64,000 bases of DNA. Source: Marinilabiliaceae bacterium JC017 (GTDB lineage: Bacteria; Bacteroidota; Bacteroidia; Bacteroidales; Marinilabiliaceae). Below are positions 1 through 64,000 of the stretch, in pieces. The position numbers and the translations under genes were made by a program. Position 1 is the stretch's first letter. Each line of letters starts with the position of its first letter. The notes below the pieces were generated by a model. That model made no database searches, was not told where the DNA came from, and saw only the letters and a program-made list of their open reading frames with translations. The DNA lies in the NCBI GenBank assembly GCA_004296775.1, contig RHGE01000013.1:173-64172 (forward strand), given 5' to 3'.

Positions 1-376
1 ACGCCGGCCCGCTTATTTTACACCAAACCTATTTAAGAATGAACTTGGTGTAATGCCGATAGATAATTAAAGGCCAATTAAAAGCGAAGCGCATTAAGTG
101 GGCATTTTAATTACTAATCGGTATGACCGGCTCCCCCGCTTCCCAACATCATGGTCCGACTCGTCATTTGGCTTTTTGTGTTATAGTGTCGATATATTCA
201 AGGGCGACTTCGCGTTTGTTCCTGCTAGGATCGATTTGCAATCGGTACCTTGTTATATGATAGACATTAGACTGATTTACATTACACTCTTTTTTAGATC
301 ATTAATAATTTTGTCTATTGGATAAATTGATGCTGTTATTCAATTATTTATAAAGGTTAATTCTCCCGGTAATTAA
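1..376. repeat. Repeat island at left edge (module E interrupted by a hairpin-rich insert, plus module F)
   Basis: No credible gene. Bases 1-17 and about 124-190 match the module seen at about 41720-41855 and, inverted, at 45950-46056 (shared words such as GGCCCGCTTATTT and ATCATCATGG). Here the module is split by about 105 bp (18-123) that is absent from the other two copies. Bases 228-265 resemble a second short module near 49392-49425 (shared word GATTTGCAATC). A 75-aa open frame across this region is a by-product of the repeat. Confidence 0.6.
18..123. mobile_element. MITE-like insert made of two adjacent imperfect hairpins
   Basis: The insert begins with TTACACCAA (18-26), mirrored by TTGGTGTAA (45-53). 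A second imperfect palindrome follows, from TGCCGAT (54-60) to ATCGGTA (117-123). It interrupts a repeat that is continuous elsewhere in the window. It has no coding capacity, so if mobile it would move passively. Calling it mobile is inference from the interrupted copy. Confidence 0.4.
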
Positions 377-1093
377 TTAGTTTATCCATGAATCCAGGTT
401 TATCTCGATGACATAGTAGATGCCAACGATTAGAAAAACAGCTGCAATGATCCTTCGGAACCAGAGTTCAAAGGATTTAATCCGGTTGTAAAAATTACCA
501 ACACCAGAAACCGTGTAGGCCAGGAGCCAGGCGATAATGATTACCGGAATGCCGGTTGCAATGGCGAATATGACAGGAAGATAAAGACCGGAGGCGCTTT
601 CAATGGTCATTGGTATCAGCATGCCAAAAAACAAAACACCGCTGTAGGGGCAGAAAGCCAGTGCAAAGAGAATTCCCAGCAATAGGGCATCCCAATACGT
701 GTGACCCGACTTATTCTGGAATTTGTTACTGAGTGATGAAAAGCCAGGGATGTTGAATTTTAGAACCCCTAGCATTAACAAAGCAAACAGAATGAGTAAT
801 GGCCCCAGGAATTTTTCGCCGTATTGTTGAAAAACACCCGATATCTTGAACTGATCCGCTCCCAGGTACAGGATTGTTGCCAGACCGGTATAGGCAATAG
901 CTCTGCCCAGGGTATATATAAGACCGTTATAAAACACCCTGTTTCTATTATTTAGTTCTTTACTGATAAAGCCAATGGCCGTAATGTTGGTAGCTAACGG
1001 ACATGGGCTAATAGCAGTCATGAGTCCCAGCAATAGCGCGGATAGAAAAGGCAGGGAGCTTGTCGCGTATAAGTTGCTTAGAAATTCTTCCAT
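377..1093 (-). CDS. arsG: ArsG-type membrane permease (aromatic arsenical efflux, CcdA-like fold)
   Basis: Polytopic inner-membrane protein of about 238 aa with roughly six hydrophobic segments. It carries the paired Pro-Cys motifs typical of CcdA/ArsG-like permeases: SPCPLATN near the N-terminus and AFCPYSGV mid-protein. In the known ArsEFG system, ArsG exports trivalent aminoaromatic arsenicals after ArsE/ArsF reduce nitroaromatic ones. That role is inferred here from family resemblance and operon context. I chose the ATG at 1091-1093; a TTG at 1153 would add 20 residues, but those would be encoded inside a perfect hairpin and look non-coding. It is the last gene of the arsR-arsE-arsF-arsG order, separated from arsF by 260 bp that contain the hairpin. 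A generic CcdA/SafE-like transporter is the alternative. Confidence 0.78.
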   Translation of the reverse strand: MEEFLSNLYATSSLPFLSALLLGLMTAISPCPLATNITAIGFISKELNNRNRVFYNGLIYTLGRAIAYTGLATILYLGADQFKISGVFQQYGEKFLGPLLILFALLMLGVLKFNIPGFSSLSNKFQNKSGHTYWDALLLGILFALAFCPYSGVLFFGMLIPMTIESASGLYLPVIFAIATGIPVIIIAWLLAYTVSGVGNFYNRIKSFELWFRRIIAAVFLIVGIYYVIEINLDSWIN

Positions 1094-1118
1094 AACAATT
1101 TTAATAATCAGGGTGAAA

Positions 1119-1158
1119 GGGAATTGAAGATCAACAGGATTGTTGATCTTCAATTCCC
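1119..1158. promoter_or_regulatory. Perfect 18-bp inverted repeat with 4-nt loop upstream of arsG
   Basis: GGGAATTGAAGATCAACA (1119-1136) is mirrored exactly at 1141-1158 around the loop GGAT. It lies 26 bp upstream of the arsG ATG on the transcribed strand. No T-run follows on either strand, so it is not a canonical terminator. It could be an mRNA processing or stability element or a protein-binding site. Confidence 0.7.
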
Positions 1159-1353
1159 CGTTACATTAATCAGATTTTTATTAGCTGAAATACAGCTTGT
1201 GGCTGATATTAATAGTTCGTTAAGCTTTTGTAAGTAATAGAAAATTAGATTGATGTATATCAATTTAAGGTCTGTTATCTATAATCATAGCATTAATTGA
1301 TCTACAATGAGCTAAATGCATATCAGTCTAAAAGTCTATTATCTAACAATCTA

Positions 1354-1764
1354 TTAGAGCAACGAATCGATTTTTTCCTTGATTATTGCCTTCAGCTTTT
1401 CAGGATTACTGCGTGCATGCATAAAACCTTCATTGGTGATGTTAATAATCTTTTCACCTGAAACGATTAACAGGCTCTGTCCTGAAACTTTCAGTGACTT
1501 TCCTGCTTCCTTTCCTTTTTCTTCATCCAGGTTGAAATCGGCAAATTCCACTTTGTTACCATATAATTCGGTAACGAATTTTTGCGATTCTTTCTCTACT
1601 GCCTGGCAGGTTGCGCATCGCCGGGTGTAATGAAAGTAGTATACTTTCACCTGGTCATTGGTAACGGAAACATTGTTGGTGTTTTTTTTGTCCGTTTGAG
1701 AATTGCAGGCACAAATTGTACCTGTCAACAGGATTAATGATAAAAATAAATTTATCAGCTTCAT
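1354..1764 (-). CDS. arsF: ArsF-like thioredoxin-fold lipoprotein (nitroarenearsenical reductase subunit)
   Basis: 136-aa protein with a lipoprotein-type N-terminus (hydrophobic 5-17, Cys20 preceded by TICA) and a thioredoxin-like domain holding C50-A-T-C53 just after a beta strand (VYYFHYTRRC). Members of this family are annotated as the ArsF subunit that works with ArsE to reduce nitroaromatic arsenicals such as roxarsone. The anchor suggests a periplasmic-face or outer-membrane location. It starts 3 bp after the arsE-like stop codon, so the two are translationally linked. Assignment rests on family resemblance plus the four-gene neighbourhood; the substrate is not proven by sequence. Confidence 0.72.
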   Translation of the reverse strand: MKLINLFLSLILLTGTICACNSQTDKKNTNNVSVTNDQVKVYYFHYTRRCATCQAVEKESQKFVTELYGNKVEFADFNLDEEKGKEAGKSLKVSGQSLLIVSGEKIINITNEGFMHARSNPEKLKAIIKEKIDSLL

Positions 1765-1767
1765 GAT

Positions 1768-2007
1768 TTATTGATTTGAGGTTAGTAATTCCTTTATCTC
1801 AGAAACCTTAGGTAGCTTTCCTGTTGAAACAACTTTTCCGTCAACCACTAATCCCGGTGTTTGTAAAACGCCGAATTCCATTATTTTCAGGATGTCCTCT
1901 ACTTTTTCAATAGTCGCATCAATGCCTAGTTCTTCAATCGCTTGTCTGGTTGCTTTCTCTAAAGCTTTACATTTTGCGCAGCCTGAGCCTAGTACTTTTA
2001 TTTCCAT
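1768..2007 (-). CDS. arsE: ArsE-like small thioredoxin-fold protein (TM0996/MTH895 family)
   Basis: 79-aa soluble redox protein starting MEIKVLGSGCAKC, with the active-site pair C10-A-K-C13 and the cis-proline strand TPGLVVDGK, as in glutaredoxin-like two-cysteine proteins. In ArsEFG operons this small protein is the partner of ArsF. It sits directly downstream of an ArsR-type operator and a -7-like box (2031-2057), so it can be transcribed from its own regulated promoter as well as by read-through from arsR. The redox family is certain; the arsE name depends on the neighbours. Confidence 0.75.
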   Translation of the reverse strand: MEIKVLGSGCAKCKALEKATRQAIEELGIDATIEKVEDILKIMEFGVLQTPGLVVDGKVVSTGKLPKVSEIKELLTSNQ

Positions 2008-2030
2008 AATATTGAGTTTTTAGTTCGTCA

Positions 2031-2057
2031 TTCGCAAAAATGCGAACAATAAAGATA
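2031..2057 (-). promoter_or_regulatory. Internal arsE promoter box and ArsR operator O2
   Basis: TTCGCAAAAATGCGAAC (2031-2047) is a palindrome almost identical to the one before arsR. It abuts TATCTTTA (minus strand, 2050-2057), a near-consensus Bacteroidota -7 element (TAnnTTTG). Same layout as O1: the operator lies immediately downstream of the -7 box. I see no clear -33 TTG at the usual spacing. Confidence 0.7.
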
Positions 2058-2064
2058 AAAAATT

Positions 2065-2364
2065 TTAAACCTTTAAAAATTGCTTAAACAATAGTTGTGC
2101 TTCCTTCCAGTTTTCTTTGTTAATGCAGTATTTAATTTTTGGTGCTTCAATTTCACCCTGAATCAAACCGGCATCTTTAAGTTCTTTCAAGTGCTGCGAC
2201 AGTGTTGATTTTGCAATGGGTAAGGATTCGCTTAAATCACCGCTGTAACAACATGCTTGTTCCGATAGCAACTGTAATACATATACTCTGATGGGATGTC
2301 CCATCGCTTTTGCATAGCGTGCCATTCGTTTTTGTTTATCCGACAGTATCGTATATGAACTCAT
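2065..2364 (-). CDS. arsR: ArsR-family winged-helix repressor
   Basis: 99-aa winged helix-turn-helix protein. The recognition region reads LPIAKSTLSQHLKELKDAGLI, followed by a beta wing. Vicinal cysteines C38-C39 (EQACCYSGDL) fall just before the recognition helix and are plausible As(III) ligands, though they differ from the classical CVC box. The gene is first in the ars operon and is preceded at 2370-2386 by a palindromic operator overlapping its promoter, consistent with autorepression relieved by metalloid binding. The effector is inferred from the neighbours. Confidence 0.88.
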   Translation of the reverse strand: MSSYTILSDKQKRMARYAKAMGHPIRVYVLQLLSEQACCYSGDLSESLPIAKSTLSQHLKELKDAGLIQGEIEAPKIKYCINKENWKEAQLLFKQFLKV

Positions 2365-2369
2365 AGTCG

Positions 2370-2414
2370 TTCGTAATTATGCGAACAAAGATATTGGTTT
2401 GATTTCAATAACAA
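2370..2414 (-). promoter_or_regulatory. arsR promoter with ArsR operator O1
   Basis: On the minus strand: TTG (-33; plus 2412-2414), 18 nt, then TATCTTTG (-7; plus 2386-2393), matching the Bacteroidota sigma-ABfrM consensus. It is followed at once by the palindrome TTCGTAATTATGCGAAC (plus 2370-2386). The same palindrome pattern recurs before arsE. A repressor bound here would cover the transcription start. Confidence 0.82.
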
Positions 2415-2668
2415 GCATAATTCCATGATTTTTCATTATACGCCGGGTCAAGTTCTTCTAATTCAGATAAAAGGAAAGGTTATGAAGGAGATGTGCTGGT
2501 TTGTTAAGTGTTCTGTTGGCGGTTTTGTTTATGGATAAAAGATGATCAGTATTAATTGAGAAACAGAAGTGGAGAGGGGGAATCAGGGTGATTTGTTTGG
2601 CTAGGTTGAGTTGAGTGGGAGAAGAGTTATTGTTTGGGTAGCTTTCTCTGGGATCAGATTAGTGTTAT

Positions 2669-2783
2669 TAGTGTCTTACGAGTGATATTGGTGTATTTAT
2701 TGGCAAAATATTTTGACGAGCAGTAAATCATCTTGATACTTTGTACTTGATACTTTTTACTTTTCTGGCTTGTCCAGGTTAGG
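2669..2783 (-). repeat. Dispersed repeat A, copy 1
   Basis: Near-identical, in reverse orientation, to 41437-41537 and 46152-46266. It contains the word CTGGCTTGTCCAGGTTAGG at one end, nested GTATCAAG repeats in the middle and TAGTGTCTTAC at the other end. No coding potential. Confidence 0.85.
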
Positions 2784-3289
2784 CATGAATTATTCCAATT
2801 ATAAACTGGAACAAATTGCAGAAGTTTTATTTCAAGATTAATGTTTTTTGGACTCTTTTTTTTGTAGCTGTAATATAGCTTTCATGTCAATGTTTATGCA
2901 TAAATCCAGGTTTAACCGTAGGTTTTTTGTCAGGGTTAAAAAAGTTGTAAGTCATATGACTATTTTCATGGAGTGTTTAGGTAAATTGAATTATATTTGA
3001 ACAAAACAAAGCGACGGTCGATTCGTCTAAAGGTGAGACCTGGAAAAATAAAGGAGGAATTGTATTGGTGGTATTTATTTGTTGGCTAAATTAAGTCAAA
3101 ATAAATAAGCCTGTTATGGATGAAATAAGAACTGCGGTAGAATGAGCGCGCAAGAAAAAAGGTTAATGAGATGCAAATAGTGTTCGGAAATGAACAGTGA
3201 CTGCCACGTTTTCGAACATATTTTGTCAATATTCAAAAATGATCAGCGAGTGAATAAGTTGGGAACAAAGCAAATATTTAATTCGGTAT

Positions 3290-3297
3290 TATCTTTG
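3290..3297 (+). promoter_or_regulatory. -7 box of the spermidine-synthase-like gene
   Basis: TATCTTTG is a perfect match to TAnnTTTG and lies 13 bp before the first ATG (3311). A -33 TTG at the usual distance is absent. The short implied leader makes the second in-frame ATG (3332) an equally possible start. Confidence 0.5.
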
Positions 3298-3310
3298 ATA
3301 AAACAGAGAG

Positions 3311-5578
3311 ATGAAATCTAAATCCAAGGTTATGAAATTAGAAAACAAAAGTATTGTTGTTTTTCTGTTGTCTCTGTCCCTTATTTCAATGGAGATTATT
3401 TGGACAAGGATCTTTTCAGCTGAATATTTCTACACCTTTGCATTCTTAATTCTGTCAATAAGTATTCTTGGGTTAGGACTGGGAGCATTGACATTAAGAA
3501 TGAGCCGGCGGTTGAGTTGCCTTGAGAATTTCTCCTGGTTATTATCCCTTACAGCCTTTTTTATGATTATAGGTCCCCCGGTGGTGTTACATATGCAGCT
3601 TGATTTTACCCATTTATTTTCATCTGGCTGGATGGTTGTCAAACTAGTGTCTACCATTTTAATTTTGGGTTCTTCTTTTTTTACCGGAGGTATTGTTTTA
3701 GCGGGGATATTCCGGCAGAAACATGAAAATATGCATCGGCTGTATATGGCTGATCTCGTTGGCGCAGCACTCGGTGTGGCTGTGTCAGTATTATTAATGA
3801 ATAGCATTGGAACTAATAATGCGGCCTTTTTTATAGGTGTCCCTATTTTAATGTCAGCCGCTTTTTCTTTAAAATCCTGGCACCGTTTAGCGCCACTCGG
3901 ATTACTTGTCGTTAGTTTTAGTGCGATGCCTTTTTCCGCAACATTATTAAGCCGTCCCATAGAGGATCGGGCCGAGGTGATATATTCGCATTGGGACGCC
4001 ATGTCAAAACTTAAGGTATATAAGTTTAGTGATGACTATTGGGGATTGAATATTGATAATGCCGCGAATAGTCCGGTGTATAAATTTGATGGTAATTGGG
4101 ATCGTCCTGATTCTTTAAAATTTCAGTTTACCTTACCGGTTGATAAGTTAATTGGTCGTTTTAAGAATTGTTCCTTTTTGTCCTTAGGTGCCGGTGGTGG
4201 TGGCGATGTGCTTCAGGCTTTGCAGGAAGGCGCCGCCGAGATTCATGCTGTAGAAGTTAATCCCCATATCAATCGTATGATGAAAAAGGGATTTCTCAAG
4301 GAGTTTAGTGGTGATATTTACAATGATCCGAGAGTAAAGGTGGTTTCTGAAGATGCCCGTTCCTATGTGCGTAAATTTCGCAATCATTTTGATATAATAT
4401 ATTCTTTAAGCTCAAATACCTTTGCCGCTTTGGCTTCGGGTTCTTTTGCTTTGGCAGAAAATTATTTGTTTACAACAGAAGCATTTAGTGATTATTATAA
4501 AGCGCTGTCACCCGATGGTTTTTTAATGATGGAGCATCAGTTTTATGTACCACGGATGGTTTCAGAAGTGATTGAAGGCTTAAAAAAGGAAGGCATTCAG
4601 GAGCCTGAGAAGCATCTTGCAGTGTATCATTTACCCACCATGCGCCGTCATGTTATTATAATGGGCAAAAAACCATTGGATGAACAAGTAATTTATGAAG
4701 GCATTCATCCGGTTACTGCTGAGAATTATTCGTTCTTTAGACTGATGTATCCGGCTGCTGATTCGATAAAGGATAATCTGATTAATCAGGTAATATTGCA
4801 TGGCTGGGAAAGCCAACAGGCGAATACGATGACCGATTTGTCGCCAAGTGATGATGATCGTCCGTTTACGGCTCAGCTTGGTATGATGAAGAACTTTTCT
4901 TTGGATAATATTAATGGCAAGTTATTACCATACGAGTTTCAAGGTTTTCCTTTGGCAATTGTAATTGTCTTAGTTGTTCTGGTTATTATTGTTGTCCTGA
5001 TTCTTCCCCTTAATCTGTTACCCTATGCATTAAAAGGTAATAAGCTGAATTTTAATGGGTGGATGTATTTTTTCATGATTGGTATCGGGTTTATGGCTTT
5101 AGAAATAATACTCATTCAGAAATATACCTGGTTCATTGGATCATCCTCCTATACATTTATGACGATATTGTTTTCATTGCTGGCCAGTTCGGGAATGGGA
5201 AGTCTCTATAGCGGTAAGTTTAAAAATTATACACCCTTTGTATTTATTGCGCTCTGGATTTTGGCTGATATATTTATAGTACCACATATTCTTAAATTAT
5301 TAACGCCTTATAGTACGTCTGTCAGGATAATAGTAACCGTCTTATTTATTGCACCACTGGGATTCTTTATGGGAATGCCATTTGTAAAAGGAAGTAGGAA
5401 AGTTGGTGAGTTGATCGATTGGGGATTTGCTATTAACGGGGCGGCATCGGTTATCGGTTCCACCTTGGTTTTATTACCTGTTTTTAATTATGGATTTTCA
5501 GCAGGATTAACCATGTCTTTGGGGGCGTATGCCTTTGCATTATATTTTCTTCAGCGGCCAATGGTCGCATTAAAGTAG
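3311..5578 (+). CDS. Polytopic membrane protein with central spermidine-synthase-like domain
   Basis: 755-aa fusion: about six N-terminal membrane segments, a soluble methyltransferase-like domain (about 215-530), then about six more membrane segments. The nucleotide-binding loop LGAGGGGDVLQAL and acidic strand end HAVEVNP match the spermidine-synthase Rossmann fold, followed by SEDARSYV. However, the aminopropyltransferase motif normally read as D-S-x-D-P is S365-L-S-S-N369, so both acidic residues are lost. True spermidine synthesis is therefore unlikely. Similar proteins are often annotated as fused MFS/spermidine synthase, with unknown function. It stands alone between its own -7 box and a strong terminator. 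Start uncertain between 3311 and 3332. Confidence 0.75.
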   Translation: MKSKSKVMKLENKSIVVFLLSLSLISMEIIWTRIFSAEYFYTFAFLILSISILGLGLGALTLRMSRRLSCLENFSWLLSLTAFFMIIGPPVVLHMQLDFTHLFSSGWMVVKLVSTILILGSSFFTGGIVLAGIFRQKHENMHRLYMADLVGAALGVAVSVLLMNSIGTNNAAFFIGVPILMSAAFSLKSWHRLAPLGLLVVSFSAMPFSATLLSRPIEDRAEVIYSHWDAMSKLKVYKFSDDYWGLNIDNAANSPVYKFDGNWDRPDSLKFQFTLPVDKLIGRFKNCSFLSLGAGGGGDVLQALQEGAAEIHAVEVNPHINRMMKKGFLKEFSGDIYNDPRVKVVSEDARSYVRKFRNHFDIIYSLSSNTFAALASGSFALAENYLFTTEAFSDYYKALSPDGFLMMEHQFYVPRMVSEVIEGLKKEGIQEPEKHLAVYHLPTMRRHVIIMGKKPLDEQVIYEGIHPVTAENYSFFRLMYPAADSIKDNLINQVILHGWESQQANTMTDLSPSDDDRPFTAQLGMMKNFSLDNINGKLLPYEFQGFPLAIVIVLVVLVIIVVLILPLNLLPYALKGNKLNFNGWMYFFMIGIGFMALEIILIQKYTWFIGSSSYTFMTILFSLLASSGMGSLYSGKFKNYTPFVFIALWILADIFIVPHILKLLTPYSTSVRIIVTVLFIAPLGFFMGMPFVKGSRKVGELIDWGFAINGAASVIGSTLVLLPVFNYGFSAGLTMSLGAYAFALYFLQRPMVALK

Positions 5579-5600
5579 CATTCATGTTCTATTAAATAAG

Positions 5601-5655
5601 ATGTTCCTCATGAAGTTTAGAAATGTCTAAATAAGTGAGGAACATTCTTTTTTTA
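5601..5655 (+). terminator. Terminator after the spermidine-synthase-like gene
   Basis: ATGTTCCTCA (5601-5610) pairs with TGAGGAACAT (5636-5645), with an inner TTTAGA/TCTAAA stem, followed by seven T. Confidence 0.8.
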
Positions 5656-5686
5656 TTCCTATTGATGATTGTTTCGGATGAGATAT

Positions 5687-5725
5687 AAAAAAAGGGGTGA
5701 TTTTTTATCACCCCTTCTATTTTTA
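5687..5725 (-). terminator. Terminator of the carboxylase/biotin-carrier operon
   Basis: AAGGGGTGAT (5692-5701) pairs with ATCACCCCTT (5707-5716). The A-run at 5687-5693 gives a T-tract on the minus strand, so it ends leftward transcription from 7615-5736. It may also act weakly on the plus strand. Confidence 0.82.
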
Positions 5726-5735
5726 CAAATTGAAA

Positions 5736-6059
5736 TTATTCTATTTCAATCATTAGATGGTTCTTTGGGATCCTATCTCCAGCCTTAACATGAATGGCTT
5801 TTATTTTTCCATCAAAAGGCATGGTGATTTGATTCATCATTTTCATGGCCTGTAATACGAGTATTGAGTCACCTTCTTTCAAAGAATCGCCTTCCTTTGC
5901 TATCGTTTCAACGATAGTGCCAGGAATGTGAGAAGCAATATGCTTTGGATTAGGGACCTCGTATTTTTTTCTATTTTCGAATTTCTTGGTCAACTTTGTT
6001 TTATACTTCATGCTAAGTATGGCAAAATCAACCAATTCTTCTGTTTTATTCTCTTTCAT
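5736..6059 (-). CDS. Biotin carboxyl carrier protein of an acyl-CoA carboxylase
   Basis: 107 aa. The C-terminal half is a biotinyl/lipoyl attachment domain with the biotin-accepting motif A-M-K73-M flanked by the usual PGTIVETIAKEGD and DGKIKAIHVKAGD hairpins. It starts 11 bp after the carboxylase beta stop, so the two form an operon. The carrier shuttles a carboxyl group between a biotin carboxylase, not in this window, and the beta (carboxyltransferase) subunit. The N-terminal about 40 residues are a linker. Propionyl-CoA carboxylase and methylmalonyl-CoA decarboxylase carriers cannot be told apart here. Confidence 0.9.
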   Translation of the reverse strand: MKENKTEELVDFAILSMKYKTKLTKKFENRKKYEVPNPKHIASHIPGTIVETIAKEGDSLKEGDSILVLQAMKMMNQITMPFDGKIKAIHVKAGDRIPKNHLMIEIE

Positions 6060-6070
6060 ATTCCCTACGA

Positions 6071-7615
6071 TTAAAATGGTGGTATTCCATGCTTTTTATC
6101 GGGTCTGGAATCGTCTTTGTGAGCAGAAACCTCGATTGCATGTAAAAGAACCTGACGTGTTTCCGATGGTTCAATAACCGAGTCAATATAACCTTTTGCG
6201 GCTGCAACATATGGGTTGGCAAACTTATCCTTGTACTCTTGTACTTTAAGTTTACGCATTTCATCAGGGTTTTCAGCTGAATCAATCTCTTTCTTAAAGA
6301 TGATATTAGCAGCTCCTTCAGGTCCCATTACTGCAATCTCAGCCATTGGCCATGCAAACATGAAGTCAGCACCTAAGTGACGTGAGTTCATGGCAATATA
6401 ACCACCACCATAGGCTTTGCGAAGAATCACTGTGATTTTAGGTACTGTCGCTTCGGAGTATGCATAAAGTACTTTTGCTCCGTGACGAATTACTCCGGCA
6501 TGTTCCTGGTCAGCACCAGGAAGGTATCCAGGCATGTCTTCCAAGGTAATAATTGGAACACTAAATGCATCGCAGAAACGAATGAATCGTGCCGCTTTAT
6601 CAGAGCTGTCGCAATCAAGTACACCAGCTAGTACAAGAGGTTGGTTGGCTACAAAACCAACTGTTTCACCATTCAAACGACCGAAACCGATTACCATGTT
6701 TGGAGCCCATAATTCTTGAATTTCAAAGAAATCAGAATCATCAACGATAGCTCCAATGACATCTCTTACATCATAAGGTTCTCTTGGATCAGAAGGGATC
6801 AGATCTTCAATTTTTCCTTTGTATTTTGGTGGTTTCGGTGGAAATGACTTGGCCTTCTTAGAATTATTCCAAGGAATGAATGTGATCAATTTCTTTATTT
6901 GATCAAAACATTCTTGTTCACTTTCAGCAAAGAAGTGCGCATTTCCTGTTGTTTCAGCATGTACTCGTGCTCCTCCAAGTTCTTCCATTGTGATTTCTTC
7001 TCCAAGAACTGTTTTTATAACACCAGGGCCGGTGATAAACATTTTGGAGATGTTGTCTACAACAAAAACAAAGTCAGTAAGAGCAGGAGAATATACAGCA
7101 CCACCGGCACATGGACCTAGAATTACGGATAACTGAGGAATAACTCCGGAAGCTAACGTATTTCTGTAAAAGATTTCACCATATCCGGCTAACGAATTCA
7201 CACCTTCCTGAATACGTGCCCCACCTGAATCGTTTATACCGATTAGAGGTACACGCATTTTTAAGGCATGATCCATAATTTTTGTGATCTTGCGAGCATG
7301 CATTAATCCTAATGACCCTCCGGCAACGGTAAAGTCCTGTGCAAAGATGCATATTGGGGCTCCGTAAATAGTTCCGGTTCCAATGATAACACCATCGCCA
7401 TGTAACTGCTTTTTGTCCATCCCGAAATCACGGGCTTCATGCTCGACAAAAAGGTCGTATTCTGTAAAAGAATCTTGGTCGCAAAGTGCAAGTATCCGTT
7501 CACGGGCAGTCATTTTACCCATGGCCACCTGCTTTTCAATGGCTTTCTCACCACCACCCTGTTGCACTTTTTCCTTTCTTTTACGAAGGTCAAGGATGTG
7601 TTTTTTCAATGACAT
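6071..7615 (-). CDS. Acyl-CoA (propionyl/methylmalonyl-CoA) carboxyltransferase beta subunit
   Basis: 514 aa, the usual length for PccB/MmdA. It has both crotonase-type halves of the carboxyltransferase fold: the N-terminal part with DSGGARIQEGVNSLAGYGEIF and the C-terminal part with MPGYLPGADQEHAGVIRHGAKVL and RKAYGGGYIAM, the two oxyanion-hole regions. It transfers CO2 between biotin on the neighbouring carrier and propionyl-CoA. In Bacteroidota this links succinate and propionate metabolism. No biotin carboxylase or OadB-type membrane subunit lies nearby, so carboxylase versus sodium-pumping decarboxylase stays open. Confidence 0.93.
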   Translation of the reverse strand: MSLKKHILDLRKRKEKVQQGGGEKAIEKQVAMGKMTARERILALCDQDSFTEYDLFVEHEARDFGMDKKQLHGDGVIIGTGTIYGAPICIFAQDFTVAGGSLGLMHARKITKIMDHALKMRVPLIGINDSGGARIQEGVNSLAGYGEIFYRNTLASGVIPQLSVILGPCAGGAVYSPALTDFVFVVDNISKMFITGPGVIKTVLGEEITMEELGGARVHAETTGNAHFFAESEQECFDQIKKLITFIPWNNSKKAKSFPPKPPKYKGKIEDLIPSDPREPYDVRDVIGAIVDDSDFFEIQELWAPNMVIGFGRLNGETVGFVANQPLVLAGVLDCDSSDKAARFIRFCDAFSVPIITLEDMPGYLPGADQEHAGVIRHGAKVLYAYSEATVPKITVILRKAYGGGYIAMNSRHLGADFMFAWPMAEIAVMGPEGAANIIFKKEIDSAENPDEMRKLKVQEYKDKFANPYVAAAKGYIDSVIEPSETRQVLLHAIEVSAHKDDSRPDKKHGIPPF

Positions 7616-7782
7616 AATCCAAAAATTTGATTTAACCTTTTATTAGTCAGTAATTAAGAATGCATAGAGACTAATATTTCAGGGTACATAATTACGAATT
7701 TATTTTTTTTAACAAAAATGTTAAGAGAAGTTTGACCAAATTTTAAATTCATTCGATGACCTGAAAAGTTAGTAGGGGCTTG

Positions 7783-8904
7783 TCATTTAGGTGCCCTGTA
7801 GTAGAGGATTATAGCAATTAAAGCAAAGACTATATTGGGCAACCAAACAGCCAAAAGCGGGTTCATATTTCCGTTTACGGCGAATGTTGTTGAAATTGTC
7901 ATGAAAAGGATGTAAGAAAAACTGAGTGTAATGCCAATTCCTATATGTAATCCCATTCCGCCACGCACTTTTCTTGATGCCAATGAAACGCCAATAAGTG
8001 TTAAAATGAAGGCAGAAAAAGGAGATGCGATGCGTTTGTATTTTTCAATGATAAACTCTTCTATATTGCCTACTCCTCTGTTTCGTTGCTCTTTAATGAA
8101 TTTATTGAGCTCTGTGTTTGTCATCATTTCGAAATACTTCCGCTCCTCTTTAAAATCAGCAGGCTTAATATTTAAGGTAGTATCCATTGACCTGCCTTGA
8201 GAAATAATGATTTCTTCACCTTTAACAAAATTTCGTAGCGTATAGTTTTTCAGATTCCAGTTTCCTGCAACCGTATCATATTTGATTGTACGAGCTGAAA
8301 GTTTGGATATGAGTTCTTTTCCTTCAAATTTTTCAATATGAAATTGATCACCTGTTTCTCTGAATGAGTTATATTTTCCCAAATAGACAAAGACACCGGG
8401 TTCAATTTGCATATGAATATTCTTCATCCCTGTTTCCCGTTTTTTCTTTATATAGGTGTTTTCAAAATGTAATCGCGTTCGGTTGGCCGGCGGAATGACA
8501 TAACCTCCCAGGAAGAATGAAAAAATAGCAATGATGAGGGCGCCCAAAAAATAGGGAAACATCATTCTTCGAAAACTTACTCCACTGGATAGAATAGCTA
8601 TAATTTCAGTTTGATACGCCATTTTGGAGGTGAAAAATATCACTGCAATAAATACAAAAAGGGGCGTAAAGAGATTAGCAAAGTAAGGGATGAAGTTTTT
8701 ATAGTAATCGAAGATGATGGCTTGAATAGGAGCTTCTTTTTCTAAGAAGTCGTCAATTTTTTCAGTAACATCAAAAACGACAGATATGCTAATGATTAAT
8801 ACAATGGCAAAGAAAAATGTTCCCAAAAACTTCTTTAGGATATATAAATCTAACTTTCTCAAAACCGGACTTTTAGTTTGTTGATTGGAAGCTTTAAACG
8901 GCAA
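7783..8904 (-). CDS. LptF/LptG-family LPS export permease
   Basis: 373-aa inner-membrane protein of the YjgP/YjgQ family. Two N-terminal membrane segments (starting LDLYILKKFLGTFFFAI), a long periplasmic beta-jellyroll region (about 130-260) and a C-terminal block of three to four membrane helices match the LptF/LptG layout. These permeases extract lipopolysaccharide with the LptB ATPase and pass it to the periplasmic bridge. It lies 55 bp downstream of tgt on the same strand, probably co-transcribed. Which of LptF or LptG it is cannot be decided by eye. Confidence 0.88.
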   Translation of the reverse strand: MPFKASNQQTKSPVLRKLDLYILKKFLGTFFFAIVLIISISVVFDVTEKIDDFLEKEAPIQAIIFDYYKNFIPYFANLFTPLFVFIAVIFFTSKMAYQTEIIAILSSGVSFRRMMFPYFLGALIIAIFSFFLGGYVIPPANRTRLHFENTYIKKKRETGMKNIHMQIEPGVFVYLGKYNSFRETGDQFHIEKFEGKELISKLSARTIKYDTVAGNWNLKNYTLRNFVKGEEIIISQGRSMDTTLNIKPADFKEERKYFEMMTNTELNKFIKEQRNRGVGNIEEFIIEKYKRIASPFSAFILTLIGVSLASRKVRGGMGLHIGIGITLSFSYILFMTISTTFAVNGNMNPLLAVWLPNIVFALIAIILYYRAPK

Positions 8905-8959
8905 CCTTTACTACAAAAGAACAAAAAAAATCTGTTATAAAATGTTAATTCTTTCAGCT

Positions 8960-10090
8960 TTACAATCTGGTTGAAACCTGCTTTACCATTTGGTTTTTCC
9001 AACTAGTGAAGTCGCCTTCAATGATGTGTTTTCTTGCTTCTGTTACCAGCCATAAGTAAAATGCTAAATTGTGTATGCTTGCAATTTGCATGGCTAATAG
9101 TTCTTTAGATACAAAAAGGTGGCGTAAATAGGCTTTTGTGTAATGCTTATCAACATATGAAGGACCGTCGGGATCAACGGGAGAGAAATCATTTTTCCAT
9201 TTCTCATTTTTCATATTCATAATTCCATTACGGGTGAAAAGCATTCCATTTCGTCCATTTCTGGAGGGCATAACACAGTCAAACATATCTACACCACGGG
9301 CAATGGCTTCCAGAATATTCTGAGGTGTTCCAACGCCCATCAGGTAGCGAGGTTTGTCTTTGGGTAATATGGGATGTACCACTTCAATCATTTCATACAT
9401 GACCTCTGCTGGTTCTCCTACGGATAAGCCTCCAATAGCGTTTCCTTCGCGCCCCATCGAGGCAATAAATTCTGCCGATTGCTTTCTTAGTTCCGGATAT
9501 ACCCCCCCCTGAACAATGGGAAAGAATGTTTGAGAATGACCATAATGGGGGTCTGTTTCGTCAAAGCGAGTGATGCCTCTTTGTAACCACCGATGGGTTA
9601 ATTCCATTGAGTTTTTGGCATATTTAAAATCAGCTGTACCAGGTGTACATTCATCAAAAGCCATGATGATATCGGCACCAATGGTGCGTTGAATATCCAC
9701 TACGTTTTCGGGTGTAAAAATATGCTTGGAACCATCAAGGTGAGAACGTATCTCGGCACCATGTTCTTTGAGTTTACGGTTGGCACTCAAAGAGAAAACC
9801 TGGTAACCACCACTATCCGTAAGAAGAGGTCGATCCCATCCATTGAATTTATGTAAGCCTCCTGCCGCTTTGATAACTTCCATTCCAGGACGTAAATACA
9901 AGTGGTAAGTGTTGCCTAAAATGATTTGTGCTTTTATGTCTTCTTTTAGATCTCTAAAGTGTACCCCTTTAACAGAACCAACTGTGCCGACCGGCATGAA
10001 AATAGGAGTTTGAATCTCTCCATGGTCGGTGGTTATTTTTCCTGCACGTGCCTCACTTAGTCCATCGGTATATTGTAAGTCAAATTTCAT
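8960..10090 (-). CDS. tgt: tRNA-guanine transglycosylase (queuine/preQ1 insertion)
   Basis: 376 aa, full length. It exchanges guanine-34 for preQ1 in GUN-anticodon tRNAs. Visible motifs are TDSGGYQVFSL (base-binding D92), GGLSVGEP, RYLMGVGTP and the nucleophile D271 in MFDCVMPSRNGRNG. Oddly, the CxCxxC zinc site of enterobacterial Tgt is not present: the aligned positions read G309, S311 and D314, while H340 of the IHN motif remains. I believe this is shared by other Bacteroidota Tgt proteins, so it is probably a lineage trait, not decay. First gene of a likely tgt-lptF/G unit. Confidence 0.95.
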   Translation of the reverse strand: MKFDLQYTDGLSEARAGKITTDHGEIQTPIFMPVGTVGSVKGVHFRDLKEDIKAQIILGNTYHLYLRPGMEVIKAAGGLHKFNGWDRPLLTDSGGYQVFSLSANRKLKEHGAEIRSHLDGSKHIFTPENVVDIQRTIGADIIMAFDECTPGTADFKYAKNSMELTHRWLQRGITRFDETDPHYGHSQTFFPIVQGGVYPELRKQSAEFIASMGREGNAIGGLSVGEPAEVMYEMIEVVHPILPKDKPRYLMGVGTPQNILEAIARGVDMFDCVMPSRNGRNGMLFTRNGIMNMKNEKWKNDFSPVDPDGPSYVDKHYTKAYLRHLFVSKELLAMQIASIHNLAFYLWLVTEARKHIIEGDFTSWKNQMVKQVSTRL

Positions 10091-10379
10091 CTTCGTTATT
10101 GTATTTTCTATCAGGATGCTGTATTCAAAGAAATGTAAATAGATAACACCTCATAAAACCCAGGCAATAGTTAATTTCAATCATTATTCATATTTGCTCC
10201 GTTTTCAAAATGAATGCTAATGGTTTGATTTTCGGAGCTTGTATTGTTATTTGGGCTGACAAATATACAAATCATCTATTAATTACTAGGTCTGTCACTT
10301 TTGGGCATTTAGTACAAAAAGAGTTTGGTGAAGTTGTCTTGACTTAGAAAAAAGTTGCACTTTTGAGGCAAAAAATAAA

Positions 10380-11498
10380 TTGAATACAACTATTTTATTC
10401 ACAGTTATTGGGATTTATATTGTCGCGTGGTTGATTCAGATAGTTCACTACCTGGTGTTTATGAGATCTCCGAAAGGCGAAAGTAAGGATCGCATAGAAG
10501 GTTCCCTTCCTCCGGTTTCAGTAATTATTTGTGCAAGAAATGAAGCAGAAAATTTGAAAAACTTTCTGCCACGCGTATTAGAGCAAGACTATCCAAAATT
10601 TCAAGTGGTGGTGGTAAACGATTGTTCTACGGATGACACAGAAATTGTTTTAGCTCAAATGAAGCGGCAATATGATCACTTGTATTTTACGTCGATTCCA
10701 GTGGATAAGAAATTTTTCCATGGGAAAAAGCTGGCCCTTTCTATTGGGGTAAAGGCTGCTCAATATGATCATCTTATTTTGACTGATGCTGATTGTTATC
10801 CTGCTTCAGGAAATTGGTTGAAAAATATGGCGACACAATTTTCTTCAAAGAAAGAATTGGTAATTGGTTATGGAAAATATGAGAAACGAAAAGGCCTTTT
10901 AAACCTGTTTGTTCGTTATGAAACTTTTTGGAATGCTGTGCAATATGTAGGATTTGTAATAGCAGGGAAGCCGTTTATGGGTGTTGGGCGAAATCTGGCG
11001 TATAAAAAATCGCTATTTCAAGAATCTAATGTGTTTAGATCATATTTAAATGTGGCTTCTGGTGATGATGACTTATTTATAAACCAAATGGGAAATCGGA
11101 CAAATACGGCTGTTTGTATTCATCCGGAAGGGCAAACTGTTTCTGTCCCGGTAACTTCTTTTTTCAGTTGGTGGAATCAAAAATCAAGGCATTTAACCAC
11201 CTCTGTTTTCTATCCATGGGCGATAAAATTTTGGTTGGGATTAGAAGTGTTGTCAAGGCAAATATTTTGGGTGCTAACACTTTGTTCATATTTTTTTCCT
11301 ACTTTTGTGCGGTACAGTTTGCTGCTTTTCCTGACTCGGTTGTTGCTGCAATATGTCGTTCTTGGACGAGCATCAAAACGAATGGGCGAGAAGCATTTGT
11401 TCTGGGCAACTATTCTTTTTGACTTTATTACCCCTTTGTTACTTGGGGCTTTATGGGTTAGTAATTTGATGAGACCAAAAAATAATAAATGGAAATAA
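10380..11498 (+). CDS. Membrane-anchored family 2 glycosyltransferase
   Basis: 372 aa. An N-terminal membrane helix is followed by a GT-A domain with PVSVIICARNEAENL, the nucleotide-sugar aspartates in VVNDCSTDD and LTDADC, and an acceptor region GDDDLFINQMG. Three hydrophobic segments follow at the C-terminus. The start is a TTG at 10380; the next ATG would delete the anchor helix. The 3' end overlaps the sigma-factor gene by 10 bp. The substrate cannot be told; a role in cell-surface polysaccharide or glycolipid synthesis is inference. Confidence 0.85.
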   Translation: MNTTILFTVIGIYIVAWLIQIVHYLVFMRSPKGESKDRIEGSLPPVSVIICARNEAENLKNFLPRVLEQDYPKFQVVVVNDCSTDDTEIVLAQMKRQYDHLYFTSIPVDKKFFHGKKLALSIGVKAAQYDHLILTDADCYPASGNWLKNMATQFSSKKELVIGYGKYEKRKGLLNLFVRYETFWNAVQYVGFVIAGKPFMGVGRNLAYKKSLFQESNVFRSYLNVASGDDDLFINQMGNRTNTAVCIHPEGQTVSVPVTSFFSWWNQKSRHLTTSVFYPWAIKFWLGLEVLSRQIFWVLTLCSYFFPTFVRYSLLLFLTRLLLQYVVLGRASKRMGEKHLFWATILFDFITPLLLGALWVSNLMRPKNNKWK

Positions 11499-12097
11499 AT
11501 CCTAATCTTTCAGATAAGGCAAAATATGATTTTGATTTGGTTCAACGAGCTGTTGATGGCGACCAAAAGGCCTTTGCGGAATTGATGGGGAGATACAGGG
11601 ATGCTATCTTTTTTATGTTGCTTAAAATGGTGAATAATAAGAGCGATGCTGAAGATTTAACTATTGAAGCGTTCGGCAAAGCATTCAAAAATATTCGACA
11701 ATATTCTCCAAATTATGCCTTTAGTACCTGGTTGTTTAAAATTGCCTCAAACAATTGTATTGACTATTTAAGGAAGAAAAGAACGAATCTGATCTCCATT
11801 GATGGTGGAATAACGGAAGATAAGGAAAACGATCAGCCTATCCATTTAAAGGACGAAACGCCGGATCCGGAAGAAAATCTAATTAAGCAGCAAAAAAAGG
11901 TTTTGATGCGAACCGTGGTTAAAAAGCTCAAGCCAAGATATCGCACGTTAATTGAATTAAGGTATTTTCGTGAGTTTTCATACGATGAGATTGCCGAGGA
12001 GCTTGATTTACCCCTTGGTACCGTAAAAGCTCAGCTTTTCAGGGCTAGAGAGTTGTTGTTTAATACGCTTAAAAATACTGATGTGAAGCTTGATTAG
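11489..12097 (+). CDS. ECF-type sigma-70 family RNA polymerase sigma factor
   Basis: 202 aa. Region 2 (about 15-95) includes the core-binding and -10-melting stretch YAFSTWLFKIASNNCIDYLRKKR. Region 4 (about 135-195) contains the helix-turn-helix FSYDEIAEELDLPLGTVKAQLFRARELL. There is a charged linker between them and no region 1 or 3, so it is an ECF (sigma-E-like) factor. Start overlaps the glycosyltransferase stop by 10 bp, implying coupling. No anti-sigma gene follows, unlike the FecIR-type pairs common in this phylum. Regulon unknown. Confidence 0.9.
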   Translation: MEINPNLSDKAKYDFDLVQRAVDGDQKAFAELMGRYRDAIFFMLLKMVNNKSDAEDLTIEAFGKAFKNIRQYSPNYAFSTWLFKIASNNCIDYLRKKRTNLISIDGGITEDKENDQPIHLKDETPDPEENLIKQQKKVLMRTVVKKLKPRYRTLIELRYFREFSYDEIAEELDLPLGTVKAQLFRARELLFNTLKNTDVKLD

Positions 12098-12141
12098 GTA
12101 AGTGAAACTTACGTTACCTTTCTGGAAATCCATTTTTACTT

Positions 12142-12762
12142 ATGAATTTAATTGAGAAATATTTTTCCGATTTGACATCGGAACAAAGGGATCGTTTTGC
12201 AAATTTGGGACCCCTTTATAAAGAGTGGAATGCTAAGATTAATGTTATTTCGCGAAAAGATATTGAAGAAATTTATGAACGGCATGTGTTGCACTCTTTG
12301 GCGATTGCGAAATTTGTTTCATTTACTCCCGGCACTGAAATTCTTGATGTTGGGACAGGTGGAGGATTTCCGGGTGTTCCTTTGGCGATTATGTTTCCTC
12401 AAATAAAAATTCACTGTGTTGATTCCATTGGAAAAAAAATTCGGGTGGTACAAGAAGTTGCAAACGCTTTATCTCTTGAAAACTTGACGGCACAGCAAAT
12501 ACGTGTTGAAAAGGTTAAGGAGAAATATGATTTTGTTGTGAGTCGTGCTGTTACAGCCTTTCCTGATTTCGTAAGATTAAGCAGGCATGTGGTAAAGAAG
12601 GAGCAGAAGAATGCTATCTCTAACGGGATTATTTACTTGAAAGGCGGGGATTTTCAGCAAGAATTATCAGCTTTTAAAAAGTGTGTGAGCGTAATAGAGT
12701 TAAGTGATTATTTTGAGGAGCCCTTTTTTGAGACAAAAAAGATAATTCACCTTAGTATTTAA
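12142..12762 (+). CDS. rsmG: 16S rRNA (guanine-527-N7) methyltransferase
   Basis: 206 aa, typical RsmG/GidB length. N-terminal helices contain YKEWNAKINVISRKDIEEIYERHVLHSL; the Rossmann fold has the SAM loop DVGTGGGFPGVPLAI, the acidic strand CVDSIGKKIRVV, and later VVSRAVTAFPDF. It methylates G527 of 16S rRNA; loss elsewhere gives low-level streptomycin resistance. It follows the sigma factor by 44 bp and precedes rpmH, a grouping reminiscent of origin-proximal genes, but no DnaA-box cluster is visible. Confidence 0.95.
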   Translation: MNLIEKYFSDLTSEQRDRFANLGPLYKEWNAKINVISRKDIEEIYERHVLHSLAIAKFVSFTPGTEILDVGTGGGFPGVPLAIMFPQIKIHCVDSIGKKIRVVQEVANALSLENLTAQQIRVEKVKEKYDFVVSRAVTAFPDFVRLSRHVVKKEQKNAISNGIIYLKGGDFQQELSAFKKCVSVIELSDYFEEPFFETKKIIHLSI

Positions 12763-12813
12763 GCAGGGAACTATTAACTCTTTGATTTAAGCAAAAAAAG
12801 ACAAGTTTATTTT

Positions 12814-12842
12814 TTGGAAGATGAAAAAAACGTGTATTTTTG
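12814..12842 (+). promoter_or_regulatory. rpmH promoter
   Basis: TTG (12814-12816), 18 nt, TATTTTTG (12835-12842). It has the same element spacing as the arsR promoter and lies about 50 bp before the rpmH ATG. Confidence 0.75.
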
Positions 12843-12895
12843 CAATCCGAATTTGAAAGTATAGGCATTAAGTCGAAAGATAAAAAAGCATTACG

Positions 12896-13054
12896 ATGAA
12901 AAGGACATTTCAACCATCCAACAGAAAGCGGAGAAACAAGCATGGTTTCAGATCCAGAATGGCTACAGCCAATGGACGGAAAGTGTTAGCTGCAAGAAGA
13001 GCTAAAGGCAGATCGAAATTATCAGTTTCTGATGAAGGAAGACATAAAGCATAA
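12896..13054 (+). CDS. rpmH: 50S ribosomal protein L34
   Basis: 52-aa, extremely basic peptide starting [19 protein letters not shown] and continuing [16 protein letters not shown], the invariant L34 signature. It is flanked by its own promoter (12814-12842) and a near-perfect terminator (13077-13110), so it is transcribed alone. rnpA, its usual partner in many bacteria, does not follow. Confidence 0.97.
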
Positions 13055-13076
13055 GCAAAATATGTAGCTTTTAAAA

Positions 13077-13110
13077 AGTAAAGAACCCTTATGGGTTCTT
13101 TACTTTTTTT
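13077..13110 (+). terminator. rpmH terminator
   Basis: AGTAAAGAACCC (13077-13088), loop TTAT, GGGTTCTTTACT (13093-13104), then seven T. A textbook rho-independent terminator. Confidence 0.95.
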
Positions 13111-13147
13111 ATACCCTCCTGTTTCCGGCAAATTCCTGATTTTATAT

Positions 13148-13155
13148 TATTTTTG
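13148..13155 (+). promoter_or_regulatory. -7 box for the PASTA-rluD-ddl operon
   Basis: TATTTTTG, 22 bp before the ATG at 13177. It makes the in-frame TTG at 13153 an impossible start for this transcript. No good -33 TTG seen. Confidence 0.5.
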
Positions 13156-13176
13156 AGGCAAATTGAAAAACAGCTT

Positions 13177-14022
13177 ATGTCTATTATCCGGTTTTTTGTC
13201 AGCAAGACATTTATTAAAAATTTTGGAATAGTTCTAGGAGTGGCAATTCTGTTACTCATCTCTTTGTTTATAGGACTTAGTGTGTATACTAATCATGGAG
13301 AGTCGTATGCCGTTCCTGATTTTTCAGGTCTGACAGAGTCTCAGTTTTCAGAGCTGGTAAGTCAGAAAGAATTCAGATACAAAATTATTGATTCTGTACA
13401 TATCACAGAATTTTTACCTGGCGTGGTGGTTGAACAAACGCCTCATGCAGGGGAACGGGTTAAGAAAAATCGAACTATATTTTTTACGATAAACGGATTG
13501 GCGCCAGAGAAAGTGCAGGTTCCTCGTCTGATTGATTATTCCTTGAGAAATGCTAAAGCCATTCTTGAGTCCTACGGATTGAAAACTGGAGAACTTATTT
13601 ATATTCCCAGTGAGTATACTAATTTGGTGTTGGGGCAACATTTTGAAGGTAAGCCGGTGGAAGCAGGTGCCTCTGTTGTTAAAGGATCCGAGATCGACCT
13701 GTTGATAGGTAAAGGATTGAGCCAGGAAAAAACCAATGTGCCTGATTTGTTCGGGCTCTCTTTTGATGAGGCAATGCAAGTCTGTCAAAGTGTGTCTTTA
13801 AATATAGGTGCCAGTATATATGATGAGAGTATAGAGAATGCCGATGATACGGTTCTGGCTTTTATTTGGAAACAGTCGCCAGCTTCGGAGGAAGGCAAGC
13901 GTCTGAGACTGGGCGCATCAATGGATGTTTGGCTTACGCTTGATTCAACAAAAATTTTACCTGACACATTAGTTGTTGGAGGTGGGGAAGAAATAATGAT
14001 TGATAGTTTGAAAACCGAATAA
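13177..14022 (+). CDS. Membrane-anchored protein with three PASTA domains
   Basis: 281 aa: a short cytoplasmic tail, one membrane helix (about 14-37), then three PASTA repeats beginning YAVPDFSGLTESQF, VQVPRLIDYSLRNA and TNVPDLFGLSFDEA. PASTA domains bind muropeptides or beta-lactam-like ligands. Here they are not joined to a kinase or penicillin-binding protein. First gene of a unit with rluD (12 bp gap) and ddl. The link to ddl and the PASTA-bearing FtsI downstream fits a cell-wall role, but no enzyme domain is present. Confidence 0.85.
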   Translation: MSIIRFFVSKTFIKNFGIVLGVAILLLISLFIGLSVYTNHGESYAVPDFSGLTESQFSELVSQKEFRYKIIDSVHITEFLPGVVVEQTPHAGERVKKNRTIFFTINGLAPEKVQVPRLIDYSLRNAKAILESYGLKTGELIYIPSEYTNLVLGQHFEGKPVEAGASVVKGSEIDLLIGKGLSQEKTNVPDLFGLSFDEAMQVCQSVSLNIGASIYDESIENADDTVLAFIWKQSPASEEGKRLRLGASMDVWLTLDSTKILPDTLVVGGGEEIMIDSLKTE

Positions 14023-14034
14023 GATAAAACAGTA

Positions 14035-15084
14035 ATGGCAGAAGCGATAAAAGAAGAATTTGATGAGTTAGAGGAGGCCAAGGAACTGTTTGAACACTAT
14101 CGGTTTGTTGCCGATCCTGGACAGACCTTGTTGAGGGTGGACAAATTTCTGGTAAACCGCATTGAAAACGCATCAAGAAACAAAATACAGGAGGCGGCGA
14201 CAGGAGGCTTTATCCGGGTTAATGAAAGACCTGTAAAATCCAATTATAAGGTGAAGCCCAATGATGTGGTTTCTGTTGTAATGGCATATCCTCCCAGAGA
14301 GATTGAGATTATTCCTGAAAACATACCACTGGATATTGTTTATGAAGATGATCATCTGTTGGTGGTAAATAAGAAACCAGGCATGGTTGTACATCCGGGT
14401 TATGGGAATTATACAGGGACATTAGTGAATGCATTGGCCTGGCACCTGAAGGATTTACCGTTGTTTAATTCAGATGATCCGCGTCCGGGGTTAGTGCATC
14501 GTATTGATAAAGATACCTCCGGACTTTTGGTTGTTGCAAAAACAGAACAGGCAAAAAATCATCTTGCCAGGCAATTTTTTGAAAAGACCACCACTCGGTC
14601 ATATGTGGCACTCGTTTGGGGGCAGGTAAAGGAAGAAGAAGGAACGGTTGTTGGCCATATTGGGCGAAGTTTGAAAGACAGAAAGCAGATGGCTGTTTTT
14701 CCGGATGGCGACCATGGCAAACATGCGGTAACCCATTATAAGGTATTAGAACGATTAGGCTACGTAACGCTTGTGCAGTGTCGGTTGGAGACCGGTCGTA
14801 CCCATCAGATCCGGGTACACATGAGGCATATTGGCCATCACTTGTTCAATGATGAACGTTATGGGGGCGATCAGATATTAAAGGGGACTACCTTTACGAA
14901 GTATAAGCAGTTTGTTCAAAATTGTTTTACCATATTACCGCGTCAGGCGCTGCATGCCAGGACGCTCGGTTTTGTTCATCCGGCTACCAATGAATATATG
15001 GCTTTTAACTCTGAAGTACCCGCTGATATTACCCAGGTAGTTGAGAAGTGGCGTACTTATATTGCAGGTAGAGACCTGGATTAA
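14035..15084 (+). CDS. rluD: 23S rRNA pseudouridine synthase, RluD type
   Basis: 349 aa. An N-terminal S4 RNA-binding domain (LRVDKFLVNRIENASRNKIQ) is followed by an RluA-family catalytic core with the active-site motif VHRIDKDTSGLLVVAK (catalytic Asp in HRID), then LVQCRLETGRTHQIRVHM. RluD makes pseudouridines 1911, 1915 and 1917 in helix 69 of 23S rRNA. Family members RluC and RluD are hard to separate, but length and the S4 domain suit RluD. Sits between the PASTA gene and ddl. Confidence 0.9.
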   Translation: MAEAIKEEFDELEEAKELFEHYRFVADPGQTLLRVDKFLVNRIENASRNKIQEAATGGFIRVNERPVKSNYKVKPNDVVSVVMAYPPREIEIIPENIPLDIVYEDDHLLVVNKKPGMVVHPGYGNYTGTLVNALAWHLKDLPLFNSDDPRPGLVHRIDKDTSGLLVVAKTEQAKNHLARQFFEKTTTRSYVALVWGQVKEEEGTVVGHIGRSLKDRKQMAVFPDGDHGKHAVTHYKVLERLGYVTLVQCRLETGRTHQIRVHMRHIGHHLFNDERYGGDQILKGTTFTKYKQFVQNCFTILPRQALHARTLGFVHPATNEYMAFNSEVPADITQVVEKWRTYIAGRDLD

Positions 15085-15124
15085 GAAATTGAAAATATCA
15101 GGATTGTAAACTTTCTATTTTTAT

Positions 15125-16117
15125 ATGCCGATGAAAAAGAATATTGGTATTATATACGGTGGTTATTCATCAGAGGTGGTTGTATCAGAAAAAAGTATGA
15201 AAGGACTCTTGTCTTTCATCGATACTGACCGCTATAATTTGTATCCCATTTTGGTGACTGATGAAAAATGGACCGCTTTTGTGAATGACGAGGAGGTTGT
15301 TGTTGACAAGAATGATTTTTCCTTTCTGGTAAATGGTGAAAAGGTGATTGTGGATTGTGCCTATATCACCATCCATGGAACGCCCGGAGAGAATGGACTG
15401 CTACAGGGGTATCTTTCTATGCTTGGCGTGCCGCATTCTACTTGTGATGTGTTACCGGCTTCGTTGACCTTTAATAAATTTGCCTGTAATACTTATTTGA
15501 AAGGCTTTGGGGTTGCTGTGGCAGATTCTGTTTTATTAAGGAAGGGAACGGGTTATAACGCTGGAGATATTGAAGAAAAAGTAGGTCTTCCTTGTTTCGT
15601 TAAACCTAATGCCGGGGGATCTAGTTTCGGGATTACAAAGGTGAAACTACAGGAGGAATTGGAATCGGCCATTGAAAAGGCTTTCAGCGAGAGTGATGAG
15701 GTAATTATTGAGCAGTTCATTGAAGGAGCAGAGCTTACTTGTGGCTTGTTCAAAACCACAAATGAGAGTGTTGTGTTTCCTTTGACGGAGGTGATCAGTA
15801 AAAACGAATTTTTTGATTACGAAGCGAAATATTCAGCTGCGAAGGCTGAAGAGATTACGCCAGCAAGGGTAGCGGATAAGGTTAGAGACCGGATACAGTC
15901 CATTTCGTCATTGATTTATGATATATTGGGGTGTCGTGGTATTGTTCGTATGGACTATATTCTGAGTGAGAAGAAAATTTACCTGCTTGAAGTGAATACA
16001 ACACCGGGAATGACGCCTACAAGTTTTATCCCTCAGCAAATTGTTGCCGATGGCAGAGAGATGAAAGAAGTGTTTTCGTCGATTATCGAAGATGCTATTG
16101 CGCGTAAAAATAGTTAA
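15125..16117 (+). CDS. ddl: D-alanine--D-alanine ligase
   Basis: 330 aa ATP-grasp enzyme making the D-Ala-D-Ala dipeptide for peptidoglycan. Visible are the N-terminal GGYSSEVVVSEKS loop, the HGTPGENG substrate-binding stretch, PCFVKPNAGGSSFGI (ATP-grasp glycine loop), EQFIEGAELTCGL, and the metal-binding C-terminus LLEVNTTPGMTPTSFIPQ. An ATG two codons further in is also possible. Last gene of the PASTA-rluD-ddl unit, closed by a terminator at 16145-16169. Confidence 0.96.
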   Translation: MPMKKNIGIIYGGYSSEVVVSEKSMKGLLSFIDTDRYNLYPILVTDEKWTAFVNDEEVVVDKNDFSFLVNGEKVIVDCAYITIHGTPGENGLLQGYLSMLGVPHSTCDVLPASLTFNKFACNTYLKGFGVAVADSVLLRKGTGYNAGDIEEKVGLPCFVKPNAGGSSFGITKVKLQEELESAIEKAFSESDEVIIEQFIEGAELTCGLFKTTNESVVFPLTEVISKNEFFDYEAKYSAAKAEEITPARVADKVRDRIQSISSLIYDILGCRGIVRMDYILSEKKIYLLEVNTTPGMTPTSFIPQQIVADGREMKEVFSSIIEDAIARKNS

Positions 16118-16144
16118 GGAAGTATTTATATCGGATTATATTTC

Positions 16145-16169
16145 AAGCCCTGTTTTCAGGGCTTTTTTT
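16145..16169 (+). terminator. ddl operon terminator
   Basis: AAGCCCTG (16145-16152), loop TTTT, CAGGGCTT (16157-16164), then a T-run. It overlaps the 3' end of the convergent sugar-transferase gene. Confidence 0.9.
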
Positions 16170-17604
16170 ATTTTCCTTTTCCCAGCAGCAGGGTTTGAAG
16201 GGTGTATAGCAGAATTTTGAAATCCAGCAATAAAGAGACATTTTCAAGGTAGAGGATGTCGTATTTTAAACGAGAAATCATTTGTTTTACATTTTCAGCG
16301 TAGCCATATTTAACCATGCCCAATGACGTGAGACCTGGTTTGATAGATAACAGATAGTTAAAGTAAGGGGCTTTACGGATAATATGGTTAATGTAGAATT
16401 GTCTTTCCGGCCGGGGACCTACCAATGCCATGTCACCCTTAAATACATTTATGAATTGAGGAATTTCGTCCAGGCGCCAGCGTCTTAAATATCTGCCGGT
16501 AGGGGTGATGCGGCCATCGTTTTGAGAGGATAAGGAAGGGCCGTTTTTTTCTGCATCGGTATACATGGTGCGGAATTTTATCATCTTAAAGACACTTCCA
16601 TTGAGTCCGATGCGTTCCTGGAAAAATAATACCGGGCCTGCAGATGATCGTTTGATGCTGAATACAATAAAAGGAAGGAAGGGCAAAACAAGGATCATTC
16701 CGATTATCGAACCCGTAATATCAATGAGGCGTTTGGTGATAATTTGCCATACCGGCAGGTTGATGCTGTTGATGGTAAGTAGTACTGGATCTTTAATTTT
16801 TTTCACAGGCACTTTCCCCTCTAAAATAGTATTGAGATTTGGGATTAAATGTATCGTTATGTGGTGCTCCTTGGCCAGGGCAATAAGTTCAATGGTTTTC
16901 TTTTTAGAAGAGGGTGAAATAGGGATGATGAATTCATCTACCATTTTAGATGCCAAGAGTTGTTTTAATTCTTCCATAGAAGAGATAGCGAGAGAAGAGT
17001 TTTCACCTGGGTTATTCGTATTGTAACCGTTCGGTGCATAACAGCCGATTATCCTGTTTTTCTTATGAGATGCCAGTTTGTCCAGTTCGCATCGGTAGGT
17101 TTTTAGGTCTTGATCCTGACCGATCAGCACGGTATTGCAATACCACATGCCTTTTTTAAACATCGTTTGCATGGAAAGGGTTATAACGGCTCTGGGCAGG
17201 GCCAGTAGTAAAAAGGAAATAGTTGATATTTTGAGGAATAGATACCAGGAAGCCGGATAATCAAATAGTTCCAGAGGTCCAAAGGAGAAAAGGTAAATAA
17301 AAAAATGGCCGGTCAATATTTCGAAGAAGGTTTTCTTTAACTGAGAAAATAAACTGGTATTGGATAGGCCGCGGTAGTGTCCCGCTAACGTATACAATAA
17401 AAGCCAAAAGGCCGTGAGAGAGAGGGTTCCGGGAATAATGCCAAACTGAATGATTCCTTGTAAAAAACGTTTGTCACCTAATTCAATAAAATGATTAGAG
17501 ATGAGTGCGTGTGAGATATAGGAGGCTATGCCTGAAAAAAGCACGTCACTCAACAAAAATAGAATTAATATTCTTGTTTTATTTATCCGTATCCGTTGTC
17601 CCAT
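16168..17604 (-). CDS. Polyprenyl glycosylphosphotransferase (initiating sugar transferase)
   Basis: About 478 aa. Four to five N-terminal membrane segments, a CoA-binding-like Rossmann middle (CoA_binding_3 type, about 180-285), another helix at about 300, then the bacterial sugar-transferase domain with KMIKFRTMYTDAE, RRWRLDEIPQFINVFKGDMALVGPRPE and SIKPGLTSLG. It moves a hexose-1-phosphate onto undecaprenyl phosphate to start exopolysaccharide or O-antigen repeat synthesis. ATG at 17602-17604 chosen over a TTG six codons upstream. No other capsule genes adjoin it, so it is an orphan initiator here. Confidence 0.9.
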   Translation of the reverse strand: MGQRIRINKTRILILFLLSDVLFSGIASYISHALISNHFIELGDKRFLQGIIQFGIIPGTLSLTAFWLLLYTLAGHYRGLSNTSLFSQLKKTFFEILTGHFFIYLFSFGPLELFDYPASWYLFLKISTISFLLLALPRAVITLSMQTMFKKGMWYCNTVLIGQDQDLKTYRCELDKLASHKKNRIIGCYAPNGYNTNNPGENSSLAISSMEELKQLLASKMVDEFIIPISPSSKKKTIELIALAKEHHITIHLIPNLNTILEGKVPVKKIKDPVLLTINSINLPVWQIITKRLIDITGSIIGMILVLPFLPFIVFSIKRSSAGPVLFFQERIGLNGSVFKMIKFRTMYTDAEKNGPSLSSQNDGRITPTGRYLRRWRLDEIPQFINVFKGDMALVGPRPERQFYINHIIRKAPYFNYLLSIKPGLTSLGMVKYGYAENVKQMISRLKYDILYLENVSLLLDFKILLYTLQTLLLGKGK

Positions 17605-17743
17605 GTGGTTACAACGCAACAAGGAATTAAAAATTTTATAAAAAGGGATTTTTTTTGTATTTAACTATTGACATTAACTTAATGGCGTTATAAGGAGGGG
17701 GTGAAATTCATAGCTAAAGACTTTAAGGAACCAACAAAACAAC

Positions 17744-17751
17744 TATTTTTG
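17744..17751 (+). promoter_or_regulatory. -7 box of pcm
   Basis: TATTTTTG ends 5 bp before the pcm ATG at 17757. Transcription would begin at or next to the start codon, which suggests a leaderless mRNA. Confidence 0.45.
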
Positions 17752-17756
17752 AGGCT

Positions 17757-18404
17757 ATGAACAATATTGATTCATTTCGTCATAAGGGTTTGCGGGCCAA
17801 ATTAGTCAGGGAATTGCAGACGAAAGGCATAACGGATGTAAATGTGTTGGAGGCTATTGGCGTTATTCCTCGTCATCTCTTTCTGGAAAGTAGTTTTGTG
17901 AAATTTGCCTATCAGGATAAAGCTTTTCCTATTGCTGCCGGGCAAACCATTTCACAACCCTACACAGTTGCTTTTCAATCGCAATTGCTGGAGGTTAAAA
18001 AAGGCGAAAGAATTTTAGAAGTGGGTACCGGTTCAGGGTATCAGGCAACGGTGTTAATACAAATGGGCGCACGGCTTTATTCCATAGAACGCCAGAAAGA
18101 GTTGTATCTACGATCTACGCAATTGTTGCGTCGGTTGGGTTTTATCGGTAGGTTTTTTTGGGGCGATGGCTACCAGGGATTGCCGGCACATGCTCCTTTT
18201 GATAAAATTATTATAACGGCTGGTGCTCCATATATTCCCAAAGAGTTGTTGTTGCAGTTAAGGATTGGTGGTTACCTGGTGATGCCTTTGGGGGAAGAAA
18301 AGCAGGTGATGACACGCATTAAAAGAGTGGGGCAGGATGATTTTGAACAGCAGCAGTATGGTGCGTGTGCTTTTGTCCCCATGTTAAACGGAGTAGCAAA
18401 ATAA
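17757..18404 (+). CDS. pcm: Protein-L-isoaspartate O-methyltransferase
   Basis: 215 aa. It repairs isoaspartyl residues in damaged proteins using SAM. Diagnostic blocks are VIPRHLFLES, the family signature QTISQPYTVAFQSQLL, SAM motif I ILEVGTGSGYQATVLI and the late DKIIITAGAPYIPKELL. The -7 element sits so close to the ATG that the transcript may lack a leader. Followed after 10 bp by an MBL-fold hydrolase, probably co-transcribed. Confidence 0.94.
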   Translation: MNNIDSFRHKGLRAKLVRELQTKGITDVNVLEAIGVIPRHLFLESSFVKFAYQDKAFPIAAGQTISQPYTVAFQSQLLEVKKGERILEVGTGSGYQATVLIQMGARLYSIERQKELYLRSTQLLRRLGFIGRFFWGDGYQGLPAHAPFDKIIITAGAPYIPKELLLQLRIGGYLVMPLGEEKQVMTRIKRVGQDDFEQQQYGACAFVPMLNGVAK

Positions 18405-18414
18405 TTAGCATATC

Positions 18415-19056
18415 ATGATAAAGATCGAAGTATTACAGATGAATCCCTGGCAGGAAAATACCTATATCCTGAGTGATGAAACCAGGGAATGTGTGATTAT
18501 TGATCCAGGCTGTTTTTCGCCACAGGAGAAAAAATACCTGGCTGAATTCATTAGTCAAAAACAGTATAAACCAGTTCGTTTGTTGCATACCCACTTGCAT
18601 CTTGATCACGTGTTTGGATCTGGTTTCGTGGCAGAGACGTATGCTCTGAAGCCGGAAGCCCATACCGATGATGAGTTTTTTCTACCTCAAACCATCGCGC
18701 ACGCTTCACAGTTTGGGGTGGAGTTGGATGAGAATCCACCGGCTTTACAAGGGTACCTCAGTGAAGGAGATGAAGTGACATTTGGAAACGCTGTTTTGAA
18801 GGTGTTACACGTTCCGGGGCATTCGCCGGGTGGATTGGCATTCTATCATCCCGAACAAAATTTCGTTATTGTGGGGGATGTGCTTTTTCGGGAGAGCATT
18901 GGACGGGCTGACTTGCCAATGGGTGATTTTGATACCCTCATGAGCAGTATAAAGGATAAATTATTGGTGTTAGACGATAAAGTTGTGGTTTATCCCGGGC
19001 ATGGTCCGCATACAACCATCGGACATGAAAGGAAAAATAATCCTTTCTTATCTTGA
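18415..19056 (+). CDS. MBL-fold metallohydrolase (glyoxalase II-like)
   Basis: 213 aa. Metallo-beta-lactamase fold with the metal motif HTHLHLDHVFG, a second histidine in VLHVPGHSPGGLAF, an aspartate in VIVGDVLF and a final PGHGPHT. This spacing is usual for hydroxyacylglutathione-hydrolase-like proteins, which cleave thioesters. As Bacteroidota generally lack glutathione, the natural substrate is open. It sits 10 bp after pcm. Confidence 0.85.
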   Translation: MIKIEVLQMNPWQENTYILSDETRECVIIDPGCFSPQEKKYLAEFISQKQYKPVRLLHTHLHLDHVFGSGFVAETYALKPEAHTDDEFFLPQTIAHASQFGVELDENPPALQGYLSEGDEVTFGNAVLKVLHVPGHSPGGLAFYHPEQNFVIVGDVLFRESIGRADLPMGDFDTLMSSIKDKLLVLDDKVVVYPGHGPHTTIGHERKNNPFLS

Positions 19057-19220
19057 TGATTAGCTTTTTTGAAATACATGTATTTAAGTTGAGATCAATT
19101 TTTCATTTGAAAGGAAGATTGTTTTTTAAAACAAATATCATTGTATAGTAGAGAATTGTTTCTTCAATTTGAAGTCATAAAGTCACAATAGATTATTGAT
19201 TCTAGTAAAACTTGTAGAAT

Positions 19221-22088
19221 ATGGCAACCGATAAGTTTGTCTCTCGTCATATTGGTCCCAGGGACCAAGAAATTGACATCATGCTGAAAAAAATCGGAGT
19301 TTCTTCTCTCGATGAATTAATTGAACAAACTGTTCCCTCTGCAATTCGTCTGGATGGACTGATGAACATTGATGGCGGGTTGACGGAAAGACAGTACTTC
19401 CGTAAAATTAAAAAAATTGCTTCCAAGAATAAGGTATTCAATACCTACATTGGAATGGGTTATTACGATACCATTACACCGGCAGTGATCTTGCGCAATG
19501 TGCTTGAAAATCCTGTGTGGTATACTTCTTACACGCCTTATCAGGCAGAAATCTCTCAAGGGCGTTTGGAAGCCTTATTGAATTTCCAGACCGTTGTTAC
19601 AGAGATGACCGGTATGGAGCTTGCTAACGCTTCCTTGCTGGATGAGGCAACAGCAGCTGCTGAGGCTATGATTATGATGTTTAACTCACGATCAAGAGCT
19701 CAGGCTAAAGCCGGTAAGAACGTTTTGTTTGTGGACGAAAAAGTATGGCCTCAAACGAAAGCGGTAATGGAAACCAGAGCTAATCCGCTGGGCATTGACA
19801 TTGAATATGGTGATTTCCGTACTTACGAGGCCGGAGAGAAACATTTTGGTGTTATCGTGCAGTATCCTAACAGCGACGGAGAGATTGAAGATTACCGTCA
19901 GCTCGTGGAAAAAGCTCATGCTGGCGAATGCTGGGTAGCTGTAGCTGCTGATTTGTTGAGTCTTTCATTATTGGTACCTCCTGGAGAATGGGGTGCTGAT
20001 ATTGTGTTTGGTACTTCTCAGCGTTTTGGTATTCCTATGGGATACGGTGGCCCGCACGCTGCTTACTTCGCCACTAAAGAAGAACTGAAAAGAACCATCC
20101 CGGGAAGGATTATTGGAGTAACAAAAGATGCTAATGGTAAGCGTGCACTTCGTTTGGCCCTTCAAACACGGGAGCAGCACATCAAGCGCGACAGAGCTAC
20201 TTCCAATATCTGTACCGCTCAGGCGCTAAATGCTACCATGGCTGGTTTTTATGCTGTTTACCATGGTGCTGAAGGTATCAAAGCTATTTCTGACCGTATT
20301 CATGGCATCACTTGTCAGATGGCAGAAGAGATTGGAAAATTGGGATATAAGCAACTCAATATAAATTTCTTCGATACCCTTCGTTTTGAACTGCCTGAGG
20401 GTGTGAAAAAAGAGGTGATTGAACGATTGAGCCTTGAGTTGGAAATGAACTTCCTTTATTACGCTAATGGTAATGTAGGTTTGAGTTTCGATGAAACCAC
20501 CAACCTGGAAGATATTAACTGGATTGTTGAAGTATTTGCCAAAGCAGCCGGAAAACCTGTTCCTCATCTTGAGGCGTTTGGAGAAGGCTCCAATATCAGC
20601 AAAGAATTCAGTCGTACCAGTGAGTACCTGACTCAGGATGTCTTTAATTTGTACCGTTCCGAATCAGATATGGTACGTTACGTCAAGAAATTGGAACGTC
20701 GTGATATTTCACTGACTCATTCTATGACTCCTCTGGGATCATGTACCATGAAGCTGAATGCAGCTACAGAAATGTTGCCTTTGAGTTGGTTTGAGTTTGG
20801 TGGATTGCACCCATTCATTCCAAAAGACCAGGCAGTGGGATACCATGAATTAATGGAGGAGTTACGACGCGATTTGGCTGAAATCACAGGTTTTGCTGAT
20901 ATGAGTCTGCAGCCTAATTCAGGTGCTGCCGGTGAATATGCCGGTTTGACGGTGATTCGTTCTTACCACATTAGTCGTGGTGATAGCCACAGAAATATTG
21001 CCATTATTCCTGCTTCTGCTCATGGTACCAACCCTGCCAGTGCCCATTATGCCGGTATGAAGATTGTGGTGGTTAAGTGTGATGATAAAGGAAATATTGA
21101 TGTGGAAGACCTGCGTCAGAAAGCCGAGAAACATAAAGATAACCTCTCTTGTTTGATGGTGACTTATCCATCTACACATGGGGTGTTTGAATCATCTATC
21201 CTGGAAATCTGCCAGATCATTCACGACAACGGCGGACAGGTATATATGGATGGTGCCAATATGAATGCCCAGGTGGGATTAACCAGTCCGGGACACATTG
21301 GTGCTGACGTTTGCCACCTGAATCTGCATAAAACATTTGCAATGCCTCACGGTGGTGGTGGTCCGGGTGTTGGTCCTATTGGTGTGGCTAAGCACCTGGT
21401 TAAATTCCTGGCCGGTCACCGGGTGGTGGATAATACCTGCGAAGGATTATCTGTATCAGCTGCCCCATGGGGAAGTGCCAGTATTTTGCCAATTACCTAT
21501 GGTTACATCAAAATGTTAGGTGCTGAAGGTTTGGCCCAGTCTACGAAAGTGGCTATTCTGAATGCCAACTATATGGCAGCTGCCTTGAAAGATGATTACG
21601 GTATTGTTTACACGGGTGAAACAGGACGTGTGGGACACGAAATGATTCTCGATTGCCGCCACTTCAAAGCTACTTCTGGTGTTACTGAATCGGATATTGC
21701 CAAGCGTTTGATGGACTTTGGATTCCACGCGCCTACGCTTTCTTTCCCTGTTCATGGTACTTTGATGGTAGAACCCACCGAGAGTGAGTCATTACCGGAA
21801 CTGGATCGTTACATTCAGGCGTTGAAAATTATCCATAATGAGATTAAAGAGATAGAAAACGGAGAAGCCGATAAAGAGGATAACGTTCTTAAAAATTCCC
21901 CTCACCCTGCTTATAAAGTAGTAAGTGATGAGTGGAATCACTCTTATGGACGTGAAAAAGCTGCTTATCCGGTGGAGTGGATTCGTGAGAATAAATTCTG
22001 GATTGATGTAGCACGTGTTGATGATGCATACGGAGATCGTAACCTGGTTTGTACTTGTACGCCTATTGAAGCCTACGAGGAAAAATAA
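19221..22088 (+). CDS. gcvP: Glycine dehydrogenase (decarboxylating), P protein
   Basis: 955 aa, full-length single-chain P protein with both homologous halves. It decarboxylates glycine and loads the aminomethyl group on GcvH lipoamide. The PLP lysine is K704 in LNLHKTFAMPHGGGGPGVGP. Other blocks include HSMTPLGSCTMKLN and the N-terminal FVSRHIGPRDQEI, a conserved family start that fixes the ATG. gcvT and gcvH are not adjacent, so it is transcribed alone and ended by the hairpin at 22111. Confidence 0.97.
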   Translation: MATDKFVSRHIGPRDQEIDIMLKKIGVSSLDELIEQTVPSAIRLDGLMNIDGGLTERQYFRKIKKIASKNKVFNTYIGMGYYDTITPAVILRNVLENPVWYTSYTPYQAEISQGRLEALLNFQTVVTEMTGMELANASLLDEATAAAEAMIMMFNSRSRAQAKAGKNVLFVDEKVWPQTKAVMETRANPLGIDIEYGDFRTYEAGEKHFGVIVQYPNSDGEIEDYRQLVEKAHAGECWVAVAADLLSLSLLVPPGEWGADIVFGTSQRFGIPMGYGGPHAAYFATKEELKRTIPGRIIGVTKDANGKRALRLALQTREQHIKRDRATSNICTAQALNATMAGFYAVYHGAEGIKAISDRIHGITCQMAEEIGKLGYKQLNINFFDTLRFELPEGVKKEVIERLSLELEMNFLYYANGNVGLSFDETTNLEDINWIVEVFAKAAGKPVPHLEAFGEGSNISKEFSRTSEYLTQDVFNLYRSESDMVRYVKKLERRDISLTHSMTPLGSCTMKLNAATEMLPLSWFEFGGLHPFIPKDQAVGYHELMEELRRDLAEITGFADMSLQPNSGAAGEYAGLTVIRSYHISRGDSHRNIAIIPASAHGTNPASAHYAGMKIVVVKCDDKGNIDVEDLRQKAEKHKDNLSCLMVTYPSTHGVFESSILEICQIIHDNGGQVYMDGANMNAQVGLTSPGHIGADVCHLNLHKTFAMPHGGGGPGVGPIGVAKHLVKFLAGHRVVDNTCEGLSVSAAPWGSASILPITYGYIKMLGAEGLAQSTKVAILNANYMAAALKDDYGIVYTGETGRVGHEMILDCRHFKATSGVTESDIAKRLMDFGFHAPTLSFPVHGTLMVEPTESESLPELDRYIQALKIIHNEIKEIENGEADKEDNVLKNSPHPAYKVVSDEWNHSYGREKAAYPVEWIRENKFWIDVARVDDAYGDRNLVCTCTPIEAYEEK

Positions 22089-22110
22089 GAGACACTCTAT
22101 AATAAGTATA

Positions 22111-22145
22111 AAGCCTGACAGGATCGTTTCTGTCAGGCTTTTTTT
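22111..22145 (+). terminator. gcvP terminator
   Basis: AAGCCTGACAG (22111-22121), 8-nt loop, CTGTCAGGCTT (22130-22140), then T7. Confidence 0.95.
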
Positions 22146-22216
22146 GGCTAAATGCGCATCCAAGGTTAAAATACACAGGATTGGACGTAAGAAAATCCCG
22201 ATAATCAATTGTGGGG

Positions 22217-22468
22217 GCTCCGCGAACCCGCGAAATCTTCTCGCAAGGTCGTTTGGCGTTTCCGCGCGTCCGCGAATCCTTCTCGCAAGGTCGTTTGGTG
22301 TTTCCGTGAACCCGCGAATCCTTCTCGCGAGGTCGTTTGGTGTCTCCGCGAACCCGCGAATCCTTCTCGCAAGGTCGTTTGGTGTATTCTGAGCTTCAGA
22401 AACCTTCTCGCAAGGTCGTTTGGTGTATTCTGAGCTTCAGAAATCTTCTCGTAAGGTCGTTTGGTGTT
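22217..22468. repeat. Six-unit 41/42-bp interspersed tandem array (module C)
   Basis: A 23-bp core, CTTCTCGCAAGGTCGTTTGG plus YGT, occurs at 22237, 22279, 22321, 22363, 22404 and 22445 (spacing 42, 42, 42, 41, 41). The intervening 18-19 bp are of two types: a CCGCGAACCCGCGA type between cores 1-4 and the palindrome TTCTGAGCTTCAGAA after cores 4 and 5. Open frames across it (14-residue periodic peptides) come from the period being a multiple of three. Spacers are repeated, not unique, and no cas genes exist, so it is not CRISPR. Confidence 0.9.
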
Positions 22469-22503
22469 TGAACTTCAATAAGAGACTTTGTTTTTTCAGA
22501 AGT

Positions 22504-22617
22504 GACCTGAAAAAAAAGCCTTTTCGAGGGGTGTTGCCTTTAGTTTGTTGTTTTAACAAGATTCATTATATACCGCGGAGGTGCTGAGACGAAATTTTTA
22601 TTTGGAAAGTACAGGTT
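22504..22617 (+). repeat. Dispersed repeat D, copy 1
   Basis: Shares long words (GGTGTTGCCTTTAGTTTGTT, GGAAAGTACAGGTTGTTTC, and a CGGAGG-GCTGAGAC stretch) with 25085-25137 and, inverted, with 41967-42005 and 46293-46360. It directly abuts array B here and at 25 kb. Confidence 0.8.
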
Positions 22618-23003
22618 GTTTCAAAATATTTCTATCTGTTTCAAAGTATCTCCATTTATCTCTAAGTGTTTCCATCTGTTTCAAGATATCTCCATTTATC
22701 TCTAAGTGTTTCCATTTGTTTCGATGTATCTCCATTTATCTCTAAGTGTTTCCATTTGTTTCGATGTATCTCCATTTATCTCTAAGTGTTTCCATTTGTT
22801 TCGATGTATCTCCATTTATCTCTAAGTGTTTCTGTTTGTTTCAAAGTATCTCCATTTATCTCTAAGTGTTTCTGTTTGTTTCAATGTATCTCCATTTATC
22901 TCTAAGCGTTTCTGTTTGTTTCGATGTATCTCCATTTATCTCTAAGTGTTTCTATCTGTTTCAATGTATTTCCATTTATCTCTAAGTATTTCCATCTATT
23001 TCT
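22618..23003. repeat. 40-bp tandem array built of four degenerate 10-bp units (module B)
   Basis: Roughly nine to ten copies of a 40-bp period, itself made of four 10-mers: TGTTTCCATT, TGTTTCGATG, TATCTCCATT, TATCTCTAAG. Every 10-mer shares T-R-T-Y-T-C, so the array has one motif per helical turn. Single or partial units recur at 25128-25200, and inverted at 46084-46142 and, degenerate, at 27690-27765. No coding frame. Confidence 0.92.
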
Positions 23004-23050
23004 TCCTCCAATTGTGAATAATATGTTGGTAAAAGTTGCTCGCTAAGCGA

Positions 23051-24928
23051 CTAAAACTCACCCTGCTTAAACTCCAGAATCAGCGCTGTTTTTGGAAAGA
23101 TAACGATGCCACCCATCTCGGTGTAAATCTCCCCTGTGATCACATCCCGTGCAAATCGGTTGTTGCCGATGATCGACGCATAACTGCTAAAGCTGAGGTC
23201 TTTTTTCTCCCTGGGATTATTATTGAAGACGACCATCACCAGTTGTTCTTCCATAATCCTGAAATAGATGTAAACACCATTCTGAGGTGCATAGTGGATC
23301 AGTTGGCCCTGGTGGATGGCCTGACTGGTACGTCGCCAGGTAAGGAGTTTTTTCATGAAATGGTAAAATTCACGCTGTTGGGCCGACAGCCCTTTCTGAG
23401 AAAACGCATTTTGAGGATCCGAAGGCCAGCCGCCCGGAAAATCTTTACGCACAAAACCTTCGCCTTTGTTGATGTGGCCATCCAGTAGTACCTCTGTACC
23501 ATAGGTGATGGAAGGGATGCCACGGGTGGTAAGCACATATGTCAGCATCAGCTTTAGTTGTGCCAGTTCCTTGTCGGCATTGGTGTAGGCACGTGTCAGC
23601 TTGTGGTTATCGGCAAAAACAATGTTGTTAGCCGGGTGTTTATACACGAAATCCTGTGTTAAAATCTGGTAGAGGTCCCTTAAGCCGTCGGTTGATGAGG
23701 TGTAGGGTGAAAAGGTCGTTTTTAGGGGTTCCGACAGGGGATAGTCCGACGGATGGTTGATTTGCAGGTAACCATCTTCCAGCGCCGGCGAATGTTTGGT
23801 GTGGTAGGCTGCCAGAGCGGGTGCCGAGACATTAACATCGGCAATGATGGCTAACCGGGGGAATACCTGGGTCAGTTTATTGGTTAGTTCACTTAAAAAC
23901 GGCAAATCGTTACTGGCCGTGTTTTCTATTTTGATGCCGTCAATACCTGTTTTAGCCACCCACCACAAACAGTTTTGAATAAGGAATTGGCGCAGCAGCG
24001 GGTCTTGTTGGTTGAGGCGTGGCACGTCCATGGTTTTCCAGGAGAGGGCATGGATGGCTTTATCTTCATTGCTGGCATAGGGATCACTCATCACTGCCGG
24101 ATCGGTCTGTCGCATGTAAGTACCAGCATCGGGAATAAACCAGTTATCCAATGGCGGCTGGGTTACCCACGGATGGCGTTTCCCTACTTGGTGAAACACA
24201 AAGGAGTTAATCACTTTAATGCCCTGGCGCTGGCATTGGGCTACCAGGTTGGTGTATTCATTAATGGTGCCCAGTCGGGCATCGGGCCGGTAATGATTCG
24301 TTGGAGCTGAGCGATCATATGACAAAATGAATTGGTTGCTTTCAGTGACCGGGGTGAGCTCAAGGCATGAAATACCCAGCTGGCGAAAGTAAGGAAGGTG
24401 GTTGAGGATTCCTTTGAAATCACCACCGTGTACCCCGGCAGGGTTGAGGCGGTCGGTACGTTCCATGTAATTACGGGGATTGTCATTGCTCGCATTACCG
24501 TTGCTGAAACGGTCGGGTACAATCTGGTAGATTACGTCTGAAGCCGCAATGCCCTTGTGCTGTTGAGAAGACTTGGGTGCCGGGTAAAGGTAAAAACTGT
24601 AGGAGTCAACCACCCGGGCGCCCGCTCTGAAGGTCAGCACCACGTTGCCCGGTTGCGTTTTTTTGCTGATGGAGAGATTAAGCAAGAGGAAATTGCGGTT
24701 TTGTGAATAGTCGGCTTTTTTAATGGATATACCGGTGTAATTAGTCGAAACGGTGGTGTTGGCGATATTTTCTCCCTTCACCACCACCAACACATCCGCG
24801 TAAGGCATGCCTACCCACCAGTTGGGAGGGTAAACCGATTGTACCGAAGTTCTCCCCTGAATAGGGCCAGTGATAATAAAAAGGGCAGCAATAAAGAGCA
24901 GTGGCCATTTACATGCGTTGTTTCCCAT
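23051..24928 (-). CDS. Secreted GH13-family protein with degenerate catalytic site (probable pseudoenzyme)
   Basis: 625 aa with a signal peptide (1-25), an N-terminal beta domain as in neopullulanase/cyclomaltodextrinase, a (beta/alpha)8 barrel and a C-terminal beta domain. The ATG at 24926-24928 has the Shine-Dalgarno-like AGGAGA upstream and gives a clean signal peptide. Fold blocks are clear (DVIYQIVPDRFSNG, GTEVLLDG, RKDFPGGWPSDP), but all three catalytic carboxylates of GH13 are changed. The nucleophile Asp is E335 (GIKIENTASND) and the usual Arg two before it is K333. The acid/base Glu is D364 (IIADVNVS), and the transition-state Asp is K443 (FADNHKLTR). Region I D-x-x-x-N-H reads S242-F-V-F-H246-Q247. 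Probably binds but does not hydrolyse alpha-glucans. No susC/susD neighbours; repeats on both sides. Confidence 0.85.
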   Translation of the reverse strand: MGNNACKWPLLFIAALFIITGPIQGRTSVQSVYPPNWWVGMPYADVLVVVKGENIANTTVSTNYTGISIKKADYSQNRNFLLLNLSISKKTQPGNVVLTFRAGARVVDSYSFYLYPAPKSSQQHKGIAASDVIYQIVPDRFSNGNASNDNPRNYMERTDRLNPAGVHGGDFKGILNHLPYFRQLGISCLELTPVTESNQFILSYDRSAPTNHYRPDARLGTINEYTNLVAQCQRQGIKVINSFVFHQVGKRHPWVTQPPLDNWFIPDAGTYMRQTDPAVMSDPYASNEDKAIHALSWKTMDVPRLNQQDPLLRQFLIQNCLWWVAKTGIDGIKIENTASNDLPFLSELTNKLTQVFPRLAIIADVNVSAPALAAYHTKHSPALEDGYLQINHPSDYPLSEPLKTTFSPYTSSTDGLRDLYQILTQDFVYKHPANNIVFADNHKLTRAYTNADKELAQLKLMLTYVLTTRGIPSITYGTEVLLDGHINKGEGFVRKDFPGGWPSDPQNAFSQKGLSAQQREFYHFMKKLLTWRRTSQAIHQGQLIHYAPQNGVYIYFRIMEEQLVMVVFNNNPREKKDLSFSSYASIIGNNRFARDVITGEIYTEMGGIVIFPKTALILEFKQGEF

Positions 24929-25019
24929 AATTCTCTCCTTTAGGTAGTGGTTGTTGTGATAAAGTATCCCTAAAGGTATAAATATTAATAAAAAAGGATT
25001 GTTCACTAACGTATTAGAA

Positions 25020-25390
25020 TAGCCTAAAATTTTAAATATGCAGACAGGTTAAGGATTGGAAAGAGGGATGATGTAATAATTTAAACCCGGAGGCACTGAG
25101 ACGCAGAGATTTTTCTTTGGAAAGTACAGGTTGTTTCAAAATATTTCTATCTGTTTCAATGTATCTCCATTTATCTCTAAGTGTTTCCATCTATTTCCCC
25201 CCTCTAACTTCTGACCTCTATCTTCTCTATATTTCCATCCAATTTAGACAACATGTTGGTAAAAGTAGCATCCTAAGCACCTAAGAACATTTTCACATCG
25301 AACATTCCCCGGTTGAGCTAAATCCCACGGGCATACACCCCTCTATGGTTTTTGTAAGAAGCCCGGAATTCCGGACTTCTCACAACTCTT
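25020..25390. repeat. Repeat island between the GH13 and phosphoesterase genes
   Basis: Contains a partial module D (25085-25137), module B units (25128-25200) and the module G word ACATGTTGGTAAAAGTAGC near 25251 (also near 23021 and, inverted, near 41312). A 23-bp near-palindrome around CCCGGAATTCCGG (25358-25380) lies just past the end of the phosphoesterase gene and may help end its transcript, although no T-run follows. No gene. Confidence 0.7.
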
Positions 25391-26368
25391 TTAATAGTTA
25401 AATTCATTTATTTTTTCTCCACCTTTTAGTCGTATCCAGGTAGAAAAATGACGAGTTCCTTCTTTTAATACAATTACGCGTGCTCCATTGATAAGATAAC
25501 CAGGTACTGTATCACCTCCTGAATAATGACCATAAGCCAGCGCAATGCCATGTAATGAAGAGATATAGTCATTGAAATGATCATGTCCGACAAAAATACC
25601 CATCACATCATTTTGCTCTAACATAGCAGCAAACATTCCGGTATTAATTTTTGGTGAACAAATATTTTGGTTTTTTACACCGATAGGCGTCATGTCTCCT
25701 TTTTCCCAGGATTCATTGTATTCAGGAAGAGGTATGTGAAAAAATACTAGCGACGGAATAGGTGTTCCATCATTTTTTTTGATCCATTGCATACTATTTT
25801 CGCGATACCAATTGATTTGTGATTGGTGGAACCACCCATATCCATCTATCCCTTTAATGGTTGGATAAGCGTTAGAATCCATGCAATACAAGAGGGCAGA
25901 CGCTTTATTTTTTGCGTTAGATTTTATGGGTAAAATATAATTTCCATAACCAAAAACTTTCTTATCACTTGTTAATGTTAAATTAAAGGGGATATCTCTG
26001 ATAAGAGGTAAAACATCTTCCCGTTTTTGATCTTGTTCGTCATCATGATTACCTAGAGTCACAGCCCAGGGAATGTTTCGTTCTACTAATGGCTCTGTAA
26101 TTTTTAACCATCCTTTTATTAATGGAGCTTTCGTTACCACATCACCGGTGAAAATAACTAAATCGGGTTGCTCTGCATCCAGTACTTCATTTATCATTTC
26201 AATAACCTTTATCGATTTAGGCGAATCAAAGAGGTAATGCGTGTCAGTGAATTGAATAATTTTAAAGGATCCATCATTTTTAAATGCAAGAGTCTTTTTT
26301 TTACCGGATGCGGAAAGAGAAAAAACAATAAAAATGAATGTTAGAAGGATATAATTTTGCTTAAACAT
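25391..26368 (-). CDS. Secreted calcineurin-like metallophosphoesterase
   Basis: 325 aa with a signal peptide (1-21). The metal-binding motifs of the binuclear phosphoesterase fold are present in order: D42-T-H44 in IQFTDTHYL, FTGDVV, LGNHDDE, then FFHIPLP and VGHDHFND. This is the purple-acid-phosphatase-like Bacteroidota group, acting in the periplasm or outside on phosphomonoesters or diesters. The substrate is not visible. It is monocistronic, between the repeat island and a 530-bp gap. Confidence 0.88.
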   Translation of the reverse strand: MFKQNYILLTFIFIVFSLSASGKKKTLAFKNDGSFKIIQFTDTHYLFDSPKSIKVIEMINEVLDAEQPDLVIFTGDVVTKAPLIKGWLKITEPLVERNIPWAVTLGNHDDEQDQKREDVLPLIRDIPFNLTLTSDKKVFGYGNYILPIKSNAKNKASALLYCMDSNAYPTIKGIDGYGWFHQSQINWYRENSMQWIKKNDGTPIPSLVFFHIPLPEYNESWEKGDMTPIGVKNQNICSPKINTGMFAAMLEQNDVMGIFVGHDHFNDYISSLHGIALAYGHYSGGDTVPGYLINGARVIVLKEGTRHFSTWIRLKGGEKINEFNY

Positions 26369-26896
26369 TGGTTGTGAAATTTTTAATTAAAAGGAAGTTG
26401 CCTTTTTGATAGATCGTTTGATTTTTATAATAGAATGGAGACATGACTTATGCCTAATTCAATTTTTGTGCTTTATGATTTTTGGTGGTTGTTTATTCAC
26501 GAGCTATCTGCCAGGTGTCTACAAAAGTTTAACGAACTAGTGTTTTCAGGAGTAACCATTCGAATTGAGTTATTACTGTTTTGTTGGAATGTGTCTTTAA
26601 ATTAACTGAGGTTAAGATTTGGAAAGGAAAATAGCATTTTCAGGCTATAAATGAACTAAACTAGAATGAAAATACGCAAATGTATAAATTGGGGCTATTG
26701 TTGCACTACAGGGTGCTGTTTGGTTGGTGTCTGGGATTTAAACAAAAGTCAATGGTGATATCTGGGATACAATAGAGATGGGATTTGTTATCAAATCACA
26801 AATCCCATCGAACGGAGATTTAAACCCAAAACTCAGAACCCAGAACTCAGAACCCAAAAGCGTCCCCCATCCCAACGTCCCCCCATCGAACATCCT
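26369..26896. other. Intergenic region with one hairpin and a short direct repeat
   Basis: No gene seen. GATGGGATTTGT (26777-26788) pairs with ACAAATCCCATC (26798-26809), a 12-bp stem with 9-nt loop and no T-run. A small duplication of AGAACTCAGAACCC lies near 26829-26856. Confidence 0.5.
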
Positions 26897-27550
26897 TCAC
26901 ATCCGCACATTCAGGTTCCGCAATGGGTCTTTCCGGTCAAAGATAACAATGCCATATACCGGTACCCCGCTTTTCAGTGTCTTGTAGGTAAAATCATAGG
27001 CGGTCAGGTCTTTGGTCAGATCGGCATTGGCCTGTTTGCGCCTTTTGTTGTCCTGAGCAGCCAATTCTTCCGCAAGGGTAGGGTCGCGTGGTTCTTCAAA
27101 ACCATTGGCATCTCTCGGAGGCTCATAGTCTTCATCTAACTGACCTTTTAACGCCCATTCAATAAGTATGAAAGGAAAAGCAATGAAGGAAGCACCGGAC
27201 GAGCGTTGTCGTGCTTTTTTGGCAAACCAGGCGATGCGCACCGGTGATAAACGTTCGTCACCTTCATAAAACTGTAATTGGTAGCCCTTGCGAAATTGAC
27301 CGGAGGTGTTGATAACTTCCATGCCTATCACCTGGTAGTGGTGATGGTGTGCCCATCGGTTGACATGTTTATTGCCCGATAGCTTCAATACATCCCTGAA
27401 GAAACCATACTGCAGGCTGTCTTGTGTATTAGTGATAAATTTATCGGTAGGGGCACATGTGATTGGTGGCAGTGTTTTGTGACTTACCGCGCATGATGAA
27501 ATAGTGAAGAGTAATATAGTAATCGTAAATGTGTGGAAAATAAATTTCAT
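26897..27550 (-). CDS. Uncharacterised lipoprotein
   Basis: 217 aa with a lipoprotein signal (hydrophobic 3-17, lipobox ISSC, Cys20). The mature part is polar with one mildly hydrophobic stretch (SGASFIAFPFILIEWAL, about 117-133). A charged acidic/basic region (DEDYEPPRDANGFEEPRDP) and a C-terminal strand-rich end (VPVYGIVIFDRKDPLRNLNV) follow. I recognise no family. The start fits the signal peptide. Probably outer-membrane anchored; role unknown. Confidence 0.7.
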   Translation of the reverse strand: MKFIFHTFTITILLFTISSCAVSHKTLPPITCAPTDKFITNTQDSLQYGFFRDVLKLSGNKHVNRWAHHHHYQVIGMEVINTSGQFRKGYQLQFYEGDERLSPVRIAWFAKKARQRSSGASFIAFPFILIEWALKGQLDEDYEPPRDANGFEEPRDPTLAEELAAQDNKRRKQANADLTKDLTAYDFTYKTLKSGVPVYGIVIFDRKDPLRNLNVRM

Positions 27551-28157
27551 AATTGATTGGGTGTATCACCTAAAGGAGACAATTAAGTGTTCGCCTACAC
27601 GTATCGGGTTAGGGGGTGTAAGGAAGAGTGGCATATTTATTACAATTAGAGATATTGGTTATGATTCATTGAGGTTAGGATGGAAAAAGATTGAAACAGG
27701 TGGAAATACTATTGAAATAAATTGAGGTAGATAGAAATAGCTGGAAGAATTTTGAGTCAGGTTGAAAAGGAACAGATCGGTAGTTTTATCCCATTATCCC
27801 GGCAAACTTTAGTAATCACTTAAAAACATCTTACCGATTTTGTCTTTCCAGTCAATCAAAGAGCGTAGGTGATACCGTCTTTACAATGGGCGTGTCAGCC
27901 CGCTTGTGGGTTGGGAAAGGGTGATTTTAGCCTTTCCGTCTTTGATCGCAACACGATTATATAAACGCATACATCTGTTGTCTATTGTGTCGGCTATTGA
28001 AAAATTATTAAATAATAGTAATGAAAGATGTTAAATATGTTGAAAGGCTTGACAGTGCAGGGAAACAGGAGGTAAAGGGGTGTTGAAGGTGAGGCTGTGA
28101 TATTATGAAGATTTACAGAATCAACAATAGGTGTAAAAAAAAGACTCTTTTTTTGTA
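27551..28157. other. Intergenic region; possible decayed coding remnant on the minus strand
   Basis: Bases 27690-27765 carry degenerate, inverted 10-bp module B units. Between about 27820 and 28005 the minus strand reads as protein-like segments split by a stop (ending KITLSQPTSGLTRPL, then RSLIDWKDKIGKMFLSDY). This could be a degraded gene or another repeat; I cannot name it. Confidence 0.3.
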
Positions 28158-28186
28158 TTGATTGATGGCTTGTTTTGTTACTTTTG
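28158..28186 (+). promoter_or_regulatory. Promoter of the unknown two-gene operon
   Basis: TTG (28158-28160), 18 nt, TACTTTTG (28179-28186), matching the Bacteroidota consensus with the same spacing as the arsR and rpmH promoters. It lies about 155 bp before the first start codon. Confidence 0.7.
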
Positions 28187-28240
28187 ATAGGTGTGTGGGA
28201 TCGGTTATAGTAACATTTTTAAGACGGATTAATTCAAAAT

Positions 28241-28277
28241 GGGATCTCCAAAGCATAATGAGCTATCCCTTTTTTTT
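28241..28277 (+). terminator. Leader terminator/attenuator (or small-RNA terminator)
   Basis: GGGATCTC pairs with GAG-CT-ATCCC (stem 28241-28269, with a CT bulge), followed by eight T (28270-28277). It lies between a good promoter and the first gene, with no upstream rightward gene to terminate. It therefore either attenuates the operon or ends a small RNA of about 85 nt starting near 28192. Confidence 0.65.
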
Positions 28278-28340
28278 ATGTGACTATTCTGCTGGTGGAT
28301 ATAGCCAATCAGTTAATAAATATCAATAAACCCAATAAAG

Positions 28341-28790
28341 ATGAAAGAGCTAAATCTGGAAAAACTACAAGATAACATAGAGGAGGTATTAAGTTCTAAT
28401 ATATCCTTTTATAGGAATTCCCCTGACGATGAATCTTTGTATTGTATGCCACCTGAGATTATTACCTGTTTGGGAGTCGAGATTTTTCAATATGCGGCTA
28501 CTTTTTTTGGAGCATTACCAGGAGCTATTGCGGCAGGTCGATGGATTACTGCCAAAATGAAAAAAAAACCTACCGCTTTAAGCCATGAGAAACAAGCAGG
28601 AAGGAAGGATAAAGAATCACTGCGTTCACGATTAGCTGTTGTTCGGTTGAATTTGGAGGATGATAAACTGAAAACTGAATTTAAAAAAGATATCGGGGTG
28701 TTATTAGCTTACCATGGCTGGCCGGCAGATGAAGCCAATGATGATGCAGAAAAATTACTTAAAATATTCATCGATGAACGTGTTAACTAA
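28341..28790 (+). CDS. Unknown protein with one membrane-like segment (operon gene 1)
   Basis: 149 aa, no family recognised. A charged N-terminal third contains C35 and C43. A hydrophobic segment at about 46-70 (VEIFQYAATFFGALPGAIAAG) is long enough to insert in or associate with a membrane. A basic linker (about 74-95) and an acidic helical C-terminus (KDIGVLLAYHGWPADEANDD) follow. The gene overlaps the next one by 17 bp in another frame, so the two are likely co-translated. Transcription probably starts near 28192 through the attenuator-like hairpin. Confidence 0.65.
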   Translation: MKELNLEKLQDNIEEVLSSNISFYRNSPDDESLYCMPPEIITCLGVEIFQYAATFFGALPGAIAAGRWITAKMKKKPTALSHEKQAGRKDKESLRSRLAVVRLNLEDDKLKTEFKKDIGVLLAYHGWPADEANDDAEKLLKIFIDERVN

Positions 28791-29808
28791 ATTAGATTGT
28801 CAAAAAAGAGATGCTGCAATAATTAATATGCAGGTGCAGGAATCAATTAGAACAGGTGAATCAATTTCTGATATTTTGCGTTATATGGCGTCGGAAAAGA
28901 TAGACGGTAACCAGGAAACTAAATCCTATGAAGTTGATGCACCTCTGGTTTTGATGGAAGGGGAACGAATTGATCATTCCATTAGTGAATATTTTTTTGA
29001 TCCTTCCCTTAATTCCAAGTTGATACCGAGTGAAGTTTATTTTCATAAGTGGATGGTCTTTATAAGCATGTTGTCTTCCCGTAAATCGCAAGCAGGCCAA
29101 ACTTCTCAGGGATATGCTTTTTCTTTGTTGCAACGGGCGGTGCATCAGTGTGAAAGAAAATATGGGACATCTGAAGCCAAAGCTTTTGCTCAACGGTTAC
29201 ACGATAATCGGTGGAGTACAGGATCGGAAATGACAGCTAGTCTATTTATCACTGCGTTGACAGGGAACCAGGAGAGTGAATTTAAACAGTTGGCTAACGA
29301 CCGGGCTTTTGTAAATGAATATGTGCTGCAGGTTCGGCGTGATTTGAAGCGGATTAAAGAAGATTCGAAAGATTTGACGGAATGGAATGAAGCTATTTAT
29401 TCCATTAATCCAGATGTGAGTGCGTTAATGAAATTTTTGCGGGTTTCAGATTTAGATGAGGCAGAGAAATGGTATCGTTTTTTTGCCGAAGTGGATGCTG
29501 ATATTACGCCTTCTGTCATGCGTTCAACTTTTACAGTAATTGAAGAAATGAAGGACGAGAAATTGGCAGGATGGCGAACTATGTTTCATTCTGAGAAAGA
29601 AGCTTCTGATTCATTAACTGAATTTAAAAAACGGTTACAGTATCTTTTTAATGGACGGACAACTATCCCTAAATTTTGGATGGAATTAGCCTTGATCCAT
29701 TATGAAACGTCAGATGAAGCTCTTCCCCCTGCTTTATATCAAGTTGATCCCTGGAATGCTGTTAGTATTGATGTGCTATCTGCATGGGGCATGAAATGGC
29801 AAAGCTGA
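28774..29808 (+). CDS. Unknown alpha-helical protein (operon gene 2)
   Basis: About 344 aa from the ATG at 28774, inside the last codons of gene 1; a longer in-frame start at 28714 lies deep inside gene 1 and is less likely. Almost wholly helical by composition, soluble, no signal peptide, no motif I can name. Conserved-looking aromatic patches are SEVYFHKWMVFISMLSSRK and PKFWMELALIHYETSDEALP. The pair could be a membrane protein and its soluble partner. Function unknown; neither protein resembles a known toxin, transposase or phage protein to my eye. Confidence 0.65.
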   Translation: MNVLTKLDCQKRDAAIINMQVQESIRTGESISDILRYMASEKIDGNQETKSYEVDAPLVLMEGERIDHSISEYFFDPSLNSKLIPSEVYFHKWMVFISMLSSRKSQAGQTSQGYAFSLLQRAVHQCERKYGTSEAKAFAQRLHDNRWSTGSEMTASLFITALTGNQESEFKQLANDRAFVNEYVLQVRRDLKRIKEDSKDLTEWNEAIYSINPDVSALMKFLRVSDLDEAEKWYRFFAEVDADITPSVMRSTFTVIEEMKDEKLAGWRTMFHSEKEASDSLTEFKKRLQYLFNGRTTIPKFWMELALIHYETSDEALPPALYQVDPWNAVSIDVLSAWGMKWQS

Positions 29809-29936
29809 TGGCAGAAACCCAGGTTGCCATTTCTGGTGAGGCAATGTTTTAAAATCGCATCAGTAGTCGGCTAGTTTCAACAGGAATATTCATAATACTA
29901 CCTCGGATTGTATGAAATGATGATCAAACTTTATCT

Positions 29937-30275
29937 ATGAGAATAATAAATCGTTTGGAAAAAATTAAGCATCTCGACCAGTTGATACGCATGCGAAAAA
30001 CAGGGGCGCTGGGGGAACTGGCGCAACGCGTGGGGCTCTCCGAAAGGCAGACCCGCCGCTATCTCGAAGAGATGAAAGATATGGGGGCTGACATCTCCTA
30101 CAACAAGCAAATGCATACTTACGAATATGTCACACCGGTTAAGTTCAGTTATGGCTTTACCCGAACAGAAATGGAAAAAGTTTTTGGTGGAATGTGGCGA
30201 AGCGGACAAAAAATGGCCGGGTGCTCTGGTAACTTTGATTTCCGTAACAAATCATATGGTTGTTACCCCGGATAA
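29937..30275 (+). CDS. Small HTH regulator of the bacteriocin-peptide-associated type
   Basis: 112 aa. A winged helix-turn-helix (LGELAQRVGLSERQTRRYLEEMKDMGADISYN) is followed by a strand pair (HTYEYVTPVKFSYGF) and no WYL ligand domain. Near its C-terminus RTEMEKVFGG closely resembles a double-glycine leader cleavage site, followed by a glycine- and cysteine-bearing tail (C95, C108). Such HTH proteins often sit beside GG-leader peptide genes in Bacteroidota, as here (peptide ATG 55 bp downstream). Either a local regulator or, less likely, itself a processed product. Confidence 0.65.
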   Translation: MRIINRLEKIKHLDQLIRMRKTGALGELAQRVGLSERQTRRYLEEMKDMGADISYNKQMHTYEYVTPVKFSYGFTRTEMEKVFGGMWRSGQKMAGCSGNFDFRNKSYGCYPG

Positions 30276-30329
30276 TTGCCGAAAAGGGTCATTAGTGTAA
30301 CGAGTAGGCATGTGTTAAATAAATTTCAA

Positions 30330-30479
30330 ATGAAAAAGTTTAAAGAATTAACCAACGAGCAAATGAAATCAGCCAAAGGTGGACGTTTAGTTATTAAAAT
30401 AGACAGAGACGGGGATGGAAAATGGGATGAAAAGCACGTTTGGACCAACAGTGGAAAATATAAAAGAAAAGACCGCTAA
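30330..30479 (+). CDS. Double-glycine leader secreted peptide with EF-hand-like loop
   Basis: 49 aa from the ATG at 30330 (an upstream in-frame start gives a non-leader-like extension). The leader MKKFKELTNEQMKSAKGG is a classical GG-type bacteriocin/natural-product leader, cleaved by C39-peptidase ABC transporters. The predicted mature 31-mer begins RLVIKIDRDGDGKWDEKHVW and is basic and polar. It contains D-R-D-G-D-G-K-W-D, matching the first nine positions of a calcium-binding EF-hand/dockerin loop, though position 12 is His. It is followed by a hairpin and then the aspartic protease gene. Function (bacteriocin, signal or adhesion peptide) unknown. The matching transporter is not in this window. 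Confidence 0.7.
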   Translation: MKKFKELTNEQMKSAKGGRLVIKIDRDGDGKWDEKHVWTNSGKYKRKDR

Positions 30480-30492
30480 AAATCAGCCCTTG

Positions 30493-30526
30493 GAGTGGAA
30501 AGGTACCTTTGCCTTTTCACTCTTTT
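30493..30526 (+). terminator. Partial terminator between the GG peptide and the protease
   Basis: GAGTGGAAAGG (30493-30503) pairs with CCTTTTCACTC (30512-30522) with one G-U pair, 8-nt loop, then only four T. A weak terminator here would favour peptide mRNA over protease mRNA. Confidence 0.6.
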
Positions 30527-30545
30527 ACTTTCAAAGAATAAGTTT

Positions 30546-31757
30546 ATGAGATTTGCCTTCCTTGTTTTTATTGCCCTGTGTTTTTTTGATAGTCCCTCTG
30601 CTTGTTACGGACAATCAGCCCCTAAAGCCTATGCCTCTGCCAAGCTCGTTTCTAAAAACTTTGGAACGAACCTCTCCGTGGAGTACTCCCGTGGCGTCAT
30701 TGTTTTAACGAATGTTCGAATTTCAGGATCAGATAAAGCGTATCGATTTATTCTCGATAGTGGTTCTGACTATTCCCTTATCTCCGAACATCTGGCAGAT
30801 GCTATTGGGTTTAAACCATCTTTTTCGGAAGAGATAACAGATGGGTATGAAAAACAGAAGGTAGAACTGGGATTTGTGGATATTCAACTCGATGCTATCT
30901 GCTTTAAAGAGGTAGGAGTTGGGGTAATTTATAACGCACAGTCGGAAAAAGTCTGCGACATCGATGGGTATATTGGGTATAATTTGATGAAAAGTTGCAT
31001 CTGGCAACTGAGTAAAGATCAACTTGTAGTCACTGACAAAATCAAGAACGTAAAAAAACTGGAGGCCTATTCCAAACAAAAACTATTTAACGGACCTGTC
31101 GTTGAGGCAGGTTTTGTAGATGGATTTAATTCCACCATGTTGTTTGATTTAGGGGACAATGGGACCGTCGAAATACAGGAATCAAGGATCGATTGGATTA
31201 GAAACAAACAAATTATTACTGGCACCGGCAGGTTATACACAACAGGCCTGGGTGAGGGTGCTAAAAAGGACGAGTCCATTCATAAACTATTGCAAGTTTC
31301 AGGGTTTAAATTCGGGGGTGAAGTTGTTAATGACATGGTGGTCTATACCGACGATGCACCACATTTTCCTATTGATGTGATTGGTGCGGGCATTCTTAAA
31401 TATTACAATATTATTTTAGACTTTCCGGGTAAACGATTGTATTCCCAAAATATCTGTAATACCTATATCAATGACGGTTATAAGACTTGTGGCTTCAAAT
31501 ACGATATTGTAGGAAATGAAGTGGTTATTAAATTCATATGGAACCATTCTGCCGCCCGGGAAGCAGGTCTGAAAATTGGTCAGAAGATTGAATCAATCAA
31601 CGATACAGATGTTCATGATTTGAGAAATCAGGAAGCTTGTGAAGCTTATAATAGAGTGGATGCATTGCTGGAACAGGAGGTAGTATCTCTTAAAATCCAG
31701 GGCGTAGATGATAGAATTACTTTGACAAGATCACCGCTTTTTAAAAGCAAAGAGTAG
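30546..31757 (+). CDS. Secreted retropepsin-like aspartic protease with C-terminal PDZ domain
   Basis: 403 aa from the ATG at 30546, which gives a signal peptide (1-22). Two pepsin-like half-domains are visible: the first with FILDSGSDYSLIS (D71-S-G), the second with MLFDLGDNGTVEI (D201-L-G) and the strand IGAGILKYYNIILDF. A PDZ domain follows (about 320-395) with the carboxylate-binding-type stretch AREAGLKIGQKIESIND. This is the Bacteroidota 'aspartyl protease family' layout. Position directly after a GG-leader peptide suggests that it processes or senses that peptide outside the cytoplasm; this is inference. Confidence 0.82.
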   Translation: MRFAFLVFIALCFFDSPSACYGQSAPKAYASAKLVSKNFGTNLSVEYSRGVIVLTNVRISGSDKAYRFILDSGSDYSLISEHLADAIGFKPSFSEEITDGYEKQKVELGFVDIQLDAICFKEVGVGVIYNAQSEKVCDIDGYIGYNLMKSCIWQLSKDQLVVTDKIKNVKKLEAYSKQKLFNGPVVEAGFVDGFNSTMLFDLGDNGTVEIQESRIDWIRNKQIITGTGRLYTTGLGEGAKKDESIHKLLQVSGFKFGGEVVNDMVVYTDDAPHFPIDVIGAGILKYYNIILDFPGKRLYSQNICNTYINDGYKTCGFKYDIVGNEVVIKFIWNHSAAREAGLKIGQKIESINDTDVHDLRNQEACEAYNRVDALLEQEVVSLKIQGVDDRITLTRSPLFKSKE

Positions 31758-31893
31758 GTTTATTCCATTCTCATTTAGTTGCCTGTGTTGCGGAGTGAAA
31801 ACTTATTTCCCGTTATATCCACACAGAGAAATCGCATTTAGCAGTACAATAGCAATGTTGTGCTGATTCCGACCTCAGCAACGTAGTTCGGGA

Positions 31894-31978
31894 CCCACTT
31901 CCTGAAGTTGATGAAAAGACAGAAAGTTGTTTGAGCGGAGCGAGTTCTTTCTGTCTCATCAACTTCAGGAGTAGTGGG
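31894..31978. repeat. Long imperfect hairpin
   Basis: CCTGAAGTTGATGA-AAAGACAGAAAG (31901-31926) pairs with 31947-31969 with a single 3-nt bulge, and an outer CCCAC/GTGGG pair extends it. The 20-nt loop carries GAGCGGAGCGAG. Looks like a palindromic (REP/MITE-like) element. Confidence 0.7.
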
Positions 31979-32009
31979 TGAACGAGTGGTGCAGTCGGCG
32001 GACTCTTTG

Positions 32010-32039
32010 CTTACTTTCTCGACTGTAGGAGAAAGTAAG
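32010..32039. repeat. 11-bp perfect hairpin
   Basis: CTTACTTTCTC (32010-32020), loop GACTGTAG, GAGAAAGTAAG (32029-32039). No T-run follows. Part of the same palindrome-rich patch. Confidence 0.7.
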
Positions 32040-32249
32040 AGCCTCCACGGCTTGAGTGGAAAATTAAAGTAGTTAAGAGTAATTGAGAGTGAAGTTATTT
32101 TTAAAAGCGATTTCACTGGTTATCCCCCTCAGTCGGGAGGATTCTTGCAAAAAAACTACATGGTTCAGTAAAATAAATATAACAGAGGATATCAACAAGC
32201 AATCCTTTTATGTGGCAGTTCATTGGAGGCTAGTTGCCCAACCTTTCCA

Positions 32250-32288
32250 CAAATTCCGCATCATCAAGCGATGCGGAATTTGTTTTTA
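32250..32288 (+). terminator. Strong terminator facing the helicase gene
   Basis: CAAATTCCGCATC (32250-32262), 7-nt loop, GATGCGGAATTTG (32270-32282), then T5 on the plus strand. It closes rightward transcription coming from the protease cassette before it runs antisense into the helicase gene. Confidence 0.85.
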
Positions 32289-32293
32289 TCTTA

Positions 32294-34798
32294 TCACCCC
32301 TTCGTCTTTCTCATAAAAAGAAAGTGTTTCTGAACAAACTTCAAATCCGCGTAAGATACTTTGTTGCCAAAGTACTGTTTGGCATCATTGAGTTTCATGT
32401 TATCGTTTTTCTTAAAGAATTGAGTAATGGCGTCTAATTTTTCTTTCGAGACAAATTGATGAATTTCCAACTCGCCGGTTTCGATATATCGGGCCAGGTG
32501 GCTTTCAATGGTAGTGGGTTGAAGGGAGCGTTGCCGGGCAATGGCTTCAATGGATTGGCCCTCTTTGAACAGTTCATAACTGACCTCCTGTGTCGGTTTT
32601 TTATCTGCTTTGTTTTTCGTGGAAGTTGATTGAATTTCTTCTGCCTGGTCATTAAGTTTCCGGGCTGTTTCCATCAGGTTATTGGTTAGTACAAAGTCGT
32701 TCACAATGGCCAGTATTTGTGGACCAAACTCATTGAGTTTTTTCTTGCCGATACCTTTGATATTTCTTAATACAAGAAAATTCAGGGGAAGCTGGTTGGT
32801 GATTTGTACCAACACTTTTTGCGATGCCACCCAAAATGCCGGCTTGTCGGCTTCATCGGCCACACCTTTACGCCAGGTTCGTAACTGGTGAAACAGTTTA
32901 GGGTATTTCACGGTATCAATGTCGGGCTCGTCGGTAGTGGATCTCTTTTTGGCAGGCGCCTGTATGTGTGCCTTGGCGCGGGCCGACAGGTAGTCGCGTG
33001 TTTCAAAGCCATGAAGACAGGCCGTGAGACATTCGTGTTTGATGGCTGCTAATTCGGTCAGTTGATTGAGACGTTCCTTTATGGTTTTGCGTACTGCCTG
33101 GTTATCGGTGGAGAAACTGGTTTGATCCAGGGTGTCCAACAAGATAGATTGTGTTTTCTCGCTGAAATAAACGGCGGCTTTTTTGATGCGTTCCTGCAAG
33201 GGGTGATTGGTCTCAATGGTATTACTCTGTTGAAAAAGGTATTGGAGTTGCGGATTGAATTTTTGTGATACGCCAACAAGCTCTTGTTGCAACCGTGTTT
33301 TTATGATTGTTACCTGGTTGAGGATATTTCCCATCAGCAGTTTCTCATTTTCATAGATCGATCTGTCACAGCGGTTCAGGCTGCGGAGGATGGTATCGAA
33401 GTTGAACAATTCCGTCAACAGTGAATATTCATAGCTCCGTTTGGATTGAAGCAGGGTGGTGTTATCGGGTTGGTTTTGGTGAATATCATCGTTAAAATTG
33501 GCCACCATGCGGTCGCAGATGATGCCCTCCTCGCTGATGCGGGTGCTGAGCACCAGTCCTTCCAAAGTCTTACAACGACTCAGAGCCACGTAAGTCTGTC
33601 CGTGGGCAAAGGCAGCATTGGCATCGATGATGGCCTTCTCAAAGGTCAAGCCCTGACTTTTATGGATGGTGATGGCCCATGCCAGCTTAAGCGGATACTG
33701 TTTGAAGGTGCCGATAATGGTTTCGTTGATCTCTTTGGTGTTCTCGTCAATGGTGTATTTAGTGTTTACCCATTCGATGGGAGCTACTTCAATGGGGATG
33801 GAGGAGTCGGGACAGCGTACATAGATTGTATCGTCATCAAACCCGGTGATGATACCTATTTTGCCGTTGTAGAATTCTTTTTCAGGCGATGGATCATTTT
33901 TAACAAACATCACTTGTGCGCCGGATTTGAGCTCTAACCTTGCTTCGGTGGGAAAGGTGTATTCCGGAAAATCGTTGGCTACTTCTGCTTTAAAGAAGTG
34001 ACTCTTGCCTTTCAATTGTACCAGTTTTTGTTGATTGATTGAGTTTGCCCGGGAGTTATGGGTAGTCAGCGTGATATAGCCTTCATCGCTCGATGGTTCA
34101 AATTGTGGTCGGTAACGCTTGTTCAATGCCTCAAGTGACTGTCGGGAAAGTTTACTCTCGCGTATCTCATTCAAAATAGTGATGAAGCTGGAATCGCTTT
34201 GCCGGTAGATGTGCTGCAATTCAATGCTGATGTAATTGGATTTCTGCAAGGCACGGCTGCCAAAGAAGAAGCCGGTGGAGTAGTAATTCCTCAATAGATT
34301 CCACTCCTCATCTTTAATAACCGGCGGTAATTGCTGCATGTCGCCAATCAGCAACAGCTGCGTCCCTCCGAAGGGCAAGCTGGGATCTTTAAACCGGCGT
34401 AGCACTTCATCGATGCCATCCAGCAGATCGGCCCGTACCATACTGATTTCATCAATCACCAGCAGGTCGAGTGACTTGATGATGTTGATCTTTTGCCGGC
34501 TGAACTTCTTTACGTTGCTGTCAATGCGTTTGCTGGTGATGTGTGCCTCGTTGGCAACGGCATCAGAAGGGATAATAGGCCCAAAAGGCATCTGAAAGAA
34601 ACTGTGGATGGTAACACCCCCGGCATTAATGGCTGCTACACCGGTAGGTGCCACCACAATCATACGTTTGGGCAGGTTCTGCTTTAACGTGTGTAAAAAC
34701 GTCGTTTTTCCGGTTCCTGCTTTGCCGGTGAGAAAAACATTCCGGTTAGTATATTGGATAAAGTTATATGCCAGTTGTAGTTGTGGATTCTGAGCCAT
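32294..34798 (-). CDS. PIF1-family helicase with HRDC and C-terminal HTH domains
   Basis: 834 aa. The superfamily 1B helicase core starts with Walker A FLTGKAGTGKTTFL (about 22-35), followed by APTGVAAINAGGVTIHSFF, Walker B LLVIDEISMVRADLLD, LLIGDMQQLPPV and the C-terminal helicase motif AWAITIHKSQGLTFEKAIID with ALSRCKTLEGL. An HRDC domain (about 635-700, LFHQLRTWRKGVADEADKPAFWV) and an HTH_40-like tail (EGQSIEAIARQRSLQPTTIESHL) follow. Role in replication-fork or recombination maintenance is inferred from PIF1 relatives. ATG at 34796-34798 preferred over a TTG three codons earlier. This full architecture is common in Bacteroidota. Confidence 0.92.
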   Translation of the reverse strand: MAQNPQLQLAYNFIQYTNRNVFLTGKAGTGKTTFLHTLKQNLPKRMIVVAPTGVAAINAGGVTIHSFFQMPFGPIIPSDAVANEAHITSKRIDSNVKKFSRQKINIIKSLDLLVIDEISMVRADLLDGIDEVLRRFKDPSLPFGGTQLLLIGDMQQLPPVIKDEEWNLLRNYYSTGFFFGSRALQKSNYISIELQHIYRQSDSSFITILNEIRESKLSRQSLEALNKRYRPQFEPSSDEGYITLTTHNSRANSINQQKLVQLKGKSHFFKAEVANDFPEYTFPTEARLELKSGAQVMFVKNDPSPEKEFYNGKIGIITGFDDDTIYVRCPDSSIPIEVAPIEWVNTKYTIDENTKEINETIIGTFKQYPLKLAWAITIHKSQGLTFEKAIIDANAAFAHGQTYVALSRCKTLEGLVLSTRISEEGIICDRMVANFNDDIHQNQPDNTTLLQSKRSYEYSLLTELFNFDTILRSLNRCDRSIYENEKLLMGNILNQVTIIKTRLQQELVGVSQKFNPQLQYLFQQSNTIETNHPLQERIKKAAVYFSEKTQSILLDTLDQTSFSTDNQAVRKTIKERLNQLTELAAIKHECLTACLHGFETRDYLSARAKAHIQAPAKKRSTTDEPDIDTVKYPKLFHQLRTWRKGVADEADKPAFWVASQKVLVQITNQLPLNFLVLRNIKGIGKKKLNEFGPQILAIVNDFVLTNNLMETARKLNDQAEEIQSTSTKNKADKKPTQEVSYELFKEGQSIEAIARQRSLQPTTIESHLARYIETGELEIHQFVSKEKLDAITQFFKKNDNMKLNDAKQYFGNKVSYADLKFVQKHFLFMRKTKG

Positions 34799-35256
34799 GT
34801 GTGTCAATTTAGCACCTAAAATTATGACTTTTTTTATGGAAAGTTACAATCGTGAATTGTTAGGCAGCAATCATCAGCATGTGATAATAACCGATTTTTT
34901 AGGAGAGTCGGTGTAAAAACATGCACCGTTCGACAGGTTTTTTTCTGTGTTACTCTTTGTTTTAAAGGGCTTTGTCATAACGTGGTTAAAATAAGAGGAT
35001 TTGTGTGTTACTATTTCTGATTATTGCAATTAACAAGTATGAGTGCTTGTAAATAGATCTTTGGAAATCAACCAGGACAGGAAGGAAAAAAGGAATAGTT
35101 ATTGAAAAAATCTTTTTCTAATGTAGAAAAAGATGATGGCTATTGATAATAACTATTCCGGTGGTGCTTGCGATTGGATAATAGTCCTAGGCGTTCTCTT
35201 AGCTCTTTGAATAGAGGTATGTTGTTGTATGATATAGAAGCTGAAATTTGATCGAC
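34799..35256. other. Intergenic region containing a 68-bp nested palindrome
   Basis: No gene. The notable element is at 35092-35159; nothing else recognised. Confidence 0.5.
35092..35159. repeat. Nested perfect inverted repeats
   Basis: Outer arms GGAATAGTTATT (35092-35103) and AATAACTATTCC (35148-35159) enclose inner arms ATCTTTTTCTA (35110-35120) and TAGAAAAAGAT (35124-35134) around a 3-nt loop. 23 bp of perfect pairing overall, with short internal loops; no T-run. Candidate structured RNA or non-autonomous element. Confidence 0.75.
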
Positions 35257-35421
35257 ATGAAAAAGAAGTATTCAAGACCTCAGATAACTGTTCATAAAAT
35301 AGAGCAGAAAATCTATTTGGAAATCCTAGCCGTTTATAATTTAATTAAAGATTCTCAACGCCCTTCTTCTCTGGGAAACGTGCTGGATAAAAAACTCATG
35401 CAAGCTACTAGTGAAGTGTAA
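35257..35421 (+). CDS. Possible small basic protein (54 aa)
   Basis: Short frame MKKKYSRPQITVHKIEQKIYLEILAVYNLIKD... to a TAA at 35419-35421. The opening (MKKKY-x-P-x-I-x-V-x-x-I) resembles many short Bacteroidota peptides encoded upstream of surface or exported proteins, but no GG cleavage site is present. It lies 248 bp before the T9SS cargo. Too short to judge by composition, so held at low confidence. Confidence 0.4.
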   Translation: MKKKYSRPQITVHKIEQKIYLEILAVYNLIKDSQRPSSLGNVLDKKLMQATSEV

Positions 35422-35669
35422 TATTGCTTGGTGAGTTCCTTATTTATTTTTTTTCAGGACAAATACATATTAGAATCCAAGAATATCTGATGCTATAAAC
35501 TGGTTGGTTAAAAATGACCGGACTGTATATGAGTTTTATGACTAATATGTAAAATCTACCCAATTATGGATTCATTCGATCTTCCTTTTAATAGGTGTTG
35601 AAATGTTTTATGAGGTTGTGGGGGATGATAATAGAAGTGAAAAACCTTATTAACTCCTAAAGTTGTGTT

Positions 35670-37361
35670 ATGAAAAGGTCTGACTTATCTCTTTTAGGAT
35701 TTAGAAGCGTATTGATTTTTCTAATTGTATTTTCTCCCATATTTATTCCTGGTATTAATGCTACCGTAAGTTGGAAGGGAACCATCTCTTCTAACTGGGA
35801 TGAGCCTGGTAACTGGGATAGTGGATATGTGCCGATTGCTGAGGACGATGTCCTTATTCCCAATTCAAGTCAAAATAATCACTCCCCTGTACTTTCCGGA
35901 AATATTGAGATCGGCGGTCTGTTGATTGAAGATATGGTCATGTTAACTGTTGCTAAAACGGCACGTTTAACTATTTCGGGTGATTTAACCAATCAGGGCA
36001 CGTTGTTGATAAAAATGGATACTGATGAACTGGCATCAGTAATAGTCAGGGGCGATATTTTAGGTTCCGGTGAAAGTAAAATTGAGTTTGATTTTACTTC
36101 CCGCACGTGGTGGTATGCAGGCCATGCCATGGATGGTTTGGTTTCGTCTGTGTATGATGCCGCAGATCCGGGTAAGGTGAAGTTTTATACCTATGACAAT
36201 GCAATTGGAGATTGGAGTCAAATAATAAGTAATGTGGAGGCTTTTGATGAACCATTGAAAGGATACCATTTCAACTTTAAAGATCCTACTACTGTCACCT
36301 ATAGCGGTTTATTGTATAATGGCAATTATGAAATGACACCTCTGGGAAGTGGATGGTGGCTAATGGCAAATCCTTATCCTGCCTATGTGGATTTGAATTT
36401 TGAAAAAGATTTACCCGGGACGTATTGGACTTTTAATAATATCAACAAGTTTGTATACCTGCGTACCATTATCAACGGGGAACGTATGGTGGTTACCTAT
36501 GATATTAATACCCCGACAAATTCTCATGATGTGGCAACCAATTATTTGGCACCCATGCAGGCATTTTGGGTAAAAAGTAGTGGTAATGGAACATTTGGTG
36601 TGAATAATGGTGCCCGGTTTCATGATCCGGATCAGGGCGGATTGAAGGCGACTACACTTTTGCCTGAAAATGTCTTGAGGTTTAAATTAATCAACCAGTA
36701 TACCTATGATTATGCGGCAATCTGTTTTGATGAAAATGGGTCATTGGATTACACCATGAATGATGCGGAGAAATTTTATGAAGCGAATGGGCGGGTGCCC
36801 AAGCTTTATACTAAAAAAGGAGATAAGCGGATCGTTATTAACAAGCTTCCGTTAATAGGAGATTATACAGCCATTCCGCTATATATTGAAATTGCCTCGG
36901 AGAGTGAAGGAAACCTGATATTTGATGCTTTTAATATCACTGATTTTAATGAAGATATAACGGTGATATTAGAAGATTTAAAGACCGGTAAGCACATCAA
37001 TTTAAAGGATCAACCTCAATATGAATTTTATACTGAAGATGTTGTTGATGAAAAGAGGTTTATCTTGCATCTTACTGATAATTTAGTTACAAAACAGGTA
37101 GAGAATGAATCATTGACTGAGGCCGTAAGTATTAAGAAAATTGGTCAAAAGGTCACTATCCGGATGGACGATAATTTATTTGTAAATAGGAGTAACCCGG
37201 CCATCATTCGTCTGATTACATTAACTGGTGAAGTGTTGAAACAAGCTACTGTTACCTCAAACACCTATGAGTTGGAAAGCCCAATGAACAAGCATATTTA
37301 TATAGTTGAAGTGGTTGTAGGTGGTCAGCGTTATTCCAAAAAACTATTTGGCAGCGATTAA
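35670..37361 (+). CDS. Secreted protein with probable T9SS C-terminal sorting domain
   Basis: 563 aa with a signal peptide ending near residue 31 (SPIFIPGINA). The N-terminal part WKGTISSNWDEPGNWDSGYVPIAEDDVLIP is a beta-helix-like opening common in large Bacteroidota surface proteins. The rest is strand-rich without enzyme motifs. The C-terminal about 80 residues end IYIVEVVVGGQRYSKKLFGSD, resembling type A sorting domains (final strand then basic KK-F/L). Secretion by the type IX system is inferred from that tail. Function unknown; probably a cell-surface or matrix protein. Confidence 0.75.
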   Translation: MKRSDLSLLGFRSVLIFLIVFSPIFIPGINATVSWKGTISSNWDEPGNWDSGYVPIAEDDVLIPNSSQNNHSPVLSGNIEIGGLLIEDMVMLTVAKTARLTISGDLTNQGTLLIKMDTDELASVIVRGDILGSGESKIEFDFTSRTWWYAGHAMDGLVSSVYDAADPGKVKFYTYDNAIGDWSQIISNVEAFDEPLKGYHFNFKDPTTVTYSGLLYNGNYEMTPLGSGWWLMANPYPAYVDLNFEKDLPGTYWTFNNINKFVYLRTIINGERMVVTYDINTPTNSHDVATNYLAPMQAFWVKSSGNGTFGVNNGARFHDPDQGGLKATTLLPENVLRFKLINQYTYDYAAICFDENGSLDYTMNDAEKFYEANGRVPKLYTKKGDKRIVINKLPLIGDYTAIPLYIEIASESEGNLIFDAFNITDFNEDITVILEDLKTGKHINLKDQPQYEFYTEDVVDEKRFILHLTDNLVTKQVENESLTEAVSIKKIGQKVTIRMDDNLFVNRSNPAIIRLITLTGEVLKQATVTSNTYELESPMNKHIYIVEVVVGGQRYSKKLFGSD

Positions 37362-37487
37362 TTCTTTAGATATAGGTTAGATTTTTTTGAGGACTAGTAT
37401 TAGGTCAAAAGAAGATGACGGGAGTAATTATTGGAAAATAAGTTTTTTCAATTGTTATCCCGTTTACATCTCTCAACTGACTTAGTA

Positions 37488-37937
37488 CTAGTTTCTTTTT
37501 TTTTCAAAGAAATTAAGAATTAATGCTCTGCATTCATCCGCAAAGATGCCCGTTTGAATTTCTGTGCGTGGGTGTAATAATTGTGGTTGACATCTTGTAT
37601 AACCTCTTTTTTCATCGGATGCGCCATAAACCAGTTTGCCCAATTGAGCCCAGTTCAAGGCACCGGCACACATTACACATGGTTCTAATGTGACGTACAG
37701 CGTACAATTGTTAAGATACTTTCCTGAAAGGTATTCGGTGGCAGCTGTAATTGCCAGCATTTCGGCGTGAGCCGTAACATCTTTCAAAGTTTCTGTTAGG
37801 TTATGGGCTCGGGCAATGATTTTTTGTTGTGCCACAACCACAGCACCTACAGGGACTTCATCTTTGTCAAAAGCTTTTTGTGCCTCTATAAGGGCTTGTT
37901 TCATAAAGTATTGCTCGGAGAAATTGATTTTAGTCAT
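37488..37937 (-). CDS. tadA: tRNA-specific adenosine deaminase / nucleoside deaminase
   Basis: 149 aa. Cytidine-deaminase fold with zinc ligands H57-A-E59 (catalytic Glu) and P-C87-V-M-C90. The core VPVGAVVVAQQKIIARAHN...VTAHAEMLAI...CTLYVTLEPCVMCAGAL matches TadA, which makes inosine-34 in tRNA-Arg. Guanine deaminases share the fold, so the exact substrate is slightly uncertain. It is divergent from aspS, with a TATCTTTG promoter element between them. Confidence 0.88.
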   Translation of the reverse strand: MTKINFSEQYFMKQALIEAQKAFDKDEVPVGAVVVAQQKIIARAHNLTETLKDVTAHAEMLAITAATEYLSGKYLNNCTLYVTLEPCVMCAGALNWAQLGKLVYGASDEKRGYTRCQPQLLHPRTEIQTGIFADECRALILNFFEKKRN

Positions 37938-37994
37938 GTTTTTGAGTAATCTCGGGAATTCGGGAGTTATATTATTATTTTCTTACTATTTTCG

Positions 37995-38002
37995 CAAAGA
38001 TA
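37995..38002 (-). promoter_or_regulatory. -7 box for tadA
   Basis: On the minus strand TATCTTTG, a perfect TAnnTTTG match, 58 bp before the tadA ATG. No -33 TTG at the usual spacing. Confidence 0.5.
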
Positions 38003-38074
38003 AATTTTAATGGTCCATTTAAGGAATTTTACTAATTGTTATTTGCGTAACAATTGGGCAAAAACGTATTAAAG

Positions 38075-39844
38075 ATGTATAGAACTCATACGTGCGGTGA
38101 ATTAAGAATTAATCATGTCAACGAAACCGTCACCCTTAGTGGGTGGGTGCAGAAAATAAGGAACCTTGGAGGGATGACTTTTATTGATTTGCGGGATCGG
38201 TATGGTATAACACAGTTGGTGTTTAATTCAGAAACACACCAGGAGTTATGTAACCAGGCCAGAGAGCTGGGACGAGAATATGTTATTCAGATTGAGGGAA
38301 ACGTTGCCGAGCGAAGCAATAAGAATACAAAAATACCAACTGGAGAAATAGAAATTCTGGTTGATCAATTTACCATTCTTAACTCATCAGAACTACCTCC
38401 TTTTACTATTGAAGATGATACGGATGGTGGTGATGAATTGAGAATGAAATACAGATATCTGGATTTACGACGGAATATGGTGCGTAAGAATCTTGAGTTG
38501 CGCCATCGCATGGGCTTTGAGGTGCGCAATTATCTGAATTCACAGAACTTCATAGAAACTGAAACACCGGTGTTGATAAAATCTACTCCTGAAGGAGCAC
38601 GTGATTTTGTGGTGCCCTCAAGGATGCAACCGGGACAGTTTTATGCTTTACCACAATCGCCCCAGGTATTTAAGCAATTATTGATGGTGGCCGGATTTGA
38701 TCGTTATTTCCAAATCGTGAAATGTTTTAGGGATGAAGACCTGCGTGCCGACCGTCAACCTGAATTTACACAGATTGACTGCGAGATGTCATTCGTTGAT
38801 CAGGAAGATATATTGAATACATTTGAAGGTTTAGCTAAGCATCTGTTTAAAACCTTAAGGGATGTTGAAATAGAAGGAGATTTTCCACGTCTATCCTATG
38901 AAGATGCCATGAAGTATTATGGCTCCGATAAGCCGGATGTTCGATTTGGAATGAAATTCGTTGAGCTTTCTGACTTGGTGAAGGAAAGTGGGTTTAAGAT
39001 CTTTGATGAAGCGGAATATGTCGGTGGTATTTGTGCCGAAGGATGTGCAGGTTATACGCGTAAACAGCTTGATAAGCTGACTGACTTTGTTAAGAAACCA
39101 CAAATTGGTGCAACCGGGTTGATTTATATAAAATACAATACCGATGGCACGGTGAAATCTTCTGTTGATAAGTTTTTCTCATCCGAGAAATTACTTGAAA
39201 TCTGTGGATCGGCAAATGCTAAACCAGGCGACCTGGTATTAATATTGGCAGGTGTTCGTAAGAAGACATTAACAGCGCTTTGCGAGTTGCGTCTTGAGAT
39301 GGGAGAGCAACTGGGATTACGCGATAAAAATAAATTTTCTCCTCTTTGGGTAGTTGATTTTCCTTTATTGGAATGGGATGAAGATGCACAACGCTTTTTT
39401 GCCATGCACCATCCATTTACTTCACCCAAGAAGGAAGATATCCATTTGTTGGATGAGGCACCCGGGAAGGTTAGGGCTAATGCCTATGACCTTGTCATTA
39501 ATGGGGTAGAGATAGGTGGAGGTTCCATTCGTATCTTTAATGATGAGCTGCAGCAAAAGATGTTCAGTGTACTTGGATTTTCACCGGAAGAGGCCGAGGA
39601 GCAATTCGGATTCCTGATGAATGCCTTTAAATATGGTGCTCCTCCGCATGGTGGTGTGGCCTTTGGATTTGATCGCTGGGTATCTCTTTTTGCCGGAATC
39701 GATTCGATCCGTGATGTTATTGCATTTCCTAAGAATAATGCTGGTCGCGATGTGATGATCGATTCGCCATCACAGGTTTCTTCAGAACAGTTGGAAGAAC
39801 TTAATCTTGCACTTAAGCTGAAAGAGGCTGCACTTAATAAGTAA
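38075..39844 (+). CDS. aspS: Aspartyl-tRNA synthetase
   Basis: 589 aa from the ATG at 38075, the usual AspRS opening [11 protein letters not shown]; a TTG seven codons upstream is unlikely. N-terminal OB-fold anticodon domain ([23 protein letters not shown]), then class II catalytic motifs: motif 2 [24 protein letters not shown] and motif 3 [16 protein letters not shown] bacterial-type GAD insertion lies between about 290 and 420. Ends in a strong terminator. Discriminating versus non-discriminating specificity cannot be read by eye. Confidence 0.97.
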
Positions 39845-39860
39845 TAGCGTTCTCTATATA

Positions 39861-39896
39861 TAAAAAGGGTGAAACCACTGGTTTCACCCTTTTTTA
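39861..39896 (+). terminator. aspS terminator
   Basis: AAGGGTGAAACC (39865-39876), loop ACT, GGTTTCACCCTT (39880-39891), then a T-run; the flanking A-run makes it potentially bidirectional. Confidence 0.93.
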
Positions 39897-40002
39897 ATTA
39901 TATCCTGATTTGTTGATTTTTCAATTGACGAAGAGATTGCAAATATTCAATCGAGTGATTAGTATTTATGTCTCATGTCTGAAATCTAACAATCTATTGT
40001 TG

Positions 40003-41136
40003 TTATTCGTTGTAAAAATTCTTCACCGGATTAGCATACATCTCCATCAGTGAATGGTAGAGAAAGTCTCTGTCTCCTTCAATGCGTGACAGGTGTTCAT
40101 TGATGTAAGCTAAAAAAGTATCTTTTTCTTCTGCCGTGTATTTATGGGCAAAATGGTTGTCATTGGCAATGATGTCATGCGACACAAAATTACCTGGCCA
40201 TAGCTTATAATTGTTGTGTATCTGATCGTCGATTAGTTCAGCCAACGCTTGAAATTGATCGTTCTTTGGAATGTCGTTAAGCGGTTGCAATTCCTTTTTC
40301 AGTGGGGTGCCAAAGGCGAAATGTACCCTTCCTTTACGCCCGTTTAACCCGGCTCCCATGTGTTTTAAATCATCGCTCTGTGTTTTATGATAATCGGGGT
40401 TGTCTCTCTTGTAGAGAAATTCCAATGCTTTCAGATAATCACAGGGATCATATTCATAAGAAATGGATACCGGCACGATATTCAGGTCAGAGACGTTTTG
40501 GGCAAAATCTTTTTCCCCACTCATGTTGAGCATTTTCAGAAGGCTTACCTGTGTGCGGTCATCACCATCTTTAGAACGCCCTTCCCGTTGGGCAATCCAA
40601 ATGCCTTGATTTCGTTCCGAAATAGCATGGCGAATATAGGCTGACAGCAGTTTCGAGTTGGCTAGCATTTGACGTACGGGGGCGTTCCTTTTTACAATAA
40701 ACGTTTTGTTGAGCTTAACCAGATCAGTGATCCAGGGGTATATCAACAAATTATCACCAATGGCTATTTCCGTGGTTTCAAAGCCTTGTTCTACAAACAA
40801 GATGTTCAAAATCGCCGAATCCAGGACAATATCACGGTGATTGGAAATAAAAAGGTATGATTGGTTGGGATCAAGATTTTCGAGGCCAGAACTAAAAACG
40901 CCTTTAGTGGTGTTTTTTAGTATTTCTTTCACATAAGGATAGATCACCTCATGCTGAAAGTCTTTAATGCTGCTAATTTGTGACAGTTTATTTAAAAATT
41001 CCTGGAGCGGAAAATCCGGATAAATGAATTTAATCAATTCAAGAAAAGTCGCCTCATTCTTTAAGCGTTCAAGAACTTCTTGAATTTCACTGTCTTTATA
41101 TGGGCGTATTGATTCAAAATCAAGGTTTTTGATCAT
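40003..41136 (-). CDS. Glycerolipid acyltransferase (PlsB/PlsC-like)
   Basis: 377 aa. The acyltransferase block begins ISNHRDIVLDSAILN (Asn-His with downstream Asp), then the lysine/arginine-rich FIVKRNAPVRQML, the substrate-binding motif AQREGRSKDGDDRTQ, and VPVSISYEY. The order matches glycerol-3-phosphate or 1-acylglycerol-3-phosphate acyltransferases. Compared with plain PlsC (about 240 aa) it has an extra N-terminal helical 85 residues and a longer C-terminus, as in Bacteroidota homologues. The acyl acceptor is not determined. Confidence 0.8.
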   Translation of the reverse strand: MIKNLDFESIRPYKDSEIQEVLERLKNEATFLELIKFIYPDFPLQEFLNKLSQISSIKDFQHEVIYPYVKEILKNTTKGVFSSGLENLDPNQSYLFISNHRDIVLDSAILNILFVEQGFETTEIAIGDNLLIYPWITDLVKLNKTFIVKRNAPVRQMLANSKLLSAYIRHAISERNQGIWIAQREGRSKDGDDRTQVSLLKMLNMSGEKDFAQNVSDLNIVPVSISYEYDPCDYLKALEFLYKRDNPDYHKTQSDDLKHMGAGLNGRKGRVHFAFGTPLKKELQPLNDIPKNDQFQALAELIDDQIHNNYKLWPGNFVSHDIIANDNHFAHKYTAEEKDTFLAYINEHLSRIEGDRDFLYHSLMEMYANPVKNFYNE

Positions 41137-42188
41137 TTTTAATAGGAAATTGTTTGGTGCAAAAGTAACTTAATCTGGTTAGTTTTAGAAATTTCATCGA
41201 AAAATCGCGCTATTGTATTTACTCTTTGTGATTTATCAGGAGGGAATAAGATATTAAATGGTCTTTTTACTGCAAGGGTATGTAGTTACGTGCTTAGGAA
41301 GCAATTTTCACCAACATGTTGTTCAAATTGACTGTTGTCTATGCTGTTAATAGTTTGTTAAGCATTAGTAATTGTATGAGAATCATTTCATAATTCAAGG
41401 TGTTGTGAGATTACCAATGAGCTTGATATATATAGGCCTAACCTGGACAAGCCAGAAAAGTAAAAAGTATCAAGATGATTTACTGCTCGCCAAAATATTT
41501 TGCCAATAAATACACCAATATCACTTGTAAGACACTAATGTCTATCATAGAACAAGTTTGTTAAGTAACCCATTTCCCGAGGAATGCCAAGGTATAAAGA
41601 CTCTGTATTTTAATGGGGACGTTGTCCCGGACCCTAGTTCCTTTTTGGCATTGCCCCAAAAAGGAACCAAAAAACTCTAGTCAAATAAATGCTTCCACCC
41701 GCCTCCTTGATGAATTTTTGCTAACCCACTGGCCGGAATTCCCGCATTCATCTGCGTTGCGCCTGCGCCGGCCCGCTTATTTGACGGGCTCACGCGCTTC
41801 GGATCATCATGGTCAAGCTCGTCGATTGGATTTTGGTGTTATACTGTTGATTTGTATTGGAGGTGTCAAAACTAGAGGTAGTATCCGGTTATATAGTCGT
41901 CAATATGGGCAACGGCCATCTCTGACTATTATCTAACGATCTATTGTCTTGTCAAAATAATCAGTTAAAGGCAACATCCCTCGAAGAGGCTTTTTTTTCA
42001 GGTTACTCCTGAAAAAACATAGTGTCATATACCAAATATCTTATCATACCGCATCGTGTATAATGTGAAAACGGATGTGTTAAAGGTTATGAGGAAACAC
42101 AACCTCGACAAGTATTTCTTTTTCTATGACCGTTCCAGGCCCTTTTCTGAAAACCTGTTATTGGGTTGATTAGGGTTGAATCAGGAGG
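41137..42188. repeat. Repeat island: modules G, A, E and D
   Basis: Contains module G (about 41278-41330, inverted), repeat A copy 2 (41437-41537), module E (about 41720-41855) and module D (41967-42005, inverted), separated by unassigned sequence. A 107-aa frame at 41613-41936 is created by module E and is not a gene. No RNA gene seen. Confidence 0.75.
41437..41537 (+). repeat. Dispersed repeat A, copy 2
   Basis: Starts CCTAACCTGGACAAGCCAG and ends GTAAGACACTA. Compared with copies at 2669-2783 and 46152-46266 it lacks one internal GTATCAAGTACAAA unit, so copy number of that small unit varies. Confidence 0.88.
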
Positions 42189-42542
42189 CTAACGAGCCTC
42201 CTGGTTTAATAATTCCCAATATTCCATGGCTCTCCGGGTATGAGGGATGACAATAGTTCCCCCAACCAGGTTGGCCACCGCAAATATCTCCATCATTTCG
42301 TCTGATGTAACCTCCAGCTCATAGCATTTTTCCAAATGGTATTTAATGCAATCATCACATCGGAGTACCATTGAGCTGACAAGTCCCAACATCTCTTTTA
42401 CCCTGGATGAAAGGGCGCCTTCCATGTAGGTGTTGGTATCGAGATTAAAAATACGTTTGATGACTTTATTGTTATTGGCTGCTAAAAGACGTTCATTCAT
42501 CTTTTCGCGATACGCTTTGAAATCTTTTATTTTATCATCCAT
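42189..42542 (-). CDS. Carboxymuconolactone decarboxylase (AhpD-like) family protein
   Basis: 117 aa, all-helical, with the AhpD-type active site C62-D-D-C65-I-K-Y-H69 and the following helix EVTSDEMMEIFAVANLVGGTIVIPH. Such proteins are peroxidase-cycle disulfide reductases or decarboxylases; with CxxC plus His a redox role is more likely. It begins 11 bp after the miaB stop on the same strand, so it is probably co-transcribed. Confidence 0.85.
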   Translation of the reverse strand: MDDKIKDFKAYREKMNERLLAANNNKVIKRIFNLDTNTYMEGALSSRVKEMLGLVSSMVLRCDDCIKYHLEKCYELEVTSDEMMEIFAVANLVGGTIVIPHTRRAMEYWELLNQEAR

Positions 42543-42553
42543 AGATCGGTTGT

Positions 42554-43912
42554 TTACTGTACGTTTTTACCTTTTAAGGTAGCCGAACTGGCATCGGTTA
42601 TCCGGACGGTAACAAAATCACCAGGTTTAAAGTCCTCACGCGGGAAGACCACCACCTTATTCTGGGAAGTACGGCCAAAAAGTTCCTCTTTTGATTTCTT
42701 GGAAACGCCTTCAACCAATACTTCAAATGTTTTATTTATATCTCTTTTATTACTCTCTGCTGAGATTTTGTTTTGCATATCAATGATCTCCTGCAGACGA
42801 CGGCTTTTTATTTCCTCTGGTACATTGTCTGGAAGGTGTTTGCTGGCATAGGTACCTGGTCGTTCTGAATATTTAAACATATACGCCAGATCAAAACCGC
42901 TCCATTCCATTAATGCCATGGTCGCCTTGTGATCGTCTTCTGTTTCGGAGTGAAAGCCTGTAAATACATCCGTGGTGATGCTACAGTCAGGAATGATTCT
43001 TTTAATGGCTTCAATGCGGCCCTTATACCATTCGCTGTTGTATTTACGATTCATCAACTTCAGGATGTTGTCGCTGCCCGATTGCAAAGGCAGGTGAATA
43101 TGACGACACAGATTAGGGTGTTTAGCGATCGCATAAAGGGTTTCATCACTCATATCTTTAGGATTGGAGGTGGTGAAACGAATACGCATTTTTGGAAATT
43201 GCTCCGCTACCATCTCCAATAGCTGTGGGAAAGTGACCGTTTGGTTTTCTTCTTTCCACAAGAAAGAGTTTACATTTTGCCCCAATAGCGTTACCTCTTT
43301 ATAATCCCTGCTTTGCAGATCGGCAATCTCTTTTAGGATGCTCTCCGGCTGGCGGCTTCGTTCACGTCCGCGGGTATAGGGGACGATGCAATAAGAACAG
43401 AAGTTGTTACACCCCCGCATGATGGACACAAAGCCAGAGATACGACCTTTCCCCAAACGGGCAGGAAGTACATCGGCATAGGTTTCGGTGGTGGACAGCT
43501 CCACGTTAATGGCTTTTTCACCCTGCTCGGCCATGCCAATCAGGTTGGGCAGATCCAGGTAGGCATCCGGTCCCACAACAATGTCGGCACCCTCCTTAAA
43601 TAGTTTATCTTTGACTCTTTCGGCCATGCAGCCGATAATGCCAATCACCAGGTGAGGTTTTTTCTTCTTAAGCGCTTTGAATTGGGCCAGGCGCCCCAAT
43701 ACGCGTTGCTCGGCATTATCCCGGATTGAACACGTGTTGATAAAAATGGCATCGGCATCCGTTTGTTCATAAGTAACACCATAACCATCCATCTCCATTA
43801 CGGAGGCTACCACTTCACTATCGGCCACGTTCATTTGGCAGCCGTAGGTTTCTATGTAGAGCTTTTTTCCTTCTTTTTTACTAATCAGGGGCCGCACATT
43901 GTCTGTCTTCAT
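42554..43912 (-). CDS. miaB: tRNA-2-methylthio-N6-dimethylallyladenosine synthase
   Basis: 452 aa radical-SAM methylthiotransferase. The N-terminal UPF0004 domain carries the auxiliary-cluster cysteines C25, C61 and C95. The radical SAM motif is C168-N-N-F-C172-S-Y-C175, and a C-terminal TRAM domain (about 390-450) includes FEVLVEGVSKKSKEELFGRT. It adds the 2-methylthio group to i6A37 of tRNAs. The YTRGRERSR block supports MiaB over RimO or MtaB. Confidence 0.95.
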   Translation of the reverse strand: MKTDNVRPLISKKEGKKLYIETYGCQMNVADSEVVASVMEMDGYGVTYEQTDADAIFINTCSIRDNAEQRVLGRLAQFKALKKKKPHLVIGIIGCMAERVKDKLFKEGADIVVGPDAYLDLPNLIGMAEQGEKAINVELSTTETYADVLPARLGKGRISGFVSIMRGCNNFCSYCIVPYTRGRERSRQPESILKEIADLQSRDYKEVTLLGQNVNSFLWKEENQTVTFPQLLEMVAEQFPKMRIRFTTSNPKDMSDETLYAIAKHPNLCRHIHLPLQSGSDNILKLMNRKYNSEWYKGRIEAIKRIIPDCSITTDVFTGFHSETEDDHKATMALMEWSGFDLAYMFKYSERPGTYASKHLPDNVPEEIKSRRLQEIIDMQNKISAESNKRDINKTFEVLVEGVSKKSKEELFGRTSQNKVVVFPREDFKPGDFVTVRITDASSATLKGKNVQ

Positions 43913-44393
43913 CCTATTATTGTTTTATTTTCAATCACATTTCTGCAATTGGTATTGCTTGAGGTAAATAGTCGTTTGTTAATATCAGCCTGCGGGTACC
44001 ATGCATCGACTTTTGGTGGTCAAAGCAGTAACGGGGGCCGGATCAAAATAACTGTGCAAAGTTAATCGTTGTAACCATATTGCCAAATAACCTTCTGTAC
44101 ATGAGCTAAAATGGATAGTATTAAGAGGGTTTTTGCCGATAATTGTTCATTACGTTTTGTAATTACTTGATTGGTAGTTCCGCTTCAACGGTCACAAATC
44201 AACCCATCCCCTATTATTGGTGAATATTTGCCCTTTTCTCATTTTCTCTCTTCCCATCTTTTTATTAGTTTAGACAACGCTCAATCATGTTGAGAATAAA
44301 TAATCAGGCATGCCAATGATTCAAAAATCGTAACCGTTATTTGGTTTGCAAAGTAGTATAGAGTATTGCTTCTTAACTTAAAATGGTAGAATT
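43913..44393. other. Divergent intergenic region, nothing further recognised
   Basis: About 480 bp between leftward miaB and rightward usp. I see no consensus TAnnTTTG with a paired TTG and no repeat module. Confidence 0.4.
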
Positions 44394-45236
44394 ATGAAAC
44401 GTATTCTTGTTCCGGTAGATTTTTCCCATGATTCACTCAATGCTGTTAAGTATGGCATTGCCATGGCCAATGTATTAAAAGCACATGTCAGAATTATTCA
44501 TATCAAAACAGGTGCTCATTATTCCCCTGCTTTTGCCCGTGATGAAATAGCCCAGAGAATCAACGGACAGGTAGAGAGCTGGATGATTTCATTGATTGAA
44601 CAGACACAGGAGGAGTACAAGGTCATCAGAGGAGAGATTGATTGGCGGGTGAGAGAAGGAAATGTGGTGCGTGAAATAGCCAACCAGGCAAAATACGACG
44701 ACACCAGTTTGATTGTTGTCGGATCGCATGGGATCTCCGGTTTCGAGGATAAATGGATTGGTAGTAATGCCTACCGGTTAGTGGCCAATGCCCCGTGCCC
44801 CATTTTGGTGGTGCGACATGGAATGGAATATGGCAAGGGCTTGCGCAAAATTATTTTACCCATTGACTTTAATCGTGCCAGCAGGCAAAAAGTGCCCGTG
44901 GTAGCCGGTCTGGCCAAGGTTTACAATGCCAAGGTTTACCTGGTAGGATTGAAAGAATCAAACTTCTCGTTTATCATTAAAATGGTGGGTGCTTTTATTG
45001 GCCAAGTGGAACGCTACCTAAAGCACAAAACCGGGCTGGAGGTGGAGAAAACCATCCTGTCAGGTAAATACATGGCCCGTGACCTCAATAAATATGCTGA
45101 AAAAGTAGATGCCGATTTAATCACCATTCGCATTCATCATTCCACCAATCCCCTTATTAATATGTTTCGCCCCTTTACCAATGACATGATTAATACAGCC
45201 CCGCGACCGGTTTTGGCGATACCCACAAAAGATTAG
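44394..45236 (+). CDS. Universal stress protein with two UspA domains
   Basis: 280 aa. Domain 1 (1-143) opens KRILVPVDFSHDSLNAVKYGIAMA and has the nucleotide-binding end VVGSHGISGFEDKWIGSNAYRLVANAPCPILVV, with a GxxG-type loop. Domain 2 (about 150-280) opens RKIILPIDFNRASRQK but its C-terminal phosphate loop is degenerate (IRIHHSTNPLINMFRPF), so only the first domain is likely to bind ATP. Cytoplasmic stress-related role by family. Followed closely by a SPOR-domain gene that has its own -7 box. Confidence 0.88.
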   Translation: MKRILVPVDFSHDSLNAVKYGIAMANVLKAHVRIIHIKTGAHYSPAFARDEIAQRINGQVESWMISLIEQTQEEYKVIRGEIDWRVREGNVVREIANQAKYDDTSLIVVGSHGISGFEDKWIGSNAYRLVANAPCPILVVRHGMEYGKGLRKIILPIDFNRASRQKVPVVAGLAKVYNAKVYLVGLKESNFSFIIKMVGAFIGQVERYLKHKTGLEVEKTILSGKYMARDLNKYAEKVDADLITIRIHHSTNPLINMFRPFTNDMINTAPRPVLAIPTKD

Positions 45237-45245
45237 CGGAATTAT

Positions 45246-45253
45246 TATCTTTG
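45246..45253 (+). promoter_or_regulatory. -7 box of the SPOR-domain gene
   Basis: TATCTTTG, a perfect match, between the usp stop and the SPOR gene start; implies a very short leader. Confidence 0.5.
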
Positions 45254-45264
45254 TGGCGCTTAAG

Positions 45265-45726
45265 ATGAATACTATGAGACGAATTTTTGTTTTAATGTTA
45301 TGGTGTTGCTCCCTGTTGGTAACTGCTCAAAAGGTGTCATCCTCTGTTAATCCGGTGGATGAGGTGCAGAAACATGAAGAGGACGAAGGAAAAATTATTA
45401 TCCACCAGGAAGAGGGAATAGCCGACCTGGTAGAGACACACATTGAAATGAATAAACGTGCAGCCGGTATTGACGGGTACCGCATTCAGTTGTATTCGGG
45501 AGCCGGTCCCCGGGCCAAGAAAGAAGCCCTGGAAGTAAAAAGTAAGTTCCTCTCTACATTTCCCGAGGAGGATGTGGAGATTCGTTACAACGCCCCCTTC
45601 TGGCGCGTGAGAGTTGGCAACTACAGGCATAAACACGAAACATTACCATTAATGACCCAATTGAAGAAATACTTTCCCAACTGTTATGCCGTGAAAGACG
45701 GCGCCGTTAAAATGGAGAAACTATAG
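45265..45726 (+). CDS. Exported SPOR-domain protein
   Basis: 153 aa from the ATG at 45265 (45274 also possible; the GTG at 45253 overlaps the -7 box). The signal peptide ends near VTAQ. The C-terminal SPOR domain (about 75-150) has IDGYRIQLYSGAGPRAKKEA and FWRVRVGNYRHKHETLPLM. SPOR domains bind denuded glycan strands of septal peptidoglycan, so a division or envelope role is likely. Ended by the terminator at 45752. Confidence 0.85.
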   Translation: MNTMRRIFVLMLWCCSLLVTAQKVSSSVNPVDEVQKHEEDEGKIIIHQEEGIADLVETHIEMNKRAAGIDGYRIQLYSGAGPRAKKEALEVKSKFLSTFPEEDVEIRYNAPFWRVRVGNYRHKHETLPLMTQLKKYFPNCYAVKDGAVKMEKL

Positions 45727-45751
45727 AGATTAAATCAAGATATAATATGAA

Positions 45752-45790
45752 AAGGCCGGTTGTCAGTACGTTGATAACCGGCTTTTTTTT
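45752..45790 (+). terminator. SPOR gene terminator
   Basis: AAGGCCGGTTGTCAG (45752-45766) pairs with TTGATAACCGGCTTT through two G-U pairs, followed by a long T-run. Confidence 0.85.
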
Positions 45791-46626
45791 TCTTTTTTTG
45801 AAGAGGAATGCAGGAGAATAAAAGAGCCGTTAGGTGTCTTATCCGTAATATTCGTGTTCGTTTTGCAGAATACTTTTAAAAGTCTCGCTACTCTAATTTT
45901 TTGCTTATTAATAACCTCAGTTTGAATATTGCGCTACAGTAATTATATGAGATTGGCCATGATGATGGGAAGCGGGGAGAGCCCGTCAAATAAGCGGGCC
46001 GGCGTGGGCGCGACGAAAATGAATGCGGGAATTCTGGCCTGTGGGTTAGAAAAAATTCATTGAGGAGGTGGGGGGAAGTAGATGGGAACACTTAGAGATA
46101 AATGGAGATACATTGAAACAGATAGAAATATTTTGAAACAACCTGTACTTACCTAACCTGGACAAGCCAGAAAAGTGAAAAGTATCAAGTACAAAGTATC
46201 AAGATGATTTACTTCTCACCAAAATATTTTGCCAATAAATACACCAATATCACCCGTAAGACACTAAGAACAATCTCAACTCGTAATTAATGAAAAATCT
46301 CAGCGCCTCCGCGGTGTATAATGAATCTTGTTAAAACAACAAACTAAAGGCAACATCCCTTTCTGGCTTGTCCAGGTTAGGGTTTGAGTGGGGATAATTA
46401 TAAGGGTTACGAGTAAGAGTAGGGAAAATCATTTTCAAAGCGAATACCCTGCTATTGGCTATTCCCATTTTAAACGTCCCCCAGTCTTTCCATTTATGCA
46501 ACCTCCCCATAAACTTTTTCATCCTGCTATTGTTCACTGTAGGCGCACAGCCTTGGCGGCTTGTCGCAACTCCATATCAACAAATTAAACAGAAACAAAG
46601 AAGATCCTTAATATATAAGCGATAGG
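45791..46626. repeat. Repeat island: modules E, B, A and D
   Basis: In order: module E inverted (about 45950-46056), module B inverted (46084-46142), repeat A copy 3 (46152-46266), module D inverted (46293-46360) and a fragment of repeat A inverted (46361-46381). The 45888-46091 frame is produced by module E. No gene. Confidence 0.8.
46152..46266 (+). repeat. Dispersed repeat A, copy 3
   Basis: Starts CCTAACCTGGACAAGCCAG, contains the full GTATCAAGTACAAAGTATC stretch and ends GTAAGACACTA. Same orientation as copy 2, opposite to copy 1. A 21-bp inverted fragment of its left end sits at 46361-46381. Confidence 0.88.
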
Positions 46627-46657
46627 TTGGGGGTTTGAAAAAATAGAAATAAATTTG
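46627..46657 (+). promoter_or_regulatory. Likely purF promoter
   Basis: TTG (46627-46629), 20 nt, TAAATTTG (46650-46657), 33 bp before the ATG. The -7 box is a full TAnnTTTG match; the spacing is 2 nt longer than in arsR or rpmH. Confidence 0.5.
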
Positions 46658-46690
46658 CGCATCAATTTTTAAGCCATACAGATAGATAGC

Positions 46691-48592
46691 ATGAGTGATC
46701 AGATTAAACATGAATGTGGGATAGCTCTTATCCGACTATTGAAGCCCCTGGAGTATTATCAGAAGAAATATGGTACCTGGATGTACGGGTTGAACAAGCT
46801 TTACCTGCTGATGGAAAAGCAACACAACCGCGGACAAGATGGTGCTGGTGTGGTGAACTTGAAGATTGATCAGCCGGCCGGTAAGAAATACTTATCACGC
46901 CACCGCTCCAATCTTACCAACCCCATTAAAGATGTGTTTGAGCACATCAACAAACCCTTCCTTAAGCTTCAGGAAAGCCATCCTGAACAACTCAAAGATC
47001 CTGTATGGGCCAAAGAAAACCTGCCTTTTGCCGGTGAACTCTACCTGGGACACCTGCGTTACGGCACCTTCGGAAACCATAGCATTGATTACGTCCATCC
47101 CGTGATGCGCGAAAACAACTGGCGTTCCCGCAACCTGGTGCTCGCCGGTAACTTCAACCTCACCAATGTGGATGAGATATTCAACGCCCTGGTTGATTTG
47201 GGACAGCATCCCAAAGACTACACCGACACCGTTACCATCCTTGAAAACGTGGGACATTTCCTTGATGAGGAAAACCAATTCCTGTTTCGTCAATATAAAA
47301 ACGAAGGCCGTTCTAACCGGGACATCTCCATGGGCATTGAAAACGACCTGGATATACGGAAAATACTCGAGCGTTCCAGCCGCCGTTGGGATGGTGGATA
47401 TGTTATTGCCGGTATGATGGGCCATGGCGATTCCTTTGTAGCCCGCGACCCATGGGGTATTCGGCCAGCATCCTACTATTGCGACGATGAAATAGTAGTA
47501 GTGGCCTCCGAGCGCCCCGTGATTCAAACCTCCATGGATGTCAGGGCCGATGAGGTGAAAGAATTGAAGCCCGGACATGCCCTGATCATCAAAAAAGACG
47601 GCACCGTCTCCGAAGAGTTGATTCGCGTACCTCAGGAACGTACCTCCTGCTCCTTCGAACGCATCTATTTCTCACGGGGCAGCGACCGCGATATCTACAA
47701 CGAGCGTAAAGCCCTCGGACACCTGTTGGCACCAACCATCATGGAAAAGGTCAACTACGACCTGGAAAACACCGTCTTCTCCTACATTCCCAACACCGCC
47801 GAAACCGCCTTTTACGGCATGATAGAAGGCGTACGTGCCAACCTCAAGGAGATTCAAAAGAAAAAAATCATGGAGCTGGGAACCGCCATCACCCCCGAAC
47901 AACTCGAAGGTATCCTGCAAATGGAGCCCCGGGTGGAGAAGATGGCCATCAAAGACGTCAAGATGCGTACCTTCATCACCGACGACTCCAGCCGCGACGA
48001 CCTGGTGGCACACGTTTACGACGTTACCTACGGCATCGTGAAAAACCAAACCGACACATTGGTCATCATCGACGACTCCATTGTGCGCGGTACCACGCTT
48101 AAGAAAAGTATTCTTAAAATATTGGATCGGCTGCATCCCAAGAAAATCATTGTCATCTCTTCCGCGCCGCAGATTCGTTACCCCGACTGCTACGGCATCG
48201 ATATGGCCAAGCTCAAGGACTTCTGTGCCTTCGCAGCCGCCATTGAGTTGTTGAAAGACCAGGGCAAGGAGAACATCATCGAGGAGGTGTACCAAAAATG
48301 TAAAGAGCAGCAATACCTCCCGAAAGAGGAAATTGTCAACTACGTGCAGGAAATCTATAAACCATTCACCGACGAACAAATTTCAGCCAAGATCGCCGAA
48401 ATGCTCCGGCCAACCGACATCGATGCCGAAGTGGAAATCGTCTATCAGTCGGTTGAAAACCTGCATAAAGCCTGTCCAACCGACAAGGGAGACTGGTATT
48501 TCACCGGTAATTACCCCACCCCTGGTGGCAACAAGGTGGTCAACAACTCGTTCATCAACTTCTACGAAGGCAAAGACATCAGGGCCTATTAG
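46691..48592 (+). CDS. purF: Amidophosphoribosyltransferase, long Bacteroidota form
   Basis: 633 aa, longer than classical PurF (about 470-500). The glutaminase nucleophile is C9 (KHECGIALI), so eight residues must be removed, as in B. subtilis PurF. The N-terminal Ntn domain includes QHNRGQDGAGV and YLGHLRYGTFG. The phosphoribosyltransferase domain has the PRPP loop LVIIDDSIVRGTTLKKS (D461-D462). It makes 5-phosphoribosylamine, the first purine step. Extra segments lie around residues 60-110 and the C-terminal 100. Its codon usage is visibly richer in G+C than the genes on either side. A second, standard PurF elsewhere is likely, so this paralogue's exact role is open. Confidence 0.88.
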   Translation: MSDQIKHECGIALIRLLKPLEYYQKKYGTWMYGLNKLYLLMEKQHNRGQDGAGVVNLKIDQPAGKKYLSRHRSNLTNPIKDVFEHINKPFLKLQESHPEQLKDPVWAKENLPFAGELYLGHLRYGTFGNHSIDYVHPVMRENNWRSRNLVLAGNFNLTNVDEIFNALVDLGQHPKDYTDTVTILENVGHFLDEENQFLFRQYKNEGRSNRDISMGIENDLDIRKILERSSRRWDGGYVIAGMMGHGDSFVARDPWGIRPASYYCDDEIVVVASERPVIQTSMDVRADEVKELKPGHALIIKKDGTVSEELIRVPQERTSCSFERIYFSRGSDRDIYNERKALGHLLAPTIMEKVNYDLENTVFSYIPNTAETAFYGMIEGVRANLKEIQKKKIMELGTAITPEQLEGILQMEPRVEKMAIKDVKMRTFITDDSSRDDLVAHVYDVTYGIVKNQTDTLVIIDDSIVRGTTLKKSILKILDRLHPKKIIVISSAPQIRYPDCYGIDMAKLKDFCAFAAAIELLKDQGKENIIEEVYQKCKEQQYLPKEEIVNYVQEIYKPFTDEQISAKIAEMLRPTDIDAEVEIVYQSVENLHKACPTDKGDWYFTGNYPTPGGNKVVNNSFINFYEGKDIRAY

Positions 48593-48615
48593 CCCCGTCA
48601 CAACGCATAAGATTC

Positions 48616-48648
48616 AAAACCCCGGTCCTCACAGGCTGGGGTTTTTTA
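48616..48648 (+). terminator. purF terminator
   Basis: AAAACCCC (48616-48623) pairs with GGGGTTTT, then T-rich sequence. Confidence 0.8.
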
Positions 48649-48779
48649 TTGCCCCATACCAATGCCATGTCTATTGGGGTTATTTAAAGAAAAAGTATTA
48701 CGGTTATGAAAGTAAATTGTGAAATAAGGATATTGTTTTGTTACTGAGAATTGATCTAAACACACGGTTGTAATGAAAT

Positions 48780-48960
48780 TTTCACACGGAAGAAGTTTTA
48801 CCGGGCACCGTGTGAAGGAAACATTTCGTACGGGAGAAATGAACCGAACAACCGTATGAAAAAATGCAGGCACACTTACCGTGTAATTACACGGTACGTG
48901 TGAAAGGAGTAAAACGTAGGTGAGAAAAGGTGAAGGCATACGGGAGAAACTATTCGATTG
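48780..48960. promoter_or_regulatory. Cluster of CCGTGTGAA-type sites around a 32-bp palindrome
   Basis: TTCACACGG near 48780 and CCGTGTGAA near 48809 are exact inverse copies. CCGTATGAA lies near 48862. TACCGTGTAATTACACGGTA (48877-48896) is a perfect 20-bp palindrome, extended by CACAC/GTGTG arms to 48871-48902 with one mismatch. Further ACGTGTGAAA and TACGGGAGAA variants follow. It looks like multiple binding sites for one dimeric protein, or a degenerate repeat. Confidence 0.6.
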
Positions 48961-49705
48961 TACGCATTTGGGTAAAAAATAGGAGGAAAAGGGTTTGATG
49001 GATTGTTATTTAACGGTATGTATTGCTGTAGAAGCGATTTTTAATCCTTAGCTCTTATTTCAGGAGAGAATAATTGTTTTAAAAAAGGTTGGCAGACAGG
49101 AGTAAGCGGTAGGGGGTGTAATTATCGGTTGAAAAATAGTGTATCAAGTTGTTGAAGTTGCCGACTGCCGGATTAAAAGAGTAGTGAAATGTTTATATAA
49201 TTGTTATCTATTCTGTTTATTGTTTAGGGTGGATGTGTTGTGAAATCAAATAAGAAGACTTATGGAATACATGTGTCCGGGCGTTACTTTTCTTGCGAAT
49301 GAGTTTTCTTTATTGGTCTATGGGGAGTAGTTGGCGCAGCGTCATGTGTTTGTTGCCTTTGCTGAGCGTACTAGTAAATTCCCTCGCTGGCGCAGATTTG
49401 CAATCTGTGCCTTATAATATCCTTTGCTGGATACAAATCAAATGTTCTCAATTCAGATTCTTGTCGCCCGGTATCTCTTTTCCCCTCCTGAAAGAATTAG
49501 GAGGAGGGGGACGGGGTGGTTTGAAAATCGGGGTGGTTTGATTGTGCCTAACCAGTAATGATTTATAAGTTCCGGAATAGCTACCAACGAGTTATTGCAA
49601 TTGAATGTTTACATCCCTATTAATTTTTCTAAAATCTTAGAAAAGTGGAAATAACTAACCAGAGGTGTAGTATTATTTTACTTTTAACCATCAAAAGACA
49701 GAAAT

Positions 49706-50275
49706 ATGAGGCGTAACCTTATTCTCTTGGGATTGTTAATTGTGTTGTCATCATGTGGCTGTGGAGTAATCCCGCTGGTTGACGATATTAGGGAAAGTGA
49801 ATATGTTCAAAATAATAAGGCTGAACAAGCGGCAAACCCGGGTTTTACAGCTGATATTATTCCTCTTGAGACAACTCTGGATTATAGTGGTTATCTGGTT
49901 ATTTCCGACTATGTTACAATTAACGTTCCGCATTTTATTCCCGGGGAGACGGTTAGTTTGAAGGCCTGTTATTTCCACAAGAAGGATACGGTTTTTGCCC
50001 AGTTAATTCCTTTGTGCACCCCTGTTTCAATTGATAGTTTGTATGTTTTGAGGAATTACGGTCTTTATGACCTTCAGCCAGATTGTGAAATGAATGAATT
50101 GCCTTTAGATACAGCCAGAACTGTTCGATTTTTGTTAAGAGGGGCTGTTTCAAAAAAATGTATAAGGTATGAGCTTTGCAGAAACATAATCGTTGAGTTA
50201 AAAAACCATGTGGGGGAGGTTGTTTCAAATAGCTTTGTTTTAAGGAAGAAAAAATATTTAAACATAGTTTGTTAG
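49706..50275 (+). CDS. Uncharacterised lipoprotein
   Basis: 189 aa with a strong lipoprotein signal (MRRNLILLGLLIVLSSC, Cys17, then GCG). The mature part is strand-rich (YSGYLVISDYVTINVPHFIPGETVSLKACYFHKKD) with several cysteines, C-terminal NSFVLRKKKYLNIVC. No family recognised. Cysteine content suggests periplasmic or surface exposure with disulfides. Followed 69 bp later by another unknown gene. Confidence 0.7.
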   Translation: MRRNLILLGLLIVLSSCGCGVIPLVDDIRESEYVQNNKAEQAANPGFTADIIPLETTLDYSGYLVISDYVTINVPHFIPGETVSLKACYFHKKDTVFAQLIPLCTPVSIDSLYVLRNYGLYDLQPDCEMNELPLDTARTVRFLLRGAVSKKCIRYELCRNIIVELKNHVGEVVSNSFVLRKKKYLNIVC

Positions 50276-50344
50276 ATTATTTTTGAATGCCTCCTGCAAT
50301 CCCAATAGTTTCAAACCTTAGAAAAGAAAAACAGCAATTAGGAA

Positions 50345-50797
50345 ATGAAATTAAAGTTTGAAAGAAGAAGACAAAGTGCAATTACGTATAAAAAAGACAG
50401 CCAAGATGTAATTGTTGCATTTCTGAAGGAAATGGGATTTCGTGCTTCCTTAATTGAAGACATTATTGTTTTTCAAGCAAAAACACAATCCTCTGTAGAT
50501 AGTGGAGGAGAAAGAAATAGCGGTTGGAAATTTATTCGATCAGGGAAATGCTCCTTAGATATTGACCGGGATACGTTAAGATTAAAGTGGAAAATTGATA
50601 TGGGTTCTCCTATCTTCACATCATTGTGTATAGCTTTTGTTTTTGCAGCTTTTTTGTGCAATCATTTTGTGACCATATATCAAGGGGGATTTATTTTTAT
50701 TGGATCCTTTTTGATTATGCTTGGTGGTTTTGTTGTAAATATTAAGCTGAAATTCAAAAGGTATAGCCGTCAATTGTTTACTACTATAGAATATTAA
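50345..50797 (+). CDS. Uncharacterised membrane protein
   Basis: 150 aa. A basic cytoplasmic-looking N-terminal 95 residues is followed by two membrane helices (about 97-111 and 116-133) and a basic tail (KLKFKRYSRQLF). No family recognised. The purine-rich AGGAA directly before the ATG may serve translation. Possibly an operon with the lipoprotein before it. Confidence 0.6.
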   Translation: MKLKFERRRQSAITYKKDSQDVIVAFLKEMGFRASLIEDIIVFQAKTQSSVDSGGERNSGWKFIRSGKCSLDIDRDTLRLKWKIDMGSPIFTSLCIAFVFAAFLCNHFVTIYQGGFIFIGSFLIMLGGFVVNIKLKFKRYSRQLFTTIEY

Positions 50798-50936
50798 CGA
50801 TGTGTGTATTGGTAGTATTATCATTGAGAGAGGCATGATTCGATCTTTCTTTTTTGCACAGTCAACTTCTGTTTCTACGTTGCCACCTGTTTTAGCTGAT
50901 TTTTCCCCATTGTCGTCTGCTTTAGCTGACGGATGC

Positions 50937-52097
50937 TTATCTCTCTTCTTCCTTCTTCTCCATAATGTCCAAAGCCGCATTCAGATAATTGAAAATATCA
51001 ACAGGGTGATGGTCCTTGTATTGCCAGCTGCGTTTATGCCCCAGTCGCACCACCACGGCATTTTTTTTCGGGATCACGAAAATGTATTGTCCCAAAATGC
51101 CGCGCGCATAGGGGATGGTGAGACCGTCCAGATGGGCAATCCACCATTGGTACCCATAGAAATCTACCGGTTGGTTGTGTTTATCCAACAGGTGGCTGGC
51201 AGGTGTGGTGGCAGCGTTGATGTAGGCCTCGGAGATGATCTGCTGATCATGCCAGTGCCCCCGGTGAAGAACAAGGGCGCCGAGCCGTGCCACATCGCGG
51301 GCATTGCTGTTGAAACAACAATAGGCCTTCTCCCGGCCTGCTTTAGTGTCTAGCGACCACAGGGCCGGGGTACGTGCTCCCAGTGGTTGCCACAGCTTTT
51401 GGGAGGCGTAATGGGCCAGGGGCATACTTACCGCTTCAGTTAGCAGGTGGGACAGGAGTTGTGTGTCTCCGCTTTTGTAGGAAAAGTATTGCCCGGGTGT
51501 GTCTGTGATATGGATCTTTGAGATCAGATGGTCCATGTTGTTGCCATAGTAGGCTTCGGTAGTCATTGAAAAAGGAGAAGAGTAACTCTCTTCCCAATTG
51601 GAACCGGAGCTCATGGTGAGCAGGTGGGCAATAGTGAGTTGGGCATTTTTACCTTTTTTAAACTGAGGCAGAAAGTCGCCTACCTTTTGGTTTATCGACT
51701 GGATTTTACCCTCGTCAATGGCGGCCCCGATGAGTAAACTAACAATACTTTTTGTGGCCGAAAATATATTAGAGTGGGAGTGGGTATGAAAACCGTCCCA
51801 GTATTCTTCGTAAAGCAGGCTGTCGTTTTGAATGACCAAAAAGGCAACACTTTTATAGGTCTCGATGGAATCGCGCCAATGAGCTGGTAACTGGTATTGA
51901 TTGTAGTGGTGGGCATAGGGCCAGGTGGAAGGGGTGTCGGACGCTGCCACCGTTCTGTTTTTAAATATTTGGTGGTCTTCAATGCCAGGATACCAATAGA
52001 TGATAGCTTTTTTTACATGAAAAGGAGTGAGTAAATAGACAAGCGCCAGGATGAGGGCGATGCTGAGTCCAAGGAAGGTGAAATGTCTTTTTTTCAT
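50937..52097 (-). CDS. Serine hydrolase, beta-lactamase class C family
   Basis: 386 aa from the ATG at 52095-52097 (a TTG six codons upstream is unlikely). An N-terminal membrane anchor is followed by the S-x-x-K motif in FSATKSIVSLLIGAAID and the Y-x-S/N equivalent in YFSYKSGDTQLL. The third, C-terminal motif is around IPYARGILGQYIFVIP and less typical. Family members are esterases, D-amino peptidases or penicillin-recognising hydrolases; true beta-lactamase activity cannot be claimed. The anchored active site would face the periplasm. Confidence 0.85.
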   Translation of the reverse strand: MKKRHFTFLGLSIALILALVYLLTPFHVKKAIIYWYPGIEDHQIFKNRTVAASDTPSTWPYAHHYNQYQLPAHWRDSIETYKSVAFLVIQNDSLLYEEYWDGFHTHSHSNIFSATKSIVSLLIGAAIDEGKIQSINQKVGDFLPQFKKGKNAQLTIAHLLTMSSGSNWEESYSSPFSMTTEAYYGNNMDHLISKIHITDTPGQYFSYKSGDTQLLSHLLTEAVSMPLAHYASQKLWQPLGARTPALWSLDTKAGREKAYCCFNSNARDVARLGALVLHRGHWHDQQIISEAYINAATTPASHLLDKHNQPVDFYGYQWWIAHLDGLTIPYARGILGQYIFVIPKKNAVVVRLGHKRSWQYKDHHPVDIFNYLNAALDIMEKKEEER

Positions 52098-52200
52098 GTG
52101 TTTAATCTTAGACAAGAGACAGATAGATTAGAGATAACAGACTGCGCATAAAGAGATACTGTGTGGAAAAGTTCTTCATTTGCTGGTGGATCAATTTTGT

Positions 52201-53682
52201 TTAAGGATTCCATTCGCGGATGTAAATCAGGTCCGGAAAGGCTTGTGGTTTGTAAATGGATTTTCCGCTCAGGGTACGCAGGCATTCCTGCACCCCCTCG
52301 GTGACACTGGGGTGCGGGTAAAATATCCTGAGTACTTCCCGGAGGCTGTTGCCCATATTGATGAGGTGGGCCACCGATACAATAAAGGCGGACGCCTGTG
52401 GGCCGGCCGCCCGCATGCCCAGGATGCGTTGCTCGTCATCGTTGCTTACCAGTATTTTCACAAATCCCCGGGTGTTGCGCATGGCAATGGCCCGGTTCAC
52501 CAGTTTGTTGCTGTAGAAAGCCACCTTGTAAGAGGTGCCTTTTTCGCGTAGTTGTTTTTCGTTGGCGCCCACTGCTGCCACTTCCGGCTTAAAAAACATG
52601 AGGGTTGACATGTGGGAGTAATCCAGTTCATAGCTGGGAATATCGCCGATTTTTTCAGCTGCCAGGCGGCCCTGGAATTCCGCCACACTATAGAGCTGGG
52701 CGTGGCCGGTTACATCACCGGCGGCGTAGATGTGGCAATGGCTGTGTCCGTCCCGCACGACGCAGTCGTCCAGGATTGGCAGGGAACCGCCTTTCTGGGG
52801 CAGGATGCCAATCTTCTCCAGTCCCAGTCCCCTGGTGTTGGGTTCGCGTCCAATGGCTACCAGCGCCACGTCCACTTCAATTACCTTGCTGTGGCCATCC
52901 TGGTAGTCAAGCACCACCTCCAGGTGCGAGGGGTGTTTGCGTATGGTGCGCAGGGTGGCGGTATGATGGATAATGACCCCGTTGTTTTCCAGGTTGGCGG
53001 AAACAAAGCTGCTGATATCGTCATCTTCGTATGGAAGTACCCGGTTGGCGCGGTCGAGCAGGTGTACTTCTGTTTGTTTGAAATTGGAAAAGATGGTGGC
53101 AAATTCGCAACCGATAATTCCTGAACCTATGATCAGCATCCGCTCGGGGAAGTGATCAATATTTAAAATGCCTTCGGAGTTGATGATCCGTTCCCCGTCG
53201 ATTTGCAATCCGGGGTATTCACGTGGACGCGAACCGGTGGCGATCACAAAGTTTTTTCCTTTCACCTCTCGGGTGCCTTCCGTTGTTTTTACAGAAAGAG
53301 TGAAGGGGTCTGTGAAGGTGGCCCAACCGTTGAGTATAGAAAGTGAACCGTTTTTCATGCGTCCCGGTGAGAAGGTCTCTATCTGGCTGAGCATTTGGTA
53401 TTGTTTCTCTTTGGCTGCTTGAAGTACTGTTTTTTTAACCTTGCTATAGTCCACTGCCAGGCTGCTGCTGCGATAACCTCTGTCTATCCGGGCAGCGATG
53501 GAGTAGTCCATCGATAATTCGTACATGGTTTTTGAGGTTAGGGCGCCGTGCATGATACCTGTACCGCCCAGGTGTTTCCCTTCTATTAAACAGACGGAAA
53601 GTCCATAGTCAAGTGCTCTTACGGCAGCTGAGTAACCTGCCGGGCCGCTTCCGATAACAACCAGATCGTATGTTTTAGTCAT
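52201..53682 (-). CDS. FAD/NAD(P) oxidoreductase of the lipoamide-dehydrogenase family lacking redox cysteines
   Basis: 493 aa. FAD-binding VVIGSGPAGYSAAVRA, ATGSRPRE, NAD-binding IGSGIIGCEFATIF, second FAD strand IYAAGDVTG and the dimerisation domain are all present. The disulfide motif C-x4-C is replaced: aligned residues in GGTGIMHGALTSK are G42 and A47. The C-terminal H457-P-S-V-T-E462 dyad remains. It cannot act as dihydrolipoamide dehydrogenase. A transhydrogenase-like (SthA) or other NAD(P)H oxidase role is possible, although SthA keeps one Cys. GC-rich relative to the following genes. Confidence 0.85.
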   Translation of the reverse strand: MTKTYDLVVIGSGPAGYSAAVRALDYGLSVCLIEGKHLGGTGIMHGALTSKTMYELSMDYSIAARIDRGYRSSSLAVDYSKVKKTVLQAAKEKQYQMLSQIETFSPGRMKNGSLSILNGWATFTDPFTLSVKTTEGTREVKGKNFVIATGSRPREYPGLQIDGERIINSEGILNIDHFPERMLIIGSGIIGCEFATIFSNFKQTEVHLLDRANRVLPYEDDDISSFVSANLENNGVIIHHTATLRTIRKHPSHLEVVLDYQDGHSKVIEVDVALVAIGREPNTRGLGLEKIGILPQKGGSLPILDDCVVRDGHSHCHIYAAGDVTGHAQLYSVAEFQGRLAAEKIGDIPSYELDYSHMSTLMFFKPEVAAVGANEKQLREKGTSYKVAFYSNKLVNRAIAMRNTRGFVKILVSNDDEQRILGMRAAGPQASAFIVSVAHLINMGNSLREVLRIFYPHPSVTEGVQECLRTLSGKSIYKPQAFPDLIYIREWNP

Positions 53683-53740
53683 AAAAAAAGAGTTATAAAC
53701 TGGTGTGTTTATAACTCTTTCCTATGAGGTTTTGTTTATT

Positions 53741-54694
53741 TTATTTATCGTGTGGCTCGTTGGGATTATATGTCTTCACGTGCCGATCGGTTTTGGCTTT
53801 ATTGAATTCATTAATGGTAATGATAATGCCAGTCTCTTCCACATCTCCAAAGCGGTCATTAATGGCTGTACCGAAGCTTCTCATTGAAGGAGAAAGACTC
53901 ATGTAAGCATTGATCAGTGGGGGAATGTTTTCACCGTATTCCCTCACACCCTTGCTCAGGATCTTGTAATCCTCCATGAAGTTATTACCGCTAAAAAGTT
54001 CTTTAAGCTCAGCTTCAGACAGGCCAATTTTAACTGGTTTGTGTGGGTAAACCAAGTTGTCCGGATCATTAAAATATTTTCCCATGAAACCAAGAATCAT
54101 ATCCCGGGCATGTTGGTTAAAGTGTGTATACATGGTTACCTTCCCAAAGAAGTATTTCATCTCCGGGTGGTCCACGATAAGTGATCCCAGGCCGTCCCAT
54201 AGATTATCCAGGGCAAACAGGCTTTTGGCTCCTGCTTTACTTGATTGGTATTGGGGCTGAACAAACGAACGGCCTAATTCGATGGTATAAGGCAGGTATT
54301 CATCCACAAATTGTTTTGAGAAGTGAAAAAGACGTGAAGTAGCCAGCATGACATTGCCATCCGCATCTTTTGGGATATCATATCCCATGATATAACGGTA
54401 ACCGCCTAGAATCTCTTTTTCGATGGGATCCCAAACGATCAATTGCTTGTAAGGTGTTTCGGCAGTGTCGTAGTCGTCAACATCTATCTCTTTGCCGGTT
54501 CCGCCGCCTGCCATTCGGAATGTGATCTCCCGCAAGCGTCCTATTTCGCGCATTAAGGCAGGCGAATCATGAGCCGTTATTTCGTATATCTTATTATCCC
54601 CTTTGTTGGTATTCCTGACAAATCGTTCTTGGGTTAACTCTGCTTCCAACTCTTCTTTGGGAACTGGAGGTATAATAGGTTTATTTAATTTCAT
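53741..54694 (-). CDS. glsB: GNAT-fold N-acyltransferase, GlsB-like (glycine lipid synthesis)
   Basis: 317 aa, hemolysin/OlsB-like acyltransferase with RLREITFRMAGGGTGKEIDVDDYD, GGYRYIMGYDI, ELGRSFVQPQYQ and KYFFGKVTMYTHFN, the hallmark blocks of amino-acid N-acyltransferases. In Bacteroides, GlsB joins a 3-hydroxy fatty acid to glycine, and GlsA adds the second acyl chain. Here the adjacent upstream gene is a PlsC-like protein, the same pairing. The glycine substrate is inferred from phylum and neighbour; ornithine is the alternative. Confidence 0.8.
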   Translation of the reverse strand: MKLNKPIIPPVPKEELEAELTQERFVRNTNKGDNKIYEITAHDSPALMREIGRLREITFRMAGGGTGKEIDVDDYDTAETPYKQLIVWDPIEKEILGGYRYIMGYDIPKDADGNVMLATSRLFHFSKQFVDEYLPYTIELGRSFVQPQYQSSKAGAKSLFALDNLWDGLGSLIVDHPEMKYFFGKVTMYTHFNQHARDMILGFMGKYFNDPDNLVYPHKPVKIGLSEAELKELFSGNNFMEDYKILSKGVREYGENIPPLINAYMSLSPSMRSFGTAINDRFGDVEETGIIITINEFNKAKTDRHVKTYNPNEPHDK

Positions 54695-54724
54695 TGAATT
54701 CTTATCGTTTAGATCGATACAAAT

Positions 54725-55564
54725 TTAATTGATTTTTGTCAAGGCGTAGGCCTGATCTTTTATTTTTTGGGCCCAATCTCTCGGAGAGCCGCCTGAGGCC
54801 AGGGTTTCCCAGCTAATTGGTTGGCCAAACGTGATGGTAATCTCTTTAATTCGTTCTTTAAACAATTCATCGGGTAAAAAGAGCATTTCAATGTTGGCCT
54901 TAATGCCTAATTTTTTTCTCAGGTTTGCCAGGTTGTAAAAGAAATGGGAATTATGGCCGCTAATATGTACCGGAATAATATCTCGTTTGTGCTGGATTGC
55001 TTTTTTTACAAAATTCTTTTTCCATTCCAGGTCAATAATTTTGCCTTTTATCTTTCGGGATACTAATCCGGCCGGAAACATCAGGATCTGTGCCTCGGAT
55101 GCATAAGATGTCTCCAGTATTCGGGCCGCTTCGCGACTGTGCCCTCCGTGCTTATTAATAGGAATGAAAATTGACTTGAGGTTTTCCAGGCTCATCAGGA
55201 TGTCGTTAACCGGAAACTTAATATTTGGGTGTATTCGGCCAACAGCACTGAGAAGCGCCATGCCGTCAAGGCCTCCAAGCGGATGGTTCGAGGCAAAGAT
55301 AAAGCGTCCTTTGGCAGGTATATTTTCTTTCCCGACAATGGTGTATTTGGCGCCAAATCGTTTTATGATGGCTTCGGCATAATCGATTCCGGTGAGATGT
55401 TTGTGTGTCTCAATAAACTCATTTATTCCATCCTGATGAACAATTTTTTTCAGAAAACGGAGGATGATTTTAGGAAAAACCTTGTATAATCCTGGATTTT
55501 TTGAGGCAAAAACGAGATCAATGTCAATAAGTTTTTTTTCCATGTTTGTTTTTTCCTCTTTCAT
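54725..55564 (-). CDS. glsA: PlsC-like O-acyltransferase, GlsA-like
   Basis: 279 aa. Acyltransferase motif FASNHPLGGLDGMALL, then NDILMSLENLKSIFIPINKH, the FPAGLVSRKIKGKI block and IPVHISGHNS. Thirty base pairs upstream of glsB on the same strand. In the glycine-lipid pathway GlsA esterifies the 3-hydroxyl of the N-acyl glycine. A general lysophospholipid acyltransferase is the alternative; the tight pairing with glsB favours GlsA. Its promoter would lie in the 330 bp shared with mraZ. Confidence 0.78.
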   Translation of the reverse strand: MKEEKTNMEKKLIDIDLVFASKNPGLYKVFPKIILRFLKKIVHQDGINEFIETHKHLTGIDYAEAIIKRFGAKYTIVGKENIPAKGRFIFASNHPLGGLDGMALLSAVGRIHPNIKFPVNDILMSLENLKSIFIPINKHGGHSREAARILETSYASEAQILMFPAGLVSRKIKGKIIDLEWKKNFVKKAIQHKRDIIPVHISGHNSHFFYNLANLRKKLGIKANIEMLFLPDELFKERIKEITITFGQPISWETLASGGSPRDWAQKIKDQAYALTKIN

Positions 55565-55892
55565 TGTGATATCTCTGATTCTAGTTGTGAATTTTGATTT
55601 GTGTTCATTTGTTTTTTATCAGAATTAGCCTTTTACGAACGACTTACGATTTGGTTACTTCTTCCTTCTAATGGATTCTGGCTCCCTCGAAAGCCTCACG
55701 TAGTCAAAAAAGAAGCTCAATGTTAGAAAAAAATATCCAAAAAAAGTCAATGAAACTTAAGGAGAATCAATGATGAAGTGTTAATAATGGCTGGTTAGTT
55801 GAAAGTTTTCAACAAAGTGGTTTGATGTGGTTAGATGTGGTTGATTATGGAATGGAATTTATCTATTTTTACCCCATTATAACGAAACTTCA
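55565..55892. other. Divergent control region between glsA and mraZ
   Basis: About 330 bp. The mraZ side holds the MraZ box (55817-55852) and a -7-like box (55864-55871). I see no equally clear element for the leftward glsA-glsB unit. Confidence 0.5.
55817..55852 (+). promoter_or_regulatory. MraZ operator: 10-bp-phased GTGGTT repeats
   Basis: GTGGTT begins at 55817, 55827 and 55837, with a fourth degenerate ATGGAA at 55847. The exact 10-bp period and the G-rich core match the direct-repeat MraZ boxes known from E. coli and Mycoplasma dcw promoters. It lies just upstream of TATTTTTA (55864-55871), a -7-like box, and of mraZ. Autorepression by MraZ is the inferred role. Confidence 0.75.
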
Positions 55893-56360
55893 ATGGCCGC
55901 ATTTATCGGAGATTTTAGGTGTAAGTCCGATGCAAAGGGGCGAATCGTGCTGCCGTCAGCGTTTAAGAAAATAATGTTGGCCGGAGAACAGGATCGTATT
56001 GTGGTTAGGAAAGACTTGTTTGAGAATTGTTTGATTCTCTATCCATATAAGGAGTGGGAGGCGGAGGTTGAGAAAATACGGAGTAAGATAAATTTTTATA
56101 AGCGCGAACATACGCGTTTTCAACGTGAATTTTTCAAGGGATTAGCCGAGGTTTCACTTGATGGGAATGGACGGTTTTTAATACCAAAACGGTTGATGGA
56201 GCAGGTGGGGGCCGAACGCGAAGTAGTGTTGATAGGAGTTGATAAACATATTGAGCTGTGGAGTGAAGATGCCTATGAAGCCACAGGGATTAATCCGGAT
56301 GAATTAGGCGATTTAGCGGAAAAGATTTTAGGAGAGAATTCTTCAGATATCTTTGCATAA
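55893..56360 (+). CDS. mraZ: MraZ transcriptional regulator of the dcw cluster
   Basis: 155 aa with two AbrB-like MraZ repeats: IGDFRCKSDAKGRIVLPSAFKK (first) and AEVSLDGNGRFLIPKRLMEQVG (second), each with the D-x-K/N-G-R core. It forms a ring-shaped oligomer that binds the phased repeats upstream and regulates the division and cell-wall genes that follow. Start fits the family opening. Twelve bp before rsmH. Confidence 0.95.
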   Translation: MAAFIGDFRCKSDAKGRIVLPSAFKKIMLAGEQDRIVVRKDLFENCLILYPYKEWEAEVEKIRSKINFYKREHTRFQREFFKGLAEVSLDGNGRFLIPKRLMEQVGAEREVVLIGVDKHIELWSEDAYEATGINPDELGDLAEKILGENSSDIFA

Positions 56361-56372
56361 AAAAAGAATACG

Positions 56373-57278
56373 ATGGAAGGGCAATATCATGTACCAGTGT
56401 TATTAAAGGAGTCGGTAGACGGACTTGACATTAAGCCGGGTGGCGTTTATGTAGACCTTACTTTTGGTGGAGGGGGACATAGTCGTGAAATTTTGCGTAG
56501 GATAGGGGATGGTAAACTCATCGTGTTTGATCAGGATGAAGATGCCTATACCAATAAACCAGATGATGATCGTCTGATATTTGTACGTCATAATTTTCGG
56601 TATTTACAAAATTTTCTTCGTTACCTGGATATTCCGGCTGTAGATGGAATTCTTGGTGACTTGGGTGTTTCGTCTCATCACTTTGATGCTGCAGAGAGAG
56701 GTTTCTCTTTCAGGTTTGATGCTGATCTGGATATGCGTATGAGCAAAGGGTTGAAGATTAGTGCGGCGGATGTGTTAAATGATTATGATCCACGGTTGTT
56801 GGGACAGATTTTTAGGCAGTATGGAGAGATCAAAAAGGTAGGGTTTTTATTGAAGGAAATTGTCAACTTTCGACAACATCATCATTTCAAAACGACTTCT
56901 GACCTAAAAGTGATTGCTGAGAAGGTAGCACCTAAAAAAGAAGTGAATAAGTTTCTGGCTAAAGTGTTTCAGGCATTGCGTATTGAAGTAAATCATGAGA
57001 TGGATGTCTTGAAACAAGTGCTGGAGCAATCGGCAAGTGTTATCAAGCCTGGTGGTCGATTGGTGGTTATATCTTACCACAGCCTTGAAGATCGGTTGGT
57101 GAAAAATTTCATCAGGACCGGGGATTGTAATAAGACACAGGCGGAAACGGATTTGTTTGGACGGGCTCAAGTGCCTTTTAAAGCCACACACAGAAAGGTG
57201 ATTGTCCCAACCGATGAAGAAATAGAACGCAATAGCAGGGCGCGTAGTGCTAAACTTCGAATTGCTGAAAAGTTATGA
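56373..57278 (+). CDS. rsmH: 16S rRNA (cytosine-1402-N4) methyltransferase
   Basis: 301 aa. Opening YHVPVLLKESVDGL, SAM motif VDLTFGGGGHSREIL, VDGILGDLGVSSHHFD, and FQALRIEVNHEM followed by VISYHSLEDRLVKNF are all diagnostic of RsmH (MraW). It N4-methylates C1402 of 16S rRNA. Second gene of the dcw operon; overlaps the ftsL-like start by 4 bp. Confidence 0.96.
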   Translation: MEGQYHVPVLLKESVDGLDIKPGGVYVDLTFGGGGHSREILRRIGDGKLIVFDQDEDAYTNKPDDDRLIFVRHNFRYLQNFLRYLDIPAVDGILGDLGVSSHHFDAAERGFSFRFDADLDMRMSKGLKISAADVLNDYDPRLLGQIFRQYGEIKKVGFLLKEIVNFRQHHHFKTTSDLKVIAEKVAPKKEVNKFLAKVFQALRIEVNHEMDVLKQVLEQSASVIKPGGRLVVISYHSLEDRLVKNFIRTGDCNKTQAETDLFGRAQVPFKATHRKVIVPTDEEIERNSRARSAKLRIAEKL

Positions 57279-57655
57279 GTCGGAAGAAAAACCTTTTTAA
57301 AGAGTTTGTTCATTCCAATGAAGATATTAAAGAGTTTAAAAATTTCTCCTTTAAAGATCTCATAAACGGGCGAATTTTAACCCGTTCACTGGTCGTAGCG
57401 CAATTACCTTTTATTTTATTCGTTGTGTTTCTGGGGTATCTCTACATTGGGAATCACTATCGAGTGGAAGAGTTGATGAAAGAGATTTCTGTTTTAAACA
57501 GGGAGCTGAAAGAGTTGAGGTATGAGGCTATTACCACGTCTTCGGAACTAATGTTTATGAGTAAGCAAAGTGAAGTATTGAAGAAAGTGGAGGCAAACGG
57601 TCTGAAGCTGGAGGATTTGACCGAACCTCCTCGAAAATTAGAAGTTTCAAAATAA
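57275..57655 (+). CDS. FtsL-like cell division protein
   Basis: 126 aa with FtsL topology: a cytoplasmic N-terminal 40 residues, one membrane helix (about 44-64, LPFILFVVFLGYLYIG) and a coiled-coil periplasmic region (about 69-110, VEELMKEISVLNRELKEL). Position between rsmH and ftsI and the 4-bp overlap support FtsL, a scaffold joining FtsB/FtsQ with FtsW/FtsI. FtsL proteins diverge quickly, so the name rests on topology and place. Confidence 0.85.
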   Translation: MSRKKNLFKEFVHSNEDIKEFKNFSFKDLINGRILTRSLVVAQLPFILFVVFLGYLYIGNHYRVEELMKEISVLNRELKELRYEAITTSSELMFMSKQSEVLKKVEANGLKLEDLTEPPRKLEVSK

Positions 57656-57668
57656 GCAGAATTGTAAC

Positions 57669-59783
57669 ATGGAGATTAAAAAGGATATCGTATTGCGTTT
57701 TGGTATCTTGTACCTGTTGGTACTGGTGCTGGCGTTGTGGATATTGGGTAATGTCTTTGTGTTGCAGTTCGTAGAAGGTGCGGCTTATCGTGAGAAAGAA
57801 AAAATGCAAACGGATAAGGATATTATCATTGAAGCCAACAGGGGTGATATCCTGGCCGCCGATGGGCGCAAGTTAGCCTGTTCCGTACCTAGTTACAGAA
57901 TCTATATGGATATGTTGGCTGGGGGATTGACGGATGAGGTTTTTAATAATAATGTGGATAGTCTTGCTATCTGTCTTGCCGGTTTTTTTGGTAATGCTTC
58001 AGCATCTACTTATCGAACACAATTAAAAAAAGCCCGCCAGAAGGGTAATAGATATTTTAGGGTGAATCCGCGCAGGATCTCTTACACCGATTTGCAAGTG
58101 GTTAAAACGTTTCCGTTGTTTCGTTTAGGTGCCAATAAGGGAGGCTTTATACCTAAACAATATGACAGGCGAAAACTGCCATTTGGAATTTTGGCCTCCC
58201 GTACCATTGGAAAATTGTATGGAGAGAAGGATAAAGGTGGCATGGTTGGATTGGAGCGGGCTTATAATCGCGAGTTGCGCGGACTTAATGGATTGAGTAA
58301 TCGTACCCGGGTGTCGGGGCGGTGGGTGACGGAAGAGCAGTTGGAGCCTGTTGATGGAAAAGATATTGTAAGTACCATCGATATTAACATTCAGGATGTA
58401 GCGGAGAATGCCTTGATGAAGCAGTTGAAAAAGCAGAATGCTGATCATGGCGTGGCTATTTTAATGCAAGTGCAAACGGGCGAAATAAAGGCCATTGTGA
58501 ACCTGCAACGGACAAGCACAGGTGCCTATATAGAGGATCACTTTAATTATGCCATTGGGGAAGCCACAGAGCCGGGTTCCACCTTTAAGCTGGCTTCAAT
58601 GATTGTTGCTTTGGAAGATGGAGTGGTTAAATTATCCGATTCCATTGAAACAGGTAGAGGTGTTTGTCGGTTCTATGACCGGACAATGAAAGATAGCCAT
58701 CATGGTGGTTTTGGAAAAATAACGGTTAGGGATGTGTTTGAAAAATCATCTAATGTTGGAATTTCAAAGATTATTTTTAAGAATTATAAGGATAATCCGC
58801 GAAGGTTTGTTGATCGGTTGTATGAGATGAAATTAAATGAGCCTTTAGGGCTGGAGATTAAAGGGGAGGATAGGCCATTAATCAAATACCCGGGAGACCC
58901 TTCCTGGTCAGGAGTTACATTGCCTTGGATGTCCATTGGGTACGAATTAAAGCAAACGCCTTTGCAGATTTTGACATTTTATAATGCCATAGCTAATAAC
59001 GGACGAATGATGAAGCCGATGTTGGTGAAGGCCATATCGCATCATGGTGAAATTGAGCAAGTTTTTAACCCGGAAGAGATACATCCTTCGATCTGTTCCT
59101 TGGAGACAGTAGAGAAGGTGCATGAATTACTTAAAGGGGTGGTTGAAAAAGGAACAGCAAAAAATATTAAAAATGATCGTTATAAAATAGCAGGCAAAAC
59201 AGGGACGGCTCAAATAGCAAAAGGGACGACCGGTTATCATGGAAAAAACGGGGTAGAGTATCAGGCTTCTTTCGTTGGGTATTTTCCAGCGGATAAACCG
59301 GTTTATAGTTGTGTTGTGGTGGTAACCGGACCTTCGAATAATGTCTATTACGGAAATGTGGTGGCTGGATCAGTTTTTAAGGAGATTTCCGATCGCGTTT
59401 ATGCAAGTAGTTATTTAATGCCTGAAATGATGGAGACTTCAGAGATTGAAGTGGCTAATTATATGCCATACTCTAAAGGAGGTAAGAAAGAAGAATTACA
59501 GCGGGTGTTTAGTGAATTAGCAGTAAAGTTAAAAAATACAGATATTCAATCAGAATGGATCTCTACCCAAGCGCGTGAATATGACGTTTCATTCCGGCCA
59601 AAAGGTTTTCCAAGGGGTATTGTGCCGAATGTGAATGGAATGGGGGCAAAAGATGCCGTTTGTGTGTTGGAAAATGCAGGTTTTAAGGTTGTTATCAATG
59701 GTGTGGGAAAGGTAATTGAACAGTCATTAGCTCCGGGCCAGACCTATAAAAATGGTGCCAGGATTTTTCTGAAGTTGAATTAA
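57669..59783 (+). CDS. ftsI: Division-specific penicillin-binding protein (transpeptidase) with C-terminal PASTA domain
   Basis: 704 aa. Membrane helix (10-32), PBP dimerisation domain starting IIIEANRGDILAADGRKLA, then the transpeptidase: S304-T-F-K307 (EPGSTFK), S360-S-N362, and K510-T-G-T513 (IAGKTGTAQ). The C-terminal about 60 residues (GIVPNVNGMGAKDAVCVLENAGF) form one PASTA domain. Septal peptidoglycan cross-linking with FtsW. An in-cluster PASTA protein also occurs at 13177. Confidence 0.96.
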   Translation: MEIKKDIVLRFGILYLLVLVLALWILGNVFVLQFVEGAAYREKEKMQTDKDIIIEANRGDILAADGRKLACSVPSYRIYMDMLAGGLTDEVFNNNVDSLAICLAGFFGNASASTYRTQLKKARQKGNRYFRVNPRRISYTDLQVVKTFPLFRLGANKGGFIPKQYDRRKLPFGILASRTIGKLYGEKDKGGMVGLERAYNRELRGLNGLSNRTRVSGRWVTEEQLEPVDGKDIVSTIDINIQDVAENALMKQLKKQNADHGVAILMQVQTGEIKAIVNLQRTSTGAYIEDHFNYAIGEATEPGSTFKLASMIVALEDGVVKLSDSIETGRGVCRFYDRTMKDSHHGGFGKITVRDVFEKSSNVGISKIIFKNYKDNPRRFVDRLYEMKLNEPLGLEIKGEDRPLIKYPGDPSWSGVTLPWMSIGYELKQTPLQILTFYNAIANNGRMMKPMLVKAISHHGEIEQVFNPEEIHPSICSLETVEKVHELLKGVVEKGTAKNIKNDRYKIAGKTGTAQIAKGTTGYHGKNGVEYQASFVGYFPADKPVYSCVVVVTGPSNNVYYGNVVAGSVFKEISDRVYASSYLMPEMMETSEIEVANYMPYSKGGKKEELQRVFSELAVKLKNTDIQSEWISTQAREYDVSFRPKGFPRGIVPNVNGMGAKDAVCVLENAGFKVVINGVGKVIEQSLAPGQTYKNGARIFLKLN

Positions 59784-59816
59784 TGTTAGGTTGCGGGGCT
59801 AACTATTATAGAGGAA

Positions 59817-61280
59817 ATGCACATGAAAAAACAGTTAACAGACTTACTAAGCGAAATAGAAAAAGTTAAAGTTAAGGGATCTGACAAGAAGGAGATCGGT
59901 GAGGTGGTTTTTGACTCAAGGAAAGTCAAAGAGGATTGTCTATTTGTTGCTGTAAAAGGAACACATGTAGATGGGCATGATTATATTTCTCAGGTTTTTG
60001 AAAGTGGTTGTCGGGTTGTTATCTGTGAAAATGAACCGAAAGAAAAACCTGATGATGCTACCATTATTGTTGTTGCTGATAGTTCCAAAGCTTTGGGGGT
60101 GCTGGCTTCTGCTTTTTATGGGTATCCTTCAAGGGAGCTTAATTTGGTTGGTGTAACAGGAACCAATGGTAAGACGACAATTGCAACGTTGCTTTATAAC
60201 ATGGCTCAGATGTTGGGATATAAGGCTGGACTGTTTTCAACCGTAACGAATTATATCGCTGGCAAGCCAATGCCAGCAACTCATACAACACCCGATGCCG
60301 TGTCAATTAACCGGATGATGCGTGAGATGGTTGACGCTGGTTGTGAATATTGTTTTATGGAGGTAAGTTCGCACGCTGTAGACCAAAACAGAATAGCTGG
60401 TTTGAGTTTCAATGGAGGTGTTTTTACTAACATTACCCATGATCATCTGGACTATCATAAAACATTCAAAGCGTATATTGACGCTAAAAAAGGTTTTTTT
60501 GACCAGTTGGATAAGGAGGCATTTGCGTTAACGAATGCCGATGATAAAAATGGGTTGGTGATGGTTCAAAATTCCAAAGCCTCCTGTCTTACTTATTCAT
60601 TGAGAGAGATGGCTAATTATAAAGGACGTATCATTGAGAGTATGTTTGAAGGCATGCAACTCGATATTGACGGGACCGAAGTGTGGACTCCTTTTGTTGG
60701 GTATTTTAATGCGCAAAATCTGCTGGCGGTATACGGAGCCTCTTTGTTGTTGGGATTTGATCGCCCGGAAGTGTTGGTGACATTGAGTAATTTGCAGCCG
60801 GTAGAAGGACGGTTTGAAACTATTAGATCTAAAGAAGGCAAGACAGCTATTGTGGATTACGCCCATACTCCTGATGCCCTCAGAAATGTGATAGAAACCA
60901 TTAATGTGATCAGACAACCCAATCAGCAATTGATTACAGTTGTGGGAGCCGGAGGAGACCGGGATGTAACTAAACGCCCGGAAATGGCGCATGAGGCTGT
61001 TGTTGGTAGCTCAAAGGTTATTCTTACTTCTGATAATCCCAGAAGTGAAGACCCGGAAAAGATTATTGAGGACATGATGACGGGGGTTGCTTTTGCTGAT
61101 CGCATGAAAGTGCTGTCTATTGTTAACCGCAAAGAAGCTATTAGAACAGCCTGCATGGTGGCCACACCGGGAGATATTGTGTTGGTAGCCGGAAAAGGTC
61201 ATGAGACCTATCAGGAGATAAAAGGAATTCGCCATCATTTTGATGATCGTGAAGTAATCAGGGAAATTTTTCAGTGCTAA
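59817..61280 (+). CDS. murE: UDP-MurNAc-L-Ala-D-Glu : meso-diaminopimelate ligase
   Basis: 487 aa Mur ligase. Uridine-binding N-domain (VVFDSRKVKEDCLFVAVKG), ATP loop VGVTGTNGKTTIATLL, FMEVSSHAVDQNRIAGL and the C-domain DYAHTPDALRNV. The DNPR specificity motif (D406-N-P-R409) indicates meso-DAP, not lysine, as the third residue of the stem peptide. Start ATG 59817 or 59823. Between ftsI and mraY in the dcw cluster. Confidence 0.95.
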   Translation: MHMKKQLTDLLSEIEKVKVKGSDKKEIGEVVFDSRKVKEDCLFVAVKGTHVDGHDYISQVFESGCRVVICENEPKEKPDDATIIVVADSSKALGVLASAFYGYPSRELNLVGVTGTNGKTTIATLLYNMAQMLGYKAGLFSTVTNYIAGKPMPATHTTPDAVSINRMMREMVDAGCEYCFMEVSSHAVDQNRIAGLSFNGGVFTNITHDHLDYHKTFKAYIDAKKGFFDQLDKEAFALTNADDKNGLVMVQNSKASCLTYSLREMANYKGRIIESMFEGMQLDIDGTEVWTPFVGYFNAQNLLAVYGASLLLGFDRPEVLVTLSNLQPVEGRFETIRSKEGKTAIVDYAHTPDALRNVIETINVIRQPNQQLITVVGAGGDRDVTKRPEMAHEAVVGSSKVILTSDNPRSEDPEKIIEDMMTGVAFADRMKVLSIVNRKEAIRTACMVATPGDIVLVAGKGHETYQEIKGIRHHFDDREVIREIFQC

Positions 61281-61293
61281 AACTATATAGAAC

Positions 61294-62526
61294 ATGCTTT
61301 ATTATCTTTTTCATTATTTGTCAGAGTTGGACTTTCCCGGAGCAGGGATGTTTCAGTATATTTCATTCCGGACGGGAATGGCTGTCATTTTTTCCCTGTT
61401 GATTGGAACGATATTTGGGAAGAAGGTTATCAGGCTTTTACAAAAACAACAGATAGGTGAGGTGGTGCGAGATCTTGGTCTGGAAGGACAATATCAGAAG
61501 AAAGGGACTCCCACAATGGGTGGTCTTATCATTATTGCATCCATTCTTATACCAACTCTTTTATTTTCAAAACTGGAAAATATCTATATCATCCTAATGG
61601 TTATTTCTACTGTTTGGCTGGGTGCAATTGGTTTTGTTGATGATTATATCAAGGTTTTTAAGAAAGATAAGGAAGGATTGGCTGGTAGGTTTAAAATTGC
61701 AGGTCAGGTTGGATTGGGATTGATTGTGGCTTTAACCCTCATGTTAAATGAAGATGTTGTAATCCGGGAAAAACAAAGTGATGAGGTGACAACGGTTCAG
61801 AGTATTGAACATGAAACAGGAGAGGCGCCTGTTATTCACAATGTAAAAGGAACTATTACTACTATTCCGTTTTTCAAAAATAACCGGTTTGATTATTCTT
61901 CGTTGGTCTGGTTTTTGGGTGATAAAGCACAGCAATGGGGCTGGTTGATATTTGCTTTTGCCGTTATTTTCATCATCACTGCGGTGTCTAATGGAGCTAA
62001 TATTACTGATGGATTGGATGGCCTGGCGACCGGGACATCTGCCATAATCGGTACCACCTTGGGGATCTTTGCATATGTTTCGGGAAATACCATATATGCT
62101 GATTATCTCAATATAATGTACATCCCACACTCTGAGGAATTAGTAGTGTTTATTGGTGCCTTTATAGGAGCTACTGTAGGATTTTTATGGTATAACTCTT
62201 TCCCGGCTCAGGTGTTCATGGGGGACACAGGAAGTCTTACTTTGGGAGGAATTATTGCCGTATTTGCCATATTAATACGGATGGAGTTATTGATCCCGAT
62301 CTTATGTGGAATTTTTCTGGTGGAGAATTTATCGGTAATGATACAGGTATCTTATTTCAAGTATACAAAGAAGAGGTATGGAGAAGGGCGACGCATCTTT
62401 AAAATGGCACCATTGCACCATCATTACCAATTAAAGGGATATACTGAATCAAAAATTGTAACACGATTCTGGATTGTCGGGATAATATTGGCAGTTCTAA
62501 CAATTGTTACTCTGAAAATCAGATAA
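61294..62526 (+). CDS. mraY: Phospho-MurNAc-pentapeptide transferase
   Basis: 410 aa, about ten membrane helices. Signature blocks: [43 protein letters not shown], and [11 protein letters not shown] with [17 protein letters not shown] near the end. It makes lipid I from UDP-MurNAc-pentapeptide and undecaprenyl phosphate. A loop of about 60 residues (positions 145-205) is longer than in E. coli (about 360 aa total), as in other Bacteroidota MraY proteins. Confidence 0.96.
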
Positions 62527-62538
62527 GAGGAATACGGC

Positions 62539-63879
62539 ATGAATAAATTGTTGGTGATATTAGGAGCTGGTGAAAGTGGTGTTGGAACAGCATTGTTGGC
62601 AAGAAAGGAAGGCTGGCAAGTGTTTGTTTCAGATAAATGTTCTATTAAAGAGAAGTATAAACAGGAACTGGAGCAGGCCAACATTGAATATGAAGAATTG
62701 CAGCATACTGAAAAACGTATCTTGGATGCTGATGAAGTAGTGAAAAGTCCCGGGATACCTGATAATGTTCCTTTAGTAAAAGCATTAAAGGGAAAAGACA
62801 TACCGGTGATCTCTGAGATTGAGTTTGCAGGACGTTATTTAAAAGGTGGTACGATATGTATTACCGGAAGTAATGGGAAGACCACTACAACGTTGCTAAC
62901 TAAACATATTTTGAGACAGGCAGGCGTAAAGGTGGAAATGGCGGGTAATGTGGGAATCAGTTTAGCTCGTCAAGTGGCAGAAGGATGCCAGCCTGACTGG
63001 TGGGTGATCGAATTGAGTAGTTTTCAGTTGGATGGAATGTATCAGTTTAAGGCTGATGTGGCTGTAATGATGAATATTACTCCGGATCATTTGGATCGAT
63101 ATGAATATGATATGCAAAAGTATGTCGATTCGAAGTTTCGGTTAATACAGAACCAGACAGAGAAGGATTACTTTATTTACTGCTGGGATGATGAGGTAAT
63201 AAAAAATGAATTGAAGAAAAGAAGAGTGGCAGCAGTTAAAATGCCATTTTCAATTGATAAGAAGTTTGAGGCAGGAGCATATGTAGATGGGGGAAATGTG
63301 ATTATTAACTCTAAACGAGAAGTCATGAGCATTTCATTAAAAGATTTGTCCCTAAAAGGGCGGCACAACCTATATAACTCAATGGCTGCGGGTATCGCGG
63401 CCCATGTGCTGAAACTGAGGAAAAGTTTTATCCGGGAAAGCCTATCCAGTTTTAAAGGGGTGGAGCATCGTTTGGAAAAGGTGGTTTCCGTTAGAGGAAT
63501 TGAATTTATTAATGACTCTAAAGCAACAAATATTAATTCTACCTGGTATGCTTTGGAATGCATGTCGAGTCCTATTATATGGATTGCTGGTGGAGTTGAT
63601 AAAGGGAATGATTATAATGAATTGGCAGGATTGGCGAAGGAAAAGGTAAAGGCATTGATATGTCTTGGAAAGGATAATCAGAAATTGTTGGATGCTTTTG
63701 GAGAAATGTTGCCTGTTGTTGTTGAGGCACAATCAATGGAAGAAGCGGTGCAAAAGGCCTATACGCTTGGTGAAAAAGGCGATGTTGTGTTATTGTCTCC
63801 GGCATGTGCAAGCTTTGATTTGTTCGATAATTATGAACAACGGGGTAAGCTGTTTAAAGAGAGTGTGTGTAATCTGTAA
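62539..63879 (+). CDS. murD: UDP-MurNAc-L-alanine : D-glutamate ligase
   Basis: 446 aa. N-terminal dinucleotide-fold LVILGAGESGVGTALLA, ATP loop ICITGSNGKTTTTLL, NVGISLARQ, IELSSFQLDG, NITPDHLDRY and the C-domain NDSKATNINSTWYAL, then SPACASFDLFDNYEQRGKLFKE. It adds D-Glu to UDP-MurNAc-L-Ala. Six bp before the ftsW start. Confidence 0.97.
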   Translation: MNKLLVILGAGESGVGTALLARKEGWQVFVSDKCSIKEKYKQELEQANIEYEELQHTEKRILDADEVVKSPGIPDNVPLVKALKGKDIPVISEIEFAGRYLKGGTICITGSNGKTTTTLLTKHILRQAGVKVEMAGNVGISLARQVAEGCQPDWWVIELSSFQLDGMYQFKADVAVMMNITPDHLDRYEYDMQKYVDSKFRLIQNQTEKDYFIYCWDDEVIKNELKKRRVAAVKMPFSIDKKFEAGAYVDGGNVIINSKREVMSISLKDLSLKGRHNLYNSMAAGIAAHVLKLRKSFIRESLSSFKGVEHRLEKVVSVRGIEFINDSKATNINSTWYALECMSSPIIWIAGGVDKGNDYNELAGLAKEKVKALICLGKDNQKLLDAFGEMLPVVVEAQSMEEAVQKAYTLGEKGDVVLLSPACASFDLFDNYEQRGKLFKESVCNL

Positions 63880-63885
63880 TATAGC

Positions 63886-64000
63886 ATGATTAACGAGGCG
63901 TTTAATAAATACTTCAAAGGTGATCGGGTTATCTGGGGAATAATTTTTTTCTTAGCCCTGTTTTCCGGGTTGGTTGTATATAGTGCTACCGGAAACTTGG
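63886..64000 (+). CDS. ftsW: FtsW (5' end only, cut by window edge)
   Basis: 38 codons are visible from the ATG at 63886: a short cytoplasmic start (MINEAFNKYFKGDRVIW), then the first membrane helix ending LVVYSATGNL, typical of SEDS-family FtsW/RodA. Its place after murD in the dcw cluster supports FtsW, the septal glycan polymerase partner of FtsI. The rest lies beyond the window. Confidence 0.8.
   Translation, partial: MINEAFNKYFKGDRVIWGIIFFLALFSGLVVYSATGNL

Follow-up and report, generated by a model that had tools for sequence, protein, structure and literature searches.

The gene at 23051-24928 on the minus strand of the window (the whole stretch of 64,000 nucleotides that was analysed) raises the question of why a bacterium should keep an amylase-like protein whose catalytic residues have been replaced. 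The reading that we prefer, and consider likely, is that the gene encodes an exported, non-catalytic paralogue of SusA and other GH13_46 enzymes, an old copy in which the mouth of the barrel has been rebuilt.

Fold and catalytic positions

Translation of 23051-24928 yielded a protein of 625 aa with no internal stops. The start is an ATG at 24928 with AGGAGAG just 5' of it, and the open frame extends further to a GTG at 25006. The N-terminus is hydrophobic, and a probable signal peptide was recognized by eye at about residues 1-26 (24851-24928, minus strand, as for all features of the gene given below); the N-termini of 28 relatives, also judged by eye, are likewise hydrophobic. The protein is probably exported and periplasmic. 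Pfam matches covered an N-terminal domain at about residues 31-118 (24575-24838; Cyc-maltodext_N, PF09087, 1.4e-20, matching residues 32-114, with strands at 28-115 in the AlphaFold model), a barrel with its inserted domain B at residues 135-489 (23462-24526; Alpha-amylase, PF00128, 2.5e-29) and a C-terminal domain at residues 543-619 (23072-23302; Cyc-maltodext_C, PF10438, 1.1e-18), so that barrel, domain B and C domain of the GH13 fold are all accounted for. The N-terminal module aligns to 1h3g and 9fyz along its length. Among the 25 NCBIfam matches listed, none reached the cut-off. The nearest solved relatives by sequence were the Flavobacterium cyclomaltodextrinase 1h3g (E 7.4e-112) and its mutants, followed by SusA 9fyz (2.6e-108) and 9dcq (9.4e-102).

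We generated an AlphaFold2 model from a 42-row alignment (mean pLDDT 90.6, pTM 0.90) and aligned 1000 Foldseek candidates to it with VIA-align 2. The best match was SusA 9fyz (Z 55.1, rmsd 1.8 A, 582 residues aligned), followed by the GH13_46 enzyme BcGH13A 9dcq (Z 53.3) and 1h3g (Z 47.0); the 50 matches listed, with Z from 39.5 to 55.1, are described as amylases, CGTases and their relatives. The GH13 fold of the window protein is therefore predicted to be intact, in agreement with an earlier sequence-only reading, which had proposed an intact fold and signal peptide and had suggested an overlay on a GH13 neopullulanase; the predicted match to SusA extends over the whole length.

The catalytic triad of GH13 enzymes consists of an Asp on strand beta4, a Glu on beta5 and an Asp on beta7; the window protein has Glu335, Asp364 and Lys443 instead. 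In the alignment with 1h3g, the invariant Arg and the nucleophile Asp are replaced within Lys333-Ile334-Glu335 (23924-23932), the acid/base Glu by Asp364 (23837-23839) and the third Asp by Lys443 (23600-23602), and region I, DVVLSH in 1h3g, reads SFVFHQ (residues 242-247, 24188-24205) in place of D-x-x-x-N-H. The multiple alignment with 90 intact relatives gave the same register, and each of the substitutions listed in the sequence-only reading proved to be real. We also sought an alternative alignment that would restore the triad and found none, the HMMER pairwise, multiple and whole-length structure alignments being in agreement.

We use "pseudo clade" for the window protein and the homologues without the catalytic set, and "intact" for homologues that keep the carboxylates. 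The aligned set comprised 120 proteins, namely the matches in 71 genomes of the same family and the best matches of a sample of the order. With a partial neighbour (L024b) left out of trees and counts, 119 homologues remained: 29 without the catalytic set and 90 keeping the carboxylates, one of the latter (L141, genome G032, an otherwise intact GH13_46 copy on a long branch) with Gln instead of His in region I. Residue counts compare 28 full-length pseudo-clade rows with the 90 intact rows, of which 62 came from the window's own genome or the search of the family and 28 from that of the order. The intact rows were picked for their likeness to the window protein and so do not sample GH13_46 at random; L157, the first piece of a split copy in genome G022, was left out of the 28-row counts and of alignments A1 and A2.

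Asp242, Asn246, Arg333, Asp335, Glu364, His442 and Asp443 are found in 90/90 intact rows, and His247 in 89/90. In the pseudo clade, Asp242, Glu364 and His247 occur in 0/28 members, Asp443 in 4/28, Arg333 in 7/28 and Asp335 in 10/28, so that the acid/base Glu is gone from all 28 and the third Asp from 24. Position 335 is otherwise Glu (16/28), Tyr (1/28) or Cys (1/28), which leaves an acid there in 26/28, and position 364 is Asp in 22/28 and Ala, Ser or Thr in 6/28. All three triad positions differ from D/E/D in 14/28 members, the window protein among them. Further residues were lost as well, namely His205 (1/28 vs 90/90 intact), Tyr207 (2/28 vs 90/90), Trp366 (0/28 vs 89/90), Met302 (5/28 vs 90/90) and Asp304 (0/28 vs 90/90). 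Judged from these columns, the -1 sugar subsite is lost in the pseudo clade.

The window protein also departs from the published description of GH13_46 (PMC9781549). An intact triad was a selection criterion in that work, so proteins like those of the pseudo clade lie outside its set by design, and the window protein lacks the intact catalytic machinery by which its members were chosen. The MPDLN motif, described there as nearly invariant in CSR-V, reads VPRLN in the window protein, and the aromatic end of CSR-II, with two conserved Tyr, has Ser339 (Tyr339 in 3/28 pseudo-clade vs 88/90 intact rows). The WW pair is kept as Trp322 and Trp323 in 28/28 members. The window protein therefore resembles SusA and GH13_46 (9fyz, 9dcq, 1h3g) in its N, A/B and C domains, export signal, WW pair and whole-length fold, and differs from them in the replacement of the catalytic and most -1 subsite residues, in VPRLN for MPDLN and in residues specific to its own clade.

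Replacement of triad residues need not abolish activity. BmaN1, a GH13 protein with an aberrant triad that keeps the acid/base Glu but has its two Asp replaced by Lys and His, is reported to be active on starch (PMC5347038, which also mentions seven sequences substituted at all three triad positions), and for this reason we infer the loss of hydrolysis in the window protein rather than consider it proven. If the window protein worked like BmaN1, it would still hydrolyse or transglycosylate alpha-glucans, Glu335 or a neighbouring residue acting as the nucleophile and Asp364 as a shortened acid/base, and the frequent acids at 335 and 364 agree with such a scheme, as does the likeness to the BmaN1 group (GH13_45) as bacterial GH13 proteins with replaced triad residues. 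However, BmaN1 belongs to another subfamily with other substitutions and combines its activity with a retained acid/base Glu, which every pseudo-clade member has lost. Most members also lack the -1 subsite residues His205, Tyr207, His247, Arg333 and Asp443, and the acid is not strict at either position, making continued catalysis of this kind quite improbable. Pseudoenzymes are defined as lacking conserved catalytic motifs by sequence (PMC10211241, where the words glycoside hydrolase and amylase are absent). The window protein lacks the catalytic motif, as far as its sequence tells, and is otherwise intact and conserved, so the case for its being a pseudoenzyme is strong.

Distribution, origin and selection

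The pseudo gene was found in 29 of the 71 same-family genomes and in 12 of 21 genera, one copy each, 28 of them full-length (the window gene included) and one split. A profile built from the 28 pseudo rows and run against the 71 genomes scored the full-length copies at 721-889 bits and the intact proteins at no more than 628 bits. The 29th copy (L197, genome G022) consists of two overlapping frames, reflecting either recent decay or an assembly error, and matches in G029, G042, G055 and G068, being fragments or split, were left unclassified. The orthologues that the sequence-only reading had proposed to search for thus exist, without the catalytic set, in 28 further genomes of the family. Outside the family, no pseudo-clade member was recovered from the 393 sampled genomes of the order, where the best outside match scored 658 bits, or from the 395 sampled genomes of the class, where only two genomes passed E 1e-185 and both belong to the family. 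All 25 of 25 loci outside the family taken from the order search carry the full catalytic set; these were among the best-scoring order matches, and several were already in the tree. Other losses may exist outside the family, since both searches were samples in which the best three candidates per genome were scored.

Most pseudo-bearing genomes (25/29) also carry an intact paralogue; none was found in G016 (rated 100% complete), G027, G028 or G031. The window genome (6.65 Mb in 500 contigs) has two other full-length relatives, with 37% and 35% identity to the window protein and the full catalytic set, one of which, on C147, has genes for an MFS-type transporter, a beta-phosphoglucomutase and a GH65 protein in the same run.

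The 29 pseudo rows occupy one side of a single branch, with the 90 intact rows on the other (SH-aLRT 100). The clade was recovered with support 100/100 in a careful search without long and near-duplicate rows (22 pseudo and 44 intact; these 66 rows were 65 of the 119 plus one added, with 7 pseudo rows left out), and both trees carried warnings for long branches and odd composition. After removal of 26 trait positions the pseudo rows still formed one clade (FastTree support 1.0). We considered a long-branch artefact as the cause of the grouping and rejected it, because the clade survives both the dropping of long rows and the removal of the trait positions. The branch leading to the clade is long and sits with six long-branch intact rows in the SH-aLRT tree; given this branch and the poor placement of the nearest intact group, we claim no sister group. 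A single origin, in which one old SusA-type copy would have given rise to the whole pseudo clade, is the simplest reading of these trees.

We computed dN/dS for the pseudo genes of ten genome pairs, three of which gave usable values, dS being saturated in the other seven. The three pseudo pairs gave 0.063 and 0.100 (dS 0.27 each) and 0.107 (dS 2.3, near saturation), compared to 0.022, 0.053 and 0.057 for the intact copies of the same genome pairs. Values of 0.06-0.11 indicate that the pseudo gene is constrained, and the pseudo clade, although it evolves faster than its intact relatives, shows purifying selection in the pairs that could be measured. We reject decay confined to one genome, given the 28 full-length orthologues together with these ratios, which upholds the earlier view that the gene is not decaying. 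The faster evolution and the split G022 copy might suggest a gene on its way out across the clade and kept by chance; but with single full-length frames in 28 of 29 genomes, constrained dN/dS and invariant residues peculiar to the clade, we find this hardly credible. The loss shared by relatives in the family, together with selection on an intact gene, suggests that the protein probably has a new job other than cutting.

Residues gained, probably at the barrel mouth

The pseudo clade has acquired residues of its own. Gln135 (24524-24526) is present in 28/28 members, where 90/90 intact rows have Leu; position 190, Glu in the window protein (24359-24361), is Glu or Asp in 27/28 and Trp in 90/90 intact rows; position 206, Arg in the window protein (24311-24313), is basic (Arg, His or Lys) in 28/28 and Gly in 90/90; position 242 is Thr or Ser in 26/28 vs 0/90; and position 452, Asp in the window protein (23573-23575), is acidic in 28/28 (21 Asp, 7 Glu) vs 9/90. 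In ordinary GH13 enzymes, D242 and R333 are in contact as an ion pair. The sole member with Asn190 (L024) is also the sole member with Ile333, and this one case in the alignment hints that a 190-333 ion pair may replace the D242-R333 contact. The clade has thus lost the triad, further residues of the -1 subsite and MPDLN, with the predicted fold staying intact. From these columns and the usual geometry of GH13 enzymes, we infer a barrel mouth that would then have been rebuilt around Gln135, Glu/Asp190, basic 206, Thr/Ser242, Lys/Arg333 and acidic 452.

To see where conservation was lost, we compared the mean identity of pseudo and intact copies over eight genome pairs. Pseudo vs intact values were 0.52 vs 0.77 for domain N, 0.70 vs 0.86 for residues 129-250, 0.52 vs 0.89 for domain B, 0.62 vs 0.88 for residues 301-535 and 0.55 vs 0.71 for domain C. 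The largest drop falls on domain B and the smallest on residues 129-250, home of four of the five new positions. We also counted, over residues 126-625, the positions at which no fewer than 85 of the 90 intact rows have an aromatic residue or His. The pseudo clade keeps 15 of these; at 16 others, residues of the -1 subsite among them, no more than 14 of the 28 pseudo rows have such a residue.

These patterns bear on what the protein might bind. If the mouth were rebuilt as a new sensing or active site, its ligand would be something other than an alpha-1,4-glucan, and at the extreme the barrel would carry out new chemistry, with Gln135, Glu/Asp190, basic 206, Thr/Ser242 and acidic 452 at its centre. 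Five positions that are near-invariant in the clade and near-absent from intact relatives, most of them in the segment that lost least conservation, would suit such a site, but the new residues may be mere structural repair of the barrel core, and we rate a new site of this kind as rather unlikely. Retention of the ancestral ligand, maltodextrin or starch, in the old cleft would accord with the 15 aromatic or His positions that are kept and with the proximity of a GH65 operon in 12 of 29 genomes. Set against it are the 16 lost positions, including those of the -1 subsite, and the erosion of domain B, the cleft side, which makes glucan binding there doubtful; as an account of the protein's role, old-cleft binding seems to us possible at best. 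Of the proposal in the sequence-only reading that the protein is a glycan-binding pseudoenzyme, the second half therefore stands, relative to SusA, and the first is weakened as far as the ancestral cleft is concerned.

Gene neighbourhood and candidate roles

We compared 29 loci (28 stretches and part of the window); the counts are lower bounds, as some stretches stop at a contig end. In 12 of the 29 (G030 and eleven g7 genomes) the pseudo gene adjoins genes for GH65, a beta-PGM-like protein and an MFS transporter, and 10 of these 12 GH65-operon stretches also hold a LacI-like regulator, recognized by eye. Six genomes (g2, g8 and g16) have a prolyl oligopeptidase and a TPR protein preceding the pseudo gene, and three g18 genomes a TPR protein and a DUF3859 protein upstream of it. 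The pseudo gene lies near gcvP in the window genome, G026-G028 and G031, the neighbours of the window gene being gcvP and a calcineurin-like phosphoesterase rather than a sugar operon. An elbB-type gene is present in at least 15 of the 29 stretches and a DUF4294 gene in at least 17. In G030, GH65 is followed by the intact copy, the pseudo copy and finally elbB; a LigT-like gene is interposed on the opposite strand. Because G030 keeps these genes near each other in that order, the clade may have arisen by tandem duplication, perhaps within the GH65/beta-PGM/MFS operon, with later moves elsewhere; we offer this as the simplest story.

The non-catalytic paralogue that we favour might serve maltodextrin uptake, or a process close to it, by sensing a ligand or partnering another protein and not by hydrolysis, and its working surface would then be the rebuilt barrel mouth, the N domain through which relatives oligomerise, or both. 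We put this role forward tentatively. In a narrower version, the protein would be a non-catalytic subunit of mixed oligomers that tunes the intact SusA-type paralogue, by analogy with plant ISA2 and ISA1. Such a partnership would be in keeping with the co-occurrence of an intact paralogue in most pseudo-bearing genomes, with the two genes lying side by side in G030, and with the known relatives: SusA is periplasmic and dimeric (PMC11633381), and the Flavobacterium enzyme oligomerises in part through its domain N (PMC9781549). Nevertheless, G016, G027, G028 and G031 lack an intact GH13_46 copy, which weakens the idea of an obligate partner, and the clade shows no particular conservation of the N domain, so that we view the tuning subunit with some scepticism, as an improbable though reasonable account.

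Proteins of this general kind have precedents. The plant isoamylase ISA2 (PMC12510319) is similarly a GH13 paralogue of long standing that has had most of its catalytic residues changed and persists alongside an active paralogue; unlike the pseudo clade, it belongs to another GH13 branch and other organisms, and its complex with ISA1 is known, whereas the pseudo clade is linked to its paralogue by co-occurrence, with four of 29 genomes lacking one. The heavy chains 4F2hc and rBAT (PMC8537225) likewise reuse the alpha-amylase fold for a non-hydrolytic job, but they are membrane-anchored subunits of vertebrate transporters (SLC3) and are not close relatives. A non-hydrolytic kind of GH13 protein is thus already known from plants and animals; in open-licence PubMed Central we found no paper on the pseudo clade, nor a bacterial GH13_46 clade of such proteins. 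Here the clade is bacterial, with one apparent origin, 28 full-length members and conserved residues of its own, and the intact paralogues in 25 of 29 genomes serve as matched controls, so that mutation and deletion could be used to test why a dead amylase should be retained. A practical warning follows for annotation, as domain-based methods will name such proteins alpha-amylase, cyclomaltodextrinase or neopullulanase.

Several minor features were observed around the window gene. Copies of a dispersed intergenic repeat lie on both sides of it (22591-23054 and 25085-25290), with a 92-nt core that is 96% identical, and 25085-25290 used as query gave 67 matches in the window genome, some of them short pieces. 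In the copy downstream of the gene, 22629-23002 is a tandem array of 40-bp units with a sub-period of 10 bp. Just past gcvP, a 42-bp tandem repeat in 6 copies (22219-22469) gives rise to a repetitive open frame, which is unlikely to be a gene. Farther along, 26897-29808 contains three ORFs (217, 149 and 364 aa) with no Pfam match, and 30495-31757 encodes an aspartyl-protease-like protein with a weak PDZ match.
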